Shown piece after piece: positions 1-64,000 of a stretch of 64,000 nucleotides of DNA. Within the stretch, counting starts at the first letter, position 1. The number at the start of each line of letters is the position of its first letter. This stretch comes from Amphritea japonica ATCC BAA-1530 (lineage in GTDB: Bacteria; Pseudomonadota; Gammaproteobacteria; Pseudomonadales; Balneatricaceae), in contig NZ_AP014545.1 of assembly GCF_016592435.1 (NCBI RefSeq), positions 3,356,693 through 3,420,692 of the forward strand, in the 5' to 3' direction. A model generated the notes under the pieces. The model was not told the DNA's origin and ran no database searches. It saw only the letters and a program-made list of their open reading frames with translations. The position numbers and the translations under genes are program-made.

Positions 1-322
1 TGGCTTCAGTCGCCGCGGTCTCTTCTACTTCTGTAGGCTCTTCAGCCAGCGCTGCATCAGCTTCAGCAACAAGCCCTTCAGCCAATCGTGTAAGCGAATC
101 GTCAACCGCAATAGTTTGAGGCTCAAACTCACCTGCGCTTAGCGTATCCAGCTGTAGTTCTGACTCTATAACCTCCGTACCTTCCGGTTGCTGAAGATCA
201 TTCGCGGTAATGCCTAAATCGGCCGAAAGAAGCACCCGATTTTCTAATGCCTCTAGCTGAAGATTCTGTTTTTTCTTTGACGCCTTACGCGCCTTTTTAC
301 CCTTACCAAAAAACTTGCTCAT
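1..322 (-). CDS. N-terminus of a large LEPR-XLL-type secreted protein (partial)
   Basis: The reading frame starts at ATG 322 and stays open to the window edge, so only the first 107 codons are seen. The N-terminus is very basic (MSKFFGKGKKARKASKKK), followed by LEALENRVLLSAD at about residues 24-36. This matches the LEPR-XLL-type motif found at the start of very large repeat-rich surface or type I secreted proteins. After it the sequence turns acidic and rich in Glu, Ala and Thr, as in such adhesins. The gene just upstream on the same strand encodes a TolC-family outer membrane protein, which fits an adhesin/type I secretion locus. The secretion role and the large size are inferences from family and context; the rest of the protein is outside the window. 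Confidence 0.7.
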   Translation of the reverse strand, partial: MSKFFGKGKKARKASKKKQNLQLEALENRVLLSADLGITANDLQQPEGTEVIESELQLDTLSAGEFEPQTIAVDDSLTRLAEGLVAEADAALAEEPTEVEETAATEA

Positions 323-401
323 AGCAACGCCCCCGCGTTATATACAACTGCTATGCTCTTACCTGGAGTCAGGCAAAAACAGAAAAATAAAACTAATAGA
401 G

Positions 402-1748
402 TTACTCTTGGAGCCAGTTGTTCACTAGCATCAGATCATCCTGAGTCAACACACCTACCAAAGCTTTCAGGCGCAAACCATTTATCAGGTAATCATATTT
501 GGCACGAGACAAATCCCGTTTTGCAGAATAGAAATCCCTTTCAGCATCCAGCACACTAATCGCTGTTTCCAAGCGGGCATCATAAGCAGCCCGACGCAGA
601 TCAAGCGTCGCCTGCTGTGCTTCAACCGCTTTTTTAAACGCATTAACACGCTTAACAGAATTCACCACACCCCAATAATTTTCGCGAGACTGACGACGTG
701 ATTCACGCATAATCCGTGTCAATTCCTGTTCCGCACTGTGGTAACGCGCAACAGCTTGCCGCTTTTGAGAACTTACCGATCCACCTGAATAAATTGGCAG
801 ATTAAAGCGCAAGATCATTTCTTGAGTTTCTACTTCACTGGCCCCACCAAAAAGAGAACCGCCAACATCTTCGTTGTGGTTTCTAAAAACAGCATCCAGT
901 GTGGGATAATGCCCCGCATTTTGACGCTTAATCTCTTTTTGAGCGACATTCACAGCTTCACGCTGAGCCACCAAGGCAGGGTTATTCGTCATCGCATTCT
1001 TAAGCCAGTACTGCTCATCCGCTGGTACAGGAAGAACCAGATCAATCTCAGCCCTCAACTCAGCAATACTATTAAGATCCAGACCTGTCATTTCATAGAG
1101 AGCTTCATAAGCATCGCGTAAAGCGATATCAGCAGCGGCATAATCAGCTTCAACCGTGGCTACCCGCGCCTCCGCATCGTAACGATCCACCTTACGACCA
1201 ACGGCCGCACTTTCTCGCCCTTTAGCTTGCTTAAGATGCTGTCTTGCAGAGCTCAATTCAGACTGAATAAAGTCACGCTCATCCTTTGCTGAAAGTGCTT
1301 TCATGTAGGATTCTGATACACGCAGGATCATTTCCTGCTGAGCATTGATTAGCTCTGCATCGGCTTGAAGCAACTCTGATTTAGATTGACCAATACGGAC
1401 GTAATTGGCATAACGAAAGATGGGCTGGGTTATTTCAATAGTCCAGGTGGTTGAAGGAAAAGATGTATTACCACCACCATAAACAGTGTTATCGCTGCTT
1501 AGAATTTTCTGTGTATTCTGAACTTGCTCATAATCAAGCGTGACCTTTGGGCGATAACCTGACCAGGCCTGAGTAACAACTTCCTGACTCGCCTGATGAT
1601 TAAATTGAGCAGCCTTTAACTGTGGATCACCGTCTAACGCGGCATGATAGAGTTGAAGCAGATCTTCTGCGTGCGACTGAGTCGAACAAAGCAATAGAGA
1701 ACACAAACCCGCACTCACGAAAGCGCGGGTTAACTTATTATTAACCAT
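402..1748 (-). CDS. TolC-family type I secretion outer membrane protein
   Basis: Outer membrane efflux/secretion channel of the TolC family, about 448 residues, the usual length. A signal peptide covers about residues 1-27, ending near SHA-ED. It is followed by LLQLYHAALDGDPQLKAAQ, the typical TolC N-terminal helix, then two long helical repeats and a C-terminal segment of the kind GLRLKALVG. The frame is open further upstream from a GTG at 1778, but ATG 1748 has a G-rich ribosome site just before it and puts the signal peptide at the N-terminus. The end lies 80 bp before the start of the LEPR-XLL protein, so the two probably form one transcription unit. It could also serve a multidrug or RTX exporter; no ABC or membrane-fusion gene is visible here. 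Confidence 0.9.
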   Translation of the reverse strand: MVNNKLTRAFVSAGLCSLLLCSTQSHAEDLLQLYHAALDGDPQLKAAQFNHQASQEVVTQAWSGYRPKVTLDYEQVQNTQKILSSDNTVYGGGNTSFPSTTWTIEITQPIFRYANYVRIGQSKSELLQADAELINAQQEMILRVSESYMKALSAKDERDFIQSELSSARQHLKQAKGRESAAVGRKVDRYDAEARVATVEADYAAADIALRDAYEALYEMTGLDLNSIAELRAEIDLVLPVPADEQYWLKNAMTNNPALVAQREAVNVAQKEIKRQNAGHYPTLDAVFRNHNEDVGGSLFGGASEVETQEMILRFNLPIYSGGSVSSQKRQAVARYHSAEQELTRIMRESRRQSRENYWGVVNSVKRVNAFKKAVEAQQATLDLRRAAYDARLETAISVLDAERDFYSAKRDLSRAKYDYLINGLRLKALVGVLTQDDLMLVNNWLQE

Positions 1749-2142
1749 GATTTCCCCCCCAGCCTCATCCTGAGGCACCTCTCATCAGCAACCATGCAAG
1801 AGAGGCAGCGTCCATAGCTTAGTTTATTAGAATTATTAGCAGCACAGACTACTTTTATTACTACAGGATTATGGACAAAAAACAACCAAAGTTCAAACAA
1901 TTAAGCGACTTGTAGCACATTATTTCTCAATCGTTAATTGAAACACCTAAACAACAACTACTCCTGAAAAAACCTGTAAAAACAACATATTGTAAATTGC
2001 TAATACGACATTCCTATTAGCGCTACAGCCTAAACCCAAACAGCTGAATCATACGGATATGCAACCCTTTCCATTCAAAAAAATCGACTAGTGACTGTTT
2101 TTTGATCATTAGTAAAACTAATCTTAACTAAACCATCAGAAA
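1749..2142. other. AT-rich intergenic region upstream of the tolC-like gene
   Basis: About 390 bp between the tolC-like gene and the rnr terminator. It is AT-rich and holds no convincing ORF or RNA gene. It must contain the promoter for the tolC-like/LEPR-XLL unit, but I could not pick out a reliable -35/-10 pair. Confidence 0.5.
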
Positions 2143-2177
2143 CAAAAAAACAGGCACCATCTCCCGATGATACCTGT
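2143..2177 (-). terminator. Rho-independent terminator of rnr
   Basis: On the minus strand, ACAGGTATCATC and GATGGTGCCTGT form a 12-bp stem with two G-U pairs and a GGGA loop, followed directly by a run of T. It lies 35 bp past the rnr stop codon. Confidence 0.85.
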
Positions 2178-2211
2178 CTTCATTTCTTACTCAGCAAGAA
2201 GAACTCCCGCA

Positions 2212-4935
2212 CTATGACTTATGCGATGACTTCCCCCGCAACTTCTTCAACTTCCGTTTTTTAGCTCTATTACTTAATCCTTTCGATTGTTTCTTCGACA
2301 GCCGAATAACTTCCAGCTCGGACTCACTCAAACGAGTCTTCCCGCCATTATCAGGCTTCGCTTCAGGCTTTTGCCTAGAAGCCTGCTCGGACTTAGCGCC
2401 AGCACCACGTTTACGCGGAGGCCTGCCTGCTGTTGCTCGCTCTCCAGAAGCCCCGCTATCAGGCGCTTTACCCCAAGGCGAATCAGAGTCAGTACGCTTT
2501 CGTGAAGGGCCACTTTTAGCGCCCGATCGAGCTGACGCCGGTTTAGCCGATCCGTGCTTAGAACGCCCTGGCTTTCGCCCCTGCTGGCTTTCCAGCTCGG
2601 CCATCTGGATCTTGCCTTTACGCAACATCTCCCGCTTACTCAGCCGTTTAACCTCGCCATCAGCGCCAGTCGGTTGCTTATCCGCAGCATTCAACTGTTT
2701 AACCAACTCAAAATCAATCTTCCGATCATCCAGATCGACCCGAACCACTTGTACCTTGACCCGGTCACCCAAACGGAATGATTTACCGGTCCGCTCACCC
2801 TGTAAACGCTGACGCGGCGCATCAAACTGATAGTAATCACCGGGCAGCGCTGAAATGTGAATCAACCCTTCAACATAGACCTCTTCCAGCTCAACAAATA
2901 CACCAAAGCCGGTTACTGCTGAGATCACTCCGGCAAACTCATCACCGACACAATCCTGCATATACTCACACTTCAACCAGGCCATCACATCCCGGGTCGC
3001 ATCATCCGCCCGACGCTCAGTCATTGAGCAGTGTTCCCCCAGCTCAACCACCTGCTCCATCGTGTAGTTGTAGTGGTATTTCTTATTCGGCAAAAAGTCA
3101 TCGGGCCGAACCAAATGACGACTATCGTTGCCTGAGTGAATCAAACCACGGATAGCCCGGTGCACCAGCAGATCAGGGTAACGACGAATTGGCGAAGTAA
3201 AATGCGTATAAGCCGGATAATTCAAACCAAAATGCCCCTTATGCTCAGGACTGTATACCGCCTGAGACATGGAACGAAGCATCATTATCTGAATAACATG
3301 CTTATCCATCCGCCCCTCTAACGACTCTGTCAGCGCCTGATAATCCTGCGGTGTCGGCTCTTCACCGCCCCCCAGACTCAACCCCAAAGGCCCCAGATAT
3401 GTTCGCAGATTAATTAATTTAGATTCTTTAGGTCCATCATGAACCCTGAATAACGCCGGCTGTTTCAGCTTTTGTAACATCTTAGCTGTCGCTACGTTAG
3501 CGCACAGCATGCACTCTTCGATGATCTTATGCGCATCGTTACGCACCACAGGGATTATCTTTTCGATTTTGCGTTCTTCGCTGAACATAATGCGGGTTTC
3601 GGTGGTATCGAAGTCAATCGCCCCCCGCTCCTCTCTGGCTTTTTTCAAAGCCCGATAAAGATCATTCAGGTGCTCAATATGCGGCAGTACGCCAGTGTAC
3701 TGCTGACGCATCTCTTTACCGAAATCGGAATCAGGCTCCTGCAGCATCGCGCCAACCTTGGTATAGGTTAGCCGGGCTTTTGAACGAATCACCGCTTCAT
3801 AAAACTGATAACCACTCATATTGCCACTGGCGCTGATGGTCATTTCACACACCATCGCCAGACGATTAACATCAGGATTCAGAGAGCAAAGGCCGTTAGA
3901 CAGCATCTCCGGTAGCATCGGCACGACGAACTCAGGAAAATAAACCGAGTTACCACGCTTGTGCGCTTCAACATCCAATTCACTGGCCGGATGCACGTAG
4001 GCTGATACATCAGCAATCGCTACCCAGAGGCGCCAGCCTCCAGATCGTTTAGGCTCGCAGTAAACCGCGTCATCAAAATCTTTAGCATCCTCTCCATCGA
4101 TAGTGACTAAGGGCAGCTCTCTCAGATCAACGCGATTTTTAACCGCTGAGTCAGGTACATCAGGACCAAACTCACTGACCTCCTGACGAATGGCATCGGT
4201 CCATTCATTAGGGATATCGTAGTTATGAATAGCAACCTTGATCTCCATCCCTGCTGCCATGTGATCACCCAGCACTTCGGTTACCCGGGCGGTCGCTTTA
4301 GCACGCTTAGATGGCGGCGTAATCAGCTCAACCACCACTAACTGCCCCTGCCTGTATTTCAAACCGCTATCCGGGTCCGGCATGATCTGGATATCATTGG
4401 TGATACGCTGATTTTCCGGGGTCATATAACCAAACCCACCCTGACCCTGAAAGCGCCCCACCAGCTTACGGGTTTTGCGTTCAAGCACCTCGACGATCAC
4501 ACCCTCTGTCCGTCCTTTACGATCCTGCCCCGTTGCGCGGACCAACACCCGGTCACCATCAAAAACCTGACGCATCTCCCGGGCAGAGAGGAAAATATCA
4601 TCACCCGCTTCGTCCGGAATCAGAAAACCAAAACCATCCCGATGCCCCATAATCCGGCCCGCAACCAGATCCAGCTTACTCAATAAAACATATTGAGCCT
4701 TACGGTTACGCATCAGCTGACCATCACGCTCCATCGCTCGCAAACGACGACGCAATGCTTCAGAGCTCTCCTCATCAGCAATCTCCAGTAATACTTCTAA
4801 CTGTGGACGCGTCAATGGCTCACCCTGCTCATCCAGCAGCTGCATAATCAGCTCCCGGCTAGCGATAGGTCGGTCATATTTTTCCGCTTCACGAACGGCA
4901 TGGGGATCTTCAGAAAAGTTTTTGGAATCAGACAT
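2212..4935 (-). CDS. rnr: Ribonuclease R
   Basis: Processive 3'-to-5' exoribonuclease that degrades structured RNA and takes part in rRNA and tmRNA-linked quality control in the cytoplasm. 907 residues: winged-helix N-terminus (about 20-85), cold-shock OB domains (about 90-230), RNB catalytic domain (about 265-600) with the metal-binding motif DGEDAKDFDDAVYCE at about 280-294, and an S1 domain (about 650-735, GVFVELEEVYVEGLIHI). A long Lys/Arg/Ser/Gly-rich tail follows (about 745-907), longer than in E. coli RNase R. It is followed by its own terminator. rlmB, often the next gene in gammaproteobacteria, is not here. Confidence 0.97.
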   Translation of the reverse strand: MSDSKNFSEDPHAVREAEKYDRPIASRELIMQLLDEQGEPLTRPQLEVLLEIADEESSEALRRRLRAMERDGQLMRNRKAQYVLLSKLDLVAGRIMGHRDGFGFLIPDEAGDDIFLSAREMRQVFDGDRVLVRATGQDRKGRTEGVIVEVLERKTRKLVGRFQGQGGFGYMTPENQRITNDIQIMPDPDSGLKYRQGQLVVVELITPPSKRAKATARVTEVLGDHMAAGMEIKVAIHNYDIPNEWTDAIRQEVSEFGPDVPDSAVKNRVDLRELPLVTIDGEDAKDFDDAVYCEPKRSGGWRLWVAIADVSAYVHPASELDVEAHKRGNSVYFPEFVVPMLPEMLSNGLCSLNPDVNRLAMVCEMTISASGNMSGYQFYEAVIRSKARLTYTKVGAMLQEPDSDFGKEMRQQYTGVLPHIEHLNDLYRALKKAREERGAIDFDTTETRIMFSEERKIEKIIPVVRNDAHKIIEECMLCANVATAKMLQKLKQPALFRVHDGPKESKLINLRTYLGPLGLSLGGGEEPTPQDYQALTESLEGRMDKHVIQIMMLRSMSQAVYSPEHKGHFGLNYPAYTHFTSPIRRYPDLLVHRAIRGLIHSGNDSRHLVRPDDFLPNKKYHYNYTMEQVVELGEHCSMTERRADDATRDVMAWLKCEYMQDCVGDEFAGVISAVTGFGVFVELEEVYVEGLIHISALPGDYYQFDAPRQRLQGERTGKSFRLGDRVKVQVVRVDLDDRKIDFELVKQLNAADKQPTGADGEVKRLSKREMLRKGKIQMAELESQQGRKPGRSKHGSAKPASARSGAKSGPSRKRTDSDSPWGKAPDSGASGERATAGRPPRKRGAGAKSEQASRQKPEAKPDNGGKTRLSESELEVIRLSKKQSKGLSNRAKKRKLKKLRGKSSHKS

Positions 4936-5070
4936 TCATCATCTTCTGTTATATAGATTTAGGATAACTATACTCCAACAACTGCTTAATCTGGAGTGTT
5001 TTACCCGAGGCGGCCTGCGGCATATAACCGACAAGAAAGTATCTAGCAAATCACAGGTAGTACTATTAGC

Positions 5071-5097
5071 AAAAAACCGGCTATCAGCCGGTTTTTT
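5071..5097 (-). terminator. Bidirectional-looking terminator after secF
   Basis: The arms AAAAAACCGGCT and AGCCGGTTTTTT form a symmetric hairpin around ATC, with A/T runs on both sides. It sits 16 bp past the secF stop and ends the secDF unit ahead of rnr. Confidence 0.88.
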
Positions 5098-5113
5098 AAA
5101 GAGCAAAATACGC

Positions 5114-6037
5114 TTAAGGCATTTCGTCAACTTCATCGCCTTCAGGCTTCTCGGGGGGCATCAGGTCTTCCTTACAGATACCCAGCATGATCAGCGCATT
5201 GGCCGCCACATAGATAGATGAGTAAGTACCCACACACACACCGATCAACAGCGCAATGGCAAATCCGTGAATCATCTCACCACCAAAGATAGCCAGCGCC
5301 ATCAGCACCAGCAAGGTGGTCAACGAGGTCACCAATGTCCGCCCCAGAGTCTGACTCAGAGAGACATTCATAATCTCTACTGAATCACTCTTGCGCAGCT
5401 TGCGGAAATTCTCGCGAATACGGTCAGACACAACAATAGTATCGTTAAGCGAATAACCAATAACCGCCAGCAGTGCTGCCAGTACTGTCAGATCAAAATC
5501 AAGCTGCAAGACAGAAAAGACACCCAGCACAATCAGCACATCGTGTGCCAGCGCTGTCACCGCACCTACGGAAAACTTCAGCTGGAAACGAAAAGCTACG
5601 TAGACCATCACCATAAACAGCGCCAGCAGCATTCCCAGGCCGCCCTGTTCTCGCAGCTCTTCACCGACCTGAGCACCTACATACTCATTACGACGAAGCG
5701 TCAGCTCCTGAGCCTCACCGGATTGCAGTGTTTGTAACACCTGATCACCCAGCTTTGGATCATGGGCTACACCCATACGAATCAGGATATCGACCGGCGA
5801 ACCAAAGGTTTGCACCACAGCATCGTCATAGCCCGCACTCTGCAGCTTATCACGCAGACCATTGAGATCTGGCTCTTGCTCAAAGCCTACTTCGATAAGC
5901 GAACCACCGGTAAAATCCAGCCCGAACTTCAGCCCGTTGATCGCCAATGATGCGATCGAAATCAACAGCAAAGCAATCGACAATCCGGCTGCGATCTTAC
6001 GCAGCCCCATAAAGTTATATATTTTTTGAGTCGTCAT
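5114..6037 (-). CDS. secF: Protein translocase subunit SecF
   Basis: Inner-membrane partner of SecD; the SecDF complex uses the proton gradient to help pull secreted proteins through SecYEG. 307 residues. A first membrane segment lies at about 15-35, a short periplasmic domain begins with LKFGLDFTGGSLIEVGF, and five membrane segments follow with the conserved GYSLNDTIVVSDRIRE region at about 205-222. The acidic C-terminal tail is short. The start ATG lies 14 bp after secD, so they are co-transcribed. Confidence 0.97.
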   Translation of the reverse strand: MTTQKIYNFMGLRKIAAGLSIALLLISIASLAINGLKFGLDFTGGSLIEVGFEQEPDLNGLRDKLQSAGYDDAVVQTFGSPVDILIRMGVAHDPKLGDQVLQTLQSGEAQELTLRRNEYVGAQVGEELREQGGLGMLLALFMVMVYVAFRFQLKFSVGAVTALAHDVLIVLGVFSVLQLDFDLTVLAALLAVIGYSLNDTIVVSDRIRENFRKLRKSDSVEIMNVSLSQTLGRTLVTSLTTLLVLMALAIFGGEMIHGFAIALLIGVCVGTYSSIYVAANALIMLGICKEDLMPPEKPEGDEVDEMP

Positions 6038-6051
6038 CTTACTCTACTCCG

Positions 6052-7911
6052 TCAGATCGACAGTTTCTTCACTGCACGACCGCCGTATGTCAGGTTAACC
6101 AGCATACGGGTAACCATAATAGCCGTGAACATGGAGGTCAGAATACCGACCGACAAGGTAATCGCGAAGCCTTTGACCGGCCCCGATCCCATGGCAAACA
6201 AAATCACTGCCGCCAGCAAAGTGGTGATGTTGGCGTCAAAGATAGTGGTAAATGCCCGGTCAAAACCGGCACTGATCGCCGACTGCGCAGGCAAACCGTT
6301 TTTCAATTCCTCCCGTATTCGGGAGAAGATCAGAACGTTCGCATCCACCGCCATACCGACCGTCAGCACAATACCCGCAATACCCGGCAGAGTCAGCGTA
6401 GCCGACAGCAGTGACATCACTGCCAGCAACATCACCAGGTTTAGCGTCAAGGCAATATTCGCCAACACACCAAACACCCGGTAATACGCCAGCATAAACA
6501 GCAACACCAGAACAAAACCAATTTGGACTGAGAAGACACCCAGCTCGATATTCTGTTCACCCAGACTTGGCCCTACGGTACGCTCTTCAACAAAGTAGAT
6601 CGGCGCAGCCAAAGCACCAGCGCGCAACAACAATGCCAGTTCGGAAGACTCAGTGGCGCTGTCCAGCCCGGTAATCCGGAAACTAGATCCCAGCACACTC
6701 TGAATAGTCGCCAGAGAGATAATCCGTTTTTCTACATAAGGAATTCGCTTAGCAACCTGTTCACCATCCACTGTCTCATATAGCGTACGGCTCTTATGCT
6801 CAACAAAGAGTACAGCCATCCGGCGCTTAATCGCATTCCGGGTGGTGCGGTTCATTAGCTGACCGCCTTTAGCATCCAGCGAGATATTAACCTGCGGCTG
6901 CCCAGTCTCATCAAAGGATGATTGCGCATTAGAGACACTGGAACCGGTGATGATAATATCTTTTTCCAGTGTGCCTTTATTCGGGCGACGGTTCTCATCA
7001 CGGAACGGATAAGTTTCGGTGGTCGCACGGGAAGCATCGGTTTTGGCTTCCAGACGGAACTCAAGGTTCGCCGTCTTACCAATGATCCGCTTCGCCGCGG
7101 CAGCATCCTGAATACCCGGGAGCTGAACCACTATTCGATTACGCCCCTGACGCTGAACTAACGGCTCAGCAACACCCAGCTCATTAACCCGGTTACGCAG
7201 TGTGGTCAGGTTTTGCTTGATAGCATAATCTTCAATTTCACGGACCTTGCTCTCAGCCAGGTTGATAGACAGGTAGAACGCATTTTCACGATCTTCCGAA
7301 TCGATCAGAAACTCAGTGTAATCTTTCCGCAGCAAGCTTAGCGCTTCATCACGCACGTCTGACTTGGAGAATTTCAATTCCAGACTGCCATCTTCACGAT
7401 GGGTTACTGCACGGTAACGCAGTTTTTCGGTGCGTAACTTAGTTTTGATCTCGCTGACATAGACATCAAGACGCTGAGTCACGGCAGACACCATATCCAC
7501 CTCCAACAGGAAGTGCACACCACCGCGCAGATCAAGGCCTAGCTTCATTGGGCCCGCGCCCAGTGAACTCAACCAGTCTGGTGTAGTCGGTGCCAGGTTC
7601 AGAGCCACCACGTAGTCATCACCCAGGGTACGACTGATAACCTCTTTAGCCTCAAGCTGTGTCCGGCTGTCAGGGAAACGAATCAAGCCACCCTTATCTG
7701 TCAGTTCATCTTGCTTGAAGCTGACCTGTGCTTGCGTCAGCGACTGCTTTACCTGATCCAGCAACGGCTGGTTTACAATGTTCGACTCCCGGGCTCCGGA
7801 AAGCTGAACAGCATAATCATCAGGGTAAAGGTTAGGCGCAGCATAGATACCACCAATCAGCAGTATCAGAATTATCAGCGCATTTTTCCACAGTGGATAT
7901 TTATTGAGCAT
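6052..7911 (-). CDS. secD: Protein translocase subunit SecD
   Basis: Large subunit of the SecDF translocation motor. 619 residues, the usual gammaproteobacterial length. One N-terminal membrane segment (about 8-25) is followed by a large periplasmic region containing KLGLDLRGGVHFLLEVD at about 123-139. Five C-terminal membrane segments follow, with the conserved GMAVDANVLIFSRIREELK motif at about 520-538. It sits between yajC and secF in the standard order. A small terminator separates it from yajC, so expression may be partly uncoupled from the tgt-yajC transcript. Confidence 0.97.
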   Translation of the reverse strand: MLNKYPLWKNALIILILLIGGIYAAPNLYPDDYAVQLSGARESNIVNQPLLDQVKQSLTQAQVSFKQDELTDKGGLIRFPDSRTQLEAKEVISRTLGDDYVVALNLAPTTPDWLSSLGAGPMKLGLDLRGGVHFLLEVDMVSAVTQRLDVYVSEIKTKLRTEKLRYRAVTHREDGSLELKFSKSDVRDEALSLLRKDYTEFLIDSEDRENAFYLSINLAESKVREIEDYAIKQNLTTLRNRVNELGVAEPLVQRQGRNRIVVQLPGIQDAAAAKRIIGKTANLEFRLEAKTDASRATTETYPFRDENRRPNKGTLEKDIIITGSSVSNAQSSFDETGQPQVNISLDAKGGQLMNRTTRNAIKRRMAVLFVEHKSRTLYETVDGEQVAKRIPYVEKRIISLATIQSVLGSSFRITGLDSATESSELALLLRAGALAAPIYFVEERTVGPSLGEQNIELGVFSVQIGFVLVLLFMLAYYRVFGVLANIALTLNLVMLLAVMSLLSATLTLPGIAGIVLTVGMAVDANVLIFSRIREELKNGLPAQSAISAGFDRAFTTIFDANITTLLAAVILFAMGSGPVKGFAITLSVGILTSMFTAIMVTRMLVNLTYGGRAVKKLSI

Positions 7912-7940
7912 GGCGCTCTGTCCCTACATAAAACAAATCA

Positions 7941-7966
7941 AAAAAACGCCACGAGAGTGGCGTTTT
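7941..7966 (-). terminator. Terminator/attenuator between yajC and secD
   Basis: Minus strand AAAACGCCAC, loop TCTC, GTGGCGTTTT followed by further T. This is a good Rho-independent terminator lying inside an otherwise conserved operon, 15 bp after yajC and 30 bp before secD. Confidence 0.75.
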
Positions 7967-7981
7967 GTTATGAGATTGTTA

Positions 7982-8317
7982 CTAGATCTCTTTAATAGTG
8001 CCTTTTGGCAGCGCAGCACTCACATGAGTTTTCTGGAAAGTCAGCTCAGTAGTGTCATTTACGCTCAGGACAATGTAGTCATCATTCAGACGTACTACTT
8101 TGCCAATCAGACCACCTGCGGTGATTACTTCATCACCTTTAGTCAGTCCGCCTAGCAGTGCTTTATGCTCTTTCGCACGCTTCGCCTGTGGGCGCCACAT
8201 AAACATGTAAAAGATAAGACCGAAGCCAACCAGAAAAATCAGATTGAACATACTTGGATCCATACCACCCGGTCCGGCAGCTGCTTCAGCATATGCTGGA
8301 GAGATAAAAAAGCTCAT
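7982..8317 (-). CDS. yajC: Sec translocon accessory protein YajC
   Basis: Small inner-membrane protein found with SecDF. 111 residues with an N-terminal membrane segment (about 20-42: FNLIFLVGFGLIFYMFMW) followed by RPQAKRAKEHKALL and a small basic/beta domain (GDEVITAGGLIGKV), all diagnostic of YajC. The frame opens at a TTG one codon upstream (8320), but ATG 8317 follows AGGAG at the right distance. Downstream of tgt and upstream of secD, the canonical order. Confidence 0.95.
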   Translation of the reverse strand: MSFFISPAYAEAAAGPGGMDPSMFNLIFLVGFGLIFYMFMWRPQAKRAKEHKALLGGLTKGDEVITAGGLIGKVVRLNDDYIVLSVNDTTELTFQKTHVSAALPKGTIKEI

Positions 8318-8358
8318 CAAGGCTTCTCCTAATACTTAGTAAAATCAATAAATTAAAG

Positions 8359-10664
<2,306 letters not shown>

Positions 10665-10870
10665 AGCGAAACTTAACCTGAAGCTCAATTATATAGCCAA
10701 AGCGGAGACACCAACGGGGGCCCAGCCGACAAAAGGGTGCGTATCCTACCCGATCTACTATGAAATTTCAGCTATATTACCCGCGACAAAAGGATGAAAA
10801 ATGCGCGCAGCGATGGGATGAAAAGAACGGCAGGTGACTACTGCCAGGTAAATAAGCAGGACTGATCATA

Positions 10871-10924
10871 TAAAACGGGAAAGAGCATCGGCCAACCTTA
10901 ATAATCCGCCGACACCTTTCCCGT
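10871..10924 (-). terminator. Probable terminator after the CxxCH membrane protein gene
   Basis: Minus strand ACGGGAAAG and CTTTCCCGT enclose an inner GTCGGC/GCCGAT pairing, and TTTTAT follows. It lies 17 bp past the stop codon. The loop is larger than usual, so the call is moderate. Confidence 0.6.
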
Positions 10925-10940
10925 CCTCTGTTGCTTAAAG

Positions 10941-11684
10941 CTATTCGGGCGATTGCTCTGAAGATTCCAGAACCGCATCTGGTAACCTGAACCAAAGATT
11001 CAATAAACAGAGGCCGCTCATCGCGCATACAGCACCAATTTCAACACCTCCGGCTACCGATATTACATAAGCAAAGACACTGGAGAATTTCGCCAGCCAC
11101 CAGGAAGCTATATCCAGCCACAAAGCGAGCCAGCCTGCTGAAATAAGCAGAACCTTTATCCAGGCGACATAACTACTAAACGCCATCACCATCGACACTA
11201 TCACCAGAAAGACCGCGATACCAAAGAGGTGAATATGGGCTGTCTTTGCCATTTTGGTCCAGCTATAGCCACCCTCGGTATATTTCACTATATCGTCATA
11301 GCTACTAAAGGGCATGGAGGTAATGGCCTTTGTCATCTGTGATTTCCGACTATGACATTTCTGGCAATCCTCTTCGAGGATATACAGCACCTCCTCTTTA
11401 AAGAAAGCATCGTCTTTTGCCCCATCAGCGATCCATTTAGCTATCACATCAATGTCGCCATCCTCAGCAACATATTCGTACATCGAGCCTTTCATTGAAG
11501 AAACAAGTGCTGAATCACTGTAGTGGGATTGTACTTTATCCATGTCTGGAATATTAAAGCCGCTGTTATGCTTCGAGTAGAGCAAACCGATCAGGGTGAC
11601 CGCGCTCAGCGCCCCCAATATAACCGTAATCAGAAAACCTGAAAGTCCCAGCTTTGCAGAGAAATTAAGTGAATCGATGCGCAT
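10941..11684 (-). CDS. Membrane protein with a CxxCH haem-type motif
   Basis: 247 residues. One N-terminal membrane segment (about 13-35), a periplasmic-looking region, then CQKCH at about 107-111, a c-type haem attachment motif. Three or four further membrane segments follow in the C-terminal half (about 150-230). I recognise no named family beyond a possible membrane-bound cytochrome-like protein. It lies 105 bp downstream of an ethylbenzene-dehydrogenase-related gene, and the pair appears to be one unit under an ANR/DNR-like box. A role in low-oxygen electron transfer or haem/redox sensing is an inference. A single CxxCH could also be a chance motif. Confidence 0.7.
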   Translation of the reverse strand: MRIDSLNFSAKLGLSGFLITVILGALSAVTLIGLLYSKHNSGFNIPDMDKVQSHYSDSALVSSMKGSMYEYVAEDGDIDVIAKWIADGAKDDAFFKEEVLYILEEDCQKCHSRKSQMTKAITSMPFSSYDDIVKYTEGGYSWTKMAKTAHIHLFGIAVFLVIVSMVMAFSSYVAWIKVLLISAGWLALWLDIASWWLAKFSSVFAYVISVAGGVEIGAVCAMSGLCLLNLWFRLPDAVLESSEQSPE

Positions 11685-11722
11685 AGACCGTTCCTTGATA
11701 GATAACTGTGCAAGACAGGAAT

Positions 11723-11748
11723 ACTCTTTCCCCTGGCGGGGAAAGAGT
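11723..11748 (-). other. Perfect intercistronic hairpin
   Basis: ACTCTTTCCCC and GGGGAAAGAGT form a perfect 11-bp stem with a 4-nt loop in the gap between the two genes of this unit. There is no T run on either strand, so it is more likely an mRNA-stabilising or processing element than a terminator. Confidence 0.6.
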
Positions 11749-11789
11749 TCACCTGATTATTTGAATCATCAGTGCTATCTACAGCTCTG

Positions 11790-12875
11790 TTATTTGAAGA
11801 CCAAATCGTAAACACCATCGTGATACAAGTGATTGATCTGAGAATTATCAAATACCGAAATACCGAAGCTATACGCTTTACTCAGATCACTGAACTGTAC
11901 GTCCTGAATCTCAGCCTTATCACCGGTAGTCACCAGAGCCCGTTTAATTTCAACGGTCCACTTACCATCTTTCCAGTCACCTTTAGCCCAGATATCCCCC
12001 CGGGAACCGGTAAACGCTTCAGACATAATGCCTGGAATCTGATCACCGGGTTTAAAGGTATCCACAAAAGGCGTTTTCTGTGATGGCGTAATCGTATAAC
12101 CATCGACATTACCCTGACTACGATTCATAAAAGCAGGACCGGTCTTATCAGCATTCATATTATTGACGTAACCCCCGCCGGTTTTACTGTCACCATGACG
12201 TCCCCAGTTTTTATTCACTGCGGGATCTTTCACACTATCCACAAACTGATCATCGATAAGCCCCAGAGGATTCATACGCACACTTTTCCAATGCCACATA
12301 TCGATCGTCTGGCCTTCGCGGGTATATTTACGCCCCGGCGCTTTACCCCGCTGATCAAAACCGTTAATTTTCCCTTCATCATTCTGCATATGACAGGCAA
12401 CATCACAGCCTTTTTTCGCAAAACCCCGGGCATTAATATTCCAGAAAAGAGCCAGTTTATCTTCATAATAAACATTGTCATGGCCGGTCTGATCTTTACC
12501 CTTAAGCTGCTTCCAGGAACCATCTTCCTGTTTTACCCATGGATAGCGGGCAAGGCTTTTAGTCGGATCGTCGTACTGCATAAGAAAATAAACAAAATTA
12601 TCATCATAGAGCGACTTCATTGTCACATCGACACTACTCATACCGCCATAGTTATTCGCTTTGTAAGGCAGATTATCGAGCGTAATGCTCAATTCAGACG
12701 CGTTATCCCAGGCACTATCAGCCAACCCGTCCAGTGTAATTGTCATGTCAGTCCTGACACTGGTTAACGTCTCGTTTGCAGCCTGTACAGCGGTACTTAA
12801 AGTCGTACCCAACACCCCACCAAGGATTACCAGCGAACCTACAAAGCCAACAGGAGTTTTAATAAATCTACGCAT
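11790..12875 (-). CDS. Ethylbenzene-dehydrogenase-related (EB_dh) haem-binding periplasmic protein
   Basis: 361 residues with a signal peptide (about 1-32, ending VQAA-NE). The remainder resembles the haem-binding gamma-subunit fold of ethylbenzene dehydrogenase and DMSO-reductase-type enzymes: ITLDGLADSAWDNA near the start, VYFLMQYDDP, DKLALFWNIN, and the C-terminal FGISVFDNSQINHLYHDGVY. GCDVACH at about residues 156-162 is a CxxxCH-like motif that could bind haem or metal. No molybdopterin catalytic subunit lies nearby, so it is not part of a visible dehydrogenase; it probably transfers electrons or binds haem on its own. The downstream CxxCH membrane protein is its likely partner. Confidence 0.8.
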   Translation of the reverse strand: MRRFIKTPVGFVGSLVILGGVLGTTLSTAVQAANETLTSVRTDMTITLDGLADSAWDNASELSITLDNLPYKANNYGGMSSVDVTMKSLYDDNFVYFLMQYDDPTKSLARYPWVKQEDGSWKQLKGKDQTGHDNVYYEDKLALFWNINARGFAKKGCDVACHMQNDEGKINGFDQRGKAPGRKYTREGQTIDMWHWKSVRMNPLGLIDDQFVDSVKDPAVNKNWGRHGDSKTGGGYVNNMNADKTGPAFMNRSQGNVDGYTITPSQKTPFVDTFKPGDQIPGIMSEAFTGSRGDIWAKGDWKDGKWTVEIKRALVTTGDKAEIQDVQFSDLSKAYSFGISVFDNSQINHLYHDGVYDLVFK

Positions 12876-13221
12876 GTATGAACCCTCAATCTGAGTGAAA
12901 TGTACGGACTATTTCCCTGTCCATTTTTATTAATCCTTTACCTATAGCTAAGTTCATAAGTACTCAAAGCGCTAATATAAAAAACGCTAAATCTGTCAGT
13001 TTGGTTACACCTTTTTCCTCGCATTGATGCAGGTCATGACCGACCCCTGTTAGATGAATATATATGTCAATAACCTCTCAATTTCACTTATAATTACCCT
13101 TACTGTTTGTCTGTCTTCCTGACGTCTAAATCCAAGTACAATAGCGCCCCTTCCGTAAGTATCTATAAGTTAACTACCCACCAGGCTCCGGAATTACGCT
13201 CCGATCGGCTGAGGAATACAG
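12876..13221. other. Divergent promoter region, EB_dh gene / trhO
   Basis: 346 bp with no gene. It holds the start signals for the two divergent genes and the ANR/DNR-like box. The trhO start has a clear GAGGAA ribosome site. Confidence 0.6.
13024..13037. promoter_or_regulatory. ANR/DNR/FNR-like box
   Basis: TTGATGCAGGTCAT matches the Pseudomonas-type ANR/DNR consensus TTGAT-N4-GTCAA at nine of ten fixed positions. It lies about 150 bp upstream of the EB_dh gene in the region divergent to trhO. This suggests oxygen- or nitric-oxide-dependent control of the EB_dh/CxxCH unit. Confidence 0.5.
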
Positions 13222-14202
13222 ATGTCTAAAACTATTGTCTGTGCGATGTATAAATTTGTCGCGCTGGAAGATTTTGAATCGCTACGTGAACCGCTGCATA
13301 ACGTCATGCAGAGTAACGGCGTACGCGGCACGCTGCTACTAGCCCGTGAAGGTATTAATGGCACCGTCGCCGGAAGCCGTGCGGGCATCGATACGCTGCT
13401 TAAGTGGCTGCAGAGTGACCCCCGTCTTGAGGATATTGTTTACAAAGAATCCCTCGATGACAGCAACCCTTTTCACCGTACCAAAGTTAAGCTAAAAAAA
13501 GAGATCGTCACCATGGGCGTTGAGGGTATAGACCCTAAACGTGTTGTCGGCACCTACGTCAAACCCAAAGAGTGGAATGCCCTCATCTCTGACCCAGAAG
13601 TCGTCCTGGTAGATACCCGTAATGATTATGAAGTACAGGTAGGTACTTTTAAGGATGCGATCAATCCGGTTACCGATACTTTCCGGGAATTTCCTCAATA
13701 TGTTAAAGACAACCTGGACCCCGAAAAGAACCGTAAAGTTGCAATGTTCTGTACCGGTGGTATTCGTTGCGAAAAGTCTACGGCGTATCTTAAAGAACAG
13801 GGCTTTGATGAGGTTTACCATCTGGAAGGTGGAATTCTTAAATATCTGGAAGAAGTCCCTCAGGAAGATTCCCTGTGGGAAGGCGAATGCTTCGTCTTTG
13901 ATAACCGGGTCACCGTCAACCATCAGTTAGAAAAAGGTAGCTACGATCAGTGCCATGCCTGTCGCCTGCCCCTCACTGCTGAGCAGATGAAAAGTGATCA
14001 GTACCAGGCTGGTGTCAGCTGCCCAAGCTGTTATGACAGTCAAAGCAAAGCGCAACGTCAGCGTTTTGAAGAACGGCAAAAGCAGATGAAACTAGCTCAG
14101 CTACGCGGCGATGCTCATCTGGGAGCCGATGCAAAAGAGACCAGCGAGACTCGTCGTGAATTGAAGCAACAGCTTCGTGAGGCTCAACAGGAAAAGAAGT
14201 AA
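13222..14202 (+). CDS. trhO: tRNA uridine(34) hydroxylase, rhodanese family
   Basis: TrhO (formerly YceA) makes 5-hydroxyuridine at position 34 of tRNAs in an oxygen-dependent way. 326 residues. The N-terminal domain (about 1-95) has [14 protein letters not shown]. The rhodanese domain (about 120-225) has [17 protein letters not shown] and the active-site loop [12 protein letters not shown] with Cys at about 177. A C-terminal Cys-rich segment (CHACRLPL ... CPSCYD, about 254-275) is typical of the longer family members, followed by a charged helix. Clear GAGGAA ribosome site. Confidence 0.95.
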
Positions 14203-14213
14203 CACAAAGTAGC

Positions 14214-14241
14214 TAAGAGGAATCGACGGTGATTCCTCTTA
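14214..14241. terminator. Possible bidirectional terminator between convergent genes
   Basis: TAAGAGGAATC and GATTCCTCTTA form an 11-bp stem with a 6-nt loop between trhO and the response regulator gene. The T tracts are very short, so termination is likely but not certain. Confidence 0.5.
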
Positions 14242-14270
14242 ATGCTACAGGTAGTGCTGATAGCGCAACA

Positions 14271-14957
14271 CTAACAATCGAATCTATAACCGATCCCATG
14301 AACAGTGGTGATAATACGAGGCGCTTTGGCATCCAGTTCGATGACTTTACGCAGTTTAGATATATGCTGGTCCAGCGTACGGCTGTTGGCATAGTAATCC
14401 CGCCCCCAGCAATGATTAAACAACGCATCACGATCCACCACCTTGCCGCGCTGTTCAAAGAGCAAACGTAATATTTTCAAATCCCTCAGACTTAACTCAA
14501 ACACCTGTTGATCTCTTAATGCCCGTAACTCAGACGGCCTGATCTGCAGATCATCCATCACAAAATTATCATTTTCACCAACACCCGCTGCCGGGCGCAA
14601 AAACCGCCTTGTTACCGCCCGTATCCGGGCGACGACTTCACGACTGCCAAAAGGCTTTTTGATATAGTCATCAGCCCCCAGTTCAAGCCCCAACACCTGA
14701 TCAATCTCTTCAGATTTTGCGGTAATAAAGATCACCGGTAGCCGCTCATCCTGTTGACGAATACGACGACAAACCGAATAACCATCCTGTTTCGGCATCA
14801 TAATATCCAACAACACCAGATCAGGCTCATGCTGTTGATAAAGCAGCCAGGCCTGGTCACCATCAGCCGCTTCTATACATTCATAGCCTTCAGATCCTAA
14901 GAGCGTCGCCAGTCCCTGACGGATATGCAAATCATCTTCAGCAATTAACAGTTTCAT
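14271..14957 (-). CDS. OmpR/PhoB-family response regulator
   Basis: 228 residues. Receiver domain (about 1-115): acidic pocket EDD at 7-9, phospho-acceptor Asp in LVLLDIMMP at about residue 51, and Lys in YIKKPF at about 100. C-terminal winged helix (about 130-225) with LSLRDLKILRLL and RTLDQHISKLRKVIE, ending HGIGYRFDC. It follows the histidine kinase gene by 11 bp and the pair is the output of the kinase/VWA module upstream. Targets unknown; the adjacent VWA gene is the obvious candidate. Confidence 0.95.
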   Translation of the reverse strand: MKLLIAEDDLHIRQGLATLLGSEGYECIEAADGDQAWLLYQQHEPDLVLLDIMMPKQDGYSVCRRIRQQDERLPVIFITAKSEEIDQVLGLELGADDYIKKPFGSREVVARIRAVTRRFLRPAAGVGENDNFVMDDLQIRPSELRALRDQQVFELSLRDLKILRLLFEQRGKVVDRDALFNHCWGRDYYANSRTLDQHISKLRKVIELDAKAPRIITTVHGIGYRFDC

Positions 14958-14968
14958 AACTCTTCCGT

Positions 14969-16756
14969 CTAATCATCCGATTTCCTATCCGGCTTATCAG
15001 TTAGCAAGGTAGCTGGCGTAGCCAATTTTAGTAAAAAACGGGCTCCCGGCACGTCAGAGGAACAAGGTTCCACAGCCAGTTCTCCCTGATGCGCTCTGGC
15101 CAGCTCTCTCGCCAAGCCTAATCCAATCCCCGTGCCACTCACCCCTTCCGTCAGTTCATCGCTGCCACGGTAGAAAGGTTCAAACAGCTTTTCCGACTCA
15201 CCTACCGACACACCGGGGCCAAAATCTCTGACCCGGATAAAACTACATAAACGATCTGGCTCACCCTCTTGCCAGCTACTGATATCTACAAACTGCCCCT
15301 CAGCAGCATATTTTTCACAATTACTCAGCAGGTTATTAAGAATCTGCTCCAGTGCCTCACTGTCAAAACGGCATAGTTGGGAAGCGTTAGCGGTAAAACG
15401 TATCCTTAAATTTCGCGCCTTTAATACCGGCGTAAACAGCTCAACAACCTGACTGATATAGTTATCAATAATCCCTTGCTGATAGCGAACGCTGACACCT
15501 TCCCGCCTGGCCCGTGAGAAGCTCAGCACATTTTCGATCAGGCGCGACAACCGCCCCGCTTCACTACCGATCACACCCAGATAACGCTGCGCAACCGGCT
15601 CATCATCAGTAATTTCCCCTTCTAACATCTCCGTATACAGACGCACATTAGTGAGCGGTGTTTTCAGCTCATGGGAGACCTGATTGACAAAATTCACCCG
15701 CTGTTCGGCTTCTCTTAACTCCCGGCTGTGCTCGCGATATAAGAGATAAGCCAGTGTCGATAACCCCCCAGCCAACAACACTAACAATACAATCAACCCC
15801 AGCCAACCGGTGATTACCACCGGTGGTTCGGCAGCATAATATGCCAAGTGCCAACTCGCTAACGGGTGGTTTAAAGGCACCGTTTGTAACGGTTTTTGAT
15901 CGCTTCCCGTAACCAGATCGCCTCCCCAGCTGTAGACGATATCACCCCGATCATTCACCAACCGAATTTCACTGTTCATTTCCAGCTCGGTAGCCATTCC
16001 CTTATCAACAGCGGTCACTGAACTGGAAGGTAACAGGTTAATCAGATCTGATAACAATCGGGCGGAATTCAGTGCAAAGCCAACGGTATTGCCATCGCTA
16101 TCCTGCAACCAGAAGATCTGTTGCAAACCCGCTTCTGCATACCAGGCGATCCAGCCATGAGGCCGTTCAGGCGCACTCAATGCTGTTGATTCAGACAACG
16201 CCTGAACTGAAATATCAGGACTGTATCGGGATTTCTGAGAAACCGAGTCGCTTAATCTGGCGCTCTGTAACTCCCTCTTATTCGCACCGGAGTAATCTTG
16301 GCTAATGGCACTCGGAATACCGACCGGATCCAGGGTCGGCATTGTAAAGCGCTCGGGATCTCGTAAAAGGTTACGAGTTAACTCGACAAAATTCTGCTCT
16401 TGCTGATTCAACGGCTGATCTGATGGAGGAAAGCGACGCTCTCCGGTAGCAGATAAGACGAACACCTGCTTTACCGCAGCAGAGCGATCAATAAACCGGC
16501 GCACGCTTTCAACCGTATACTGCCCCGCTGTTTCCTGCTGTAACGTTTCTGCCTGGCGCATAAAGCGTTGCTGCAGCAGAAAGAAATGCTCCTGAAATTG
16601 TGAATCAATACTCTGTAACCGGCCGGTTACCAGGTTGCTTAACTGATGGGCAACAACCTGCTGTTGATCCAGTTGCAAACGCACACCAAACCAGGTCAGC
16701 AACAACAGAGGCAGAGCGATAATGATTGCGAGAAATAGTGGTGTTCGTCTTTTCAC
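14969..16756 (-). CDS. Membrane sensor histidine kinase
   Basis: 595 residues. Membrane segment at about 7-25, a long periplasmic sensor region (about 26-315), a second membrane segment (about 316-340), then HisKA with the phospho-acceptor His in NQVSHELKTPLTNVRLY at about residue 362. The HATPase domain has ILNNLLSNCEKYA (N box), VRDFGPGVS (G1) and GTGIGLGLARELARAH (G2). It is paired with the OmpR-type regulator 11 bp downstream and follows a VWA-protein gene. The sensor region belongs to no family I recognise. Confidence 0.95.
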   Translation of the reverse strand: MKRRTPLFLAIIIALPLLLLTWFGVRLQLDQQQVVAHQLSNLVTGRLQSIDSQFQEHFFLLQQRFMRQAETLQQETAGQYTVESVRRFIDRSAAVKQVFVLSATGERRFPPSDQPLNQQEQNFVELTRNLLRDPERFTMPTLDPVGIPSAISQDYSGANKRELQSARLSDSVSQKSRYSPDISVQALSESTALSAPERPHGWIAWYAEAGLQQIFWLQDSDGNTVGFALNSARLLSDLINLLPSSSVTAVDKGMATELEMNSEIRLVNDRGDIVYSWGGDLVTGSDQKPLQTVPLNHPLASWHLAYYAAEPPVVITGWLGLIVLLVLLAGGLSTLAYLLYREHSRELREAEQRVNFVNQVSHELKTPLTNVRLYTEMLEGEITDDEPVAQRYLGVIGSEAGRLSRLIENVLSFSRARREGVSVRYQQGIIDNYISQVVELFTPVLKARNLRIRFTANASQLCRFDSEALEQILNNLLSNCEKYAAEGQFVDISSWQEGEPDRLCSFIRVRDFGPGVSVGESEKLFEPFYRGSDELTEGVSGTGIGLGLARELARAHQGELAVEPCSSDVPGARFLLKLATPATLLTDKPDRKSDD

Positions 16757-16831
16757 AGGTCCTTCCGGTGGTGTGACTCGAAGATTGAACGCCTTAGTTC
16801 ATCCCCGGTCACGCTCTTTTTTACACGCGTA

Positions 16832-18178
16832 TTAATACGTCTGTTGAGTTGCCCGCTTATACTGTCGAGCTTTCAACTCTTTACGTTGCTTATTCCAATC
16901 CTGATCAGATTCCAGCGCTTGCGCATCCTGCAGGGCTTCCTCTTCCTGCTCTTGCAAGCGTGGCGAATTCAGCGATCTAGCCTGAGCTCCCAGGTATGAT
17001 GCGCTATCCTGAAGGATTTTCTTTGCGCCTTCCAGATCACCACTATCCCGAGCTTCAATCGCATCACGACTATACTCATTTGCCACCTGTTCAACCGCCG
17101 CTTCAAGCGCTTTGTCATCCCGGGCAGCCGTCACTTCCAGTTGCGAACGGCTAAAACGAGCAACACTCTGACCCGCCAGTTGTTCCTGGTTCTGGGTCAG
17201 AAGATTATCGTAATGAACATTCACAGATACCAGTTCAATCTCTGTTTCAGCCTGCTGCTCAGGTACTTCTACCTCAAGAATAACGAATTTTTCCTGCTCG
17301 CTATACAACTGATTCAATCGGGTTGTGACCCGGTTACCAATGATCTCGCTTTCCCGTCCCAACAGACGAACAGGCTTTACACCGTTGCGGCAATTAATCT
17401 CAATATTTACCCCCTGTGCAACCACTGACAACACATCACCAAATTCATACTGAAACACAGACGCCAGATCTTCAGCATTTTCAACAAACGCGTGATTACC
17501 ATCACTAAAGCCCGCCAAACGGGTCATCAGATCTTCGTTATAACCTAACCCCAGCCCGATAGTGGTCACACTGATGCCTTCTTTCGCTAACGAAGCGCCC
17601 AGCTCACCTAGCTCAGACGCAGATTGAGGGCCGACATTAGCCAAACCATCGGACAGCAAAATAACCCGATTGACTTTATTCCGACTCAGAAACTTGCGCA
17701 GCTCATTCGCCCCTTTGCTGACACCGGCAAACAGCGCGGTATTACCATCCGCCCGAACATCCCGAATGGCATTGTATATCGCCCGCTGGTCACGCACCTG
17801 GGTTGCTGGCACCACCACTTGCACCCTGGAATCGTAACTGACCACGGAGACTATATCCCGCTCATCAAGGCGCCTAATCGCCATAATGGCGGCTTCACGG
17901 GCATACTGAATTTTTTCACCGCTCATTGAGCCCGATTTATCCAACACAATAGCCACATTGGCCGGTATCCGTGCTTGCCTATCCTGCTGCTTAAAGCCTT
18001 CCAGTGACACTTTGATAAACGCCCGATGGCTGCGTTCCGCTTCCATCACCGGGGTAGCCAGATTAATACTCAGATTCACCTGATTAGCCTGAGCCAGCAC
18101 TGGCAGCAGGCTCAGTAAAACAAATCCGAATGTCCGTATAGTTCGTCTTAACATATGCTTGTCAGATTGAGTGTTCAT
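16832..18178 (-). CDS. Periplasmic von Willebrand factor A domain protein
   Basis: 448 residues. A signal peptide of about 30 residues ends near AQA-NQVN. The VWA domain (about 65-235) has the MIDAS motif DKSGSMSG, then NTALFAG and ILLSDGLANVG. The C-terminal part is helical and Glu/Gln/Lys-rich. The frame opens at TTG 18184, but ATG 18178 has AGGA at the right distance. It is followed by the kinase and regulator genes; the trio recalls dedicated two-component/VWA modules, but there is no VIT domain and no sortase gene. A metal-dependent adhesion or protein-binding role is inferred. Confidence 0.85.
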   Translation of the reverse strand: MNTQSDKHMLRRTIRTFGFVLLSLLPVLAQANQVNLSINLATPVMEAERSHRAFIKVSLEGFKQQDRQARIPANVAIVLDKSGSMSGEKIQYAREAAIMAIRRLDERDIVSVVSYDSRVQVVVPATQVRDQRAIYNAIRDVRADGNTALFAGVSKGANELRKFLSRNKVNRVILLSDGLANVGPQSASELGELGASLAKEGISVTTIGLGLGYNEDLMTRLAGFSDGNHAFVENAEDLASVFQYEFGDVLSVVAQGVNIEINCRNGVKPVRLLGRESEIIGNRVTTRLNQLYSEQEKFVILEVEVPEQQAETEIELVSVNVHYDNLLTQNQEQLAGQSVARFSRSQLEVTAARDDKALEAAVEQVANEYSRDAIEARDSGDLEGAKKILQDSASYLGAQARSLNSPRLQEQEEEALQDAQALESDQDWNKQRKELKARQYKRATQQTY

Positions 18179-18339
18179 GATCAAATTCCTGAGTTGAGAG
18201 TATAGTGGATCAACGCCACCGCTGTATTTACTCTACGCTCAGCCAGACAGCGAAAAGTCAGATGAAATTAACGAATTTGTAAGAAATTTGTAAAAGCGTG
18301 GATACACACCCAATAATTCTGTCCTGCCACAATCAGACA

Positions 18340-19218
18340 TCACGTCTGATGGCACAGCTCAATCCATCGTTCTATTCCCGCGCTTCGGTACTTATGCCGA
18401 TTGATCACCAGATATAGCTGTCGACTGAAATCCCGTCCTGCAACCCGCAACGGCACCAGCGTCCCCAGTTCAAAAGACTCCCGCAGGGCAATACTCGATA
18501 AACAACCGATCCCCAGGCCTTCTGCTACGGCCCGTTTAATCGATTCTGCATGCTCCAGTTCCAACAGAACATTCAGACCCGATAATAACCCATGCAGCGC
18601 CCAGTCAAACGCTTGCCGGGTGCCTGACCCCTGCTCACGAAGAATCCAGCTAGCCGACAGCAGATCAGTATCACTGAGTTGCTGCTTACCGGCCAGCGGA
18701 TGATCAGGCGCACAAAACACTTCTAACTGATCTTGTCGCCAGGGTACCACCTCAAGGTCAGGATGCTGAATCTCCCCCTCAACCAGACCAATATCCAGAT
18801 CAAAATTAATCAACCGGGCCACGATAGCCGAAGTATTAGCTACCTGAAGGTCGAGCTTTGCTTTCGGCTGTTCATCCAGGTAGCGCGCAATTAAACCCAT
18901 CGCCAGATAATTACCAATCGTCATCGTGGCACCGATCTTCAGCTGCCCTACCACCTGATGCTGAGCCATCTCTAACTCCAGGCTCTGCGCACGCTCTAAC
19001 AATGCTTCCGCTCTGGGGCGCAATAACCGGCCCAGCTCGTTAATTTTTAACCGTTTACCCGCCCGATCAAACAGCTGTATATCAAACTGATCTTCCAGAT
19101 CCCGCAACGCACCGCTAGCCGCCGACTGCGACATCGACAAGCTGTCCGCCGCACGGGTGATATTGTCAAAATGAGCGACCGCTAAAAACACTTCCAGTTG
19201 GCGCAGGGTATATTTCAT
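18340..19218 (-). CDS. finR: LysR-family regulator, probably FinR-like
   Basis: 292 residues. N-terminal winged helix (MKYTLRQLEVFLAVAHFDN, ITRAADSLSMSQSAASGALR) and a substrate-binding domain with IGATMTIGNYL. It is transcribed divergently from fpr, exactly the finR-fpr arrangement of Pseudomonas, where FinR activates the ferredoxin-NADP reductase gene under superoxide or redox stress. The name rests on this arrangement. An inverted repeat in the intergenic gap is a candidate operator. Confidence 0.8.
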   Translation of the reverse strand: MKYTLRQLEVFLAVAHFDNITRAADSLSMSQSAASGALRDLEDQFDIQLFDRAGKRLKINELGRLLRPRAEALLERAQSLELEMAQHQVVGQLKIGATMTIGNYLAMGLIARYLDEQPKAKLDLQVANTSAIVARLINFDLDIGLVEGEIQHPDLEVVPWRQDQLEVFCAPDHPLAGKQQLSDTDLLSASWILREQGSGTRQAFDWALHGLLSGLNVLLELEHAESIKRAVAEGLGIGCLSSIALRESFELGTLVPLRVAGRDFSRQLYLVINRHKYRSAGIERWIELCHQT

Positions 19219-19230
19219 TATCTGTTTTTC

Positions 19231-19254
19231 CGATTATATTTATCCGAATAATCG
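19231..19254. promoter_or_regulatory. Inverted repeat, candidate LysR (FinR) operator
   Basis: CGATTAT and ATAATCG separated by 10 bp in the 143-bp gap between the LysR gene and fpr. The size and placement suit a LysR-type activation/recognition site. Confidence 0.5.
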
Positions 19255-19361
19255 TCTTTAACAATATAGTACACCAGCCTACTATGCACTTAAGGAATAG
19301 GCAGTCGTTTTAACGCCTGAATAAACCCATGACGCAGTCTAATATTTTTTGAGGTAGTTCC

Positions 19362-20135
19362 ATGTCAAACATCGGTCACGAAGAAGTGCTCAGCGTACAT
19401 CACTGGAACGATAGCCTGTTCAGCTTTACCACAAGCCGCGATCCGGGGTTCCGTTTCAAGAATGGACACTTTACACTGATCGGCCTGGAGCACGAAGGTC
19501 GTCCATTGATGCGTGCCTACAGCATCGCCAGTGCTAACCATGAAGATCAGCTGGAATTTTTCAGCATCAAGGTACAGGACGGTCCGCTGACCTCAAAACT
19601 CCAAAACATCCAGGTGGGCGATCAGATTCTGATTAGCCGTAAGCCGACAGGCACGCTGATCAACGATAACCTGCTCCCCGGCAAGCATCTCTACTTAATC
19701 AGCACCGGTACAGGTTTAGCTCCGTTTATGAGCATTATTAAAGACCCGGAGATTTATGAGCAATACGACAAAGTCATCCTGACTCACGGGGTTCGCCAAT
19801 TATCAGAACTGGCCTATGCCGATGTAATTCAGGATCATCTCCCCGATAACGAATATCTTGGCGATATGATCAGCGATAAACTGATCTACTATCCAACCGT
19901 CACCCGGGAACCTTTTCGCAATCAGGGCCGACTAACCGATCTGATCACCTCCGGAAAACTGACCGGTGATCTGGGGCTTCCGGCGCTGAGCACTGAGAAC
20001 GACCGATTTATGATCTGCGGTAGCCCCAGCATGCTGAAAGACACCACCCGGATTTTGGACGAAATGGGCTTTAGTGAAGCACGACGGGGGGATTTAGGGC
20101 ACTACGTTATCGAGAGAGCATTCGTAGAACGCTGA
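19362..20135 (+). CDS. fpr: Ferredoxin--NADP reductase
   Basis: FAD enzyme moving electrons between NADPH and ferredoxin or flavodoxin; supports iron-sulfur enzymes and oxidative-stress defence. 257 residues, the length of bacterial class-I Fpr. FAD-binding RAYSIASANHEDQLEFFSIK (about 50-69), NADP-binding ISTGTGLAPFMSIIKDP (about 115-131), VILTHGVRQLSELAY, and MICGSPSMLKD near the C-terminus, ending VERAFVER-like with no aromatic cap. GAGG ribosome site. Divergent from the FinR-like gene. Confidence 0.96.
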   Translation: MSNIGHEEVLSVHHWNDSLFSFTTSRDPGFRFKNGHFTLIGLEHEGRPLMRAYSIASANHEDQLEFFSIKVQDGPLTSKLQNIQVGDQILISRKPTGTLINDNLLPGKHLYLISTGTGLAPFMSIIKDPEIYEQYDKVILTHGVRQLSELAYADVIQDHLPDNEYLGDMISDKLIYYPTVTREPFRNQGRLTDLITSGKLTGDLGLPALSTENDRFMICGSPSMLKDTTRILDEMGFSEARRGDLGHYVIERAFVER

Positions 20136-20171
20136 TAAGCCCTTTTTTTTAATGATATTTCACTAATCGCA

Positions 20172-20199
20172 TTGACCGCTCGAAAACGAGACGTATAAT
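20172..20199 (+). promoter_or_regulatory. Consensus sigma-70 promoter of tRNA-Leu
   Basis: TTGACC, 16-bp spacer, TATAAT, placed 16 bp before the mature 5' end of the tRNA. A near-perfect strong promoter. Confidence 0.85.
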
Positions 20200-20214
20200 A
20201 CGCTCCACGTTTGT

Positions 20215-20301
20215 GCCAGTGTGATGGAATTGGTAGACATAGGGGATTCAAAATCCCCCGCCCTTAAAAGCGTGCCGGTTCGAGTCCGGCCACTGGTACC
20301 A
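20215..20301 (+). tRNA. tRNA-Leu (anticodon CAA)
   Basis: 87 nt with encoded 3' CCA. The acceptor arms GCCAGTG and CACTGGT pair, with a G-U at the first position. The D-loop GGAATTGGTAGACA is leucine-type; the anticodon stem GGGGA/TCCCC encloses TTCAAAA, giving CAA. The long variable arm GCCCTTAAAAGCGT marks a class II tRNA, and the T arm is GCCGG-TTCGAGT-CCGGC. It decodes UUG and is the intact parent of the degenerate repeats that follow. Confidence 0.97.
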
Positions 20302-20318
20302 TGAACGTTTTAGAGAAA

Positions 20319-20345
20319 GCCTCGCTATTATAGTGGGGCTTTTTT
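20319..20345 (+). terminator. Terminator of tRNA-Leu
   Basis: GCCTCGC and GTGGGGC pair (two G-U) around a 7-nt loop, followed by six T. Confidence 0.8.
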
Positions 20346-20372
20346 GTGCCTGAAATTTGGGTAAGTAAATCA

Positions 20373-20460
20373 GACATAGGGGATTCACTTTCCAGAAAGT
20401 CTTTGCCCGCCCTTAAAAGCGTGCCGGTTCAAGATCCTGATTCAGGGGCCACTGGTACCA
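20373..20460 (+). repeat. Degenerate tRNA-Leu repeat, unit 1
   Basis: Starts at the tRNA position GACATAGGGGATTCA, then replaces the anticodon 3' stem with an insert containing a CTTT...AAAG hairpin. It keeps the variable arm GCCCTTAAAAGCGTGCCGG unchanged, expands the T arm with an insert (CCTG-ATT-CAGG), and ends CACTGGTACCA exactly like the tRNA. The 5' acceptor half and D arm are missing, so it cannot fold as a tRNA. Confidence 0.85.
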
Positions 20461-20476
20461 TGAACGTAATTCGATC

Positions 20477-20504
20477 AAGCCTTGCTTCTTAGCAGGGCTT
20501 TTTT
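20477..20504 (+). terminator. Terminator of repeat unit 1
   Basis: AAGCCTTGC and GCAGGGCTT form a 9-bp stem (one G-U) around TTCTTA, followed by T. The same hairpin recurs after unit 2. Confidence 0.8.
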
Positions 20505-20527
20505 GTACCTGACGTTTGGGTAGGAAA

Positions 20528-20615
20528 CACATAGGGGATTCACTTTCAAAAAGATCTCAGCCCGCCCTTAAAAGCGTGCCGGTTCAAGATCCTGAATCAG
20601 CGGCCACTGGTACCA
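20528..20615 (+). repeat. Degenerate tRNA-Leu repeat, unit 2
   Basis: Same length (88 bp) and layout as unit 1, starting 155 bp further on. It differs mainly inside the anticodon-side insert, while the flanking ATAGGGGATTCACTTTC, the variable arm and the CACTGGTACCA end are kept. The T-arm insert is CTGAATCAG, still able to pair. Confidence 0.85.
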
Positions 20616-20631
20616 TAAACGTAAACCAATC

Positions 20632-20659
20632 AAGCCTTGCTTCTTAGCAGGGCTTTTTT
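20632..20659 (+). terminator. Terminator of repeat unit 2
   Basis: Same AAGCCTTGC/GCAGGGCTT hairpin and T run as after unit 1. Confidence 0.8.
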
Positions 20660-20681
20660 GTGTCTGACGTTTGAGTAAAAA

Positions 20682-20702
20682 GATATAAGGGATTCACTTT
20701 CT
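20682..20702 (+). repeat. Truncated third copy of the tRNA-Leu-derived repeat
   Basis: ATAAGGGATTCACTTTCT matches the start of units 1 and 2 at the expected 154-bp period, then diverges. The array therefore decays here. The remaining bases to the next gene at 20867 show no further feature. Confidence 0.65.
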
Positions 20703-20866
20703 ATAAGCGTTTCTTCTCATACTTGTTTTCATCCTCGTATTGAGACATTGAAAGACTGCTCGAGTGTAATTTTTTGTATTAATACTTTATCAGGCATTCC
20801 ATAATGAACTTTCAGTGTGCTACATGCTGCGTTGTCACACTAACTTTACACTGAAGTGGTTACGAT

Positions 20867-22087
20867 ATGTCTGAGCATTTGACGGGTCAGAAAGCATCAA
20901 ATAAATTGCTTAAACTATTATTAAAGACCTCTCTCATTTCGTCAGCATTAATCATAATTGTTGCGGGTTACGCTGTATCCCTTCTCTACAGCCAGCATGT
21001 TTTAGAGGATGCTGAGCATGATGCTATCAGCGTTGGTGAAGCTATCGTTTCACTTGAAAGACATCTTCTCATCACTCCTGATGATCAGCATATAGAGCAC
21101 CTGAATGTTACATCAGATGGATTTAACAAACTTGATGAAATGATGCAAAAGGCAATGGCTCCTTTTGAAATCATTAAAATCAAGGTCTTTTCTGATGATG
21201 GCACAATTGTATACAGTACTGATCATTCGATTATTGGTGAGAATGACCTCCAGAATCCTCGATTGAAGATAGCGTTATCAGGAGGTGTTAGCTCCAATCG
21301 ACAGAATAAAGATGAGATCACAGACCTTCGCGGTGAGAAAAAATTTAATGTTAATGTCGTAGAAACCTATATTCCGATCGTTAATAACAAGGGATCTATT
21401 ATTGGCAGTTTTGAAGTCTACAAAGATGTAAGTTTTAGTAATCTAAAGAGCCAGGACGGTATAGCAAAGTCACTCATCACGTTAACGTTGGTTCTTGTTA
21501 TTGTTTTCAGCCTAAGCTTTCTAATCATTAGAGTAGCGGCAAAAGAGTTAAATCTGGCACAAGTTAAACTTCACAAGATGGCGACTGAAGACCCATTAAC
21601 CGGGCTAAAAAACAGGCCGGTTATTATAGAATCGGTTCAGGAAGAAATTTCACGCAACCAAAGGCGGCAATCAAGTAAGACTACTTATACTTTTAGCCTG
21701 GTTATGATTGACGTTGATCATTTCAAATCTATAAATGATCAATACGGACACCCTGTCGGTGATCAAGCTCTCAAAAAGATTGCTCATACTATAAATTCAA
21801 CCATTAGGGCGCATGACTTCATTGGCCGTTATGGCGGCGAAGAGTTTCTGTTATTACTCCCTGATACCGACTTAAACGGCGCAAAACCTATAGCGGAAAG
21901 AGTGCGCAAGAGCGTTGAGAGTATAAGTTTTCTGAGTGGAGGCAAAAGGATTCCACTCACTATCAGCCTGGGGGTTACCACTGTCTTTGCTGACGACTCT
22001 GACTATGATCAGGCAATTAAGGATGCTGACAGAGCCCTTTATCAGGCAAAAGATGCAGGACGAAACCAGGTTTCTGTTGCATCATAA
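20867..22087 (+). CDS. Membrane diguanylate cyclase (GGDEF)
   Basis: 406 residues. Membrane segment at about 20-43, a periplasmic sensing region (about 44-200), a second membrane segment (about 203-223), then GGDEF (about 240-405). It has DPLTGLKNR, MIDVDHFKSINDQYGHPVGD, the active-site RYGGEEF at about 323-329, and a C-terminal ADRALYQAKDAGRN. The GGEEF variant is active in most relatives, so it should make cyclic di-GMP. No RxxD inhibitory site is obvious. Codon use is more AT-rich than its neighbours. Confidence 0.95.
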   Translation: MSEHLTGQKASNKLLKLLLKTSLISSALIIIVAGYAVSLLYSQHVLEDAEHDAISVGEAIVSLERHLLITPDDQHIEHLNVTSDGFNKLDEMMQKAMAPFEIIKIKVFSDDGTIVYSTDHSIIGENDLQNPRLKIALSGGVSSNRQNKDEITDLRGEKKFNVNVVETYIPIVNNKGSIIGSFEVYKDVSFSNLKSQDGIAKSLITLTLVLVIVFSLSFLIIRVAAKELNLAQVKLHKMATEDPLTGLKNRPVIIESVQEEISRNQRRQSSKTTYTFSLVMIDVDHFKSINDQYGHPVGDQALKKIAHTINSTIRAHDFIGRYGGEEFLLLLPDTDLNGAKPIAERVRKSVESISFLSGGKRIPLTISLGVTTVFADDSDYDQAIKDADRALYQAKDAGRNQVSVAS

Positions 22088-22163
22088 ACATGAAAGACAG
22101 ACGCTTATTTATTTAAGGGCTACTAACTGTTCATTTCCCAGCCTGACACAAGTCATCAACTAA

Positions 22164-22913
22164 TCAGGCCGGCAGCGGCAGCTCTCCATCCACTGCGAAT
22201 TGTGACAGCGGGTAATGATAGGTTCGGGGGGAAGCAACGGCTTTGAAGGTCACTCCGGTTGTTGTCAGTTCACAGAGCCACTGTGCGGTTGTATCAGGCT
22301 GATTATGTGTAAACGCGGTTGCCGTATAGAGTGCTGCGCATACCCCCGATTCAGTTGACCGGGCAGAAAGATACTGGAACGCTTCCACACCCGCTTTACG
22401 CATTTCTGTTCCAAGCGCTTGTGACGAAGCATAATCCTGCGGATGAGTTAGCTGATCTGCATAGGTATTAAATGGGGAGTGCTGAAGCAGTATGCCCCGT
22501 TGTGTACTGTAGGTAACCGTAAACAAGGTGTGCTCTGTGTTGAGCCGTTTACCGGGTGGTTCACCCTCCATTGCCAGCAAGAAGACAAACCGATAATAAG
22601 CAGACTCTGCCAGTGTACTTTCCAGTAATTCCCCTCCGTAGAACAGACTGGGCTCGTATTTGCTCCCAAAGCGCGACCCCCATTCCAGTGGCGGGTAGCG
22701 AAAAGGCGTGCTCAGCAGATAATGAAGCCCTGCTGTAATTTCTTCCGGATAGTCGGGTTTTGAGGCTTCCAGCAACTTTTCCAGTATCGCCTGTTCTTCG
22801 AGTGTATCAACATAACCTGTCGTCGCCACTTGCTCCTGACTCTCAACCAGTCGGTATAAAGTACCCGCTATGGGTTTGATCTGCTCTACACCGTCACAGG
22901 CCTGCCAGATCAT
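22164..22913 (-). CDS. RES-domain toxin (NAD+-degrading)
   Basis: 249 residues. Family motifs: TLYRLVESQ near residues 18-26 (Arg), WGSRFGSKYEPSLFYGG (about 78-94) and TLAESAYYR (Glu/Ser, about 98-106), the Arg-Glu-Ser set that names the family. Known RES toxins deplete NAD+. It overlaps the stop of the upstream Xre/ParS-type gene by one base, forming a RES-Xre toxin-antitoxin pair on the minus strand. Confidence 0.9.
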   Translation of the reverse strand: MIWQACDGVEQIKPIAGTLYRLVESQEQVATTGYVDTLEEQAILEKLLEASKPDYPEEITAGLHYLLSTPFRYPPLEWGSRFGSKYEPSLFYGGELLESTLAESAYYRFVFLLAMEGEPPGKRLNTEHTLFTVTYSTQRGILLQHSPFNTYADQLTHPQDYASSQALGTEMRKAGVEAFQYLSARSTESGVCAALYTATAFTHNQPDTTAQWLCELTTTGVTFKAVASPRTYHYPLSQFAVDGELPLPA

Positions 22914-23290
22914 TACACCTTGCCCCGGATAGCATCCAGATAAGTGACAACACGCATCAAACCCTGAACACTCTGCATCTGTTCCGCAGGAATGCCGCCA
23001 GTCAGTTTATTGTTTGAACGCATAAAGTGCTTGATCCAGTCATGATTACCACCGGACAATGCAAAGAGAGCCCGTGCAGCGCGAATCAATAGCAATGCCA
23101 GTTCACCCCGCTTGGATGCAGGATCCAGTAAACCGCTCTGTTTAAGACGTGATACCCCGGTGCGATTAATACCAACGACTCTGCCTAGCTCTTGCTGGTT
23201 CAGTGTCAGTTGCTCAGACGCGTTGAACATCGCCTTACAAAGCACGGCAGCCGCATCAGGTCGTTGCTTCAGTTGTGCAGACATAGACAC
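22913..23290 (-). CDS. Xre/MbcA/ParS-type antitoxin of the RES toxin
   Basis: 125 residues. Helix-turn-helix in the first half (LTLNQQELGRVVGINRTGVSRL, seen as about residues 33-54) and a C-terminal toxin-binding part (LLIRAARALFALSGGNHDWIKHF ... GGIPAEQMQSVQGLMRVVTYLDAIRG). It is immediately upstream of the RES toxin with a one-base overlap, the standard antitoxin-first order, and probably represses its own promoter. Confidence 0.9.
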   Translation of the reverse strand: MSMSAQLKQRPDAAAVLCKAMFNASEQLTLNQQELGRVVGINRTGVSRLKQSGLLDPASKRGELALLLIRAARALFALSGGNHDWIKHFMRSNNKLTGGIPAEQMQSVQGLMRVVTYLDAIRGKV

Positions 23291-23392
23291 CCTCCTCTAC
23301 ATCAAGTGTTCATAATGCTCTTAGGATAGACAACATAAGTGCGAATAGCACTATTTTTACTATATATGTGCGTTTTATACACTCAAATCAGC

Positions 23393-25126
23393 TTACGACG
23401 AGCAACTGTAATGCGACAGCCCCCCAAGTTCACAGAACTCAGTCGGTTTAAGCCTATAGTATTTCTCTTCTATCTCTTTCGATTGCTCTTCGTATGGCTG
23501 CGTCAGAACATCTTGCAACTCCCGCACCAGTGCATAGTTGCCAGCCGCTGCTTGTTGATAGGCAGGTACAACGAGCCACTCTCGCCAGCTGTATTTTGGG
23601 TTCACGCGTTTCATCTGCTCAGAGAGTTCCTCTGGAGAGCAACCGCGAGCAGTATTAGCGCTGCTGATAAGTAATTGCCATTGGCTCAGCCATTCTGACC
23701 AGCGCTGGTCTAACCCTTCGGGGTCTGCCTCATATACCGCCCCTTTATAAAAGCTTTTCTGGAGTGAGCCTATGTCATCAGGTAGATTTGAGAGCTCGCG
23801 GAAAAAGATAGTGTAATCAACAGGCGTTTGCACCATGAGCGCTGCAAGCTCACTGAACAACGCCGGGTGAAAAGAGTCTAGTCCTAGCTTGGCAGCCCAC
23901 ATCGCTTCCACTTTTGTTTGCATCACTCCTGCAAAGCCGTTGCGAATTGCGCTGAGCTGTTGCTGAGCGGCCTCATTCGACATCAATAACGGCACCAACG
24001 CCAGACACAACATATGGAAGTTACGTTCGGCGGCTTCGGGCTGATTCAGGAACGAAAAGTGGCGTCCCCCACCCGTCCATGGTTGATATTGAGGATTGAA
24101 CTCTTCGCAGAACCCGAATGGGCCATAGTCGAGGGTAAAACCACCCGCTGCGCAGTTATCCCCATTGAAATTGCCCTGGCAGTAGCCAACACGAATCCAG
24201 TTGGCAACAAGTGATGTAAGCCGACTGCGGAACTCACCGGCGAGCAATACCACTTTTTCAGCAACAGTGAGTTTATCGTCGATAACATCACTGTACTCTC
24301 GATCGATCAGGTGCAGCACAATCTTCTCGAGTTCTTCGATCGCTTTAGGGTGTTCCTGCTTGCGGGCACGGCGACCAAAGAGTTCGAGTTGGCCAACCCG
24401 AATGAACGATGGGGCGACGCGTGTCGAGATGGCAGCCGCCTCGGAGACCATCCTGTCGGGATCCTGCGAGCGCGAGCCCTCTGAATACCAGGGCCGCTGG
24501 ACTTTCTCAGTTTTAGAAACATACAAACTCAGCGACCGCGTGGTTGGCACGCCGAGCGCGTGCATATGATCTTGTGCTAAAAACTCCCGGATGCTTGATC
24601 GCAGAACAGCGCGACCGTCCGCACCACGACAGTAGGGTGTTCGTCCGCCACCTTTGAGCTGCATCTCCCAGCGTTTATTGTTGATAACCGCCTCAAGCAC
24701 AGACACTGCGCGACCATCACCATAACCATTACCGGTTTGGAACGGACACTGATGGTAGTATTCGGTGCCGTAAATAGAAAGAGCATAGCCACTGGCCCAA
24801 CCGACTTTTCGCATCGGCGCAGGAACCTGTGAGAGATCGCCAGAGAACATCCGTACGAAATCATCCGACTGCGCCATGCAGTCGGCAAAACCAAGTTCGT
24901 GAAAGAAATTTTTACTGTGCGCAACGTACTCGGGAGCTTCGATAGGCGTGGGCCTGACAGGGACGTAGTGTCCGGTAAAAACTTGTCGCGGACTATGATC
25001 GATACCATTTGCTTTAGCGTCAGGATCGGCGTTAAGAGTATCCATGAGCGAGTAGTTTGCCAACGTTGCGAGATCGTCAAGCGTCGCTACAGTAGGCGAG
25101 TTTTCCTGGGGTAATGGATTTTTCAT
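23393..25126 (-). CDS. selO: Protein adenylyltransferase SelO (YdiU)
   Basis: Pseudokinase-fold enzyme that transfers AMP to proteins, linked to redox control. 577 residues, longer than the 480-residue E. coli form. Seen: [26 protein letters not shown] region (about 112-137), [24 protein letters not shown] (about 153-176), and the catalytic segment FNGDNC...[10 protein letters not shown], where most relatives have NTDN. The protein ends SCSS, as E. coli SelO does. It is a single gene with a long non-coding gap upstream. Confidence 0.93.
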
Positions 25127-25295
25127 AGAGGCACCTCATAACAGCGGTAACGCGACTGTTGCCCCCGCGACGGCAACATCATTGCATTCTGGTGTTAACA
25201 GCTAAAGAATAACTAAAGAGAACAGATATATTTGGCAGATCATACATCAGAGGTTGCTATATGAGCTATGACACCCTCCATAAACAATCATTACA

Positions 25296-25341
25296 TCGAA
25301 ACAAAACAGAAAGGCCTGAATTAATTGATTCAGGCCTTTCT
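25296..25341 (-). terminator. Terminator of the buf operon
   Basis: AGAAAGGCCTGAAT and ATTCAGGCCTTTCT form a perfect 14-bp stem with a 6-nt loop; the minus strand continues TGTTTTGTTTC. It lies 66 bp past the bufD stop. The rest of the 280-bp gap toward selO shows nothing else. Confidence 0.85.
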
Positions 25342-25406
25342 GGATAACTATGTGCCAACTGCTCTTTTTAACTCAAAAGCATCCAGCGATGATTATTTAG
25401 CAACTC

Positions 25407-25955
25407 TTATTTGGCAACAAGAGGTTTCGCATCTAAGCCAAGCAGCCTGTCTATAGACAGTATTCCCGGCCCCCGTGCAACAATAACAAGCAGGGAGATT
25501 GCCCACCAGGATGCTGGATTAATCCAGTGATCCCAGGTTGGGAATACAGCCAGTTGAATAAACATTGTCATGCCGATCAACCCTAACGCTGCAAAGCGCG
25601 AAAACAAACCAATAATTAGTAAGACTGGCAGCACAACTTCAGCGATACCAGCAAACACAGCCAGTAGCTCAATCATTCTCACCACAAATGAACCTTCAAC
25701 ATATTCCAGTGTTTCGGGATTACACAGTTGCAATGCGCCTGGTCTTACCGGGTCAGGGCAGAAGAACTCATACATAAACAGGTCATATTTATCGACATTA
25801 AACTTTAAAAAGCCGTCCCATTTGCTGAGCCCCGAATCCAGAAAGACCTTCGCCACCATGAAACGCAGAAAGAACAATGCCACTGGCTCTAAAAACCGAG
25901 ATAGCTGTATGCCAAGCTGTACGTAAAGCTCGCGTAGTTTTCCTACCATACCCAT
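25407..25955 (-). CDS. bufD: DoxX-family membrane protein of the bufferin operon
   Basis: 182 residues with four membrane segments (about 20-40, 85-112, 115-135, 140-165), DoxX family (FLRFMVAKVFLDSGLSKWDG near the start). Fourth gene of bufABCD, 9 bp after bufC. In Cupriavidus the equivalent gene is gigT. Role in the pathway unknown; possibly redox or export. Confidence 0.85.
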   Translation of the reverse strand: MGMVGKLRELYVQLGIQLSRFLEPVALFFLRFMVAKVFLDSGLSKWDGFLKFNVDKYDLFMYEFFCPDPVRPGALQLCNPETLEYVEGSFVVRMIELLAVFAGIAEVVLPVLLIIGLFSRFAALGLIGMTMFIQLAVFPTWDHWINPASWWAISLLVIVARGPGILSIDRLLGLDAKPLVAK

Positions 25956-25964
25956 ATGAAGCCC

Positions 25965-26834
25965 CTAATAATTATGATTGTATTTAGCCATATCAATTTC
26001 TAATATTTCATTTTGCAGGCAGGCCGAAAAAACATCACTGGCATCAAAATTATGATCTAACGCTAAAGCGGCATCAAAAGCCCCTTCCAGTACGCCACCC
26101 TCCCCTTGTAAAACTTTCATAAGCGATATTTCAGGGGCAGAAAGTATGCGCGCTTGAACTGCACCCTGCACACGCCAGAACATGACAGTATCCACAGAGA
26201 AAACGCTATCAGCCTGTTCTGACCTACCGTTGTCTTTGTCTATATCTTTAACGGCACTTTTATCGAAAGATTCAGCTTCACTGAGGTTCGTTTTTAATGC
26301 GATCCATTGATTGAACGTCTCAATATTTACTGGCAGCAGCGCAACACTGGCGTTTAATTTCACTACTGCCTGGGTAAAATCATTCCCCTCTTCCACCAGC
26401 CATGAGATTTTATCTGCTGTCAGCGTCTGCGTTGCATCAGCACTCATTAAACTCATTAGCCATGCATAATCTAAACGGGCTAGATCCGCTAAACCGGATG
26501 ATAACTTTAACGCTTCAGACTGTGTTGCTAACGACGCTATAAAGTCATTCAAAAAGTCAGGAAAGCTCTGCCCATAGCCAACCAGCGTCCCTTTCAGTGG
26601 TGGGTAATGATCCACATAAATACGGGCAACTCTTTTAAAATCATCGCTCCCAACAAGTTTCTCGCACATAGGAAAATTAGCGGCTAGCGCATCAACGCAA
26701 CCTTTGTAAAAGCCATTTCGATAGACGGACATTCGTTTTAAATGCTCAGCATTTATACAAAAGTCATTCATACCGCTGGCATCACCGCTGCGCAGATAAT
26801 CAGAAAATGCATCAATGTAAGAACTCAACGCCAT
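25965..26834 (-). CDS. bufC: DUF2063-type RiPP-recognition partner (BufC)
   Basis: 289 residues. An N-terminal DUF2063 region (YRNGFYKGCVDALAANFPMCEKLVG, about residues 37-61) is typical of HvfC/BufC/GigB proteins that help the DUF692 enzyme bind its precursor peptide. The C-terminal half is less conserved. It shares one base with the end of bufB, so translation is coupled. Confidence 0.9.
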   Translation of the reverse strand: MALSSYIDAFSDYLRSGDASGMNDFCINAEHLKRMSVYRNGFYKGCVDALAANFPMCEKLVGSDDFKRVARIYVDHYPPLKGTLVGYGQSFPDFLNDFIASLATQSEALKLSSGLADLARLDYAWLMSLMSADATQTLTADKISWLVEEGNDFTQAVVKLNASVALLPVNIETFNQWIALKTNLSEAESFDKSAVKDIDKDNGRSEQADSVFSVDTVMFWRVQGAVQARILSAPEISLMKVLQGEGGVLEGAFDAALALDHNFDASDVFSACLQNEILEIDMAKYNHNY

Positions 26835-27778
26835 CAGCGAGCCTCCTTTTGGAAGGCATTCGATAAGGTGGCATGACTTCTGTACTGATCTAAATAGCCC
26901 TGTGCCGTTGCCCGTTCATTCATCAACTCAGCAAACGGCGGTATATTGGCATCCCGCTCGATTAATACGGGCTTATGCCCGAACAACGACAACGCATACG
27001 CTAACAAATCCCAGACCGGCGTCTCAATATCTGCTGCATGACTATCAATTAATAACGCCTGACCTAATTCCGGATCAGGATCATGACCTGCCATATGGAT
27101 CTCTCCGACAAGGTCAGCAGGAATCTGCGACAGATACTTTTCTGCATCAATACCGGTGTTCTTGCTGCTGATATACAGATTATTGATATCGATTAATAAT
27201 CCACAGCCGCTTCGATGTGCCGCTTCAACTAAAAACTGAGGTTCATCCATCTCACTAGTGAAATCCAGATAGTTACTCGGGTTTTCAATTAAAATACGCC
27301 GGCCTATACCTGACTGATAACGGTCAATTCCTTCAACTAATGATTGCAGTGCGTCCTGCGTTCTTGGCAACGGCATAAGATCTGCAAAATATGCTCCGCC
27401 TGAACGAGACCAAACAGCATGTTCAGATACCAGCGCAGGCTGAAACTCATCGATTAACGCTTTTACCTGTTTAATATGCTCGGGCATCGATTGATGATCA
27501 TAACCGAGTGACCCCCCTACTCCATGAAAGCTAAGATCATAATTTTCACGGATTGATCGGAGATAATTTAACCGTGGTCCGCCTGCAACAAAGTAGTTCT
27601 CCGTATGCACTTCAAACCACAAACGATTACTCGTGCCAGTTTCTTCGGCCATGGGCATCGCTAAAATATCGTCCAGGTGTTCCGCCTTTAAACCAAGGCC
27701 AGCACCTAAATACGTCTCAGCAGTCAAAGACTGCTGAGACGTAGGGGTTTCATTAACTTTCAAGGGAACCTGTTCCAT
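26834..27778 (-). CDS. bufB: DUF692 multinuclear iron oxidase (BufB)
   Basis: 314 residues, DUF692/MNIO family (MbnB, TglH, BufB, HvfB, GigA). [14 protein letters not shown] at the start, FEVHTENYF (about 54-62), [10 protein letters not shown] (about 83-92), [37 protein letters not shown] and GEIHMAGHD supply the His/Asp/Glu iron ligands of the TIM barrel. It modifies cysteines of the precursor encoded just upstream. The frame overlaps the end of bufA by 26 bp; a later start is possible but ATG 27778 reads through. Confidence 0.93.
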
Positions 27779-28100
27779 TTGGTGTCACGATTGATTCGCA
27801 AGTACCTTTAGGTGCATATGTCCAGGCGTTCGCCTGAAAGTCTGTCGTAGAGGTGCCTTCACAACTGGTGCCCGCACCTGCTGCGCAATCATTCTCACCT
27901 GCCAGTGCAATACCAAAACACTTATCTTTACGACCGCGAATTTTATCGCCCGCAAGCCAACCCTGAACTTTAGCCTGAACTTCAGCTGAGGCTGTTTCAG
28001 AAACTTTTAGTTGGCTATTCGGACCGGCAACGGTTCCCGTGCTCATAAGTGCTGTTGATGCGCCAAGAAGTAGTGCTGTCGCTAAGCTTGCTTTATTCAT
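27753..28100 (-). CDS. bufA: Bufferin-type metallophore precursor (DUF2282)
   Basis: 115 residues. Cleavable signal peptide (about 1-26) and a core with four cysteines: [27 protein letters not shown] and KGTCES. This is the signature of bufferin precursors (also GigP), which after modification by DUF692/DUF2063 enzymes bind copper or gold in the periplasm. TTGGAGC ribosome site. First gene of bufABCD. The modification is known for relatives and inferred here. Confidence 0.93.
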
Positions 28101-28524
28101 TTTTATTGCTCCAAATTAAATCAATAGATTTTTGTTTTAGTTACTTTTCAATGAAATCATTCAGTGTAAAAAGCAAATTCAAGCACGGTATCTATTAAGT
28201 ACTCATAGCCGACTAAATTTAATGTTATTAGTAGCTTAGCCTATCTAAAACTTAGATTGCCAAAGCTTATTCTCATAAGCATCTACTTCAAATCTACATT
28301 TAGCGTAGCTACATACACTTACAACCTGTCATCGCTACTTGATGTCAGCTACTTTAATGACTCAAACTGAAATAAAGCTGAAACAGAACAAAAAACGACA
28401 AAAATATAGATTACAGCAGCGCCAATATTCAGCCTGCGACTGTTATGGCCATTAGCTGCAGTAAAGAAACGATAAGACAAGCACTGCAGATTCTCTTTCT
28501 CTCTAATCATAGACAGCTCTGGAA
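28101..28524. other. AT-rich region upstream of bufA
   Basis: 424 bp without a gene. It must hold the buf promoter; I see no clear ECF or metal-regulator site. An inverted repeat CTGCAGT (28456-28462) / ACTGCAG (28483-28489) with a 20-nt loop lies close to the end of the broken glutathione transferase gene. Confidence 0.45.
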
Positions 28525-29214
28525 CTAGCGATGTTTAAATTGAGATTGACCGAACATAATGTCATGAGCATGGTCTGTATCTGGTACGCCAGTAAGGACT
28601 TCCCTCAGTACATTCAAACCGCGATCTACTGCCGTGCGATTGCGTATTTTTCCATACCAGTTTTGCACATTAGGCTTACCCTCAAGACTTAGATTCGCCA
28701 TCTTATGAACGCGTATCCAGGGAAAACAAGCTATATCCGCAATGGAGTATTCACCCGCTAAGTACTCTGTTTGACTCAGTTGGGTTTCCATTACCGTCAA
28801 GAGCCGCTCGCCCTCCTTTGTATAGCGGTCAATAGAGTATTGATGTTTCTCACGAGCATATGTTGAGAAGTGCTGACCCTGGCCGAACATGGGCCCCAAT
28901 CCTCCCATCTGTCACATAAGCCACTGAATAGTCGCCGATCGGGCATACGGGTCTTTTGAAATGAAGCGTTCAAACTTATCTGCAAGGTGTAGCATGATTG
29001 CCCCAGACTCAAAAATAGTCAGAGGCTTACCTCCATCGCTGTCAACAAGCACCGGGATACGTCTATTTGGGTTCAGCTTTCCAAATGCTTCAGTAAACTG
29101 TTCACCCTCAAAAATGTTAACCGGGCGCACATCATATTCAACGCCTAACTCTTCCAACAAAATCTGAGGCTTATGCCCATTAGGCGTTGCCCATGTGTAC
29201 AGTTCCAGCGCCAT
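28525..29214 (-). pseudogene. Glutathione S-transferase (YfcG/YghU-like) interrupted by TGA
   Basis: The first part (from ATG 29214, MALELYTWATPNGHKPQILL) has a thioredoxin-like domain with RIPVLVDSDG and FESGAIMLHLAD, then reads QWLM-stop. The same frame continues QMGGLGPMFGQGQHF and the whole C-terminal GST domain. The stop is TGA at 28912-28914, where relatives have Trp (WLMWQMGGLGPM), so one TGG-to-TGA change explains it. Everything else is intact, which suggests a recent mutation or a sequencing error. The frame is open upstream to 29229. Confidence 0.85.
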
Positions 29215-29229
29215 AGCAATCTTCTCCAA

Positions 29230-29699
29230 ATTATACTTTTAGTGATTCCCCATCACGTACCTTTTGTGGCGTGTAGAGCGACGTCTATTTAAGCATCATC
29301 ATTTTTAAATTTATTGAATTGTAATTGTACTAAACATTGCTGATTATCTTAGTCATATTCAAGGTAAAAGCATGCTAGCTCGAGCGCAATTATTACAGGA
29401 GCAATACAAACTGCTGAATTAACAAAGTGTCCATATATCTTACTCACGAAACAAATATTAAGAAAAATCCCCTTCAAACCCTTTACCCAAATGTCAGCAT
29501 TCATATTTACTCATAAATAAAACAAAAGAATCGAAATACCCCAACATTGATACAAATGTACTCATAATGTACTACGCTGAAATAGACTCTATGTGGTTTG
29601 TAGAAGCGAACCCGCACTTCTGTAATAAGCAGTTCAGACCAAGCGCATAGCTTCAGCACTATGAGAAAAACAATAAAACCTAAAGATAGGTGCTTAAAA
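29230..29699. other. Promoter region of the TAXI-TRAP operon
   Basis: About 470 bp between the broken GST gene and the TRAP binding protein. GATACAAATGT at 29549-29559 repeats ten of eleven bases of the palindrome arm found next to the RpiR gene (34917-34942), followed by ATAATGTAC. This is a candidate regulator site. No gene seen. Confidence 0.5.
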
Positions 29700-30677
29700 A
29701 TGAATAAATCGATCAAGGCGGTGACGCTGGCCTGTTCTCTTACTCTTGGCCTCACGGCCCCCGTTATCACTCAAGCAGCTGAGCAGCAATTTATAACCAT
29801 CGGCACAGGCGGGGTTACAGGTGTGTACTATCCTACCGGTGGTGCAATCTGTCGTCTTGTTAATAAGAGCCGTAAAGAACACGGAGTTCGTTGTTCAACG
29901 GAAAGTACCGGTGGATCCGTGTACAACTTAAACACTATCCGCGCAGGTGAACTGGATATGGGCGTTGCCCAGTCCGACTGGCAGTTCCACGCCTATAACG
30001 GAACCAGTAAGTTTGCCGATGCCGGTGCTAATAAGAATTTACGTGCCGTATTCTCAGTACACCCCGAGCCTTTTACTGTTGTTGCCCGTGGAGACAGCGG
30101 CATCAAAAGCTTTGAAGACATTAAAGGAAAAAGAGTAAACATAGGTAATCCTGGCTCCGGTCAGCGCGGTACCATGGAAGTTCTGATGGGAGCTCTTGGC
30201 TGGACAAATGCAGACTTTTCTCTGGCGTCTGAATTGAAAGCGTCTGAGCAGGCCAGTGCTCTCTGTGATAATAAAATTGATGTCATGATCTACACCGTAG
30301 GCCACCCCAGCGGCGCTATTAAGGAAGCAACTACCTCTTGTGAAAGTACCTTAGTGAATGTGACCGGACCTGTCGTCGATGCCTTGGTTGCTGATAACAG
30401 TTACTACCGTACCGCCACTATCCCCGGTGGTATGTACCGTGGAAATGATGCAGATACTCAGACCTTTGGTGTCGGTGCAACCTTTGTCACTTCAACTGAT
30501 GTTCCTGACGATGTTATCTATGCTGTTGTTAAGGCCGTATTTGAAAACTTCGACTCTTTCCGCAAATTACATCCCGCTTTCTCGAACCTGAAGAAAGAAG
30601 AGATGATCAAAGATGGCCTGTCTGCGCCACTACATCCAGGTGCTGCTAAATACTATAAAGAAGCTGGTCTGATGTAA
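29700..30677 (+). CDS. TAXI-family TRAP transporter substrate-binding protein
   Basis: 325 residues from ATG 29700; the frame is open to 29661 but this start gives a clean signal peptide (about 1-27, VITQAA-EQ). TAXI motifs: [20 protein letters not shown] and [20 protein letters not shown], then [14 protein letters not shown]. It captures a small carboxylate or amino acid in the periplasm for the fused permease encoded next. The substrate is not evident. Confidence 0.94.
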
Positions 30678-30822
30678 GCAAGAGTATTACATCAGCTGTA
30701 TTCAGGGCCGCTGTTAAGTCTGTTTTATTACCGACACTAAAGTAAAAACAGCCGGCCCTTCTTCTTACAGGAAGCACCAGAAATCACCGTTGTACTTTCC
30801 ATCACTGCAGTGGAGATATACT

Positions 30823-33405
30823 TTGTCAGATAGCAATATTCAGACCGATAGCAACTCACCGCAGTCATCCGCTGAGGATATTGTTGCTCAAACCGATAGC
30901 GGTGCACGAGTCCCTCAGGGAGCAGCTAAAACCCTGCTTTGGGCAGCCGCGCTTTTTTGGGCTTTATTTCAATTATGGTATGCCTCTCCGTTGCCCTTTG
31001 TTTTTAACTTTGGTGTTATCAATGACACACAAGCCCGAGCCATACACCTGAGTTTTGCCATATTCCTGGCCTATACCGCTTATCCTGCACTAGCACGGTC
31101 ACCTCGAGACTCGATACCTATTCAGGACTGGATCTTCGCCCTGTTAGGCGCCTTTAGCGCCTCATATCTGGTTATCTTTCATACTGAACTCGCAAACCGG
31201 GCCGGTGCACCCACCACCGCCGACTTAGTATTTGCCGTCATCGGCATGCTTCTCCTTCTCGAAGCAACCCGCAGAGCGTTGGGGCCTCCGCTTATGGTGG
31301 TCGCCACAGTCTTTCTCATTTATACCTTTGGCGGCCCCTATATGCCCGATGTCATTGCTCACAAAGGGGCCAGTCTGAACAAAACGATGTCTCATCAGTG
31401 GTTAACAACTGAAGGGGTCTTTGGTGTTGCTCTCGGCGTATCCACCAGCTTCGTCTTTCTGTTTGTGATGTTTGGTGCTTTACTGGAAAAAGCAGGGGCG
31501 GGTAACTATTTCACTAAAGTATCCTTCTCTCTCTTAGGTCATATGCGTGGAGGGCCGGCAAAAGCAGCCGTTGTTTCCTCCGGCCTTAGCGGCCTCATTT
31601 CAGGTTCCTCCATTGCTAATGTTGTTACCACGGGCACCTTTACCATACCGTTAATGAAACGGGTGGGATTTCCCGGTAGTAAAGCCGGTGCGGTCGAAGT
31701 GGCAGCATCAACTAACGGCCAGTTAACACCACCGATTATGGGCGCTGCGGCCTTCCTTATGGTGGAGTATGTGGGCATCCCCTATATCGATGTCATCCGT
31801 CATGCCATCTTACCAGCCCTGATCTCATATATTGCACTGATCTATATCGTACATTTGGAAGCGATGAAAGCGGGCATGATGGGACTGCCACGTCGCTATA
31901 AGCCCACATTGGCACAAGGACTATTAACCTGGGCAGGAATCATTTTAGGCGTCTGTGTACTGTCCATGGTCGTCTATTACGGTGTCGGCTGGACTAAAAA
32001 TGTCCTGGGGGCCTGGGCCAGCCCTGTTCTTGCAGTCATTATTTTTGCGGTTTATGTAGGCTTACTAAAATTCTGTTCCAGTTATCCTGAACTTGAACTG
32101 GATGATCCGGACTCCCCGGTACTAGAACTTCCTGAACCGGGACCTACGGTAAAATCAGGTCTCTACTTCTTACTACCCGTTGTCGTGTTGGTATGGTGTC
32201 TGACCGTTGAACGGCTTTCCCCCGGACTTTCAGCTTTTTGGGCAACCGTCTTTATGATATTCATAGTTCTGACCCATCGGCCTATTAAAGCTTTTTTTCG
32301 GGGCCACGCTAACCTGGGTTTAAGCATCAAACAAGGTGTAGAAGATCTCTTTGATGGTTTGGTATCCGGTTCCAGAAATATGATTGGCATCGGCGTCGCC
32401 ACGGCAGCAGCTGGTATTGTCGTCGGTACTGTCACCCTGACAGGTATCGGCCTGGTCATGACTGAGTTTGTCGAGTTCATCTCCGGCGGTAACATCATGC
32501 TGATGCTTATCTTTACTGCGATCATCAGTCTGATTCTGGGAATGGGATTACCCACCACCGCAAATTACATTGTTGTATCGACGCTGATGGCACCTGTTAT
32601 TGTGACACTGGGAGCGCAGAGTGGTCTTATTGTTCCTCTCATTGCTGTTCACCTCTTCGTGTTTTACTTCGGCATCCTGGCGGATGATACGCCGCCCGTG
32701 GGGTTAGCCGCTTTTGCGGCTGCCGCCATCGCTCGAAGCGATCCAATCAAAACAGGTATTCAGGGATTTACCTACGATATCCGGACCGCCATTCTGCCCT
32801 TTATGTTTATTTTTAACACCGAGCTGTTATTGATAGATATTCAGGGAGTTTTTCACCTGTTATTGGTGATTGTCAGCTCGGTCATTGCCATTCTTGTCTT
32901 TGCGGCAGCAACTCAGGGCTTTTGGTTGGTCAAAACCCGCTGGTATGAAACCCTTATACTGCTAGTGATCGCCTTCTCAATGTTCAGACCCGGCTTTTGG
33001 TGGGACGAGGTATACCCTCCGATTGAAAGCATCGCCCCTACTGAGATAGTCACGGTGGTTGAGGGCTTGCAACCTGATGAGAAATTGCGCCTATCGGTCA
33101 GTGGAGAAACCATTGACGGAGATTTCGTGAGTAAGTTAGTTGAATTACCTTTCCCAGATTCAGATAGTGCCAATGCCCGGGTCGAAGCGGCAGGCCTGTT
33201 CCTAAAAGATGACAGTGGCCGGGTCATAGTCGATCAGGTGGGTTTCGGTAGTAACGCAGAAGCGGTGGGTATTGATTTTGACTGGGAAATAACGGGCATT
33301 GAAGTTAAAGCTGACCGTCCCCCTAAACAACTGATTTACATTCCAGCACTGGCATTACTGTTTCTGCTGGGCTGGTTACAGGTTCGCCGCCGCGAGCAAG
33401 GATAG
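30823..33405 (+). CDS. Fused TRAP transporter permease (DctQM type, DUF3394 tail)
   Basis: About 860 residues. Small-subunit-like N-terminal helices are fused to the large DctM domain, with GHMRGGPAKAAVVSSGLSGLISGS and LILGMGLPTTANYIVVSTLMAP motifs. A C-terminal extension past residue 680 has further helices and a soluble stretch of the DUF3394 kind. No ATG is available at the start: TTG 30823 with GGAG seven bases upstream is the best start. A TTG at 30790 is also in frame but has no ribosome site. Confidence 0.93.
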   Translation: MSDSNIQTDSNSPQSSAEDIVAQTDSGARVPQGAAKTLLWAAALFWALFQLWYASPLPFVFNFGVINDTQARAIHLSFAIFLAYTAYPALARSPRDSIPIQDWIFALLGAFSASYLVIFHTELANRAGAPTTADLVFAVIGMLLLLEATRRALGPPLMVVATVFLIYTFGGPYMPDVIAHKGASLNKTMSHQWLTTEGVFGVALGVSTSFVFLFVMFGALLEKAGAGNYFTKVSFSLLGHMRGGPAKAAVVSSGLSGLISGSSIANVVTTGTFTIPLMKRVGFPGSKAGAVEVAASTNGQLTPPIMGAAAFLMVEYVGIPYIDVIRHAILPALISYIALIYIVHLEAMKAGMMGLPRRYKPTLAQGLLTWAGIILGVCVLSMVVYYGVGWTKNVLGAWASPVLAVIIFAVYVGLLKFCSSYPELELDDPDSPVLELPEPGPTVKSGLYFLLPVVVLVWCLTVERLSPGLSAFWATVFMIFIVLTHRPIKAFFRGHANLGLSIKQGVEDLFDGLVSGSRNMIGIGVATAAAGIVVGTVTLTGIGLVMTEFVEFISGGNIMLMLIFTAIISLILGMGLPTTANYIVVSTLMAPVIVTLGAQSGLIVPLIAVHLFVFYFGILADDTPPVGLAAFAAAAIARSDPIKTGIQGFTYDIRTAILPFMFIFNTELLLIDIQGVFHLLLVIVSSVIAILVFAAATQGFWLVKTRWYETLILLVIAFSMFRPGFWWDEVYPPIESIAPTEIVTVVEGLQPDEKLRLSVSGETIDGDFVSKLVELPFPDSDSANARVEAAGLFLKDDSGRVIVDQVGFGSNAEAVGIDFDWEITGIEVKADRPPKQLIYIPALALLFLLGWLQVRRREQG

Positions 33406-33411
33406 ATCACT

Positions 33412-33837
33412 ATGTATAATAAAATACTGGTCGCTCTAGACCTTCAGGATACCCCCGGCTGTGAAGCCACCCTGCAATCGCTTAATGCATATATAACCCC
33501 GGACATGGAAGTAGAGTTACTCTCTGTCCTACCAGGGATACAGATGCCACTCGTAGCATCCTATCTACCAGAGAATATTATGCAGGAGGCCCTCGATAGT
33601 ATGCGGGCTGAGCTTACCCAGCTAGCTGCAGCCAATCTTCCAAAGGAGCTGGAGGTCTCTATATGGGTGACCGCAGGCAAGGCACCAAAACGAATTGTCG
33701 CCAGGGCAAGAGACATTGATGCTGATCTGATACTCATTCGTGCAATGAAACATGGGCGGATGGAGAAGATGATGATGGGATCAGTCACTGCCAAAGTTGT
33801 TCAGGCAGCGGACTGTTCAGTATTAGTGGCCCGTTAA
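33412..33837 (+). CDS. Universal stress protein (UspA family), TRAP-linked
   Basis: 141 residues, UspA fold: MYNKILVALDLQD at the start and the nucleotide-binding GSVTAKVVQAADCSVLVAR at the C-terminus. It starts 6 bp after the permease gene. ATP-binding UspA proteins encoded with TRAP systems (such as TeaD) adjust transport activity; the same role is inferred here. Confidence 0.92.
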   Translation: MYNKILVALDLQDTPGCEATLQSLNAYITPDMEVELLSVLPGIQMPLVASYLPENIMQEALDSMRAELTQLAAANLPKELEVSIWVTAGKAPKRIVARARDIDADLILIRAMKHGRMEKMMMGSVTAKVVQAADCSVLVAR

Positions 33838-33887
33838 ACCTACTTCGTCATTTGAAGCAGGTGTGTTACCGGCCTGAATTGTGTGAC

Positions 33888-34778
33888 TCAGTCTTCGTGA
33901 TACCCTCCCAGGCGATGGAGGGTCTCTTCAAAACGGTTAATATTGCTGACCATCTCTTTATTTCCGATGGAGACACACTCGGCCAAAAGCGCTTCTATCA
34001 GCGTAATTGTTGATGTCAGTGAGGGAAAGAAATGTGGTGTATCGTTCTTCAGACTGAAGACAATCTCTGACCCTAAGGCAATCGGCGAACGCAGACTGTC
34101 GGTAAACGCAATGATCTTCGCTCCTGCATCCCTGGCGACTCTAATCGCTTGAACAGTTTCTGTGGTGTAAGGCTCAAAGCAGAATGCGACTACAACATCA
34201 TCTGCGCGAATATCACCCAGCTCACTCAACAGAGTACCCTGATAGCCCCTTATCAACTGGATATGGGGGAAAGCGATACCTCCCACATAACTAAAGTGAT
34301 ACGCACAGGTGTACATATCCCTGAAGCCTAATGAAAATACCTTTCGGGCATTAATTACCAGTTGAGCAGCGTCCTGAAGCTTATTGTATGTATCATCCTG
34401 AAACAGTTGTTCTAAATTTTTAAAAGCGGAATCAGCAAACTCCACAAAGACCTTATTCTCAGAATGATGATGGCCCATCTCCTGTAAACATTGCGCGCGA
34501 TCACTGAAATACGTCCCCGCTTGACGAGCATTAACAGCCTCCTTAAAAAGCTGTCTAAAACTGCCGTACCGATCAAATCCAACTGATTTAGCCAGGCGGG
34601 TCAGGGTTGATGGCGTTACACCAGCCTCTACAGCACTCTTACGAATCGAGAGCAGCGCTACATTAACCGGCTGTTCCAGGACATAGTCAGCCGCCTTCTT
34701 CAGCTGCGTGGTGAACCTGGGGTATTGCGCAGAGATCTCTTTAAGAACACTGCTTGCATCTGAAGTGGATGATGTCAT
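33888..34778 (-). CDS. RpiR-family transcription regulator (HTH + SIS)
   Basis: 296 residues. N-terminal helix-turn-helix (about 15-90, SIRKSAVEAGVTPSTLTRLAKSVG region) and a C-terminal SIS sugar-phosphate-type ligand domain (about 130-270, VFSLGFRDMYTCAYHF ... ADDVVVAFCFEPYTTETVQA). It converges with the TRAP operon and is divergent from the enoyl-CoA hydratase gene, with a long palindrome between them. Probable local regulator of both units; the ligand may be a CoA ester or acid rather than a sugar. Confidence 0.93.
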   Translation of the reverse strand: MTSSTSDASSVLKEISAQYPRFTTQLKKAADYVLEQPVNVALLSIRKSAVEAGVTPSTLTRLAKSVGFDRYGSFRQLFKEAVNARQAGTYFSDRAQCLQEMGHHHSENKVFVEFADSAFKNLEQLFQDDTYNKLQDAAQLVINARKVFSLGFRDMYTCAYHFSYVGGIAFPHIQLIRGYQGTLLSELGDIRADDVVVAFCFEPYTTETVQAIRVARDAGAKIIAFTDSLRSPIALGSEIVFSLKNDTPHFFPSLTSTITLIEALLAECVSIGNKEMVSNINRFEETLHRLGGYHED

Positions 34779-34916
34779 TTTTTCTCTCTTACTTGACGCT
34801 ACTACACCTGTTCATAGAAGCCAAAGGCCTCGACACCCAGGTCTGTTACACACTTATTACGCAGAGTGATGGTAGATCAATTTTAGCCGAACAGTGCAAA
34901 ATAAAACACTAATGAT

Positions 34917-34942
34917 ACATTTGTATTGCGTAATACAAATGT
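34917..34942. promoter_or_regulatory. Long palindrome, candidate RpiR operator
   Basis: The 11-bp arms ACATTTGTATT and AATACAAATGT are perfect inverted repeats separated by 4 bp. The site lies about 140 bp from the RpiR gene and 130 bp from the enoyl-CoA hydratase gene, between their divergent promoters. Confidence 0.75.
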
Positions 34943-35072
34943 GTCGTCTAGCCTTAATTAACGATTCAAACGTTTCCTACATTACACATAATAATATGTC
35001 TGCCTCCTAAGTGATCACTGGGTGATAAGCCGCTCAGTTCCGAGCCCACCTCAAATTAAATCGGAGCTTTCC

Positions 35073-35867
35073 ATGCCACCAAGCCACTATGAAACACTTA
35101 TCTATCAGCCTAAGAAGCATTATGTGGAAATCCGTTTTAACCGACCCCACCGTCTTAATGCTGTCATTGAGCAGTTCTATCACGAGCTACTGAAGGCCCT
35201 GGCACAGGCAGAAGCAGACTCTGATGTGCGAGCGGTCTTACTAACAGGCGAAGGCCGTGCCTTTTGCGTCGGCGCCGATATGAAAGCGCATAGTGCGGGC
35301 GAACGTACGCCATACCAACGCCGCCTGTACCTGCAACTGGGAAATGATGTTTGTGAAGCGATCTTCCGCTCTACCAAACCGGTCGTGGGCGCTATCAACG
35401 GTTACGCTCTGGGGGCCGGAGCTGAGCTGGCTTGTGCCTGCGACTTCCTCCTGATGGCAGAATCGGCTCAGATCGGTTTTCCTGAAGTCAGTATCGGCAC
35501 CTGTGTCGGCGGTGGCGTTACCCAGTTCTTACCCCGTCTGGTGGGCCTTGCTAAAGCCCGTGAGCTCATTTTCCTGGGTAACAAGGTAGATGGCAGGGAG
35601 GCTGAACGGATCGGTCTGGTTACCCGTGCGGTGACCGATGAACAACTACAGAGTGAGGCCGAGAACTTTATCAATGAGCTAACTGGCAAAGCGCCTATCT
35701 CAATGCAGCTGGTTAAAAAAATGCTCAACAACTCCTCCTATAACGACATCGATGCTCAACTTCAACATGAACTGGACGGTGTTTTTATGTGTACCACCAC
35801 CCAAGACTGGCAGGAAGGCGTGGATGCCTTTGCTGAAAAACGTCCACCAGAATTTAAGGGACGCTGA
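35073..35867 (+). CDS. Enoyl-CoA hydratase/isomerase family protein
   Basis: 264 residues from ATG 35073, which has CGGAG upstream; the frame is open from GTG 35022. Crotonase fold: VEIRFNRPHRLNAV, oxyanion-hole loop FCVGADMKAHS (about 66-76), and GAINGYALGAGAELACACDFL with IGFPEVSIGTCVGGGVTQFLPRLVG. The second catalytic Glu is in the FPEVSIG segment, while the first usual Glu position reads as GAELACACD, so hydratase activity is plausible. It is 2 bp before the acyl-CoA synthetase gene, implying activation then hydration or cleavage of an unsaturated acid. Confidence 0.9.
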   Translation: MPPSHYETLIYQPKKHYVEIRFNRPHRLNAVIEQFYHELLKALAQAEADSDVRAVLLTGEGRAFCVGADMKAHSAGERTPYQRRLYLQLGNDVCEAIFRSTKPVVGAINGYALGAGAELACACDFLLMAESAQIGFPEVSIGTCVGGGVTQFLPRLVGLAKARELIFLGNKVDGREAERIGLVTRAVTDEQLQSEAENFINELTGKAPISMQLVKKMLNNSSYNDIDAQLQHELDGVFMCTTTQDWQEGVDAFAEKRPPEFKGR

Positions 35868-35869
35868 CC

Positions 35870-38014
35870 ATGGCAAGCTTTCTGCACGATTTCCTGGCAC
35901 CGGACTCTATCGCGATTATCGGGGCATCAGCCGATCCGACTAAGCGTGGTTTCAAAGCCATGACTGGCCTGCTGAAAGGTGGCTATACCGGTACCATTTA
36001 TCCGATCAACCCTAACGCAGATAAAATTATGGGGATCAAGGCCTACCGGTCGGTTACGGCGCTACCGACTGCAGCAGATATGGCGCTGATCTGTACTCCT
36101 GCCAATACGATCCTTTCCCTGCTAAAACAGTGCGGTGAAAACAGTATCAAAGGCGCCATTATTCTGGCCAGTGGTTTTGGCGAAGTAGACGAGACCGGCG
36201 CCAAACTTGAACAGGAAGTGCTGAGGATTGCCCAACAAGCCGGAGTCCGTCTGGTCGGCCCAAACACCTCCGGTTTTTTTAATCTGCACAAACAAGTGAA
36301 CCTGCTGGCACTGGATAATGTCCGGGCGGGAGATATCGGTATTATCTCCCAATCAGGCAACATATTACTGGCCCTCGCGCTTGAAGCGGAAAGCAACGGA
36401 CACATCGGCTTCAGTGTTTATGTTGGTCCGGGAAATCAGGCCGATGTTGGTTTTGCCGACTATCTGGAATACCTCGGAGAAGAAACGAACACCCGGGTTG
36501 CCACCTTCTATGTGGAAGGGTTTAAAGACGGACGCGGCTTCCTCGAGGTTGCCCGCAAAACATCCCGCTACAAGCCCGTCGTTGTGTATAAATCCGGCAG
36601 TACCGAAGCCGGCCAGAAGGCGGCAAGTTCACATACCGGATCTCTCGCGGGCAGTTACCAGATGACGGTTGACCTGCTCCGGCAGGTGGGTGTCAGTGTG
36701 GTAGAAAATTCAGATGAAATTCTGCCAGTTGCAGAAGGCCTGGGCCTGTTACAACAGGCTAGCGGCAATAAAATAGCCGTACTCGCCGACGGCGGTGGTC
36801 AGGCAACTATCGCATCCGATCGCATTGCCGAAGCGGGGATGGAGCTGGCAGACCTGAGTGATGCAACTCGCCATGCCCTGCACAATGCTTTATTCCCTCA
36901 GGCATCACTCACTAACCCGATTGATGTGGCAGGCAGTACCGATGCCAATCCAGGCCTGTTGGCTGAGTGTATGACAATTCTGAGCAACGACGATAGTGTC
37001 GATATAGTCTTTCTGGTGGGTATGTTCGGTGGCTACGGAATCCGCTTTGCTGAAGAGCTCCGGCAGGAAGAACTGAGCTGTGCCAACGCCATCATCAGTC
37101 TGGCTGGCATGACAGATAAGCCAATAGTGATCTACAGCCTTTATGCCCATGTGAATCCAGAGCCACTGGAACAGCTACGCAAAGCAGGCTTACCAGTCTA
37201 CGACTCCATCGAACATGCGGTCAAAATTATGGCAGCACTGAGTGAACGGGGAGCGTATATCCAGCAAAGTCCGGACGTCGAGCAAACCACCGCTGGGCCT
37301 GTCATTCCAGAGTGCAGCCAACTATTGAGTCAGGCCCGAAGCCATAATCGCGACCTGTTTGAATTTGAAGCTAAATCTCTGCTGCGACACTACGGCGTAA
37401 ATCTCCCTGTGGAATTGATTATCCGTCAGGACGCCGATATCGCTACTGTACTAAATACCTTCAGTAATACGCCATTAGCCCTGAAAGTTATATCTAAAAA
37501 CATTCTGCATAAATCTGATGCTGGCGGCGTAAAGTTGAACGTTCTGGGTAGCGAAGCCCTTCATCAGGCCCGCGTGGATATCATTGATTCTTGTCTTCAG
37601 TACAATCCCGATGCGGAGATAGAAGGAGTCTTAGTCACACCGATGGCCCGTAAGGGTATCGAAGTAATTATAGGAATGAGCCGCGATCCGGCCTTTGGCC
37701 CAGTACTGATGTTTGGCCTGGGTGGGATATTCGTTGAAGTCCTCAAAGATGTGGCCTTTCGCGCGATCCCTCTCAGCCGTAATGATGCCATTTCCATGAT
37801 TGACCAGATCAAGGCGCGGCCGATTTTGGAAGGTGTCCGGGGTGAAGCGGCCGTTGATAAAGAAGCGCTGGTAGAACTGCTGCTTAAAATCTCCGCTATT
37901 GTCAGTATTCATCCAGAAATATCTGAGCTAGACCTCAACCCTGTCATTGCTTACGACGATGGTTATGCGGTGGTCGACGCCCGAATTATTATCGAACAAA
38001 CGGTGAAATCATAA
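35870..38014 (+). CDS. NDP-forming acyl-CoA synthetase
   Basis: 714 residues, fused alpha-beta ADP-forming acyl-CoA synthetase. CoA-binding domain (SIAIIGASADPTKRGFKAM, about 13-31; GLVGPNTSG-like RLVGPNTSGFFNL), succinyl-CoA-ligase-like domain with the phospho-His loop SSHTGSLAGSY (about 252-262), then an ATP-grasp domain (LALKVISKNILHKSDAGGVKLNV, about 536-558; GMSRDPAFGPVLMFGLGG). It makes a CoA thioester from a free acid with ATP. FerA-type feruloyl-CoA synthetases belong here, but the substrate cannot be told. Confidence 0.92.
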   Translation: MASFLHDFLAPDSIAIIGASADPTKRGFKAMTGLLKGGYTGTIYPINPNADKIMGIKAYRSVTALPTAADMALICTPANTILSLLKQCGENSIKGAIILASGFGEVDETGAKLEQEVLRIAQQAGVRLVGPNTSGFFNLHKQVNLLALDNVRAGDIGIISQSGNILLALALEAESNGHIGFSVYVGPGNQADVGFADYLEYLGEETNTRVATFYVEGFKDGRGFLEVARKTSRYKPVVVYKSGSTEAGQKAASSHTGSLAGSYQMTVDLLRQVGVSVVENSDEILPVAEGLGLLQQASGNKIAVLADGGGQATIASDRIAEAGMELADLSDATRHALHNALFPQASLTNPIDVAGSTDANPGLLAECMTILSNDDSVDIVFLVGMFGGYGIRFAEELRQEELSCANAIISLAGMTDKPIVIYSLYAHVNPEPLEQLRKAGLPVYDSIEHAVKIMAALSERGAYIQQSPDVEQTTAGPVIPECSQLLSQARSHNRDLFEFEAKSLLRHYGVNLPVELIIRQDADIATVLNTFSNTPLALKVISKNILHKSDAGGVKLNVLGSEALHQARVDIIDSCLQYNPDAEIEGVLVTPMARKGIEVIIGMSRDPAFGPVLMFGLGGIFVEVLKDVAFRAIPLSRNDAISMIDQIKARPILEGVRGEAAVDKEALVELLLKISAIVSIHPEISELDLNPVIAYDDGYAVVDARIIIEQTVKS

Positions 38015-38104
38015 GTCCCCGCCACAACCCAACAATATTTCCCGAACTAACTAAGCTCATTCTAAAGAATTCCCAGGCTACCAGAGAGTTATTCACATCA
38101 ACTG

Positions 38105-38776
38105 CTATGGCGCTAGCCAGTAATTGTCCTGAGTATAAATTTTGTTTGCAGCTCCGGCTTCCGGAAGAGATCTTTTAAAGGCGTCCCGGCTGGCTAATCG
38201 ATTGTAGTAGGCGTATACCTTTGGAAATACAGATAAATCTGTAAATAAGCCACCAACATGCAGGCTATACCCCACCCCCACATCCGCTGCAGAGAAGCCA
38301 CTATCCAAAAGATAGCTTCGACTCTCAAGGTGAGCTTCAAGTACTTCAATCGCCTTTTGCAAACGCTTGGTTTCGAGCTTTCGAACGGTAGCAGAACGTA
38401 ACTCAGGATCGCTTATAGCGATTGCCTGTTGCGTCAGGCTGGCAGAATGAACCGTCAGCGTTTCAGCGTAATGCACCCACTGTAACCATTGAGGCCGCTC
38501 TGGATGGCCAGGTTCACGCCAAAGTCGGCCGTTATCATAGGTTTCACATAAATATTCAGCGATGGCACCGCTCTCGAACAGGGTCAGCTCATCGTCTATT
38601 AAACAAGGAACACGCCCAAGGGGATGATGAGCCAGGTAATCATCACTACGGAGCTCAGGTCCAAATGCGCATAAGATCACATCGATGTCTAACCCGAGCT
38701 CATTGATTAGCCAAAGGGAACGCATCGACCGCGCCTCATGACAGTGGAAAAGTTTTAATGACACGCTATTCCCCAT
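38105..38776 (-). CDS. Glutathione S-transferase family protein
   Basis: 223 residues from ATG 38776 (MGNSVSLKLFHC); the frame is open from TTG 38821. Thioredoxin-like domain with RMSRSLWL-type active region, GRVPCLIDDELTLFESGAIAEYLCETY (about 53-79), and an all-helical C-terminal domain with FSAADVGVGYSLHVGGL. Glutathione conjugation or removal of reactive aromatic intermediates is possible. It precedes nothing obviously related. Confidence 0.88.
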   Translation of the reverse strand: MGNSVSLKLFHCHEARSMRSLWLINELGLDIDVILCAFGPELRSDDYLAHHPLGRVPCLIDDELTLFESGAIAEYLCETYDNGRLWREPGHPERPQWLQWVHYAETLTVHSASLTQQAIAISDPELRSATVRKLETKRLQKAIEVLEAHLESRSYLLDSGFSAADVGVGYSLHVGGLFTDLSVFPKVYAYYNRLASRDAFKRSLPEAGAANKIYTQDNYWLAP

Positions 38777-38817
38777 AATTTCAAAACTTAAACAACATAC
38801 GCATCGGCCTGATGCGA

Positions 38818-38949
38818 TCAACGAATACCAGTGAAGCGTCCCAGGTACTTGCTACGTTCAAGCACAGGCCCTAATGACTCTACTACGACCAGTACCGGAG
38901 CGGCAAATATCTCAAAAGGGGCAATCACATCGGGCATCTGAATTTTCAC
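38818..38949 (-). CDS. Possible small 43-residue protein
   Basis: Reads from GTG 38949, overlapping the stop of the LysR gene (GTGA), to TGA 38818. The sequence begins VKIQMPDVIAPFEIFAAP and ends LGRFTGIR. I recognise no family; it may be a remnant of a larger protein or chance. No good ribosome site. Confidence 0.25.
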   Translation of the reverse strand: MKIQMPDVIAPFEIFAAPVLVVVESLGPVLERSKYLGRFTGIR

Positions 38950-39827
38950 TTCAGCATGTCAAACCGCGCCATAATAAACTCGATAAACACCCGCACCTTT
39001 CCGGGTATATATCGTCGTTCCTGATATAACAGATGCACCTCCCGTGATTCAGATCGCCAGTCAGGCATCAACCGTTTAAGACGCCCCTCTTCCAGCGCTT
39101 CAGTCAATACATAATCCGGTAGATTAACAATACCAAGACCTTCTTCGGCAGCTCTTGCGGCTAACTTGAGTTCGTCTATTTTCAGACGAGCAGTACAATC
39201 TATATGTGCCTTTTGACCGTTTGGACCGTCAAAATGCCAGACAGAGATTCGTCTGGGGACTATCAACGTATGTTGGTAAAGCTCGTCAGGATGCTGTGGC
39301 ATGCCCCGACGCAACAGATAGTCCTCGCTGGCACATAGGCTGAAAGTAGACTCCATCAGAGGCCGTGATATCCAATTTTGCAGACGAATATCACCAATTC
39401 GGAAAGCAACATCGACCCCTTCTTCAACCAGATCAACATTACGATTGACTAACATCAGATCTAGCTGAATACGCGGGAAACGTTCCATAAACTGGAAGAA
39501 CCATTCCCCCAGCAACTCATTGGTTAAACTAACGGGTGCCGTCACCCTGAGCAAGCCCGCTGGATCCGCCAACTCATCATTGAGCTGGACGGCCGTATGC
39601 TCCAGCTCGTTATAGAGTGGCTGGCAACGGTTAAAGAATTTTTCACCCGCTTCAGTCAATACCAGCTTTCGCGCGCTTCGGTGCATTAAGCGATAACCCA
39701 CCTCTTTTTCCAGCTGCATCACTTTACGACTGACGGTAGAGGTCGGCAGATCAAGTAAGGCTGAAGCACCAACAAAACTGCCTCGTTCTACCACCTTAAG
39801 AAAGATGAAAAGGTCCTGGTAGTTCAT
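38946..39827 (-). CDS. LysR-family regulator divergent from the DmpR-like gene
   Basis: 293 residues. Winged helix with MNYQDLFIFLKVVERGSFVGA and LPTSTVSRKVMQLEKEVGYRLMHRSARK, then a substrate-binding domain (LLRVTAPVSLTNELLGEWF, VAFRIGDIRLQNWISRPL). It belongs to the CrgA-like subgroup. It is divergent from the sigma-54 activator gene with palindromes between them, so it may control itself, the activator, or both. Confidence 0.92.
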   Translation of the reverse strand: MNYQDLFIFLKVVERGSFVGASALLDLPTSTVSRKVMQLEKEVGYRLMHRSARKLVLTEAGEKFFNRCQPLYNELEHTAVQLNDELADPAGLLRVTAPVSLTNELLGEWFFQFMERFPRIQLDLMLVNRNVDLVEEGVDVAFRIGDIRLQNWISRPLMESTFSLCASEDYLLRRGMPQHPDELYQHTLIVPRRISVWHFDGPNGQKAHIDCTARLKIDELKLAARAAEEGLGIVNLPDYVLTEALEEGRLKRLMPDWRSESREVHLLYQERRYIPGKVRVFIEFIMARFDMLK

Positions 39828-39861
39828 TCACGACTATCCCATTTGATTAACCAAGCAGATC

Positions 39862-39881
39862 AAATCCCATATATGGGATTT
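39862..39881. promoter_or_regulatory. 20-bp perfect palindrome upstream of the LysR gene
   Basis: AAATCCCATATATGGGATTT is perfectly symmetric and lies 35 bp before the LysR start, a typical autoregulation site position. Confidence 0.6.
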
Positions 39882-39930
39882 AAGCTTACAATATTTACTC
39901 TAAATTTTATATTAGCAAACATATATGATG

Positions 39931-39942
39931 ATTTGATCAAAT
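39931..39942. promoter_or_regulatory. ATTTGATCAAAT palindrome upstream of the DmpR-like gene
   Basis: A 12-bp perfect palindrome containing TTGATCAA, which resembles half of known XylR/DmpR upstream sites. It lies 31 bp before the activator start. ATTTGA-N13-TCAAAT at 39841-39865 is a second related dyad. Confidence 0.4.
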
Positions 39943-39972
39943 AATAAAGACAATAAAAATGAGTGTGCCGCT

Positions 39973-41688
39973 ATGAATCACGTCATCGAGCCCAAAGCTC
40001 CTGAAACAACCGATATCCACCATCTGGCACAACAGATACGTTTTCAAAAAAACGACGGGACGATCTGGTTTGGCGAACAACGGATGCTGCTGTTACAACT
40101 GGCGTCACTCGCAGACTTCCGTAAAGAGCAAATTCTCACCGTCGGTCTGGAAAGAGCTAAAGGTTTCTTTATGCGCCTGGGTTACAACCTTGGTCAGAAA
40201 GATGCCGAGCTGGTACGGCGACTCACCGGAGATATATCTCCCGAAGCGATGTTCCGAGCGGGGCTTCAACTTCACTCCCTCAAGGGTTCTGTTCGGGCTG
40301 AAGAGCATAAGCTCGAGATCGACCCTGACAATAATCATTTCTTCTGTCAGCTGACAATGCATGACTCTTATGAAGCCGAAATGTTTATCTCCGAGCTGGG
40401 ACTTACCGATGGACCTTGCTGCTGGGCATTGATTGGCCATGCCAGCAGCTTTGCATCGGAGCTTCTGGGCCAGGAAATCATCTTTAAAGAGAAGGAGTGT
40501 CGGGGCTGCGAAGACAGCAACTGTTTGTTTGAAGGCAGACCTGCCAAAGAGTGGGATGATTATGCGAGCTACCGCGAATATTTCAATAGTGCACCGATTA
40601 TCGAAGAGCTCTATGAATTACAGGATCAAATCTCTGTCTTACGCCATAAGATTGCTGATACCGGCACGTTAGGGAACTTCCTCGGTAAATCAACCGGATT
40701 CCAGAAGGTCTGCAATCTGGCCAATAAAGCCTCCACTGGCAGGGTGTCTGTACTACTGCTGGGTGAAACCGGCGTGGGTAAAGAACTGGTCGCTAAAGGT
40801 ATTCATAATAATAGCGAACGAGCTCAGGAACCTTTTATCGCCGTCAACTGCGCCGCCATTCCACAAGATTTGATTGAATCAGAGCTGTTCGGTGTAGAAA
40901 AAGGCGCCTACACCGGCGCCACCCAATCCCGGGCGGGACGCTTTGAACGTGCCAACCATGGCACTATTTTCCTCGATGAGGTGATCGAACTATCACCCAG
41001 AGCTCAGGCAACCCTGCTGCGCGTACTCCAGGAACACGAACTGGAGCGTGTCGGCGACAATAGAACGCGAAAAATCGATGTACGGGTTATTGCTGCGACC
41101 AACGAATCACTGTTAACAGCCGTTGAAGAGGGTCGCTTTCGAGCCGACCTCTATTACCGCCTTAATGTTTATCCCATTGATATCCCACCCTTGCGGGAGC
41201 GTCGTGAAGATATCCCGATGCTGGTCGCCCACTTCCTGAAGAAATACGAATCATTTTACAACCTGAAAACCCTTGGCCTATCAGAGCTGGCAACCAAAGC
41301 GGTGTTGAACTACGACTGGCCCGGCAATGTGCGAGAACTGGAAAATATGATCGAGCGGGGTCTGATTCTGGCGGAGAACGGCGAAGCCATCGCAGCCCAG
41401 TATCTCTTTCCAAGCCTGAACCTGGACAGTGATACCCAGGTAATCTCTGCATCAGGAGCATTAGTCAACAACCATCAAACAAAGACTAGTGATGTAACCT
41501 CTGAACCCTCCGGGAGCTGGCTGGACGAAGCTATTACTCAGATGGGATCGATGGAAAAAATTGAAGAAGCCATCCTCAGGCACGCTATCGAGAGCGCCGA
41601 ATACAACGTATCGGAAGCCGCCAGGGTGTTAGGTATGAGCCGCCCTACGCTCGCCTACCGGCTGAAAAAGCTCAACATTGAGATATAA
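39973..41688 (+). CDS. dmpR: DmpR/XylR-family sigma-54 activator of phenol catabolism
   Basis: 571 residues, the length of XylR/DmpR. N-terminal aromatic-sensing domain (about 20-120), V4R domain with conserved Cys (CRGCEDSNCLFEGRP, about 176-190), AAA+ ATPase with Walker A GETGVGKE (about 261), the sigma-54 contact loop as GAYTGA (about 311, Tyr variant of GAFTGA) and GTIFLDEV (Walker B). A C-terminal Fis-type helix-turn-helix (SEAARVLGMSRPTLAYRLKK) follows. It should bind phenols directly and open sigma-54 promoters at a distance. Two sigma-54 promoters lie in this window. Confidence 0.9.
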   Translation: MNHVIEPKAPETTDIHHLAQQIRFQKNDGTIWFGEQRMLLLQLASLADFRKEQILTVGLERAKGFFMRLGYNLGQKDAELVRRLTGDISPEAMFRAGLQLHSLKGSVRAEEHKLEIDPDNNHFFCQLTMHDSYEAEMFISELGLTDGPCCWALIGHASSFASELLGQEIIFKEKECRGCEDSNCLFEGRPAKEWDDYASYREYFNSAPIIEELYELQDQISVLRHKIADTGTLGNFLGKSTGFQKVCNLANKASTGRVSVLLLGETGVGKELVAKGIHNNSERAQEPFIAVNCAAIPQDLIESELFGVEKGAYTGATQSRAGRFERANHGTIFLDEVIELSPRAQATLLRVLQEHELERVGDNRTRKIDVRVIAATNESLLTAVEEGRFRADLYYRLNVYPIDIPPLRERREDIPMLVAHFLKKYESFYNLKTLGLSELATKAVLNYDWPGNVRELENMIERGLILAENGEAIAAQYLFPSLNLDSDTQVISASGALVNNHQTKTSDVTSEPSGSWLDEAITQMGSMEKIEEAILRHAIESAEYNVSEAARVLGMSRPTLAYRLKKLNIEI

Positions 41689-41720
41689 CCCATGAACCCG
41701 ACCAACAAACAGGATAAGAA

Positions 41721-42770
41721 GTGAACAATATGGCATTAAAACTCAGTGTTGTAGATCAAGCACCTGTACATAACGGTCAGTCTCAAAGCGAGGCTTTACA
41801 TAGTTCGACACAGCTGGCGCAGTTATGCGATATTCTGGGCTATCATCGTTTCTGGGTTGCTGAGCATCACGATACCGCCAGCTACTCCAGCTCATGTCCT
41901 GAAGTACTCATCTCCCATATCGCCCAAAACACGAAGAACATTCGTGTAGGCAGTGGCGGTATAATGTTGTCACACTACAGCCCCCTGAAAGTGGCTGAGT
42001 TGTTTCGGACACTGGAGGCGCTTAATCCAGGTCGAATCGATCTTGGCGTCGGGCGAGCGCCTGGCGGGACAGATATTACCAGCCAGGCACTGGCCTTTCC
42101 TAACCAGCCAAGGGATCCGGCACTTTATCCACAGTTGCTGAGTGATCTGAGTGATTTCCTACACGATAGCAAATCACCAAGCCGCAATTTCCATAAGGTC
42201 AACGCCTCCCCTATTGGTGCTCAGGCACCCGAATTGTGGACGCTGGGGTCGAGTAGCGGTAGCGTTGATCTGGCCGCAGAGTTGGGGCTGGGATTCGTTC
42301 TGGCACTGTTTATCGGCACCCACTCCCGGCCCACCGATATTATTCAGCGTTATAAAAAGCTGTTTCGACCCAATGGTAATGGCGCCGAAAAAGCTCAGGC
42401 GATTATCTCTGTTGCCTGCCTGTGCGCTGATAGCAAAGAGGAAGCCGCTTATCTGGCAGCACCGAATATGTATTGGAAGGTAATGGCATTCCGGCATGGC
42501 ATCAGGGAGAGCATCCGCTCTCCGGAAGAAGCACTGAATCTTTACCGCAAGCTTTCCCCTTCTGACCAGGATTATTATCAAACCACTCTGGATACGGTTA
42601 TTTCCGGAACAGCTACTGAGTGCAGGACAGAAATTGAACAGCTGGCAGGCCGCTATGACGTTGACGAAGTCATGCTGGTTAATGTGGTTTATGATTTCGC
42701 CGACCGCTGCGCCAGCTACAGCAAGCTGATGGCAGAGTTCACCGGTTTAAACCCCACTACCGCAATCTGA
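41721..42770 (+). CDS. LLM-class flavin-dependent oxidoreductase
   Basis: 349 residues, luciferase-like monooxygenase family: LSVVDQAPVHNGQS at the start, YHRFWVAEHHDT (about 45-56), RVGSGGIMLSHYSPLKVAE, RIDLGVGRAPGG and ELWTLGSSSGS. It uses FMNH2 and oxygen on an unknown substrate. It follows the DmpR-like gene by 32 bp and may be co-transcribed. GTG 41721 has AGGA six bases upstream; ATG 41730 is an equal alternative. Confidence 0.9.
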   Translation: MNNMALKLSVVDQAPVHNGQSQSEALHSSTQLAQLCDILGYHRFWVAEHHDTASYSSSCPEVLISHIAQNTKNIRVGSGGIMLSHYSPLKVAELFRTLEALNPGRIDLGVGRAPGGTDITSQALAFPNQPRDPALYPQLLSDLSDFLHDSKSPSRNFHKVNASPIGAQAPELWTLGSSSGSVDLAAELGLGFVLALFIGTHSRPTDIIQRYKKLFRPNGNGAEKAQAIISVACLCADSKEEAAYLAAPNMYWKVMAFRHGIRESIRSPEEALNLYRKLSPSDQDYYQTTLDTVISGTATECRTEIEQLAGRYDVDEVMLVNVVYDFADRCASYSKLMAEFTGLNPTTAI

Positions 42771-42993
42771 AAGTTGCCTTGTCTGACAGCACTGACAAGC
42801 GCCTTGTGTATTAGCTGCAACGGTCGCTTGTTGATCTTCCTCGTCACTCCCCTTACTCGCCTAACTCCTCCCTTCACAACACATATTCCTCAGTTTCATC
42901 TTTAATACCGCCTGTTTTCTCAAGAAAACTGAAAGTAAATTGAGGTAGCTATTGAATCGTTGGGTAGATCAATTGCCAGCCCCTAGCGGCCAA

Positions 42994-43020
42994 TAAAAAG
43001 CCCGGGCATTGCCCGGGCTT
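42994..43020 (-). terminator. Terminator of the RND/DUF1302/DUF1329 operon
   Basis: AAGCCCGGGC and GCCCGGGCTT form a perfect 10-bp stem around a 2-3 nt loop; the minus strand continues with T. The 220 bp between it and the LLM gene show no feature. Confidence 0.9.
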
Positions 43021-43056
43021 ATTCACCTACCTATCTGTTTAATAACCTCAGAACAC

Positions 43057-44367
43057 TTACTTACCGGAAGCCCGCAGATTCTGAACAGTCATCTTACTTT
43101 GCGGTGTCAGAGAAGGATCCACAATCCCCTTAAACTGACCGGTAGTACAATGCTGCGCCTGCATATCGACCATAGTGAAGGCATCATCAATCGCAACACC
43201 TTTACCCTTATTCTGTGGCAGATGGTGATCAGGATGAGCCTGACCTATAGACCAGCTTTTCCACATATCACCTTTACGATCGTACGTAATGTTACGAGGA
43301 ATGGTGAATGTTTGTGCATCAATAAAGTGCTGACGCTTACTGATCGGGTGATTTGGATCAACCGACGCGGACTCAACTTCATACACTTTACGCAGCTGAT
43401 AAGTCACGTTAGGAAAACAATTTCCCTTACCGCCAAAGGCCACGACCTGATAGCCCTCATCATCCTTATGAGACTCACTATCCAGTTCCATCTCGTTGTG
43501 GTTATACATAGGAACCAGCATGTTGCGAGCGCCTTTGAAGGTCCAGTTCATATCGGAGATACGACCGTTATAGCCTTCAAAATCTTCAATCATTACGTCT
43601 GATCCAAGAAACGAGTCTGTCACCTGACCGGAAGATAAGCGACGCACACGACGCTGGAAACCCAGATAGAGGTAGGCATTATCACGTTTCAGATCATCCT
43701 CAAAACGCTGAATCAGCAACTGCGTATTCTTAACATCGAACGGCTCCAGCACCTGTACATAGATACCACGGAACAGATTCGACGGATTTGGCGTAATTGC
43801 CGGAGTCGGAGTCTGCTCAGTACGATGCGTAAAGTTGAGGAAGTGGAAGTTAAACTTCAGTGTTCGTTCCAGCTTACCGGTCTCCATATTACGGAATTTC
43901 CAGTAGAACGGCATAATGGCAGCTGAATCTCCCCAGTTATAGCCATACTTATAGTTCCAGGCCAGCTTTTCACCCGCACGTGGATCATCTAATGAAGGCT
44001 CTGCAGGGAAGGGACGGCCCGCCACTGAACCACTAATCTCACCAGGATTATCACCCAGCTTTACATTAGCAAGGTTCGCTTTAGTGGCTTCGACGTAGCT
44101 CGAGTGCAGATCAAACGAGGTTGTTTCACCAACTTTAACCTCCGTATCACCGGCTTTAATAAACTCATACATTGCCGGATCAAGTATCTCTTTGAACTGA
44201 TCAACATTACCCTGATTAATGGTCATACCTGCACTCAGACCAGTATATGACGGCACACCACTTTTATAGGGATAGAAAGAGTTTTCCACATCCTGATCTG
44301 TCGCAGCCATCGCTGAAGTTGATACCGCGGCAGTCAACGCCAGTGATATAAACGTTTTATTAAACAT
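43057..44367 (-). CDS. DUF1329 outer-membrane-associated protein
   Basis: 436 residues with a signal peptide (about 1-21, ending AMAA-TD). DUF1329 features: a long beta-rich, Tyr/Trp/Asn-rich body (AWNYKYGYNWGDSAAIMPFYWK, seen as about residues 140-160) and RKVYEVES. LolA/LolB-like fold in the family. It almost always occurs with DUF1302, an RND permease and a YCF48 protein, as here, in operons for hydrophobic compounds. Likely a periplasmic carrier in that transport system. Confidence 0.9.
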   Translation of the reverse strand: MFNKTFISLALTAAVSTSAMAATDQDVENSFYPYKSGVPSYTGLSAGMTINQGNVDQFKEILDPAMYEFIKAGDTEVKVGETTSFDLHSSYVEATKANLANVKLGDNPGEISGSVAGRPFPAEPSLDDPRAGEKLAWNYKYGYNWGDSAAIMPFYWKFRNMETGKLERTLKFNFHFLNFTHRTEQTPTPAITPNPSNLFRGIYVQVLEPFDVKNTQLLIQRFEDDLKRDNAYLYLGFQRRVRRLSSGQVTDSFLGSDVMIEDFEGYNGRISDMNWTFKGARNMLVPMYNHNEMELDSESHKDDEGYQVVAFGGKGNCFPNVTYQLRKVYEVESASVDPNHPISKRQHFIDAQTFTIPRNITYDRKGDMWKSWSIGQAHPDHHLPQNKGKGVAIDDAFTMVDMQAQHCTTGQFKGIVDPSLTPQSKMTVQNLRASGK

Positions 44368-44397
44368 AATGATTTACCTTCTTATAGTTATATTCGC

Positions 44398-46029
44398 TTA
44401 AAAGCTGTAACGAACAGACATCTGGAATTCATCTTCCTGATTAGCAACACCGATAGGGCCATTCAGGAAACGCGCCAGTGGTTCTGTTTGAACACCACCC
44501 GCAGCCCCTCCGGTAACAGACCAGGGAAACTTCTTCTCGCCACCCTCTTTAATGTTGAAGCCAGCATTCACTTTCCAGTGATCATCGATCAGATATTCGA
44601 TGCTCGGCGCAATAGCAGTTGCCTCTGCAGCAAAGTCGTGGGCGATAATGATCTGAGGGCTGAGACGGTTATTCACATAGAAGCCTTTGAATAACATTGT
44701 TGCGATCCAGTTCTCCGCTTCATTTGGCATATCCCTTTCGTGATCGAGGATATGTTCACCAAACAGCTGAGTGGACAGTAAGAAAGCACTACGAGTACCT
44801 AGCTCAGGAATCGTTATATTCTTATCAAAGCCGATAACGTAACGGAACATATCGGTCTCTTTATAACCGTAAGCATCCCGTGGCTGCTCTTCACCCTGGG
44901 TGTAAGACGTTTCAAGACGCCATACCGCATCCTGGTTCATCGAATAGTAATCGATAGAACCACCGATCAGATTAACCTCAGGAAAATGGATATTGAACAG
45001 TCCAAAATTGGAACCAGGGACTGGACTAACGCCGTTGCCATTAGTATGTATAGAAGGTAGCTGCTGACGATAGTGCAACGCGTTCAGAGAGAACGTCGCA
45101 TCCCCATACACGCCTTCCCATTTCAGGCCGAATTGAGAGTTAGCTAATGACCAGTCATGTTCTTCGACATCATTGATGACGTATGGACCGCCGCCAATAA
45201 TTCTTGAGGAAAAGAAACAACCGGCATCAACGATACGATACGCCTGACCACAGGTACCCAGATTATGGGGACGGAACTTATCAATATTCCACACAACGGA
45301 TAAGTTGGAGTCATCAAAAATCTCATTCGGGCCCATACGCCATTCGGCGGTCAGCATCCATTGAGGGATACGGATATCTTCCAGCTCGTCATAGATATTA
45401 TGACGTGAGTAATCCACCGGATTGATTACATCCAACACCCGGAACAGGTCAGTCTTGCCCCAGACCACTTGCTGCTTACCGAAGCTAAGATTAATAATAT
45501 CGCCATTATCCAGCTGCTTATCAGCAGAGATATACAACTCACGAATAAAATCCAGCTGATCGTTGAAGTCTGGATATTTAGCGTCTTTCTCGTCCTGATC
45601 CATATAGCCATCAAGGTTGTCACACAGGGCCGGATCATTTTCACAAGGAAGGGGTGTTCCCGGCTGTAAGATCGTTGAAGACAAATCCTGTTCGTGCCAG
45701 TTAGCGCCCAAATACTCTTCGGTTGCATCTTTACCGAACTCATCGTCATTCAGGTCATAAACACCATCATAAGTCGCCCGCAACGTACCGTTAATAGACA
45801 CATTACTCCAGCTATCAGATTCGATAGGCTTAGAAAATTCAGCCTGAGCAGTGTTTCGGAATTTTGACAGTCCAACACCATCACGCAGATAAGTCGCGTT
45901 CTCAACGAAGCCGGCCCATTCCGTATCCGCCGCTACCGCAGTACCGGTATAACCGGCTGCCATAGCAGTCACTCCCACAGCCACTCCCGCAGCCAGTTTA
46001 TTCATCGTCGTTATTATTCTTTTCGACAT
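44398..46029 (-). CDS. DUF1302 outer membrane channel
   Basis: 543 residues. Signal peptide (about 1-34, ending VAA-DTEW), then a beta-barrel rich in alternating aromatic strands, ending in an aromatic residue (QMSVRYSF), as outer membrane barrels do. LSFGKQQVVWGKTDLFRVLDVINPVDYSRHN (about 184-214, in parts) is the DUF1302 core. It is the outer-membrane partner of the RND permease upstream and 30 bp before DUF1329. GAAGGGG ribosome site. Confidence 0.92.
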   Translation of the reverse strand: MSKRIITTMNKLAAGVAVGVTAMAAGYTGTAVAADTEWAGFVENATYLRDGVGLSKFRNTAQAEFSKPIESDSWSNVSINGTLRATYDGVYDLNDDEFGKDATEEYLGANWHEQDLSSTILQPGTPLPCENDPALCDNLDGYMDQDEKDAKYPDFNDQLDFIRELYISADKQLDNGDIINLSFGKQQVVWGKTDLFRVLDVINPVDYSRHNIYDELEDIRIPQWMLTAEWRMGPNEIFDDSNLSVVWNIDKFRPHNLGTCGQAYRIVDAGCFFSSRIIGGGPYVINDVEEHDWSLANSQFGLKWEGVYGDATFSLNALHYRQQLPSIHTNGNGVSPVPGSNFGLFNIHFPEVNLIGGSIDYYSMNQDAVWRLETSYTQGEEQPRDAYGYKETDMFRYVIGFDKNITIPELGTRSAFLLSTQLFGEHILDHERDMPNEAENWIATMLFKGFYVNNRLSPQIIIAHDFAAEATAIAPSIEYLIDDHWKVNAGFNIKEGGEKKFPWSVTGGAAGGVQTEPLARFLNGPIGVANQEDEFQMSVRYSF

Positions 46030-46095
46030 CGGTTTAACCCCTTCAGGTTTACTTGTTTTACAAAAAATGCGTTTAAAATACCCCCATGCAGATGA

Positions 46096-48498
46096 TCAGC
46101 CGTGGATCACGCCATCTTCATCGACATAAGCTTCACAGATAAATTTCGGTTTAAAGACCAGCACCCAGGAAGGCACCAGCAACATCGCTGCTGCACCATT
46201 GAGAATGACCATCACAGACAGCAATAACGCTGCATCTGCCTGAAAGCGCAAGTCTGAAAGGATGACCCACATAACAATGCCGGCTATCAGGGTAATAGCG
46301 GTAAAACTGATCGCTAAACCAGTCGTGCGGATAGCGGTTCTCACTGCTTTGGCCAGGTCCCTCTCGTTCACCATTTCAGAGCGGATCCTGTCCATCATGT
46401 AGATGGAGTAGTCGATACCCACACCAACACCCACCGCGATAATTGGCACCGTATTGATGTTAATACCCATCTGAGTAATACCCATGTAGGCATACGTCAG
46501 CGTGGTCGCAAACATCATTGCCATAAACATCATCATGCCCGCTTGCAGTGAGGTGTAGAAAAACATCACCATCGCGAAGATCAACAGGAAAACTAAGGGT
46601 AATACCCACAGATTGGTCTCGTAAGCAGCTTCATTCATCGCCGCAGTAACACCGATAGTGCCGCCCGCCAGACGTATCTGTAGCCCTTCAACCTTGCCTT
46701 CATTTGCCTCTATCCACTGTTTTGCAGAATGGATCGCACGGCGAATCGTTTCACCCTGATGGTCCTTATAGAAGAACACCAGGTTGGCAATACGCTCATC
46801 GGTATCAACAAACTCATTCAACGCGCCCGGAATTGGACTGGACATCATGTAGGTAAACATCAAGCCACCGACATATTGCGCATCACCAGGGATCTGCATC
46901 CAACGTGGATCATCGTTATGGAGTAAGCGATTAACCTGCATAATCAAATCGGGTACGCCTTTTGCCCCACCCACTTCTGGGTCCAGCAACATATGTCGTT
47001 CCAGATCCGCCAGCGCCCTCAATACTTCAGGCCGTTTGATACCGCCTTTTTCATCGGTTTGAGCAACGATATAGAGCTCTTCTGAGCCAGGAAAACTATC
47101 ATTAATGGCGCCGGATGAGACGTTGTAGTCATGATCCTGATAGAGGATGGGAGAGCCAGGCTCAGATTCACCAATCACCACTTTAGACGCGAAGAACCAT
47201 CCCCCTACCAGCAACAAAGCTCCCATCATCAGAGCATTTCGGGCTGACTTTTCAGTACTTACCAGATCAGCACAGATGTAACCGACATTGCGAAACAGGT
47301 TATGTTTAACTGCATAGTTTTTTGGCTTAGGCAGTACTGATAGCAACATCGGTACGGCCAGCAATACGGTAATGATGATGGACAGCGCCCAGAGGGAAGC
47401 GTAGTGAGCCAGTTTCGTATTCAACGGAATCGAACCGATTGCGATCAACAACAGTCCTATGGCATCAGAAACAACGCCTAAACTGCCCGGCCTGAATAGA
47501 TTCTCAAACGTCAACTGAGCAGCTTTTTTATGATCTGCATGCTCATTCAATTCAAGATAGTAACGCTCTACGATCTGAATACCGTGAGACATCGCCCGGG
47601 CCGAGATAAGAAAGGGGATAACCAACCCTAACGGGTCCAGGTTGTAGCCAAACAGGGAGATAATACCGATACCCCAGATGGTAGATACCACCACCGCAGC
47701 CAGTGGAATCAAAACCCCGTAAGCTTTACGAAAATAGAAGATCAACAGCGCAATCATAATCAGCGCCGTAAACATAAAGATCTCAATGATCTGTCCCAGG
47801 TACTGGTATGCCCAACCCACAAGCATCGGCTGTCCCGTCACATGAATCTTAAAACCTTCAGCACCTTCATCTGCGCGCATCTGCTGGATCGCATCAAAGG
47901 TTTTAACATAATCCAGCTGACCCTCATTCAGCTGCGCCTTAACCAGCGCCATCTTCATATCAGGACTAACCAAAGGACCGTAAACCCGTGGATTAGCTAC
48001 AATATCCTGACGTAGAAGTTCCAGCTCCAGCTCACTAATTTCACCGCCCTGGGGATCGTAGTAAGACTCCGAGTTAACATTACCCTCGGGGGTCATCCAT
48101 ACTTTGCGCGAATTCCGGTGCGTCACACTGGCAACTAAGTTGTGGTTAATACCCGGCAAACTATCGACGGCCTGGGTCACACGATGGATACGTGCCAGCG
48201 CTTCATTACTGAAGATATCGCCGTTTTCTACTTCCACTCCGACAATAACGACATTGGCGCCACCAAAAGACTCCTTAATTTCATTATGGAGTTCAATGTA
48301 GGTGTGCTCCTGCGGCAGCAGATCGGCAAAATCAGAGTACATTTTAACGCCCGGAATCTGACTGGCGAAAAACAGAGTAATCGCCAGAATCAAGCCCAGT
48401 ACGACCTTAGGATGGTGAAAAATACGCTCATCCAGATTGTGCAACAGGTGAGTGAGCTTATGGGATTGTGCAGATGCTTTATCAGACATATCCGTCAT
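46096..48498 (-). CDS. RND/MMPL-family transporter
   Basis: 800 residues, twelve membrane segments in two six-helix halves, each with a large periplasmic loop after the first helix (about 30-50 and 435-455 membrane segments). GVGVGIDYSIYMMDRIRSE at about residue 690 is the conserved MMPL/RND helix 10 region; a sterol-sensing-like segment lies around SARAMSHGIQIVERYY. It probably moves hydrophobic or amphipathic molecules across the envelope with DUF1302 and DUF1329. Direction and substrate are unknown. 42 bp after the YCF48 gene. Confidence 0.93.
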   Translation of the reverse strand: MTDMSDKASAQSHKLTHLLHNLDERIFHHPKVVLGLILAITLFFASQIPGVKMYSDFADLLPQEHTYIELHNEIKESFGGANVVIVGVEVENGDIFSNEALARIHRVTQAVDSLPGINHNLVASVTHRNSRKVWMTPEGNVNSESYYDPQGGEISELELELLRQDIVANPRVYGPLVSPDMKMALVKAQLNEGQLDYVKTFDAIQQMRADEGAEGFKIHVTGQPMLVGWAYQYLGQIIEIFMFTALIMIALLIFYFRKAYGVLIPLAAVVVSTIWGIGIISLFGYNLDPLGLVIPFLISARAMSHGIQIVERYYLELNEHADHKKAAQLTFENLFRPGSLGVVSDAIGLLLIAIGSIPLNTKLAHYASLWALSIIITVLLAVPMLLSVLPKPKNYAVKHNLFRNVGYICADLVSTEKSARNALMMGALLLVGGWFFASKVVIGESEPGSPILYQDHDYNVSSGAINDSFPGSEELYIVAQTDEKGGIKRPEVLRALADLERHMLLDPEVGGAKGVPDLIMQVNRLLHNDDPRWMQIPGDAQYVGGLMFTYMMSSPIPGALNEFVDTDERIANLVFFYKDHQGETIRRAIHSAKQWIEANEGKVEGLQIRLAGGTIGVTAAMNEAAYETNLWVLPLVFLLIFAMVMFFYTSLQAGMMMFMAMMFATTLTYAYMGITQMGININTVPIIAVGVGVGIDYSIYMMDRIRSEMVNERDLAKAVRTAIRTTGLAISFTAITLIAGIVMWVILSDLRFQADAALLLSVMVILNGAAAMLLVPSWVLVFKPKFICEAYVDEDGVIHG

Positions 48499-48541
48499 TC
48501 CAAATTTATTATTGTTAAATCAGTGATTTTTCTAAGACAGC

Positions 48542-49555
48542 TCAGATATCGACCGTAAATAAAGCACCCCAGCCTCCAGAGACCAGCAGTCGTTTCTCAT
48601 CTATCTGTTTACCAGCCCGCAGATAAACCGGAACCTTCGGCGCATCCAGTTTGTGCCACTTATCATCCTGTTTTTCTAATACGGTGCCGTGATCACCAAA
48701 GGCAAACAGCCGGGTTTCATTAGCGTAGAAGTTGTAGATCGGAGACTCAGTTGGTGTGGCCTGTTTTTGCCAGGTCAGCCCACCATCTGTAGTAGAAAGA
48801 ATGGTGCCACCCAAGCCTGCGACCCAACCGATAGAAGCATTACTAAAGTGACTCCCCAATGGGAAAAATTCATTCGGAATAGGTTCTTGAATCGCCCAGT
48901 TCTGGCCGCCGTCTTCAGTACGAGCCATAAAACCAAACTCGCCTACCGCTACAGCATTATCTTGATCAAAGAACTGTATGCTTGAGATTGTCGCATCTTC
49001 ATTCAGGCTCAACTCAGTCCAGTTAGCACCTTTATCATGACTGCTCATCAGCGTAGTGAAGCTGCCTGTTGCCCAGTAGCTATTATCCGGACCACAAGTC
49101 ACCGAAATGAGGCTTTCAGAGGTAGGAATATCACTGCTGCGCCAGCTAGCTCCCTGGTCATCGCTGATCCATAGCTGATGCTCCATACTCAAAGCGATCA
49201 GACTGTCATCAGGGCAGGTTTCAACCGCCACAAAGTTTGGCTTAGACTCAAGCTCCTGACGCTGCCAATTGAGTTCTGGTGCACTGCCGGTCAACACCAA
49301 ACCATCAGAGCCGACAACGATAATTACATCTTTACTTTTAGCCAGCGCCTGCAGCTGATCAGTACGCCGTACTGACTTACTTTTCTCCTGCTCTATACCT
49401 TCCAGATTCAAGGGCGCTTCACAGCCAGTTAACAACAACGGCAACGTTATCGACGCCAGCAGTGCAGCCGATTTAAAACCAGAAACGGCCTGACCTGATT
49501 TACCTTCCGTCTGTTGATCAGTTTTCTGGAGCCTTGTTGTATTTATTGCTCTCAT
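48542..49555 (-). CDS. YCF48-like beta-propeller lipoprotein
   Basis: 337 residues. Lipoprotein signal (LPLLLTGC, Cys at about 45) after a long basic N-terminus, then a BNR/YCF48 propeller with repeats of the form WRSSDIPTSESLISVTCGPD, SSHDKGANWTELSL, ARTEDGGQNWAIQE and STTDGGLTWQKQ. First gene of the four-gene transport operon, right after a sigma-54 promoter. Related proteins accompany RND/DUF1302/DUF1329 sets; the role may be assembly. Confidence 0.9.
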   Translation of the reverse strand: MRAINTTRLQKTDQQTEGKSGQAVSGFKSAALLASITLPLLLTGCEAPLNLEGIEQEKSKSVRRTDQLQALAKSKDVIIVVGSDGLVLTGSAPELNWQRQELESKPNFVAVETCPDDSLIALSMEHQLWISDDQGASWRSSDIPTSESLISVTCGPDNSYWATGSFTTLMSSHDKGANWTELSLNEDATISSIQFFDQDNAVAVGEFGFMARTEDGGQNWAIQEPIPNEFFPLGSHFSNASIGWVAGLGGTILSTTDGGLTWQKQATPTESPIYNFYANETRLFAFGDHGTVLEKQDDKWHKLDAPKVPVYLRAGKQIDEKRLLVSGGWGALFTVDI

Positions 49556-49600
49556 TTTTACGACACCACACAGTTTTATAAAATCGCTATAGGGGTTAAG

Positions 49601-49617
49601 AGCAACCCTTGTGCCAG
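49601..49617 (-). promoter_or_regulatory. Sigma-54 promoter of the YCF48-RND-DUF1302-DUF1329 operon
   Basis: Minus strand CTGGCACAAGGGTTGCT: TGGCAC, 5 bp, TTGC, a perfect -24/-12 element with GG and GC correctly spaced. It lies about 45 bp before the first gene. Confidence 0.9.
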
Positions 49618-49734
49618 AACATGACCAAGATCAACAAAATAATTTTAATTCCTTATTTTTCAGATGGTTAAAACAGCTAAAACATTTTACATCCTTATGG
49701 AATCAGATATTAAAGTATTGAGAACACTACTTTT

Positions 49735-49750
49735 TTGATTAAATAATCAG
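49735..49750. promoter_or_regulatory. DmpR/XylR-like upstream activating site
   Basis: TTGATTAAATAATCAG fits the dyad TTGA-N8-TCAA except for the last base, and the inner TGATTA/TAATCA arms are perfect. It is about 150 bp upstream of the expected sigma-54 start, the right distance for a XylR/DmpR site. Confidence 0.55.
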
Positions 49751-49756
49751 GTTTTT

Positions 49757-49788
49757 AAGCAAATGATTAAGCAAATGATTAAGCAATG
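49757..49788. repeat. 12-bp tandem repeat next to the upstream site
   Basis: AAGCAAATGATT occurs twice in tandem plus a partial third copy. The core AAATGATTAA (49761, 49773) is also found, inverted, upstream of the other sigma-54 promoter at 57632-57641. Confidence 0.8.
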
Positions 49789-49986
49789 AAGTCGTAGTGA
49801 AAGTACTGAATTAATCGCACTAACCCACGAAGAAGAGGCTCACCTAAGGCAGCTAATAAGCGCCCCATAAAGACTTTTTTATCAGACCAGTTTATCGAGG
49901 CTACTGGTCAGAAATCGTTCTCTGAGCTATCTATCTGAGCGTTGCTAAATTAACGATTGGTTCAATAATCGCAATTTACTCAAGCC

Positions 49987-50017
49987 AAAAAAAACCTCCT
50001 GATCAGGAGGTTTTTTT
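49987..50017 (-). terminator. Terminator of the meta-cleavage operon
   Basis: AAACCTCCTGATCAGGAGGTTT hairpin with A and T runs on both sides, 16 bp after dmpI. Works in either direction on paper. Confidence 0.9.
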
Positions 50018-50032
50018 AGGACTCTGGCGGTC

Positions 50033-50224
50033 TTATTTACCCAGTTTTTTTGCCGACTGGCCACCAATCCCGAAATGCTGTTTAGGCATCTCATTAATCA
50101 TAATGCGCACACTCTCTTTCGGCGCATTCAGTGAACTGGCAAGCGCATCGCTTACAGCATCTATCATTTGCTCTTTTTGCTCATCAGAGCGACCTTCCAT
50201 TATATTAATACTTACTATCGGCAT
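50033..50224 (-). CDS. dmpI: 4-oxalocrotonate tautomerase
   Basis: Converts 2-hydroxymuconate to 2-oxohex-3-enedioate in the dehydrogenase branch of the meta pathway. 63 codons; after Met removal the catalytic Pro1 is exposed (PIVSINIMEGRSDEQKE), with the substrate-binding Arg in EGRSDEQ and the HFGIGGQSAKK C-terminus. Last gene of the meta operon, followed by its terminator. Confidence 0.95.
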   Translation of the reverse strand: MPIVSINIMEGRSDEQKEQMIDAVSDALASSLNAPKESVRIMINEMPKQHFGIGGQSAKKLGK

Positions 50225-50234
50225 TATATTTTCC

Positions 50235-50816
50235 TTACTGGTACAACCAGTTTTTCAGCCATCGGGTTACCCTCGGCATTACTAAATACGTCATCAGTAA
50301 TACCTGCAGAACCACAATCACAGCCGTCTTTAACCATAATCCGACATCCACCAATAGCGGTGCCAGCAATATGTTCAGAACGATAACCAACACATACACC
50401 ACGCTGATCAGGATCAGCGCCATCTTATGGGGCGACGGATGCTTATTGACCGGAAGTTCCGGCAGATCAAACCAAAATTCCAGACCGGTTCCCCTCTGCA
50501 CTTCAGCCTCACCTTCCACTAGCCCGTCCAACTTATTCAGCCAGTCTCCTCGCAGGACCGATGATTCCCAATTCTGACAATTTTCGTAACTATCAAAACG
50601 GTAAATCAACACATACCGATCCTGAGTAGATGCCGAGGGACGCAGTACATTACTCCCCTGGTGTCCCGGGTAACTGGAAGCGGCATCAATCACACCTGAA
50701 ATCCAGGCCTCATAAGCACTTTCACACCCAGGCTTAACCTGGCGAGAAATACTCACCGTCACCGGGCCTTCTTCACCCGGTTCAATCAGTTGCTTTTGAA
50801 TACAGCTTTCAGTCAT
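50235..50816 (-). CDS. ABM-domain protein with two membrane helices
   Basis: 193 residues from ATG 50816. N-terminal antibiotic-biosynthesis-monooxygenase-like domain (about 15-105: VTVSISRQVKPGCESAYEAW, YVLIYRFDSYENCQNWESS) and two C-terminal membrane segments (about 125-150 and 160-180). It sits between dmpH and dmpI, where classical dmp and xyl operons have nothing. Function unknown; it may handle a reactive quinone or haem at the membrane. Confidence 0.88.
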   Translation of the reverse strand: MTESCIQKQLIEPGEEGPVTVSISRQVKPGCESAYEAWISGVIDAASSYPGHQGSNVLRPSASTQDRYVLIYRFDSYENCQNWESSVLRGDWLNKLDGLVEGEAEVQRGTGLEFWFDLPELPVNKHPSPHKMALILISVVYVLVIVLNILLAPLLVDVGLWLKTAVIVVLQVLLMTYLVMPRVTRWLKNWLYQ

Positions 50817-50874
50817 CAAAAAATTTCCCAGTTCATATATCTACGGCATAGCCAGAGACGACTAAATGCAGAAC

Positions 50875-51681
50875 TTATACAAACTTTCCTGAAATGGAGC
50901 CTAACCCCTGATAACGGACACAGAATGAGTCGCCCTGATTCACCTGAACCGCTGCAGTAATCGCACCAATCATAATAAAGGAACCCGCAGGTAGCTCTTC
51001 ACCGCGTTCACCCAGCATATTTGCCAGCATCGCCACCGATGCTGCCGGATGGCCCAATACTGCGGCACCCGCACCAAGCTCCACGACTTCACCATTTACT
51101 TCCATTACCACGCCCAGATTCTTAAGATCCAGATCGGCAACGTCCGCCATTCGCCCACCCGTAATAAAGCGTGCTGAAGATGAGTTATCTGCGATAACTG
51201 ACTTGAGATCGAACTTGAAATCCCGGTAGCGAGAATCGATCACTTCCACCGCAGGCATGACAAAGTCAGTCGCACGCAGCACATCACCAATATGTATACC
51301 CGGACCTTTCAGAGGCGCTTTAGTCACAAATGCCAGCTCAGCTTCGATCTTGGGATGGATCAGTTCATCATGTTTGATTGTGCCGCCATCGGGTACAGAG
51401 AAGTAATCCGCTAAGAAGCCATAGCAAGGATGTTCAACTCCCATTTGCGACATCTTCGCCCAGGAGGTGAGGCCCATTTTCATACCCACGATTTTATTAC
51501 CACGCGCCTCTTTCCGGCGACGAATCTCCCATTGGATATCGAAAGCATCTTCGTACGTCATATCCGGAAAATCATTAGTGATTTTTGTTACGTCATAGGC
51601 TTGTAATTCAGCATTTTCCAGATGAATAGCTAGCTCTTCAATCTGCTTTTTTGTCAGCTTATTTTCTTTAACATTAGCCAT
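50875..51681 (-). CDS. dmpH: 4-oxalocrotonate decarboxylase
   Basis: Decarboxylates 2-oxohex-3-enedioate to 2-hydroxypenta-2,4-dienoate, usually in complex with the hydratase DmpE. 268 residues; MKMGLTSWAKMSQMGVEHP, PKIEAELAFV (metal-binding Glu pair) and MPAVEVIDSRYRDFKF. Paralogous to dmpE. Its start overlaps the dmpG stop (TGATG), so translation is coupled. Distinguished from dmpE by GMKMGLTS against GKKIGVTS. Confidence 0.93.
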   Translation of the reverse strand: MANVKENKLTKKQIEELAIHLENAELQAYDVTKITNDFPDMTYEDAFDIQWEIRRRKEARGNKIVGMKMGLTSWAKMSQMGVEHPCYGFLADYFSVPDGGTIKHDELIHPKIEAELAFVTKAPLKGPGIHIGDVLRATDFVMPAVEVIDSRYRDFKFDLKSVIADNSSSARFITGGRMADVADLDLKNLGVVMEVNGEVVELGAGAAVLGHPAASVAMLANMLGERGEELPAGSFIMIGAITAAVQVNQGDSFCVRYQGLGSISGKFV

Positions 51682-52709
51682 CAGATAAGCCCCTTTTCTT
51701 TCGCCATTGTCAGCGCCAGATCTTCAATCATATCTTCCTGGCCTCCTACTGTTCCACGACGACCCAGTTCTACCAACAGGTCACGGGCCTGAATGCCGTA
51801 GGTTGCTTCTGCTCGTTTAGCAAACAACAGGAATGAGCTATAAACACCGGCATACCCCAGTGTCAGCGCATCACGGTCCAGTCGAATCGGGTGATCCATC
51901 ATCGGCACGACAAGATCTTCAGCAACATCCATAATCTTATACAGATCGATACCATGATCGGCATTCATTCGGTCCAATACCGCTACAAAGACTTCCAGTG
52001 GCGTATTACCTGCTCCGGCTCCCAGCCCTGCAACCGAACCATCTATCCGGTTTGCTCCGGCTTCAACCGCAGCGATAGAGTTAGCAACACCCATTCCCAA
52101 ATTATGATGCCCATGGAATCCCAGCTCAGTATTCGGATTAAGCTCGGCACGTAGCAACCCGATCTTCTGCTTAACCTCTTCTGGCAGCATGTATCCTGCA
52201 GAGTCGGTACAATAGATACAATTCGCGCCGTAATTCTCCATCAGCTTTGCCTGTTCCAGCACTTTCTCAGCTGACACCATGTGCGCCATCATCAAAAAGC
52301 CAACAGTATCCATCTCCATCTTCGCAGCCATACCAATATGCTGTTCAGAGACATCCGCTTCGGTACAGTGAGTGGCAACACGAATCGTACTGACGCCCAG
52401 ATCTTTCGCCATCTTAAGATGTTCCACCGTTCCGATTCCGGGTAACAGCAGAGCGGATACTTTGGCATTTTTCATCTTCGGGATTACCGCTGACAGATAC
52501 TCTTCATCGGTATGAGCCGGAAAGCCGTAGTTTAGAGAAGCGCCGCCCAGACCATCACCGTGAGTGACTTCAATCAACGGCATACCCGCCTCATCCAGAC
52601 CGGTCGCGATGCTGACCATCTCATCCAGAGAGATTTGATGGCGCTTTGCATGCATACCATCACGCAGACTCATATCATGAAGGGTGACCTTCTTACCTTG
52701 TATACTCAT
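51681..52709 (-). CDS. dmpG: 4-hydroxy-2-oxovalerate aldolase
   Basis: Splits 4-hydroxy-2-oxovalerate to pyruvate and acetaldehyde. 342 residues, HMGL-like TIM barrel: [18 protein letters not shown] (catalytic Arg/Asp/His), [12 protein letters not shown] and [15 protein letters not shown] (metal-binding His-x-His). The start is ATG 52709 with GGAGG upstream; the frame opens one GTG codon earlier. It forms a channelling complex with DmpF, encoded next to it. Confidence 0.96.
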
Positions 52710-52723
52710 CACTTATCCTCCAC

Positions 52724-53632
52724 TTATCGGGCTGGCAGTTCGATACTGCCCGCCTCGGCTTCTTCAGCAAACATCTCAGCGGTACGCAATCCCGCCGCGG
52801 TCATAATATCCAGGTTACCGGCGTACTTCGGCAGGAAGTCACCCAGACCTTCCACTTCCATAAACACCGATACTTTATTGCCATCAAATACAGGCCCGTT
52901 AACCAGCTTGTACCCGGGAACATATTTCTGAACTTCTTTCACCATCTGCTGAACAGATTCAGTGATGGCCGCCTGATCAGGTGTATCCGTCGTCTGGCAG
53001 TGAATAGTGTCACGCATCATCAGCGGAGGCTCAGCCGGGTTAATAATAATGATCGCCTTACCTTTCTTAGCACCGCCAACTTTCTCAACAGCACCCGAAG
53101 TGGTTCGGGTAAATTCATCAATATTCTGACGTGTCCCCGGCCCTACTGAACGAGAAGAAACAGTGGCTACAATTTCTCCATATTCAACTTCCTGTACACG
53201 TGAAACCGCTGCGACCATAGGGATCGTTGCCTGACCACCACAGGTCACCATATTGACGTTCATCTCAAGGTTCTTAGCATGATCAGCCAGGTTCACAGGA
53301 GGCACACAAAACGGGCCGATAGCCGCTGGAGTCAGGTCGATCATAATCACACCCAGCTCATTGAGTTTTCGACTATTCTCTGCATGCACATAAGCAGACG
53401 TCGCATCAAACGCAACGCGAATATCATCTTCCAATACATGCGGTACCAGACCATCAACACCGGTAGTGGAAACTTTGATACCAAACTCTTGAGCACGCTT
53501 TAAACCTTCAGACTCAGGGTCTATGCCCACCATCCAGACCGGTTCGATCCAATCGGAACGCATCATTTTCATCAATAGATCAGTACCGATATTACCGGGG
53601 CCGATAATGGCGGCTTTCAATTTCTTACTCAT
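52724..53632 (-). CDS. dmpF: Acetaldehyde dehydrogenase (acylating)
   Basis: Converts acetaldehyde from DmpG to acetyl-CoA with NAD+. 302 residues: [20 protein letters not shown] (Rossmann), [18 protein letters not shown] with the active-site Cys at about 133, and [26 protein letters not shown] at the C-terminus, in the usual family layout. 14 bp before dmpG. Confidence 0.96.
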
Positions 53633-53674
53633 ATTCTTTTCCCAACTTATTCGCTGCTATTCAGACTTCGATTT

Positions 53675-54460
53675 TTAGGTAAAACGTACTGAGGCAGAAC
53701 CTATACCGCCGATGGAAACCCGCATAAAGTCACCGGCCTGCACCGGCTCTAAAGGCACCAATGAGCCTGAAAGAATGACCTCACCCGCTTTCAAAGGAAT
53801 ACCGAACTGACCCAGGGTATTTGCCAGCCAGGCGACGCAATTAACCGGGCTTCCCAACGCTGCTGCACCAGCACCCGTAGAGATAATTTCACCGTTTTTC
53901 TCCACCACCATGCCGCAAGTTGTTAAATCGACTTTGCGGGGATCCACTGCCTGGTCACCCAGGATGAATAACCCACAGGATGCATTATCAGCTACCGTGT
54001 CCTGGATCTTGATCTGCCAGTCTTCAATACGCGAATCTACTACTTCAAAACAGGGCAATACGCAGTCGGTAGCCGCTAATACGTCGGCATTTGTAACCCC
54101 GGGACCAATCAAATCCTTTTTCAGGATAAATGCGATCTCACCTTCAGCTTTGGGCTGAATAAGTTGCTCACTAATAGGCATCTCCTGACCTTCAGAAAAC
54201 GCCATTTTGTCTGTCAGATAGCCAAAATCCGGCTGATGAACATTGAGCATGTTCTGTACTGCTTTCGAAGTGACACCGATTTTTTTACCGATGATTCTTT
54301 CACCTGCAGCAACTCTGCGTTCGATCATCCGCAACGAGATATGGTAAGCATCTTCAACGGTGATATCGTCATATCGTTCTGTAAATGGGCGTAGCGTCTT
54401 TTGTTCAGTCATCGCCTGAAACAACTCATCGCCACACTGTATAATCTGTTCTTGATTCAT
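53675..54460 (-). CDS. dmpE: 2-oxopent-4-enoate (2-hydroxypentadienoate) hydratase
   Basis: Adds water to 2-hydroxypenta-2,4-dienoate to give 4-hydroxy-2-oxovalerate. 261 residues: IGKKIGVTSKAVQNMLNV, QPKAEGEIAFIL (metal-binding Glu pair) and VLPCFEVVDSRIEDW. Paralogue of dmpH. It directly follows dmpC; dmpD, which sits between them in the dmp operon, is absent, and the 90-bp gap holds no remnant. Confidence 0.95.
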   Translation of the reverse strand: MNQEQIIQCGDELFQAMTEQKTLRPFTERYDDITVEDAYHISLRMIERRVAAGERIIGKKIGVTSKAVQNMLNVHQPDFGYLTDKMAFSEGQEMPISEQLIQPKAEGEIAFILKKDLIGPGVTNADVLAATDCVLPCFEVVDSRIEDWQIKIQDTVADNASCGLFILGDQAVDPRKVDLTTCGMVVEKNGEIISTGAGAAALGSPVNCVAWLANTLGQFGIPLKAGEVILSGSLVPLEPVQAGDFMRVSIGGIGSASVRFT

Positions 54461-54550
54461 AATTTATTCCTAGAACTGTATAAGTCATTCAGGCCAGACT
54501 ACGAGTCTGATTTCTGCAGTCTGTCTGAATAACAAAAAGGTGTTAGTGCC

Positions 54551-56011
54551 TTACAGCTTGATACATACATTCTTTGTCTCAGTATAAAATTCAAGACCGT
54601 GCACCCCACCTTCACGGCCAATACCTGACTCTTTTGCACCACCAAACGCAGTCCGAAGATCACGCAGGAACCAGCTGTTAACCCACGCCAGTCCTACATC
54701 CATCGCTTCAGCTACACGTACTGCTCGGGAACTATTTTCAGTCCAGATAGTGGCGGCCAGTCCATACTGTGTATCGTTAGCCAGTTCGATAACCTCCTCT
54801 TCGGTATCGAAGGGCCGTATATGGCAGCAAGGGCCAAAGATCTCTTCGTTGACCACCCGGGCATCGTCGGACAAACCGGTCCAGATCGTCGGCTCGACCC
54901 AGGCACCAGCATTCAGCTCAGCACCCATATCTGGAATTCCACCGCCAACCACAACAGTCGCACCTTCTTCAACAGCCAGGTTGTAATACGAGAGAACTTT
55001 CTCTTTATGCTCCTGGCTCACCAAAGGACCGAAATCCACTTCTGGATCTTCCGGACGACCTAATTTGAGGTTTTCGACACCCTCTTTCAGACGTTGTACA
55101 AAAGCTTCAAATATCGGACGTTCCACATAGACCCGCTCGGTACCCAGACACACTTGTCCACAGTTAACAAACGCTGAGCGCATAGTGCCCTCAATCGCTT
55201 TGTCCATATCGCAATCGGCAAATACAATGCCCGGATTTTTACCACCGAGTTCCATCGAAATATTGCGTAGTCCAACTGAAGCAGCCCGCATAATCGTTTC
55301 ACCGGTACTGGTCTCTCCGGTGAACGTAATCGCATCAACGTCAGTGTTAGCTGTGAGAAATGCACCAGCAGAATTTCCGCCGAAACCATGCACTACGTTG
55401 TACACTCCGGGTGGAACACCACACTCGTTCATAACTTCACCCAGCAATGTTGCTGTCGCCGGCGTTTCTTCTGAAGGCTTAACAACCACAGCGTTACCAC
55501 ATGCCAGAGCCGGGCCCACCTTGAAGGTCATCAACAGTAAAGGCAGGTTCCACGGGCTGATGACCGCAATGACACCCTTAGGCTTGCGATGACCATAATT
55601 CAACGCCCCTTTGCCATCAGGAGTATCCAGTTTGAACGCTTCGGTAGGGTGATTGGCCAGGGTTTCAGAGAACGCTTTGAAGTTTGCCGCACCACGAGGA
55701 ATATCAATATGGGAAGCGACTTTACGAGGCTTACCAGTATCTTTGCACTCCGCATCAAGAAACTCATCAAAACGCTCATTGATTCGATCGGCTACGCGAT
55801 TCAACATCTCAATACGCTGCGCCTGTGTCATCTTGCCCCAAGGACCTTTCATAGCAGCTTTCGCAGCCTGTACCGCGGCATCTACTTCAGGCTTACCCGC
55901 TTCATGAACCATACCAATCAGACTGTTATCTACCGGATTACGGTTTTCAAAAGTCTTACCGCTCGAAGTGGTAACAAACTCACCGTTTATAAAATTTTTA
56001 AATTCATTCAT
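54551..56011 (-). CDS. dmpC: 2-hydroxymuconic semialdehyde dehydrogenase
   Basis: NAD+-dependent oxidation of 2-hydroxymuconic semialdehyde to 2-hydroxymuconate. 486 residues, aldehyde dehydrogenase fold: VISPWNLPLLLMTFKVGPAL (about 150-169), FTGETSTGETI, ISMELGGKNPGIVFADCD with the catalytic Glu at about 255, GQVCLGTERVYVE with the catalytic Cys at about 289, and EEIFGPCCHIRPF. It is the entry to the oxalocrotonate branch, essential here because the hydrolytic branch enzyme is missing. Confidence 0.96.
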   Translation of the reverse strand: MNEFKNFINGEFVTTSSGKTFENRNPVDNSLIGMVHEAGKPEVDAAVQAAKAAMKGPWGKMTQAQRIEMLNRVADRINERFDEFLDAECKDTGKPRKVASHIDIPRGAANFKAFSETLANHPTEAFKLDTPDGKGALNYGHRKPKGVIAVISPWNLPLLLMTFKVGPALACGNAVVVKPSEETPATATLLGEVMNECGVPPGVYNVVHGFGGNSAGAFLTANTDVDAITFTGETSTGETIMRAASVGLRNISMELGGKNPGIVFADCDMDKAIEGTMRSAFVNCGQVCLGTERVYVERPIFEAFVQRLKEGVENLKLGRPEDPEVDFGPLVSQEHKEKVLSYYNLAVEEGATVVVGGGIPDMGAELNAGAWVEPTIWTGLSDDARVVNEEIFGPCCHIRPFDTEEEVIELANDTQYGLAATIWTENSSRAVRVAEAMDVGLAWVNSWFLRDLRTAFGGAKESGIGREGGVHGLEFYTETKNVCIKL

Positions 56012-56107
56012 CTTTAATTCTCACTAGCCTGTGGTAATCCATTTCAGACCTTAGTTACCGACAAGCAACAGCCAATAGAACCAACCAAGAGAGCTGCTAT
56101 TAATTAT

Positions 56108-56133
56108 GCGCTGCTACTGTTCAGTAGCAGCGC
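56108..56133 (-). other. Strong hairpin between dmpB and dmpC
   Basis: GCGCTGCTACT and AGTAGCAGCGC form a perfect 11-bp stem with a 4-nt loop inside the 140-bp gap. No T run follows, so a processing or stability element is more likely than a terminator. Confidence 0.6.
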
Positions 56134-56151
56134 GGTGAAACATTGACAGGA

Positions 56152-57075
56152 TCAGGTAAGAACCGTTAGGAATCGGTCATTCAGCACCCGGTCATGATAG
56201 AAAATAGCCTTACCCAGTTGCTCAGCCTGCCAGGTAACAGGCTCGTGATCCGGGTAGTGATAATCACCATCACAGAAGACTTCTGAACGATTGCCTGATG
56301 GATCAAAGAAATAGATAGTCTTACCATGGGTCAGACCGTGACGGGTCGGCCCTATATCCAGAGAAACATCTTCCATGGAGATCAGGTCAGCCGCACGTAA
56401 CACATCCTCCCAGGTATCCAGAATGAATGATGCGTGATGAAATTTACCTGGCTCTGGGTGCTCAATAAAAGCAACATCGTGAGCTTTCATACCTACCGTC
56501 AGAAACTGAGCAATACGGGTACCCTCTGGATCCAGCACTTGCTCTGCCAGCTCAAATCCCAGCACATCCCGGAACAGATCCAGCGTGCCCTTAATATTCG
56601 GCCCGTACAGCAAACAATGATCAAAGCGGGTTGCCTTCATACCTTTCAAACCACGAGGCCAGGCTTCAGGGTTCACATTTTCCACTCCCCACTTACCGGT
56701 TCGTTCCTTCTCGGCATAGATTTCAAACATGTGACCGGTCGGAGAGTCAAAACGGATACGACGGCCGCAGCCATTTAGCTCACCTGCGGGGATCTCTTCT
56801 ACGTTACAGCCATGTTCAATCAGCTCGCCATGCAATTTTTCAAGGGTCTGGTTATCCAGTACTTTGTAGCCAACAAAATCCATGCCCGGCTCATCTGCTT
56901 CACGTAACACCACTGAAAACTTATCGACTTCAGTCCAGCCTTTTAGGTATACGCGGCCCTGAGCGTCACGTTCAACTTCGATCAGACCGATTAAGTCACG
57001 ATAATGTTTAAGCGCTTCTTCAACATCCAATACCCGAATCTGGATATGACCGGGACGCATTACACCTTTTCTCAT
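56152..57075 (-). CDS. dmpB: Catechol 2,3-dioxygenase
   Basis: Extradiol ring cleavage of catechol to 2-hydroxymuconic semialdehyde, using Fe(II). 307 residues from ATG 57075, the family length; the open frame runs 150 bp further up but GAGG and the [20 protein letters not shown] start support this choice. Iron ligands lie in [11 protein letters not shown] (His, about 153), [14 protein letters not shown] (His, about 214), and the signature [20 protein letters not shown] ends in the ligand Glu at about 265. Confidence 0.96.
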
Positions 57076-57103
57076 GATCTTTTCCTCAGTATTTTTACTT
57101 TTA

Positions 57104-57451
57104 TTATTTAACTGTAGGTTGCGTTTCAGCAGCCTGTTGATATGAAGATTCCGGGGCCTGGTAGTGATCTGATTCAATTTCCAGATCGGTACAGGGAAAG
57201 ACCCGACAAGCCAGAGCATAGCCACGCTGCTGTTCTGCTTCCGATATATGGGCCTTGCTCATCCGCTTTGTTTCATACTCTCCAGCGAGAATACGAATTT
57301 TACAAATGCCACAACCACCACCCCGACAACCCACACTGATAGCTGCAGCACTATGACGTTCCATACCCACCAGCAGCACCTGATCTTCAGCACATTCAAA
57401 GGTCTGATTCCGGTTAATAACCCTAATCTGATGTCTAGACTGATCGGGCAT
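57104..57451 (-). CDS. dmpQ: Chloroplast-type 2Fe-2S ferredoxin (XylT/DmpQ)
   Basis: Reactivates catechol 2,3-dioxygenase by reducing its oxidised iron. 115 residues; cluster ligands in [15 protein letters not shown] (Cys-x5-Cys-x2-Cys, about 42-56) and the fourth Cys in [10 protein letters not shown] (about 84). First gene of the meta operon, directly behind a sigma-54 promoter and just upstream of dmpB. Confidence 0.94.
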
Positions 57452-57496
57452 TCAGGTCTCCATACATGTTCATTCGATTTCACTCACTTTAGTTAG

Positions 57497-57513
57497 AGCA
57501 ACCACTGTGCCAG
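57497..57513 (-). promoter_or_regulatory. Sigma-54 promoter of the meta-cleavage operon
   Basis: Minus strand CTGGCACAGTGGTTGCT: TGGCAC, 5 bp, TTGC, a perfect -24/-12 element 46 bp before dmpQ, the same layout as the one at 49601. Confidence 0.9.
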
Positions 57514-57591
57514 CATTTAAAAAAACAACCAAAAACCCAATAACACATTGTTTTATTTGACTTAAAAAACATATTCATAATAAGAGAACAT

Positions 57592-57620
57592 AAAAAAACC
57601 CGCTTTTATGAGCGGGTTTC
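57592..57620 (-). terminator. Terminator after the LigB-type dioxygenase gene
   Basis: AAACCCGCT and AGCGGGTTT form a 9-bp stem around a 6-nt loop; the minus strand continues with T. It insulates the meta operon from the genes upstream. Confidence 0.85.
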
Positions 57621-57631
57621 TATTCAAAAGA

Positions 57632-57661
57632 TTAATCATTTCAGCAATAAGGTTAATGATT
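57632..57661. promoter_or_regulatory. Inverted TTAATCATT / AATGATT elements upstream of the meta promoter
   Basis: TTAATCATTT at 57632 and AATGATT at 57655 face each other about 150-175 bp from the expected start. The 10-bp core equals the repeats at 49761 and 49773 near the other sigma-54 promoter. Candidate activator or IHF-region site; it does not match the TTGA-N8-TCAA dyad. Confidence 0.35.
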
Positions 57662-57674
57662 TCATTAGTCATCC

Positions 57675-58454
57675 TTAACACCAGAGGTATGATTCCATGG
57701 AGAGCGACCGATAAAGAATCGGACTCTCTAATACCCTGAACGAGTCCTGCCAATTACTCGCTCCGACAGCCATTAATAAAGGTAAGTAGTGCTCTGAAGA
57801 GGGATGTGCCTGTTGATAGTCTTTAGTTTCAACATCCGGCTGGCTCAGCGCTGTCGTATCACGAGAGGCGACCTTCTCCCTGACCCAATCCTGAAAACGT
57901 TGAGCATAGGCAACCGGAGGATCATGATTAAACGCTATATCAAATAGATTATGAGTTACGCCTCCGGTCGCGATAATGGCAACTCCCATACTTCTCAGTT
58001 CACCAAGCACCCGCCCAAGCAGTAGCAAGTTAACCGGATTTAACCGGCTATCTAACGATAGCTGTAGTACCGGAATATGCGCAGCCGGGGCCAGATGCAT
58101 AAGAGGAACCCAGGCTCCATGATCCAACCCTCTGCAACGATCCAGCTCTACCTTGAACTGGTTTTGTTGCAGATGTAACTGGATCGTTGCAGCAAGCTCT
58201 GGATGGCCAATAGCCGGATACCGTAATTGATATAAGGCTTCAGGAAAGCCGCCAAAGTCATGGATAGTTTCCGGGTTATCCACAGCCGTTAACTGAAGTC
58301 CTTTGGTCTGCCAGTGCGGAGAGATAACCAGTATCGCTTTACAGTCCAGGAACAGGCTTTGAAACCGGCTCAGTTGCTTTCCTGCTTCACCCGGATCAAT
58401 GGCCCACATAGGCGATCCATGACTGATAAACATCACCGGCGCTTTATCTTCCAT
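57675..58454 (-). CDS. LigB/DODA-type extradiol dioxygenase
   Basis: 259 residues from ATG 58454, whose A overlaps the stop of the preceding gene (TGATG). LigB fold: MFISHGSPMWAIDPG (iron-binding His), ILVISPHWQTKGLQLT (His), LDHGAWVPLMHLAPA (His) and ATGGVTHNLFD. Relatives (YgiD, plant DODA) cleave catecholic rings such as DOPA or caffeate-like compounds. Partner of the glutathionyl-hydroquinone reductase, not of the meta operon. Confidence 0.92.
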   Translation of the reverse strand: MEDKAPVMFISHGSPMWAIDPGEAGKQLSRFQSLFLDCKAILVISPHWQTKGLQLTAVDNPETIHDFGGFPEALYQLRYPAIGHPELAATIQLHLQQNQFKVELDRCRGLDHGAWVPLMHLAPAAHIPVLQLSLDSRLNPVNLLLLGRVLGELRSMGVAIIATGGVTHNLFDIAFNHDPPVAYAQRFQDWVREKVASRDTTALSQPDVETKDYQQAHPSSEHYLPLLMAVGASNWQDSFRVLESPILYRSLSMESYLWC

Positions 58455-59398
58455 CAGGAAAGCTCCCCTAGGTAACGGTACCAATCCAACTCAGGACCCG
58501 AAGGTACAATACCATTCGGATTTAAAGCCTTTATGGAGTAGTAACCCGCCTTTATATGATCTATCCGGGTATTCTTAGCAAATCCCGGTATTCGCAATAA
58601 GCGTTCCAGGTAAGCTGAGATATTCGGGAAGTCGCTAACTCGCTGTCGATTCGTTTTAAATAAGCTGAAATAGGCTGGATCAAAGCGCACCAGCGTTACA
58701 AATAATCGGATATCACTTTCGGTCAGCAGCTCTCCTACTGCGTAGCAATATTCAGAGAAATGCTTTTCTAAATAGTTCAGGGTATCAAACACACCTTTGC
58801 AGGCTTCTTCATAGGCCTCTTGAGTCGTTGCAAAGCCCGCTTTATACACACCATTATTCAAAGATTCATATATATGTTCGTTAAAACGATCTATAGATTG
58901 TTCTAAAGAATCTGGAACCAGATCAATCGCTGACTGATGTAACGGACGCAAATCGTCATTAAAGATCCGTATGATGTCAGCAGATTCGTTATTCAGAATA
59001 ACGCCCTGTTCGCAGTCCCACAGTACTGGCACAGTTGCCCGGCCGGTATAAAGCGCATCACTTTGAGTATAGAGTTGATGCATATACTCAACGACTTCAA
59101 GATCAGCTGATGTGCTGCCTGGATAATCTCCAAACTTCCAGCCAAAATCACTCAATACCGGCTCTACAACACTAATAGGAATAGCTTGCTCAAGCCCCAG
59201 CAACGAGCGGGCAATCAGAGTTCGGGTCGCCCAGGGACAGATATAAGCAACATAAAGTTTTACACCTAGCGACTTAGCTTTAATACGTTCAGCAGGAATC
59301 CCCTCCCTAAACGTACTGCTCTGACGTACAAAACGTCCCTGCGCATCTTTTTTCTGAACCGGATCCCACTTACTTTGCCAAACGCCATTTACCAGCAT
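58454..59398 (-). CDS. Glutathionyl-hydroquinone reductase (Xi-class GST)
   Basis: Reduces glutathionyl-(hydro)quinones to hydroquinones with glutathione. 314 residues: N-terminal RQSSTFREGIPAE, the catalytic-Cys motif YICPWATRTLIARSLLGLE at about 52-70, WDCEQGVILNNESADIIRIFN, and SDIRLFVTLVRFDPAYFSLFK in the C-terminal domain. Translation is coupled to the LigB-type gene. It probably detoxifies quinones arising from catechols. Divergent from a LysR gene. Confidence 0.95.
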   Translation of the reverse strand: MLVNGVWQSKWDPVQKKDAQGRFVRQSSTFREGIPAERIKAKSLGVKLYVAYICPWATRTLIARSLLGLEQAIPISVVEPVLSDFGWKFGDYPGSTSADLEVVEYMHQLYTQSDALYTGRATVPVLWDCEQGVILNNESADIIRIFNDDLRPLHQSAIDLVPDSLEQSIDRFNEHIYESLNNGVYKAGFATTQEAYEEACKGVFDTLNYLEKHFSEYCYAVGELLTESDIRLFVTLVRFDPAYFSLFKTNRQRVSDFPNISAYLERLLRIPGFAKNTRIDHIKAGYYSIKALNPNGIVPSGPELDWYRYLGELS

Positions 59399-59480
59399 GA
59401 CAGGCCTCCTGTGCTAAAGCCTGCTTTAAGCGCTTAGCCAAATTAATATCAGTTAATGCGGATAATTTTTGACCAAGATA

Positions 59481-59498
59481 AATTATTAAACAATAATT
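59481..59498. promoter_or_regulatory. Inverted repeat, candidate LysR operator
   Basis: AATTATT and AATAATT separated by 4 bp in the 138-bp gap between the LysR gene and the quinone reductase gene. The region is AT-rich, so the repeat could be chance. Confidence 0.4.
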
Positions 59499-59536
59499 CA
59501 TTCATTGAACTAATTGTATGGATTTAGTTAACAATC

Positions 59537-60421
59537 ATGGACAAGCTCAATCTAATGACCTCTTTCATAGCCGTTGTCGAAGAGGGTAGTTTTACCGCCG
59601 GCGCCCATCAGCTAGGTAAGACAAAAGCACTGTTAAGTACCCATGTATCTCAACTGGAAGCCTGGTTAAAGGTTCGCCTTATTATCCGTTCAACCCGCAG
59701 CATGCAATTAACGCCCGAAGGAAAAATCTACTATGAACAGGCAAAGAAAATTCTCGATGATATTGCCACTCTGGAAGCCGAGCTCCTCTATAAGAATCAA
59801 TCGCTGGTAGGACGCTTAAGAATTTCTGCCCCAACTACCTTTGGCGAAATTGTCCTGATGCCCTTTGTTGCCCGTATGATTACCGATCATCCTGAGCTCA
59901 ATATTGATTTGGTGCTGAATGACCGCTATGTCGATCTCATAGGAGACGGCTACGATATGGCTATCAGGATTGGAGAACTACAGGATTCCAGCCTGATTGC
60001 TCGCCCCGCCGGATTCCGTAAACTGTTACTCTGTGCAGCACCTGCTTTCCTTGACCGTTACGGCCTTCCAGAAAAGTTGCAGCAACTGGAGTCTATGCTA
60101 GGAGTGTTTGATAGTAACCTGCGCGAAGGGGCCTGTTGGAGCTTCCAACAAGGGGACCGTAATATTGAAATAAAACCGATTTTCATTACCCGTGTAAACA
60201 GTGCTCTGGCCGCTGCAAACATGGCACGAACCGGAACGGTGTTAGCGCAATGCCCTGATTTTGCAGTTCAGGGAATGCTACAGCGTGGTGAGTTGATCCC
60301 ACTGTTTGAGGAATATTCTCAACAGGCGCTTCCCGTCAGTATTGTTTACCCTCACCGGCAACACCTTTCCACAAAAGTTAAATTCTTTTCTGATGGGCTG
60401 ATAAAGTACTTGTCAGCATAA
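59537..60421 (+). CDS. LysR-family regulator of the quinone-reductase pair
   Basis: 294 residues, CrgA-like subgroup: MDKLNLMTSFIAVVEEGSFT and LGKTKALLSTHVSQLEAWLK in the winged helix, RLRISAPTTFGEIVLMPFV and DMAIRIGELQDSSLIARPAG in the ligand domain. It is divergent from the quinone reductase/LigB-dioxygenase pair and convergent with dmpP; it most likely controls the pair. Confidence 0.92.
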   Translation: MDKLNLMTSFIAVVEEGSFTAGAHQLGKTKALLSTHVSQLEAWLKVRLIIRSTRSMQLTPEGKIYYEQAKKILDDIATLEAELLYKNQSLVGRLRISAPTTFGEIVLMPFVARMITDHPELNIDLVLNDRYVDLIGDGYDMAIRIGELQDSSLIARPAGFRKLLLCAAPAFLDRYGLPEKLQQLESMLGVFDSNLREGACWSFQQGDRNIEIKPIFITRVNSALAAANMARTGTVLAQCPDFAVQGMLQRGELIPLFEEYSQQALPVSIVYPHRQHLSTKVKFFSDGLIKYLSA

Positions 60422-60422
60422 T

Positions 60423-60444
60423 AAAAAAGCCGCATAAGCGGCTA
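60423..60444 (-). terminator. Terminator of the phenol hydroxylase operon
   Basis: Minus strand AGCCGC, TTAT, GCGGCT followed by TTTTTTA, 22 bp after dmpP. Also close behind the convergent LysR gene. Confidence 0.85.
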
Positions 60445-60465
60445 TTGAGTATGAAATTTAAGCGA

Positions 60466-61527
60466 TCAGATCCGTTTAAACAATGCAGATTTACTCTGCT
60501 CCTCGGCACCATCTGCCGCAGTCACAAATCGCTCCATATGAATGTCTCGTTCAAACAAACGCCCATGCATCAGCGTCGTTATTGCCGCATCAATCATCGG
60601 CGGAGGGCCGCAAAGATAGGCTTTATTACCATCAAAACGACCATCAAAGTGTGCGTTTGCTGCCTCGTGAACAAAACCCGTAAAACCTTCCCAGTTATCG
60701 CCCTCTTCCGGCGCATTTAGCGCAGGTACATAGGTGAAATTAGAAAATTCGTTATCCAGGTTCTCAAATAGCTCACGGTTATACAGCTCAGAGACATTCC
60801 GCGCGCCCTGCAGTAGGGTGATCTGTCGACCATCACCCTCTTCCAGCATATCCAGAATCATCGATTGAGGGCTGGATAAGCCGGAGCCTCCCGCAATAAA
60901 AATCGCACCCTGCTCATCTGATTTACGCACAAAGAATTGCCCATACGGGCCACTGACATCCAGGGTATCACCCACTTGAAGCTGTTCATGCAGATAAGTC
61001 GTGCCCGCACCACCCGGTACCAGACGGACATGTAACTCGAGAGTTTTCCCATCGGAAGGTTTATTGGCGATGGAAAACGCACGATTACCCTCAACACCCG
61101 GAATATTCAGATTGATATACTGACCGGCCTGGAACTCCATCGTATTATCCAGCTCAAAAAATATCCCTTTGATAGTCGGCGACAGATCCTGAACTTCGGT
61201 CACTGTGCCAACAAAATCCAACACCGGATAACCGGCAAAGTCTTCATCAACATCGATATCAGCCTCAATCACCATATCGGACTCAGGTGTACAGCAGCAG
61301 GCCAGAATTTTACCCTCTTCACGCTCCATATCCATTAGCGCAAAGGGCGAGGCATTGCCCAGATCCCCTTCTCCTTCAAGTACCTGCACTTTACAAGTAG
61401 CGCAGGTTCCATGGCCACACGCAAAGGGTAACCAAACCCCCTGCCGCAGGGCAGCATCCAGGATGGTCTGACCCTCTTCAACCTCGATAACATCGCCGGT
61501 TGGTTCTACTGTCACTTCATAACTCAT
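60466..61527 (-). CDS. dmpP: Phenol hydroxylase reductase component P5
   Basis: Passes electrons from NADH through FAD and a 2Fe-2S cluster to the hydroxylase. 353 residues: ferredoxin domain with CGHGTCATCKVQ (about 37-48) and CCCTPESD for the fourth ligand, FAD domain RAFSIANKPSDG (about 150), NAD domain FIAGGSGLSSPQSMILDML and YLCGPPPMIDAAI. Last gene of the operon, before its terminator. Confidence 0.96.
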   Translation of the reverse strand: MSYEVTVEPTGDVIEVEEGQTILDAALRQGVWLPFACGHGTCATCKVQVLEGEGDLGNASPFALMDMEREEGKILACCCTPESDMVIEADIDVDEDFAGYPVLDFVGTVTEVQDLSPTIKGIFFELDNTMEFQAGQYINLNIPGVEGNRAFSIANKPSDGKTLELHVRLVPGGAGTTYLHEQLQVGDTLDVSGPYGQFFVRKSDEQGAIFIAGGSGLSSPQSMILDMLEEGDGRQITLLQGARNVSELYNRELFENLDNEFSNFTYVPALNAPEEGDNWEGFTGFVHEAANAHFDGRFDGNKAYLCGPPPMIDAAITTLMHGRLFERDIHMERFVTAADGAEEQSKSALFKRI

Positions 61528-61593
61528 ATATTCACCTTGCTACGGGGTTACCGGAAAACCGACACCCCGCCATACTCAGACGAAGCTGTGGAC

Positions 61594-61956
61594 TTAAACG
61601 CCCAAACCGTTATAGCCTTTTAACTCTGGTGTTTTAAATCGAATCATCGACTTATGATCTACACCCTGAGCCTCCAGACTTACATTCAACTGCGGTTTAA
61701 ACGGTTCGTTATTCAGCATCCATTCAACGGTATCCCAGTTGATCTGACTAAATTCAGGGTGCTGACTAAATGCCTCCGGTAAAATTTGGTCCATCACAGC
61801 AGAAAACGGCATGGAGGGTGGCAGCGGGAATGCTTTAGCTGCACAAAACATACGATGTTCATCCCAGCCAAAATATACAATCTGATTGCCACCGAAGTTT
61901 TCAACCCGATCCATTCGTTCGCCCTGATAGCCAGGCTTAAGTGCAAATACAGGCAT
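61594..61956 (-). CDS. dmpO: Phenol hydroxylase component P4
   Basis: Small subunit of the hydroxylase oligomer. 120 residues, family length, with MPVFALKPGYQGERMDRVENFGG at the start (about 1-23) and INWDTVEWMLNNEPFKP in the middle. Between the large subunit and the reductase, the standard order. Confidence 0.95.
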   Translation of the reverse strand: MPVFALKPGYQGERMDRVENFGGNQIVYFGWDEHRMFCAAKAFPLPPSMPFSAVMDQILPEAFSQHPEFSQINWDTVEWMLNNEPFKPQLNVSLEAQGVDHKSMIRFKTPELKGYNGLGV

Positions 61957-62020
61957 TTTTATATCCTCTTATGACCCCGGAGTAGTTCCCTACCCCAGGT
62001 TTATTATTCTTATTGAAGGC

Positions 62021-63523
62021 TTACGCCACGCCTTTCCACTTGTTCCAGCGTTGCTCATCCGGCGAACCTTTGATATCCATATTGTCTACACCGACATTCA
62101 TCCGGTAGAAATCGCTGAGAATATCGCCTACTTCCGGACCACCACAGTTGCCCTGGAATATCTGGTGTACTGGCAACCAGGCCTGAACATACTTCTCTGG
62201 CTCTTCTTTGAAGATGTCGCAGCAACCGTCAGAACAGAAGTGGTAACGCTCACCTTGATAAACGGTATCGCGCATAGAGTTCTGATTCGGGTTATCCATT
62301 TCGGTAAACAGCATCGGGATCTGACAGGTTTGGCATAGCTGTGGCAGGCCAGAGGTATAGAATCGCTCACCTTTAGCTTCCTGTTCTTTAGCCAGCTCCC
62401 ACATCGGGCGATAGTATTTATCGAATGTGTCCGGATATTTCTCTGACAACCAATCCAGCTCCTGATCAGATGGAATCCAGGTGTGGAAACCCGCTGCATG
62501 ACCATGGGTATAGAATGTCCACCAGGCCTGATGCGAAATGTGTTCTTTCTCTTTCTCGATTACATCTGCATATTTCGGCATCGTAATACCGTAACGCGCC
62601 AGGTCTTTAAACAGCGCACCACCTGCTTCTTCAAAGTACACTTCCCAGGCTTCTTTCCAGGACATCACTTTGTTAGGCAGCATGTAGTCCATCATCATCG
62701 CTACAATTGTCAGCAGACGAGTACCGCGCCAGAACCACTTATCGATCCATTTCTGGACAATCGGCACATTATCTTCATGCTGCTCCAACAGGAACTTGAT
62801 CACTTCAAGACCCAATGTCATATGACGGGCTTCATCAGACTGAGCTGAGAAACCGAAGGTAACAGTCGCCATATCACCGTTGTGTGCAGCACCGGACATG
62901 AAGGGTACGAATAGCAAGTTTGTCAGCACATATTCAAAGGAGAAGCCAATCGCAATCATGAACTCAAACGGACCAGCAGAACGCGCATCAGTAAAGAATG
63001 AACGCGGTACAGATAAATACCATACGCGATCGTGCATATGGCTAAATTCCTGGAACCCATCGAAGAATTTATTGTAGTGGCTCATCGCATGGATCTGCGT
63101 CTGCACATGACGCAGCTCGTCCAGCGACTGCATCTGACAGGCAACCCGGGCACCTACACCACTAAATTGCCGACCTACGTGAGCAAAACCCTGGTACGCC
63201 TGATATTCCAGCGGTGATACGCCTGTCAGGAAGATCTTCACCGCGTTAACATAGCGTGGATCGACAACATTCAGGTGACCATTGTTTTGAGAAAAGGCAT
63301 CCAGAATGGCATATAACTTTTTCTCTTTCTCCGCCTGATACTTCCAATAGGAGTCCATCGTCAGACGGAAAGGGTCTTCCCATTTATTCCAGTCGGTAAT
63401 TTTAATACCTTCAAACTCTTCATATGGAAATGCTTTTTTCGGATCTTCGTAGGAAAAATCCCAATCAAGATCACGGGTTAGCAGGCGATATTTATCTTTG
63501 ATATTTAGTTTTTTAGCAGCCAT
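62021..63523 (-). CDS. dmpN: Phenol hydroxylase large (catalytic) subunit P3
   Basis: Bears the di-iron centre that hydroxylates phenol to catechol. 500 residues from ATG 63523 (MAAKKLNIKDKYRLLTRDLDW); the frame is open to 63547 within dmpM. Di-iron motifs are LDELRHVQTQ (about 137-146) and SDEARHMTLGLE (about 230-241), each with the Glu-x-x-His pair. A C-terminal YHS-type segment (CQTCQIPML ... YHFCSDGCCDIFKEEPEKY, about 400-450) is as in DmpN. Confidence 0.96.
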   Translation of the reverse strand: MAAKKLNIKDKYRLLTRDLDWDFSYEDPKKAFPYEEFEGIKITDWNKWEDPFRLTMDSYWKYQAEKEKKLYAILDAFSQNNGHLNVVDPRYVNAVKIFLTGVSPLEYQAYQGFAHVGRQFSGVGARVACQMQSLDELRHVQTQIHAMSHYNKFFDGFQEFSHMHDRVWYLSVPRSFFTDARSAGPFEFMIAIGFSFEYVLTNLLFVPFMSGAAHNGDMATVTFGFSAQSDEARHMTLGLEVIKFLLEQHEDNVPIVQKWIDKWFWRGTRLLTIVAMMMDYMLPNKVMSWKEAWEVYFEEAGGALFKDLARYGITMPKYADVIEKEKEHISHQAWWTFYTHGHAAGFHTWIPSDQELDWLSEKYPDTFDKYYRPMWELAKEQEAKGERFYTSGLPQLCQTCQIPMLFTEMDNPNQNSMRDTVYQGERYHFCSDGCCDIFKEEPEKYVQAWLPVHQIFQGNCGGPEVGDILSDFYRMNVGVDNMDIKGSPDEQRWNKWKGVA

Positions 63524-63534
63524 TTTTTCTACCC

Positions 63535-63804
63535 CTACTGTTTCCATTCGAGAACGAACTGGTCGTCATCTTCATCTACGTTGCCACCCAGAGTGATCAG
63601 GTTGATGTGCAGTTCCTGCACATCCCAGTCTCGCCCCATCTTTTCTTCAACCACTGCGCGTTCGATGACCAGCTTATTCTCCTGTTCAATACGAATCATG
63701 GCCGGCATGTGGATAACAGTTGCATCAGGATTACTCTCTTCGATCGCTTCCACGATATAGCGAGACTCATCATTATCCTGGAGTGCTATATATACTTTTG
63801 ACAT
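63535..63804 (-). CDS. dmpM: Phenol hydroxylase regulatory component P2
   Basis: Cofactor-free effector protein (MmoB/DmpM family) that binds the hydroxylase and is required for turnover. 89 residues: MSKVYIALQDNDESRYIVEA at the start and GRDWDVQELHINLITLGGNV near the C-terminus. Between dmpL and dmpN. Confidence 0.95.
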   Translation of the reverse strand: MSKVYIALQDNDESRYIVEAIEESNPDATVIHMPAMIRIEQENKLVIERAVVEEKMGRDWDVQELHINLITLGGNVDEDDDQFVLEWKQ

Positions 63805-63836
63805 TGTTATAGTCCTTATTCTTATTGTCGGCAGAC

Positions 63837-64000
63837 TTACTTAAACAGGCCGGCTTTATTTAAACGCTTGTCCATCGCAGCGACCGCGTTATTCAATGCT
63901 TCAGCATCGAGCATCTCTTCAGCCAATGGCGCCAACGCTTCAATCGCTTTACCTTTCCAGTGACCAATCCACTGCTCCAGCTGTTGTTTGTTCGCATCAG
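63837..64000 (-). CDS. dmpL: Phenol hydroxylase component P1, C-terminus (partial)
   Basis: The frame enters from the window edge and ends at TAA 63837, giving 53 codons. It reads QQLEQWIGHWKGKAIEAL, PLAEEMLD and ends KRLNKAGLFK, as the C-terminus of the DmpL/TomA1 subunit. It is 32 bp before dmpM. The N-terminus and any dmpK lie outside. Confidence 0.88.
   Translation of the reverse strand, partial: DANKQQLEQWIGHWKGKAIEALAPLAEEMLDAEALNNAVAAMDKRLNKAGLFK

Follow-up and report, generated by a model that had tools for sequence, protein, structure and literature searches.

Tandem tRNA-tail repeats behind tRNA-Leu(CAA) in Amphritea japonica resemble the rtT repeats of Escherichia coli

Results

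The window, a stretch of 64,000 nucleotides from Amphritea japonica ATCC BAA-1530 (NZ_AP014545.1, positions 3,356,693 to 3,420,692), comes from a genome of 3.83 Mb in a single contig. The ferredoxin reductase encoded in it agrees with this genus: its five best matches all bear the name Amphritea (92-96%), and so do 10 of the best 13 (89-96%), the remaining three being named Oceanospirillales bacterium, Neptuniibacter and Motiliproteus. The window contains one intact tRNA-Leu(CAA) gene with its own promoter-like site and terminator, followed by altered copies of its tail:

20172..20199, + strand: promoter-like site of tRNA-Leu(CAA), TTGACC - 16 - TATAAT (promoter scan)
20215..20301, + strand: intact tRNA-Leu(CAA), parent of the array (ARAGORN; Rfam tRNA model, 51.5 bits with permissive filters)
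20313..20345, + strand: terminator hairpin and T tract of tRNA-Leu(CAA) itself (folding z -4.33)
20346..20371, + strand: spacer before unit 1; it begins with GTGCCTGA, a motif found after many terminators of the genome
20372..20460, + strand: unit 1, a copy of tRNA-Leu that runs from the D loop to CCA and has two inserts, one in the anticodon loop after C34 (from 20387) and one in the T loop
20477..20504, + strand: terminator of unit 1 with T tract (hairpin 20477-20500; hairpin scan and folding)
20505..20526, + strand: spacer GTACCTGACGTTTGGGTAGGAA
20527..20615, + strand: unit 2, with the anatomy of unit 1; the 149-nt repeat blocks of the two units are 90% identical
20632..20659, + strand: terminator of unit 2 with T tract (hairpin 20632-20655, identical to that of unit 1; hairpin scan and folding)
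20660..20707, + strand: spacer and start of a third unit, ending inside the anticodon insert (after TATAAG)

The two direct repeats of 149 nt (20374-20522 and 20529-20677) are spaced by 155 nt and followed by the start of a third (20679-20707). Together with the ARAGORN prediction they bear out a sequence-only reading of the locus, which had described an intact tRNA-Leu(CAA), two full units and a truncated third at a period of about 155 bp. The 3′-ends of the two full units lie 159 and 314 nt past the 3′-end of the tRNA. Each Leu module consists of a spacer starting with GTRCCTGA, the tRNA sequence from the D loop to CCA with its two inserts, a short trailer and a terminator. The last 14 nt of the units are identical to those of tRNA-Leu(CAA) (GGCCACTGGTACCA), and the last 18 nt differ from it by 3-4 mismatches. 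The units had been described as keeping the variable arm, acceptor and CCA end of the tRNA, which is correct, and as lacking its 5′ half, which is not: only the first ~20 nt are missing, and the 5′ strand of the anticodon stem (AGACATAGGGGATTC) is retained. tRNA-Leu(CAA) is the sole tRNA that ARAGORN predicts in the window, and both ARAGORN and cmscan with the tRNA model (RF00005) detected the parent gene and none of the Leu units.

As had also been proposed, each full unit ends in the same terminator, units 1 and 2 sharing an identical 24-nt hairpin; that of tRNA-Leu(CAA) itself is related to these, yet different. The terminators of the tRNA, unit 1 and unit 2 are all more stable than shuffled sequences (z -4.33, -4.65 and -3.93). 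A promoter scan of 20100-20900 returned one site, that of tRNA-Leu(CAA), against a mean of 1.3 in shuffled sequences, and found no internal promoter for the Leu units. The motif GTGYCTG often stands directly after terminators of this genome (e.g., at 20346, 20505 and 20660 of the window), and likewise follows a terminator in G023 (L029), in a stretch without an ARAGORN tRNA. The pattern GGSYTTTTTTGTRYCTG, with at most one mismatch, has 54 matches in the window's genome (G000) and none in the reversed control. Further downstream in the window (22164-23290) are two adjacent minus-strand ORFs, which we take to resemble a RES-type toxin and an Xre/DUF2384-like antitoxin.

Copies of tRNA 3′-ends were then sought genome-wide, using the last 18 nt of the last tRNA of each transcription unit and allowing up to 4 mismatches within 800 nt downstream, outside other tRNAs. 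The 71 tRNAs located in the window's genome form 31 such units, and 10 of these are followed by cognate copies: Leu-CAA, two Phe, Tyr, Val-GAC, Ser-GGA, Lys, two fMet and one tRNA with a CAT anticodon, presumably Ile2 on its sequence features. The controls gave 0/892 for non-cognate and 0/31 for reversed ends. Amphritea genome G010 likewise has cognate copies after 10/31 units (9/31 without Thr, whose row is weak; control 4/896), and G022, from another genus of the same family, after 0/35 (control 1/1148). The sets differ, with Val counted only in the window's genome and Gln and Pro only in G010, where the 800-nt limit excludes a tRNA (C1:2906656) that has RtT matches 1.4 kb downstream. Repeated tRNA tails behind tRNA-Leu(CAA) are a real feature of this lineage, beyond chance, and the Leu array is one of about ten in its genome, each copying the 3′-end of its own tRNA.

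The E. coli tyrT operon contains tandem repeats that end in the 3′ sequence of the tRNA and are the source of the small rtT RNA, for which we know of no settled purpose. The likeness to these repeats had been pointed out from the sequence alone, and it is right in kind. In E. coli K-12, tyrTV has three units with a period of 178 nt and 3′-ends matching at 18/18 nt, beside the annotated rttR. In the window's genome, the Rfam RtT model (RF00391), to whose family E. coli rttR belongs, exceeds its cut-off of 45 bits at the Lys array (66.1) and at one of three Tyr units (53.2; the others reach 44.7 and 39.3), while the Val array stays below it at 42.6. Across 57 genomes, including this one, the model has matches in 26 at E 0.001 and in 22 above the cut-off; those of G010 lie at Ser, at Lys and between two tRNAs before Thr. 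Another four RtT matches in a row (C1:1308226-1308769) are found in G010 ~11 kb from the nearest listed tRNA (1297161). With permissive filters, RtT matched nothing in the stretch of the Leu units (20150-20800) at E values up to 10. We rely on this permissive scan for the verdict on RtT membership, because a default-filter Rfam scan of the whole window at gathering, in which no RtT appeared, missed tRNA-Leu itself too. The Leu array has the RtT trait of units behind a tRNA operon, each with that tRNA's 3′-end, but a structured core in the T loop is not seen in its units: their T-loop insert is short, and their bodies fold no better than shuffled sequences (z 0.00 and 0.06).

The arrays of the window's genome divide by the position of their inserts. 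Six arrays at tRNAs with G34 or U34 (two Phe, Tyr, Val, Ser and Lys) have a long T-loop insert in at least one unit, as judged by eye. The four at tRNAs with C34 (Leu, two fMet and Ile2-like) instead have a short insert directly after C34, which reads GGATTC-RCTTTCY in Leu, GGGCTC-RRCTCTTT in fMet and GACTC-ARCTCTYT in Ile2-like units (in RNA, the inserts are RCUUUCY, RRCUCUUU and ARCUCUYU, respectively). Judged by sequence, the Leu units are best assigned to a second unit type, apart from RtT, that comprises Leu(CAA), fMet(CAU) and Ile2-like (CAU) units. Being separate and unmatched by RtT, this type agrees with the idea of a further family of repeats derived from tRNA. That the family evolved independently, as had been suggested, is less well supported: in A. 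balenae, G009 and G010, the Leu arrays have a longer T-loop insert too (by eye). Nor is the division absolute, since G032 has, on another contig than its tRNA-Leu(CAA), a T-loop-type unit bearing the 3′-end of that tRNA, with no tRNA in the stretch examined (L211). An fMet unit of G002 that keeps part of the D arm resembles a tRNA with an enlarged anticodon loop. In the Ile2-like array of G008 (L233), nine motif-bearing copies, chosen by motif, were aligned. For other C34 tRNAs, a loose form of the motif gave 10 matches outside the known arrays of the window's genome, similar to the 7 of the reversed control.

Leu units were found in A. balenae, A. pacifica, A. atlantica DSM 18887, Amphritea sp. 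1_MG-2023, several MAGs and G024, which belongs to another family of the same order. Outside Amphritea, the Leu type was found only in G024, and the fMet type in no genome searched. The Leu insert pattern occurs only in the window's genome and G024 among 293 genomes of the order, and the fMet insert in 3/369 genomes of the class, these being the window's own and two with chance matches away from any tRNA; neither sample includes a second genome of the window's genus, and diverged forms escape exact patterns. Ten of the 80 loci examined have an intact tRNA-Leu(CAA), and six of these ten have units in the stretch examined; among the other four, G009 has a unit 13.5 kb away and two loci cover less than 3 kb. 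Relatives had been named as the place to look for the units, and several Amphritea do carry them, but their presence is patchy and the hairpin pairing is not conserved. The last unit is truncated in relatives as in the window. In L037, a single module of 165 bp separates the tRNA from the native downstream sequence, fitting exactly between the two. The same module is absent from A. opalescens L041, where the tRNA directly joins the native downstream sequence, as it does, with a difference, in L043. The alignment of L037 with L041 shows a clean gain or loss of a module, with its boundary at the 3′-end of the tRNA.

To measure conservation, 22 Leu units were listed, with identical units and units containing N collapsed or excluded. 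Three incomplete ones (the third of the window, one from G006 and one from A. balenae) were set aside, leaving 19; divergence was measured on these minus three G024 units, and structure on the 14 that remained after removal of one G012 unit and the A. pacifica unit, both of which lack the T insert, and of the three from G024. The mean difference over species pairs was 0.20 for the anticodon insert, 0.29 for the 5′ spacer, 0.33 for the T insert and 0.40 for the trailer. Fourfold sites of the neighbouring ferredoxin reductase gene differed by 0.39-0.65 when the window was compared with eight relatives; for all 36 pairs the range was 0.19-0.65. Between the window and the six relatives with both measures, the insert differed by 0.21-0.32 and the 5′ spacer by 0.19-0.32, so that conservation of the insert does not exceed that of the spacer here. 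Copies within one genome differed at the insert by 0.16, against 0.20 between species, which makes exchange between species possible.

An array examined for variation among its copies follows an initiator tRNA of G010 (L268, C1:469900-472300) and has 14 consecutive fMet units, picked by their terminator and spacer, independently of the motif. All 14 have CTCGGCTCTTTATWA. Only 1/15 motif columns vary, compared with 79/124 elsewhere (p 2e-5); without the truncated last unit the counts are 0/15 and 59/124 (p 1.6e-4), and for the insert-only columns 0/8 versus 59/131 (p 0.02), with 13/34 variable in the tRNA 3′ part, although columns within an array are not independent of each other, and this array may be of recent origin. 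An fMet-unit-like stretch with the insert motif also lies at C1:773339-773383, far from the two fMet arrays of that genome.

No convincing fold common to the inserts emerged. They had been proposed to pair as CTTT/AAAG and CCTG/CAGG, which does not hold up: the outermost pairs are present in 2/14 and 1/14 of the aligned Leu units. Covariation in the two inserts, the check suggested for this pairing, was no better than in shuffled alignments of the 14 units (203/500 reach the score). Two alternative helices fared no better (122/500). Stems around the insert scored near shuffled flanks, with a mean rank of 0.41 over 36 fMet rows, including L251, a chance match at a locus without a tRNA, and likewise for 23 Leu and 12 Ile2 rows. 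RNAalifold suggested an anticodon stem GGGAUU/GAUCUY with a 12-nt loop for the 14 units, but this is too weak to claim, because 3/15 pairs show a double change, in one sequence each, and the energies are near those of shuffled sequences.

These measurements bear most directly on the possibility that the arrays are passive, i.e., decaying duplications of a tRNA and its terminator, without selection on the units, in which tail and terminator stay alike only through recombination with the real tRNA. Such decay would account for the patchy presence and variable copy number, the truncated last units, the want of a conserved fold and a 5′ spacer that equals the insert in conservation when relatives are compared with the window, and the greater likeness of the tRNA-derived parts is what gene conversion predicts. 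It accounts less readily for the anticodon insert, for which the tRNA offers no template, but which varies less than fourfold sites and is nearly invariant in the 14-unit array, nor does it explain why a similar insert recurs at the same place in three different tRNAs. We regard passive arrays as a serious possibility, though a rather doubtful one.

Alternatively, the arrays might matter only as a series of back-up terminators that insulate downstream genes from strong tRNA promoters. A strong terminator does follow each full Leu unit of the window, and the terminator stems differ between arrays by paired changes (by eye), e.g., UGCU/AGCA versus CGUU/AACG. On the other hand, no T tract was seen by eye between the units of the Ile2-like arrays of the window's genome (L136) and of G008 (L233), both with a period of ~91, or between those of E. 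coli tyrTV. Some Leu units of G012 fold weakly (-8 kcal/mol), and the conserved insert is left unexplained. Termination as the sole role seems quite improbable to us.

A last source to consider is integration. tRNA-Leu(CAA) serves as an integration site in the genus and the order, and separate tRNA 3′ halves are found in L112, L119, L122 and L127. In G009 (L118), an island of ~13.3 kb, whose ORFs by eye include type I restriction, one integrase-like and two resolvase-like genes, is joined at TCCGGCCACTGGTACCA of the true tRNA-Leu(CAA); the array and older downstream sequence, common to G010, lie past its right junction. In G006 (L112, C43:73000-92000), five array units come after tRNA-Leu(CAA), another unit stands 5 kb further along, and a tRNA 3′ half lies 15.6 kb downstream of the tRNA. 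With its array between the tRNA and a 3′ half, this locus could have received the array with an island, which lends weight to an origin from integrated elements and takes some from passive arrays, although no integrase was recognised by eye among the 22 ORFs of this stretch, nor among the window's 21 ORFs of 90 aa or more between 14000 and 28000. In A. opalescens G011, a 5′ half of tRNA-Leu(CAA) (nt 1-40; L121 1288-1327) is located ~110 bp upstream of the intact tRNA and a 3′ half 35 kb downstream; these halves are traces of integration at the anticodon. The earlier suggestion that the repeats were left by integrating elements is unsupported by G009, where the island lies upstream of the older array, and finds some support in the island-like surroundings of the G006 array. 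That the Leu units are attachment-site remnants, i.e., copies of the tail that islands or phages entering tRNA-Leu(CAA) left behind or brought along, is highly improbable, given that the crossover seen in the 3′ halves lies at the anticodon and the units match the tRNA to either side of it, not on one side only as an attR would, that the G009 junction is in the true tRNA, that a unit fragment in G015 sits just past a tRNA 3′ half, that the 20 of 39 phage matches listed cover query positions 1-104 at most (the tRNA and a few bases), and that ten tRNA units have arrays. For the arrays as a whole, an origin as island remnants is unlikely.

Discussion

The array behind tRNA-Leu(CAA) looks like an expanded and altered cousin of the E. 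coli rtT repeats, a view we take because about one third of the genome's tRNA gene groups carry such tails. The reading we prefer, which we would put about evenly between right and wrong, is that these are recombining tRNA-tail repeats of the rtT kind, transcribed by read-through and with a possibly functional insert. The tail-plus-terminator block would act as a direct repeat, at which unequal recombination or slippage could add, remove and homogenise modules while the tRNA stays intact. The Leu units, in which no promoter was found, may owe their transcription to polymerases that occasionally read through from the promoter of the tRNA, as with rttR in E. coli, and tRNA 3′ processing combined with termination at the next terminator would release short RNAs that carry a tRNA tail. 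The conserved anticodon-loop insert would be the part most likely to act as RNA, possibly through pairing of its pyrimidine-rich stretch. The recombination step is better grounded than the other three, which are proposed by analogy with E. coli rttR and with the Northern signals described for Actinobacillus RtT in the available portion of that report (PMC4986893).

A bolder form of the recombining-repeat reading, speculative and somewhat unlikely, is that the Amphritea arrays at C34 tRNAs (Leu-CAA, fMet-CAU and Ile2-like CAU), with their pyrimidine-rich insert after C34, constitute a second class of tRNA-tail RNA distinct from RtT. Present in up to 14 copies and expressed by terminator-limited read-through from the promoter of the tRNA, they might give tRNA-tailed regulatory or decoy RNAs with an enlarged anticodon loop, whose production would be coupled to transcription of the tRNA.

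With arrays at about one third of tRNA units in the two genomes scanned, turnover between species and two unit types, Amphritea offers a natural series for studying the origin, transcription and function of such repeats. They also show that copies of tRNA 3′-ends near tRNA genes are not always footprints of integrated elements.

Several known systems invite comparison. The tRNA-Pro/tRNA-His cluster of Photobacterium phosphoreum combines tandem tRNA repeats with pseudo-tRNAs. Among the literature matches listed, by title and start of abstract, none deals with these arrays or with RtT in Amphritea. Small RNAs rrA, rrB and rrF arise between the double terminators of E. coli rRNA operons (PMC8144298); unlike the Leu units, they are not described as tRNA-derived or tandem in the part of that paper available. 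The interspersed repeats of Enterobacteria include rtT-like elements, according to the accessible text of a survey (PMC2965389). In Pasteurellaceae, the RtT RNAs Arrc20 and Arrc21 adjoin Asn and Lys tRNA genes and gave Northern signals in Actinobacillus; unlike the Leu array, they are reported upstream of the tRNA genes, and the available portion of the report makes no mention of tandem arrays or anticodon-loop inserts for them (PMC4986893). A covarying tandem GA motif has been described in RtT, in the section of the source at hand (PMC7657543), which gives the T-loop type, in other work, a structural backing not found here for the anticodon-loop type. The closest parallel is E. coli tyrTV/rttR, where, as in the Leu array, tandem units stand behind a tRNA operon and each bears the 3′-end of that tRNA. 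The two differ in that RtT-type units have a long T-loop insert, whereas the Leu units have a short anticodon-loop and a short T-loop insert, and in that the tyrTV units follow one another with no T tract between them (by eye), whereas each full unit of the Leu array is closed by a terminator.
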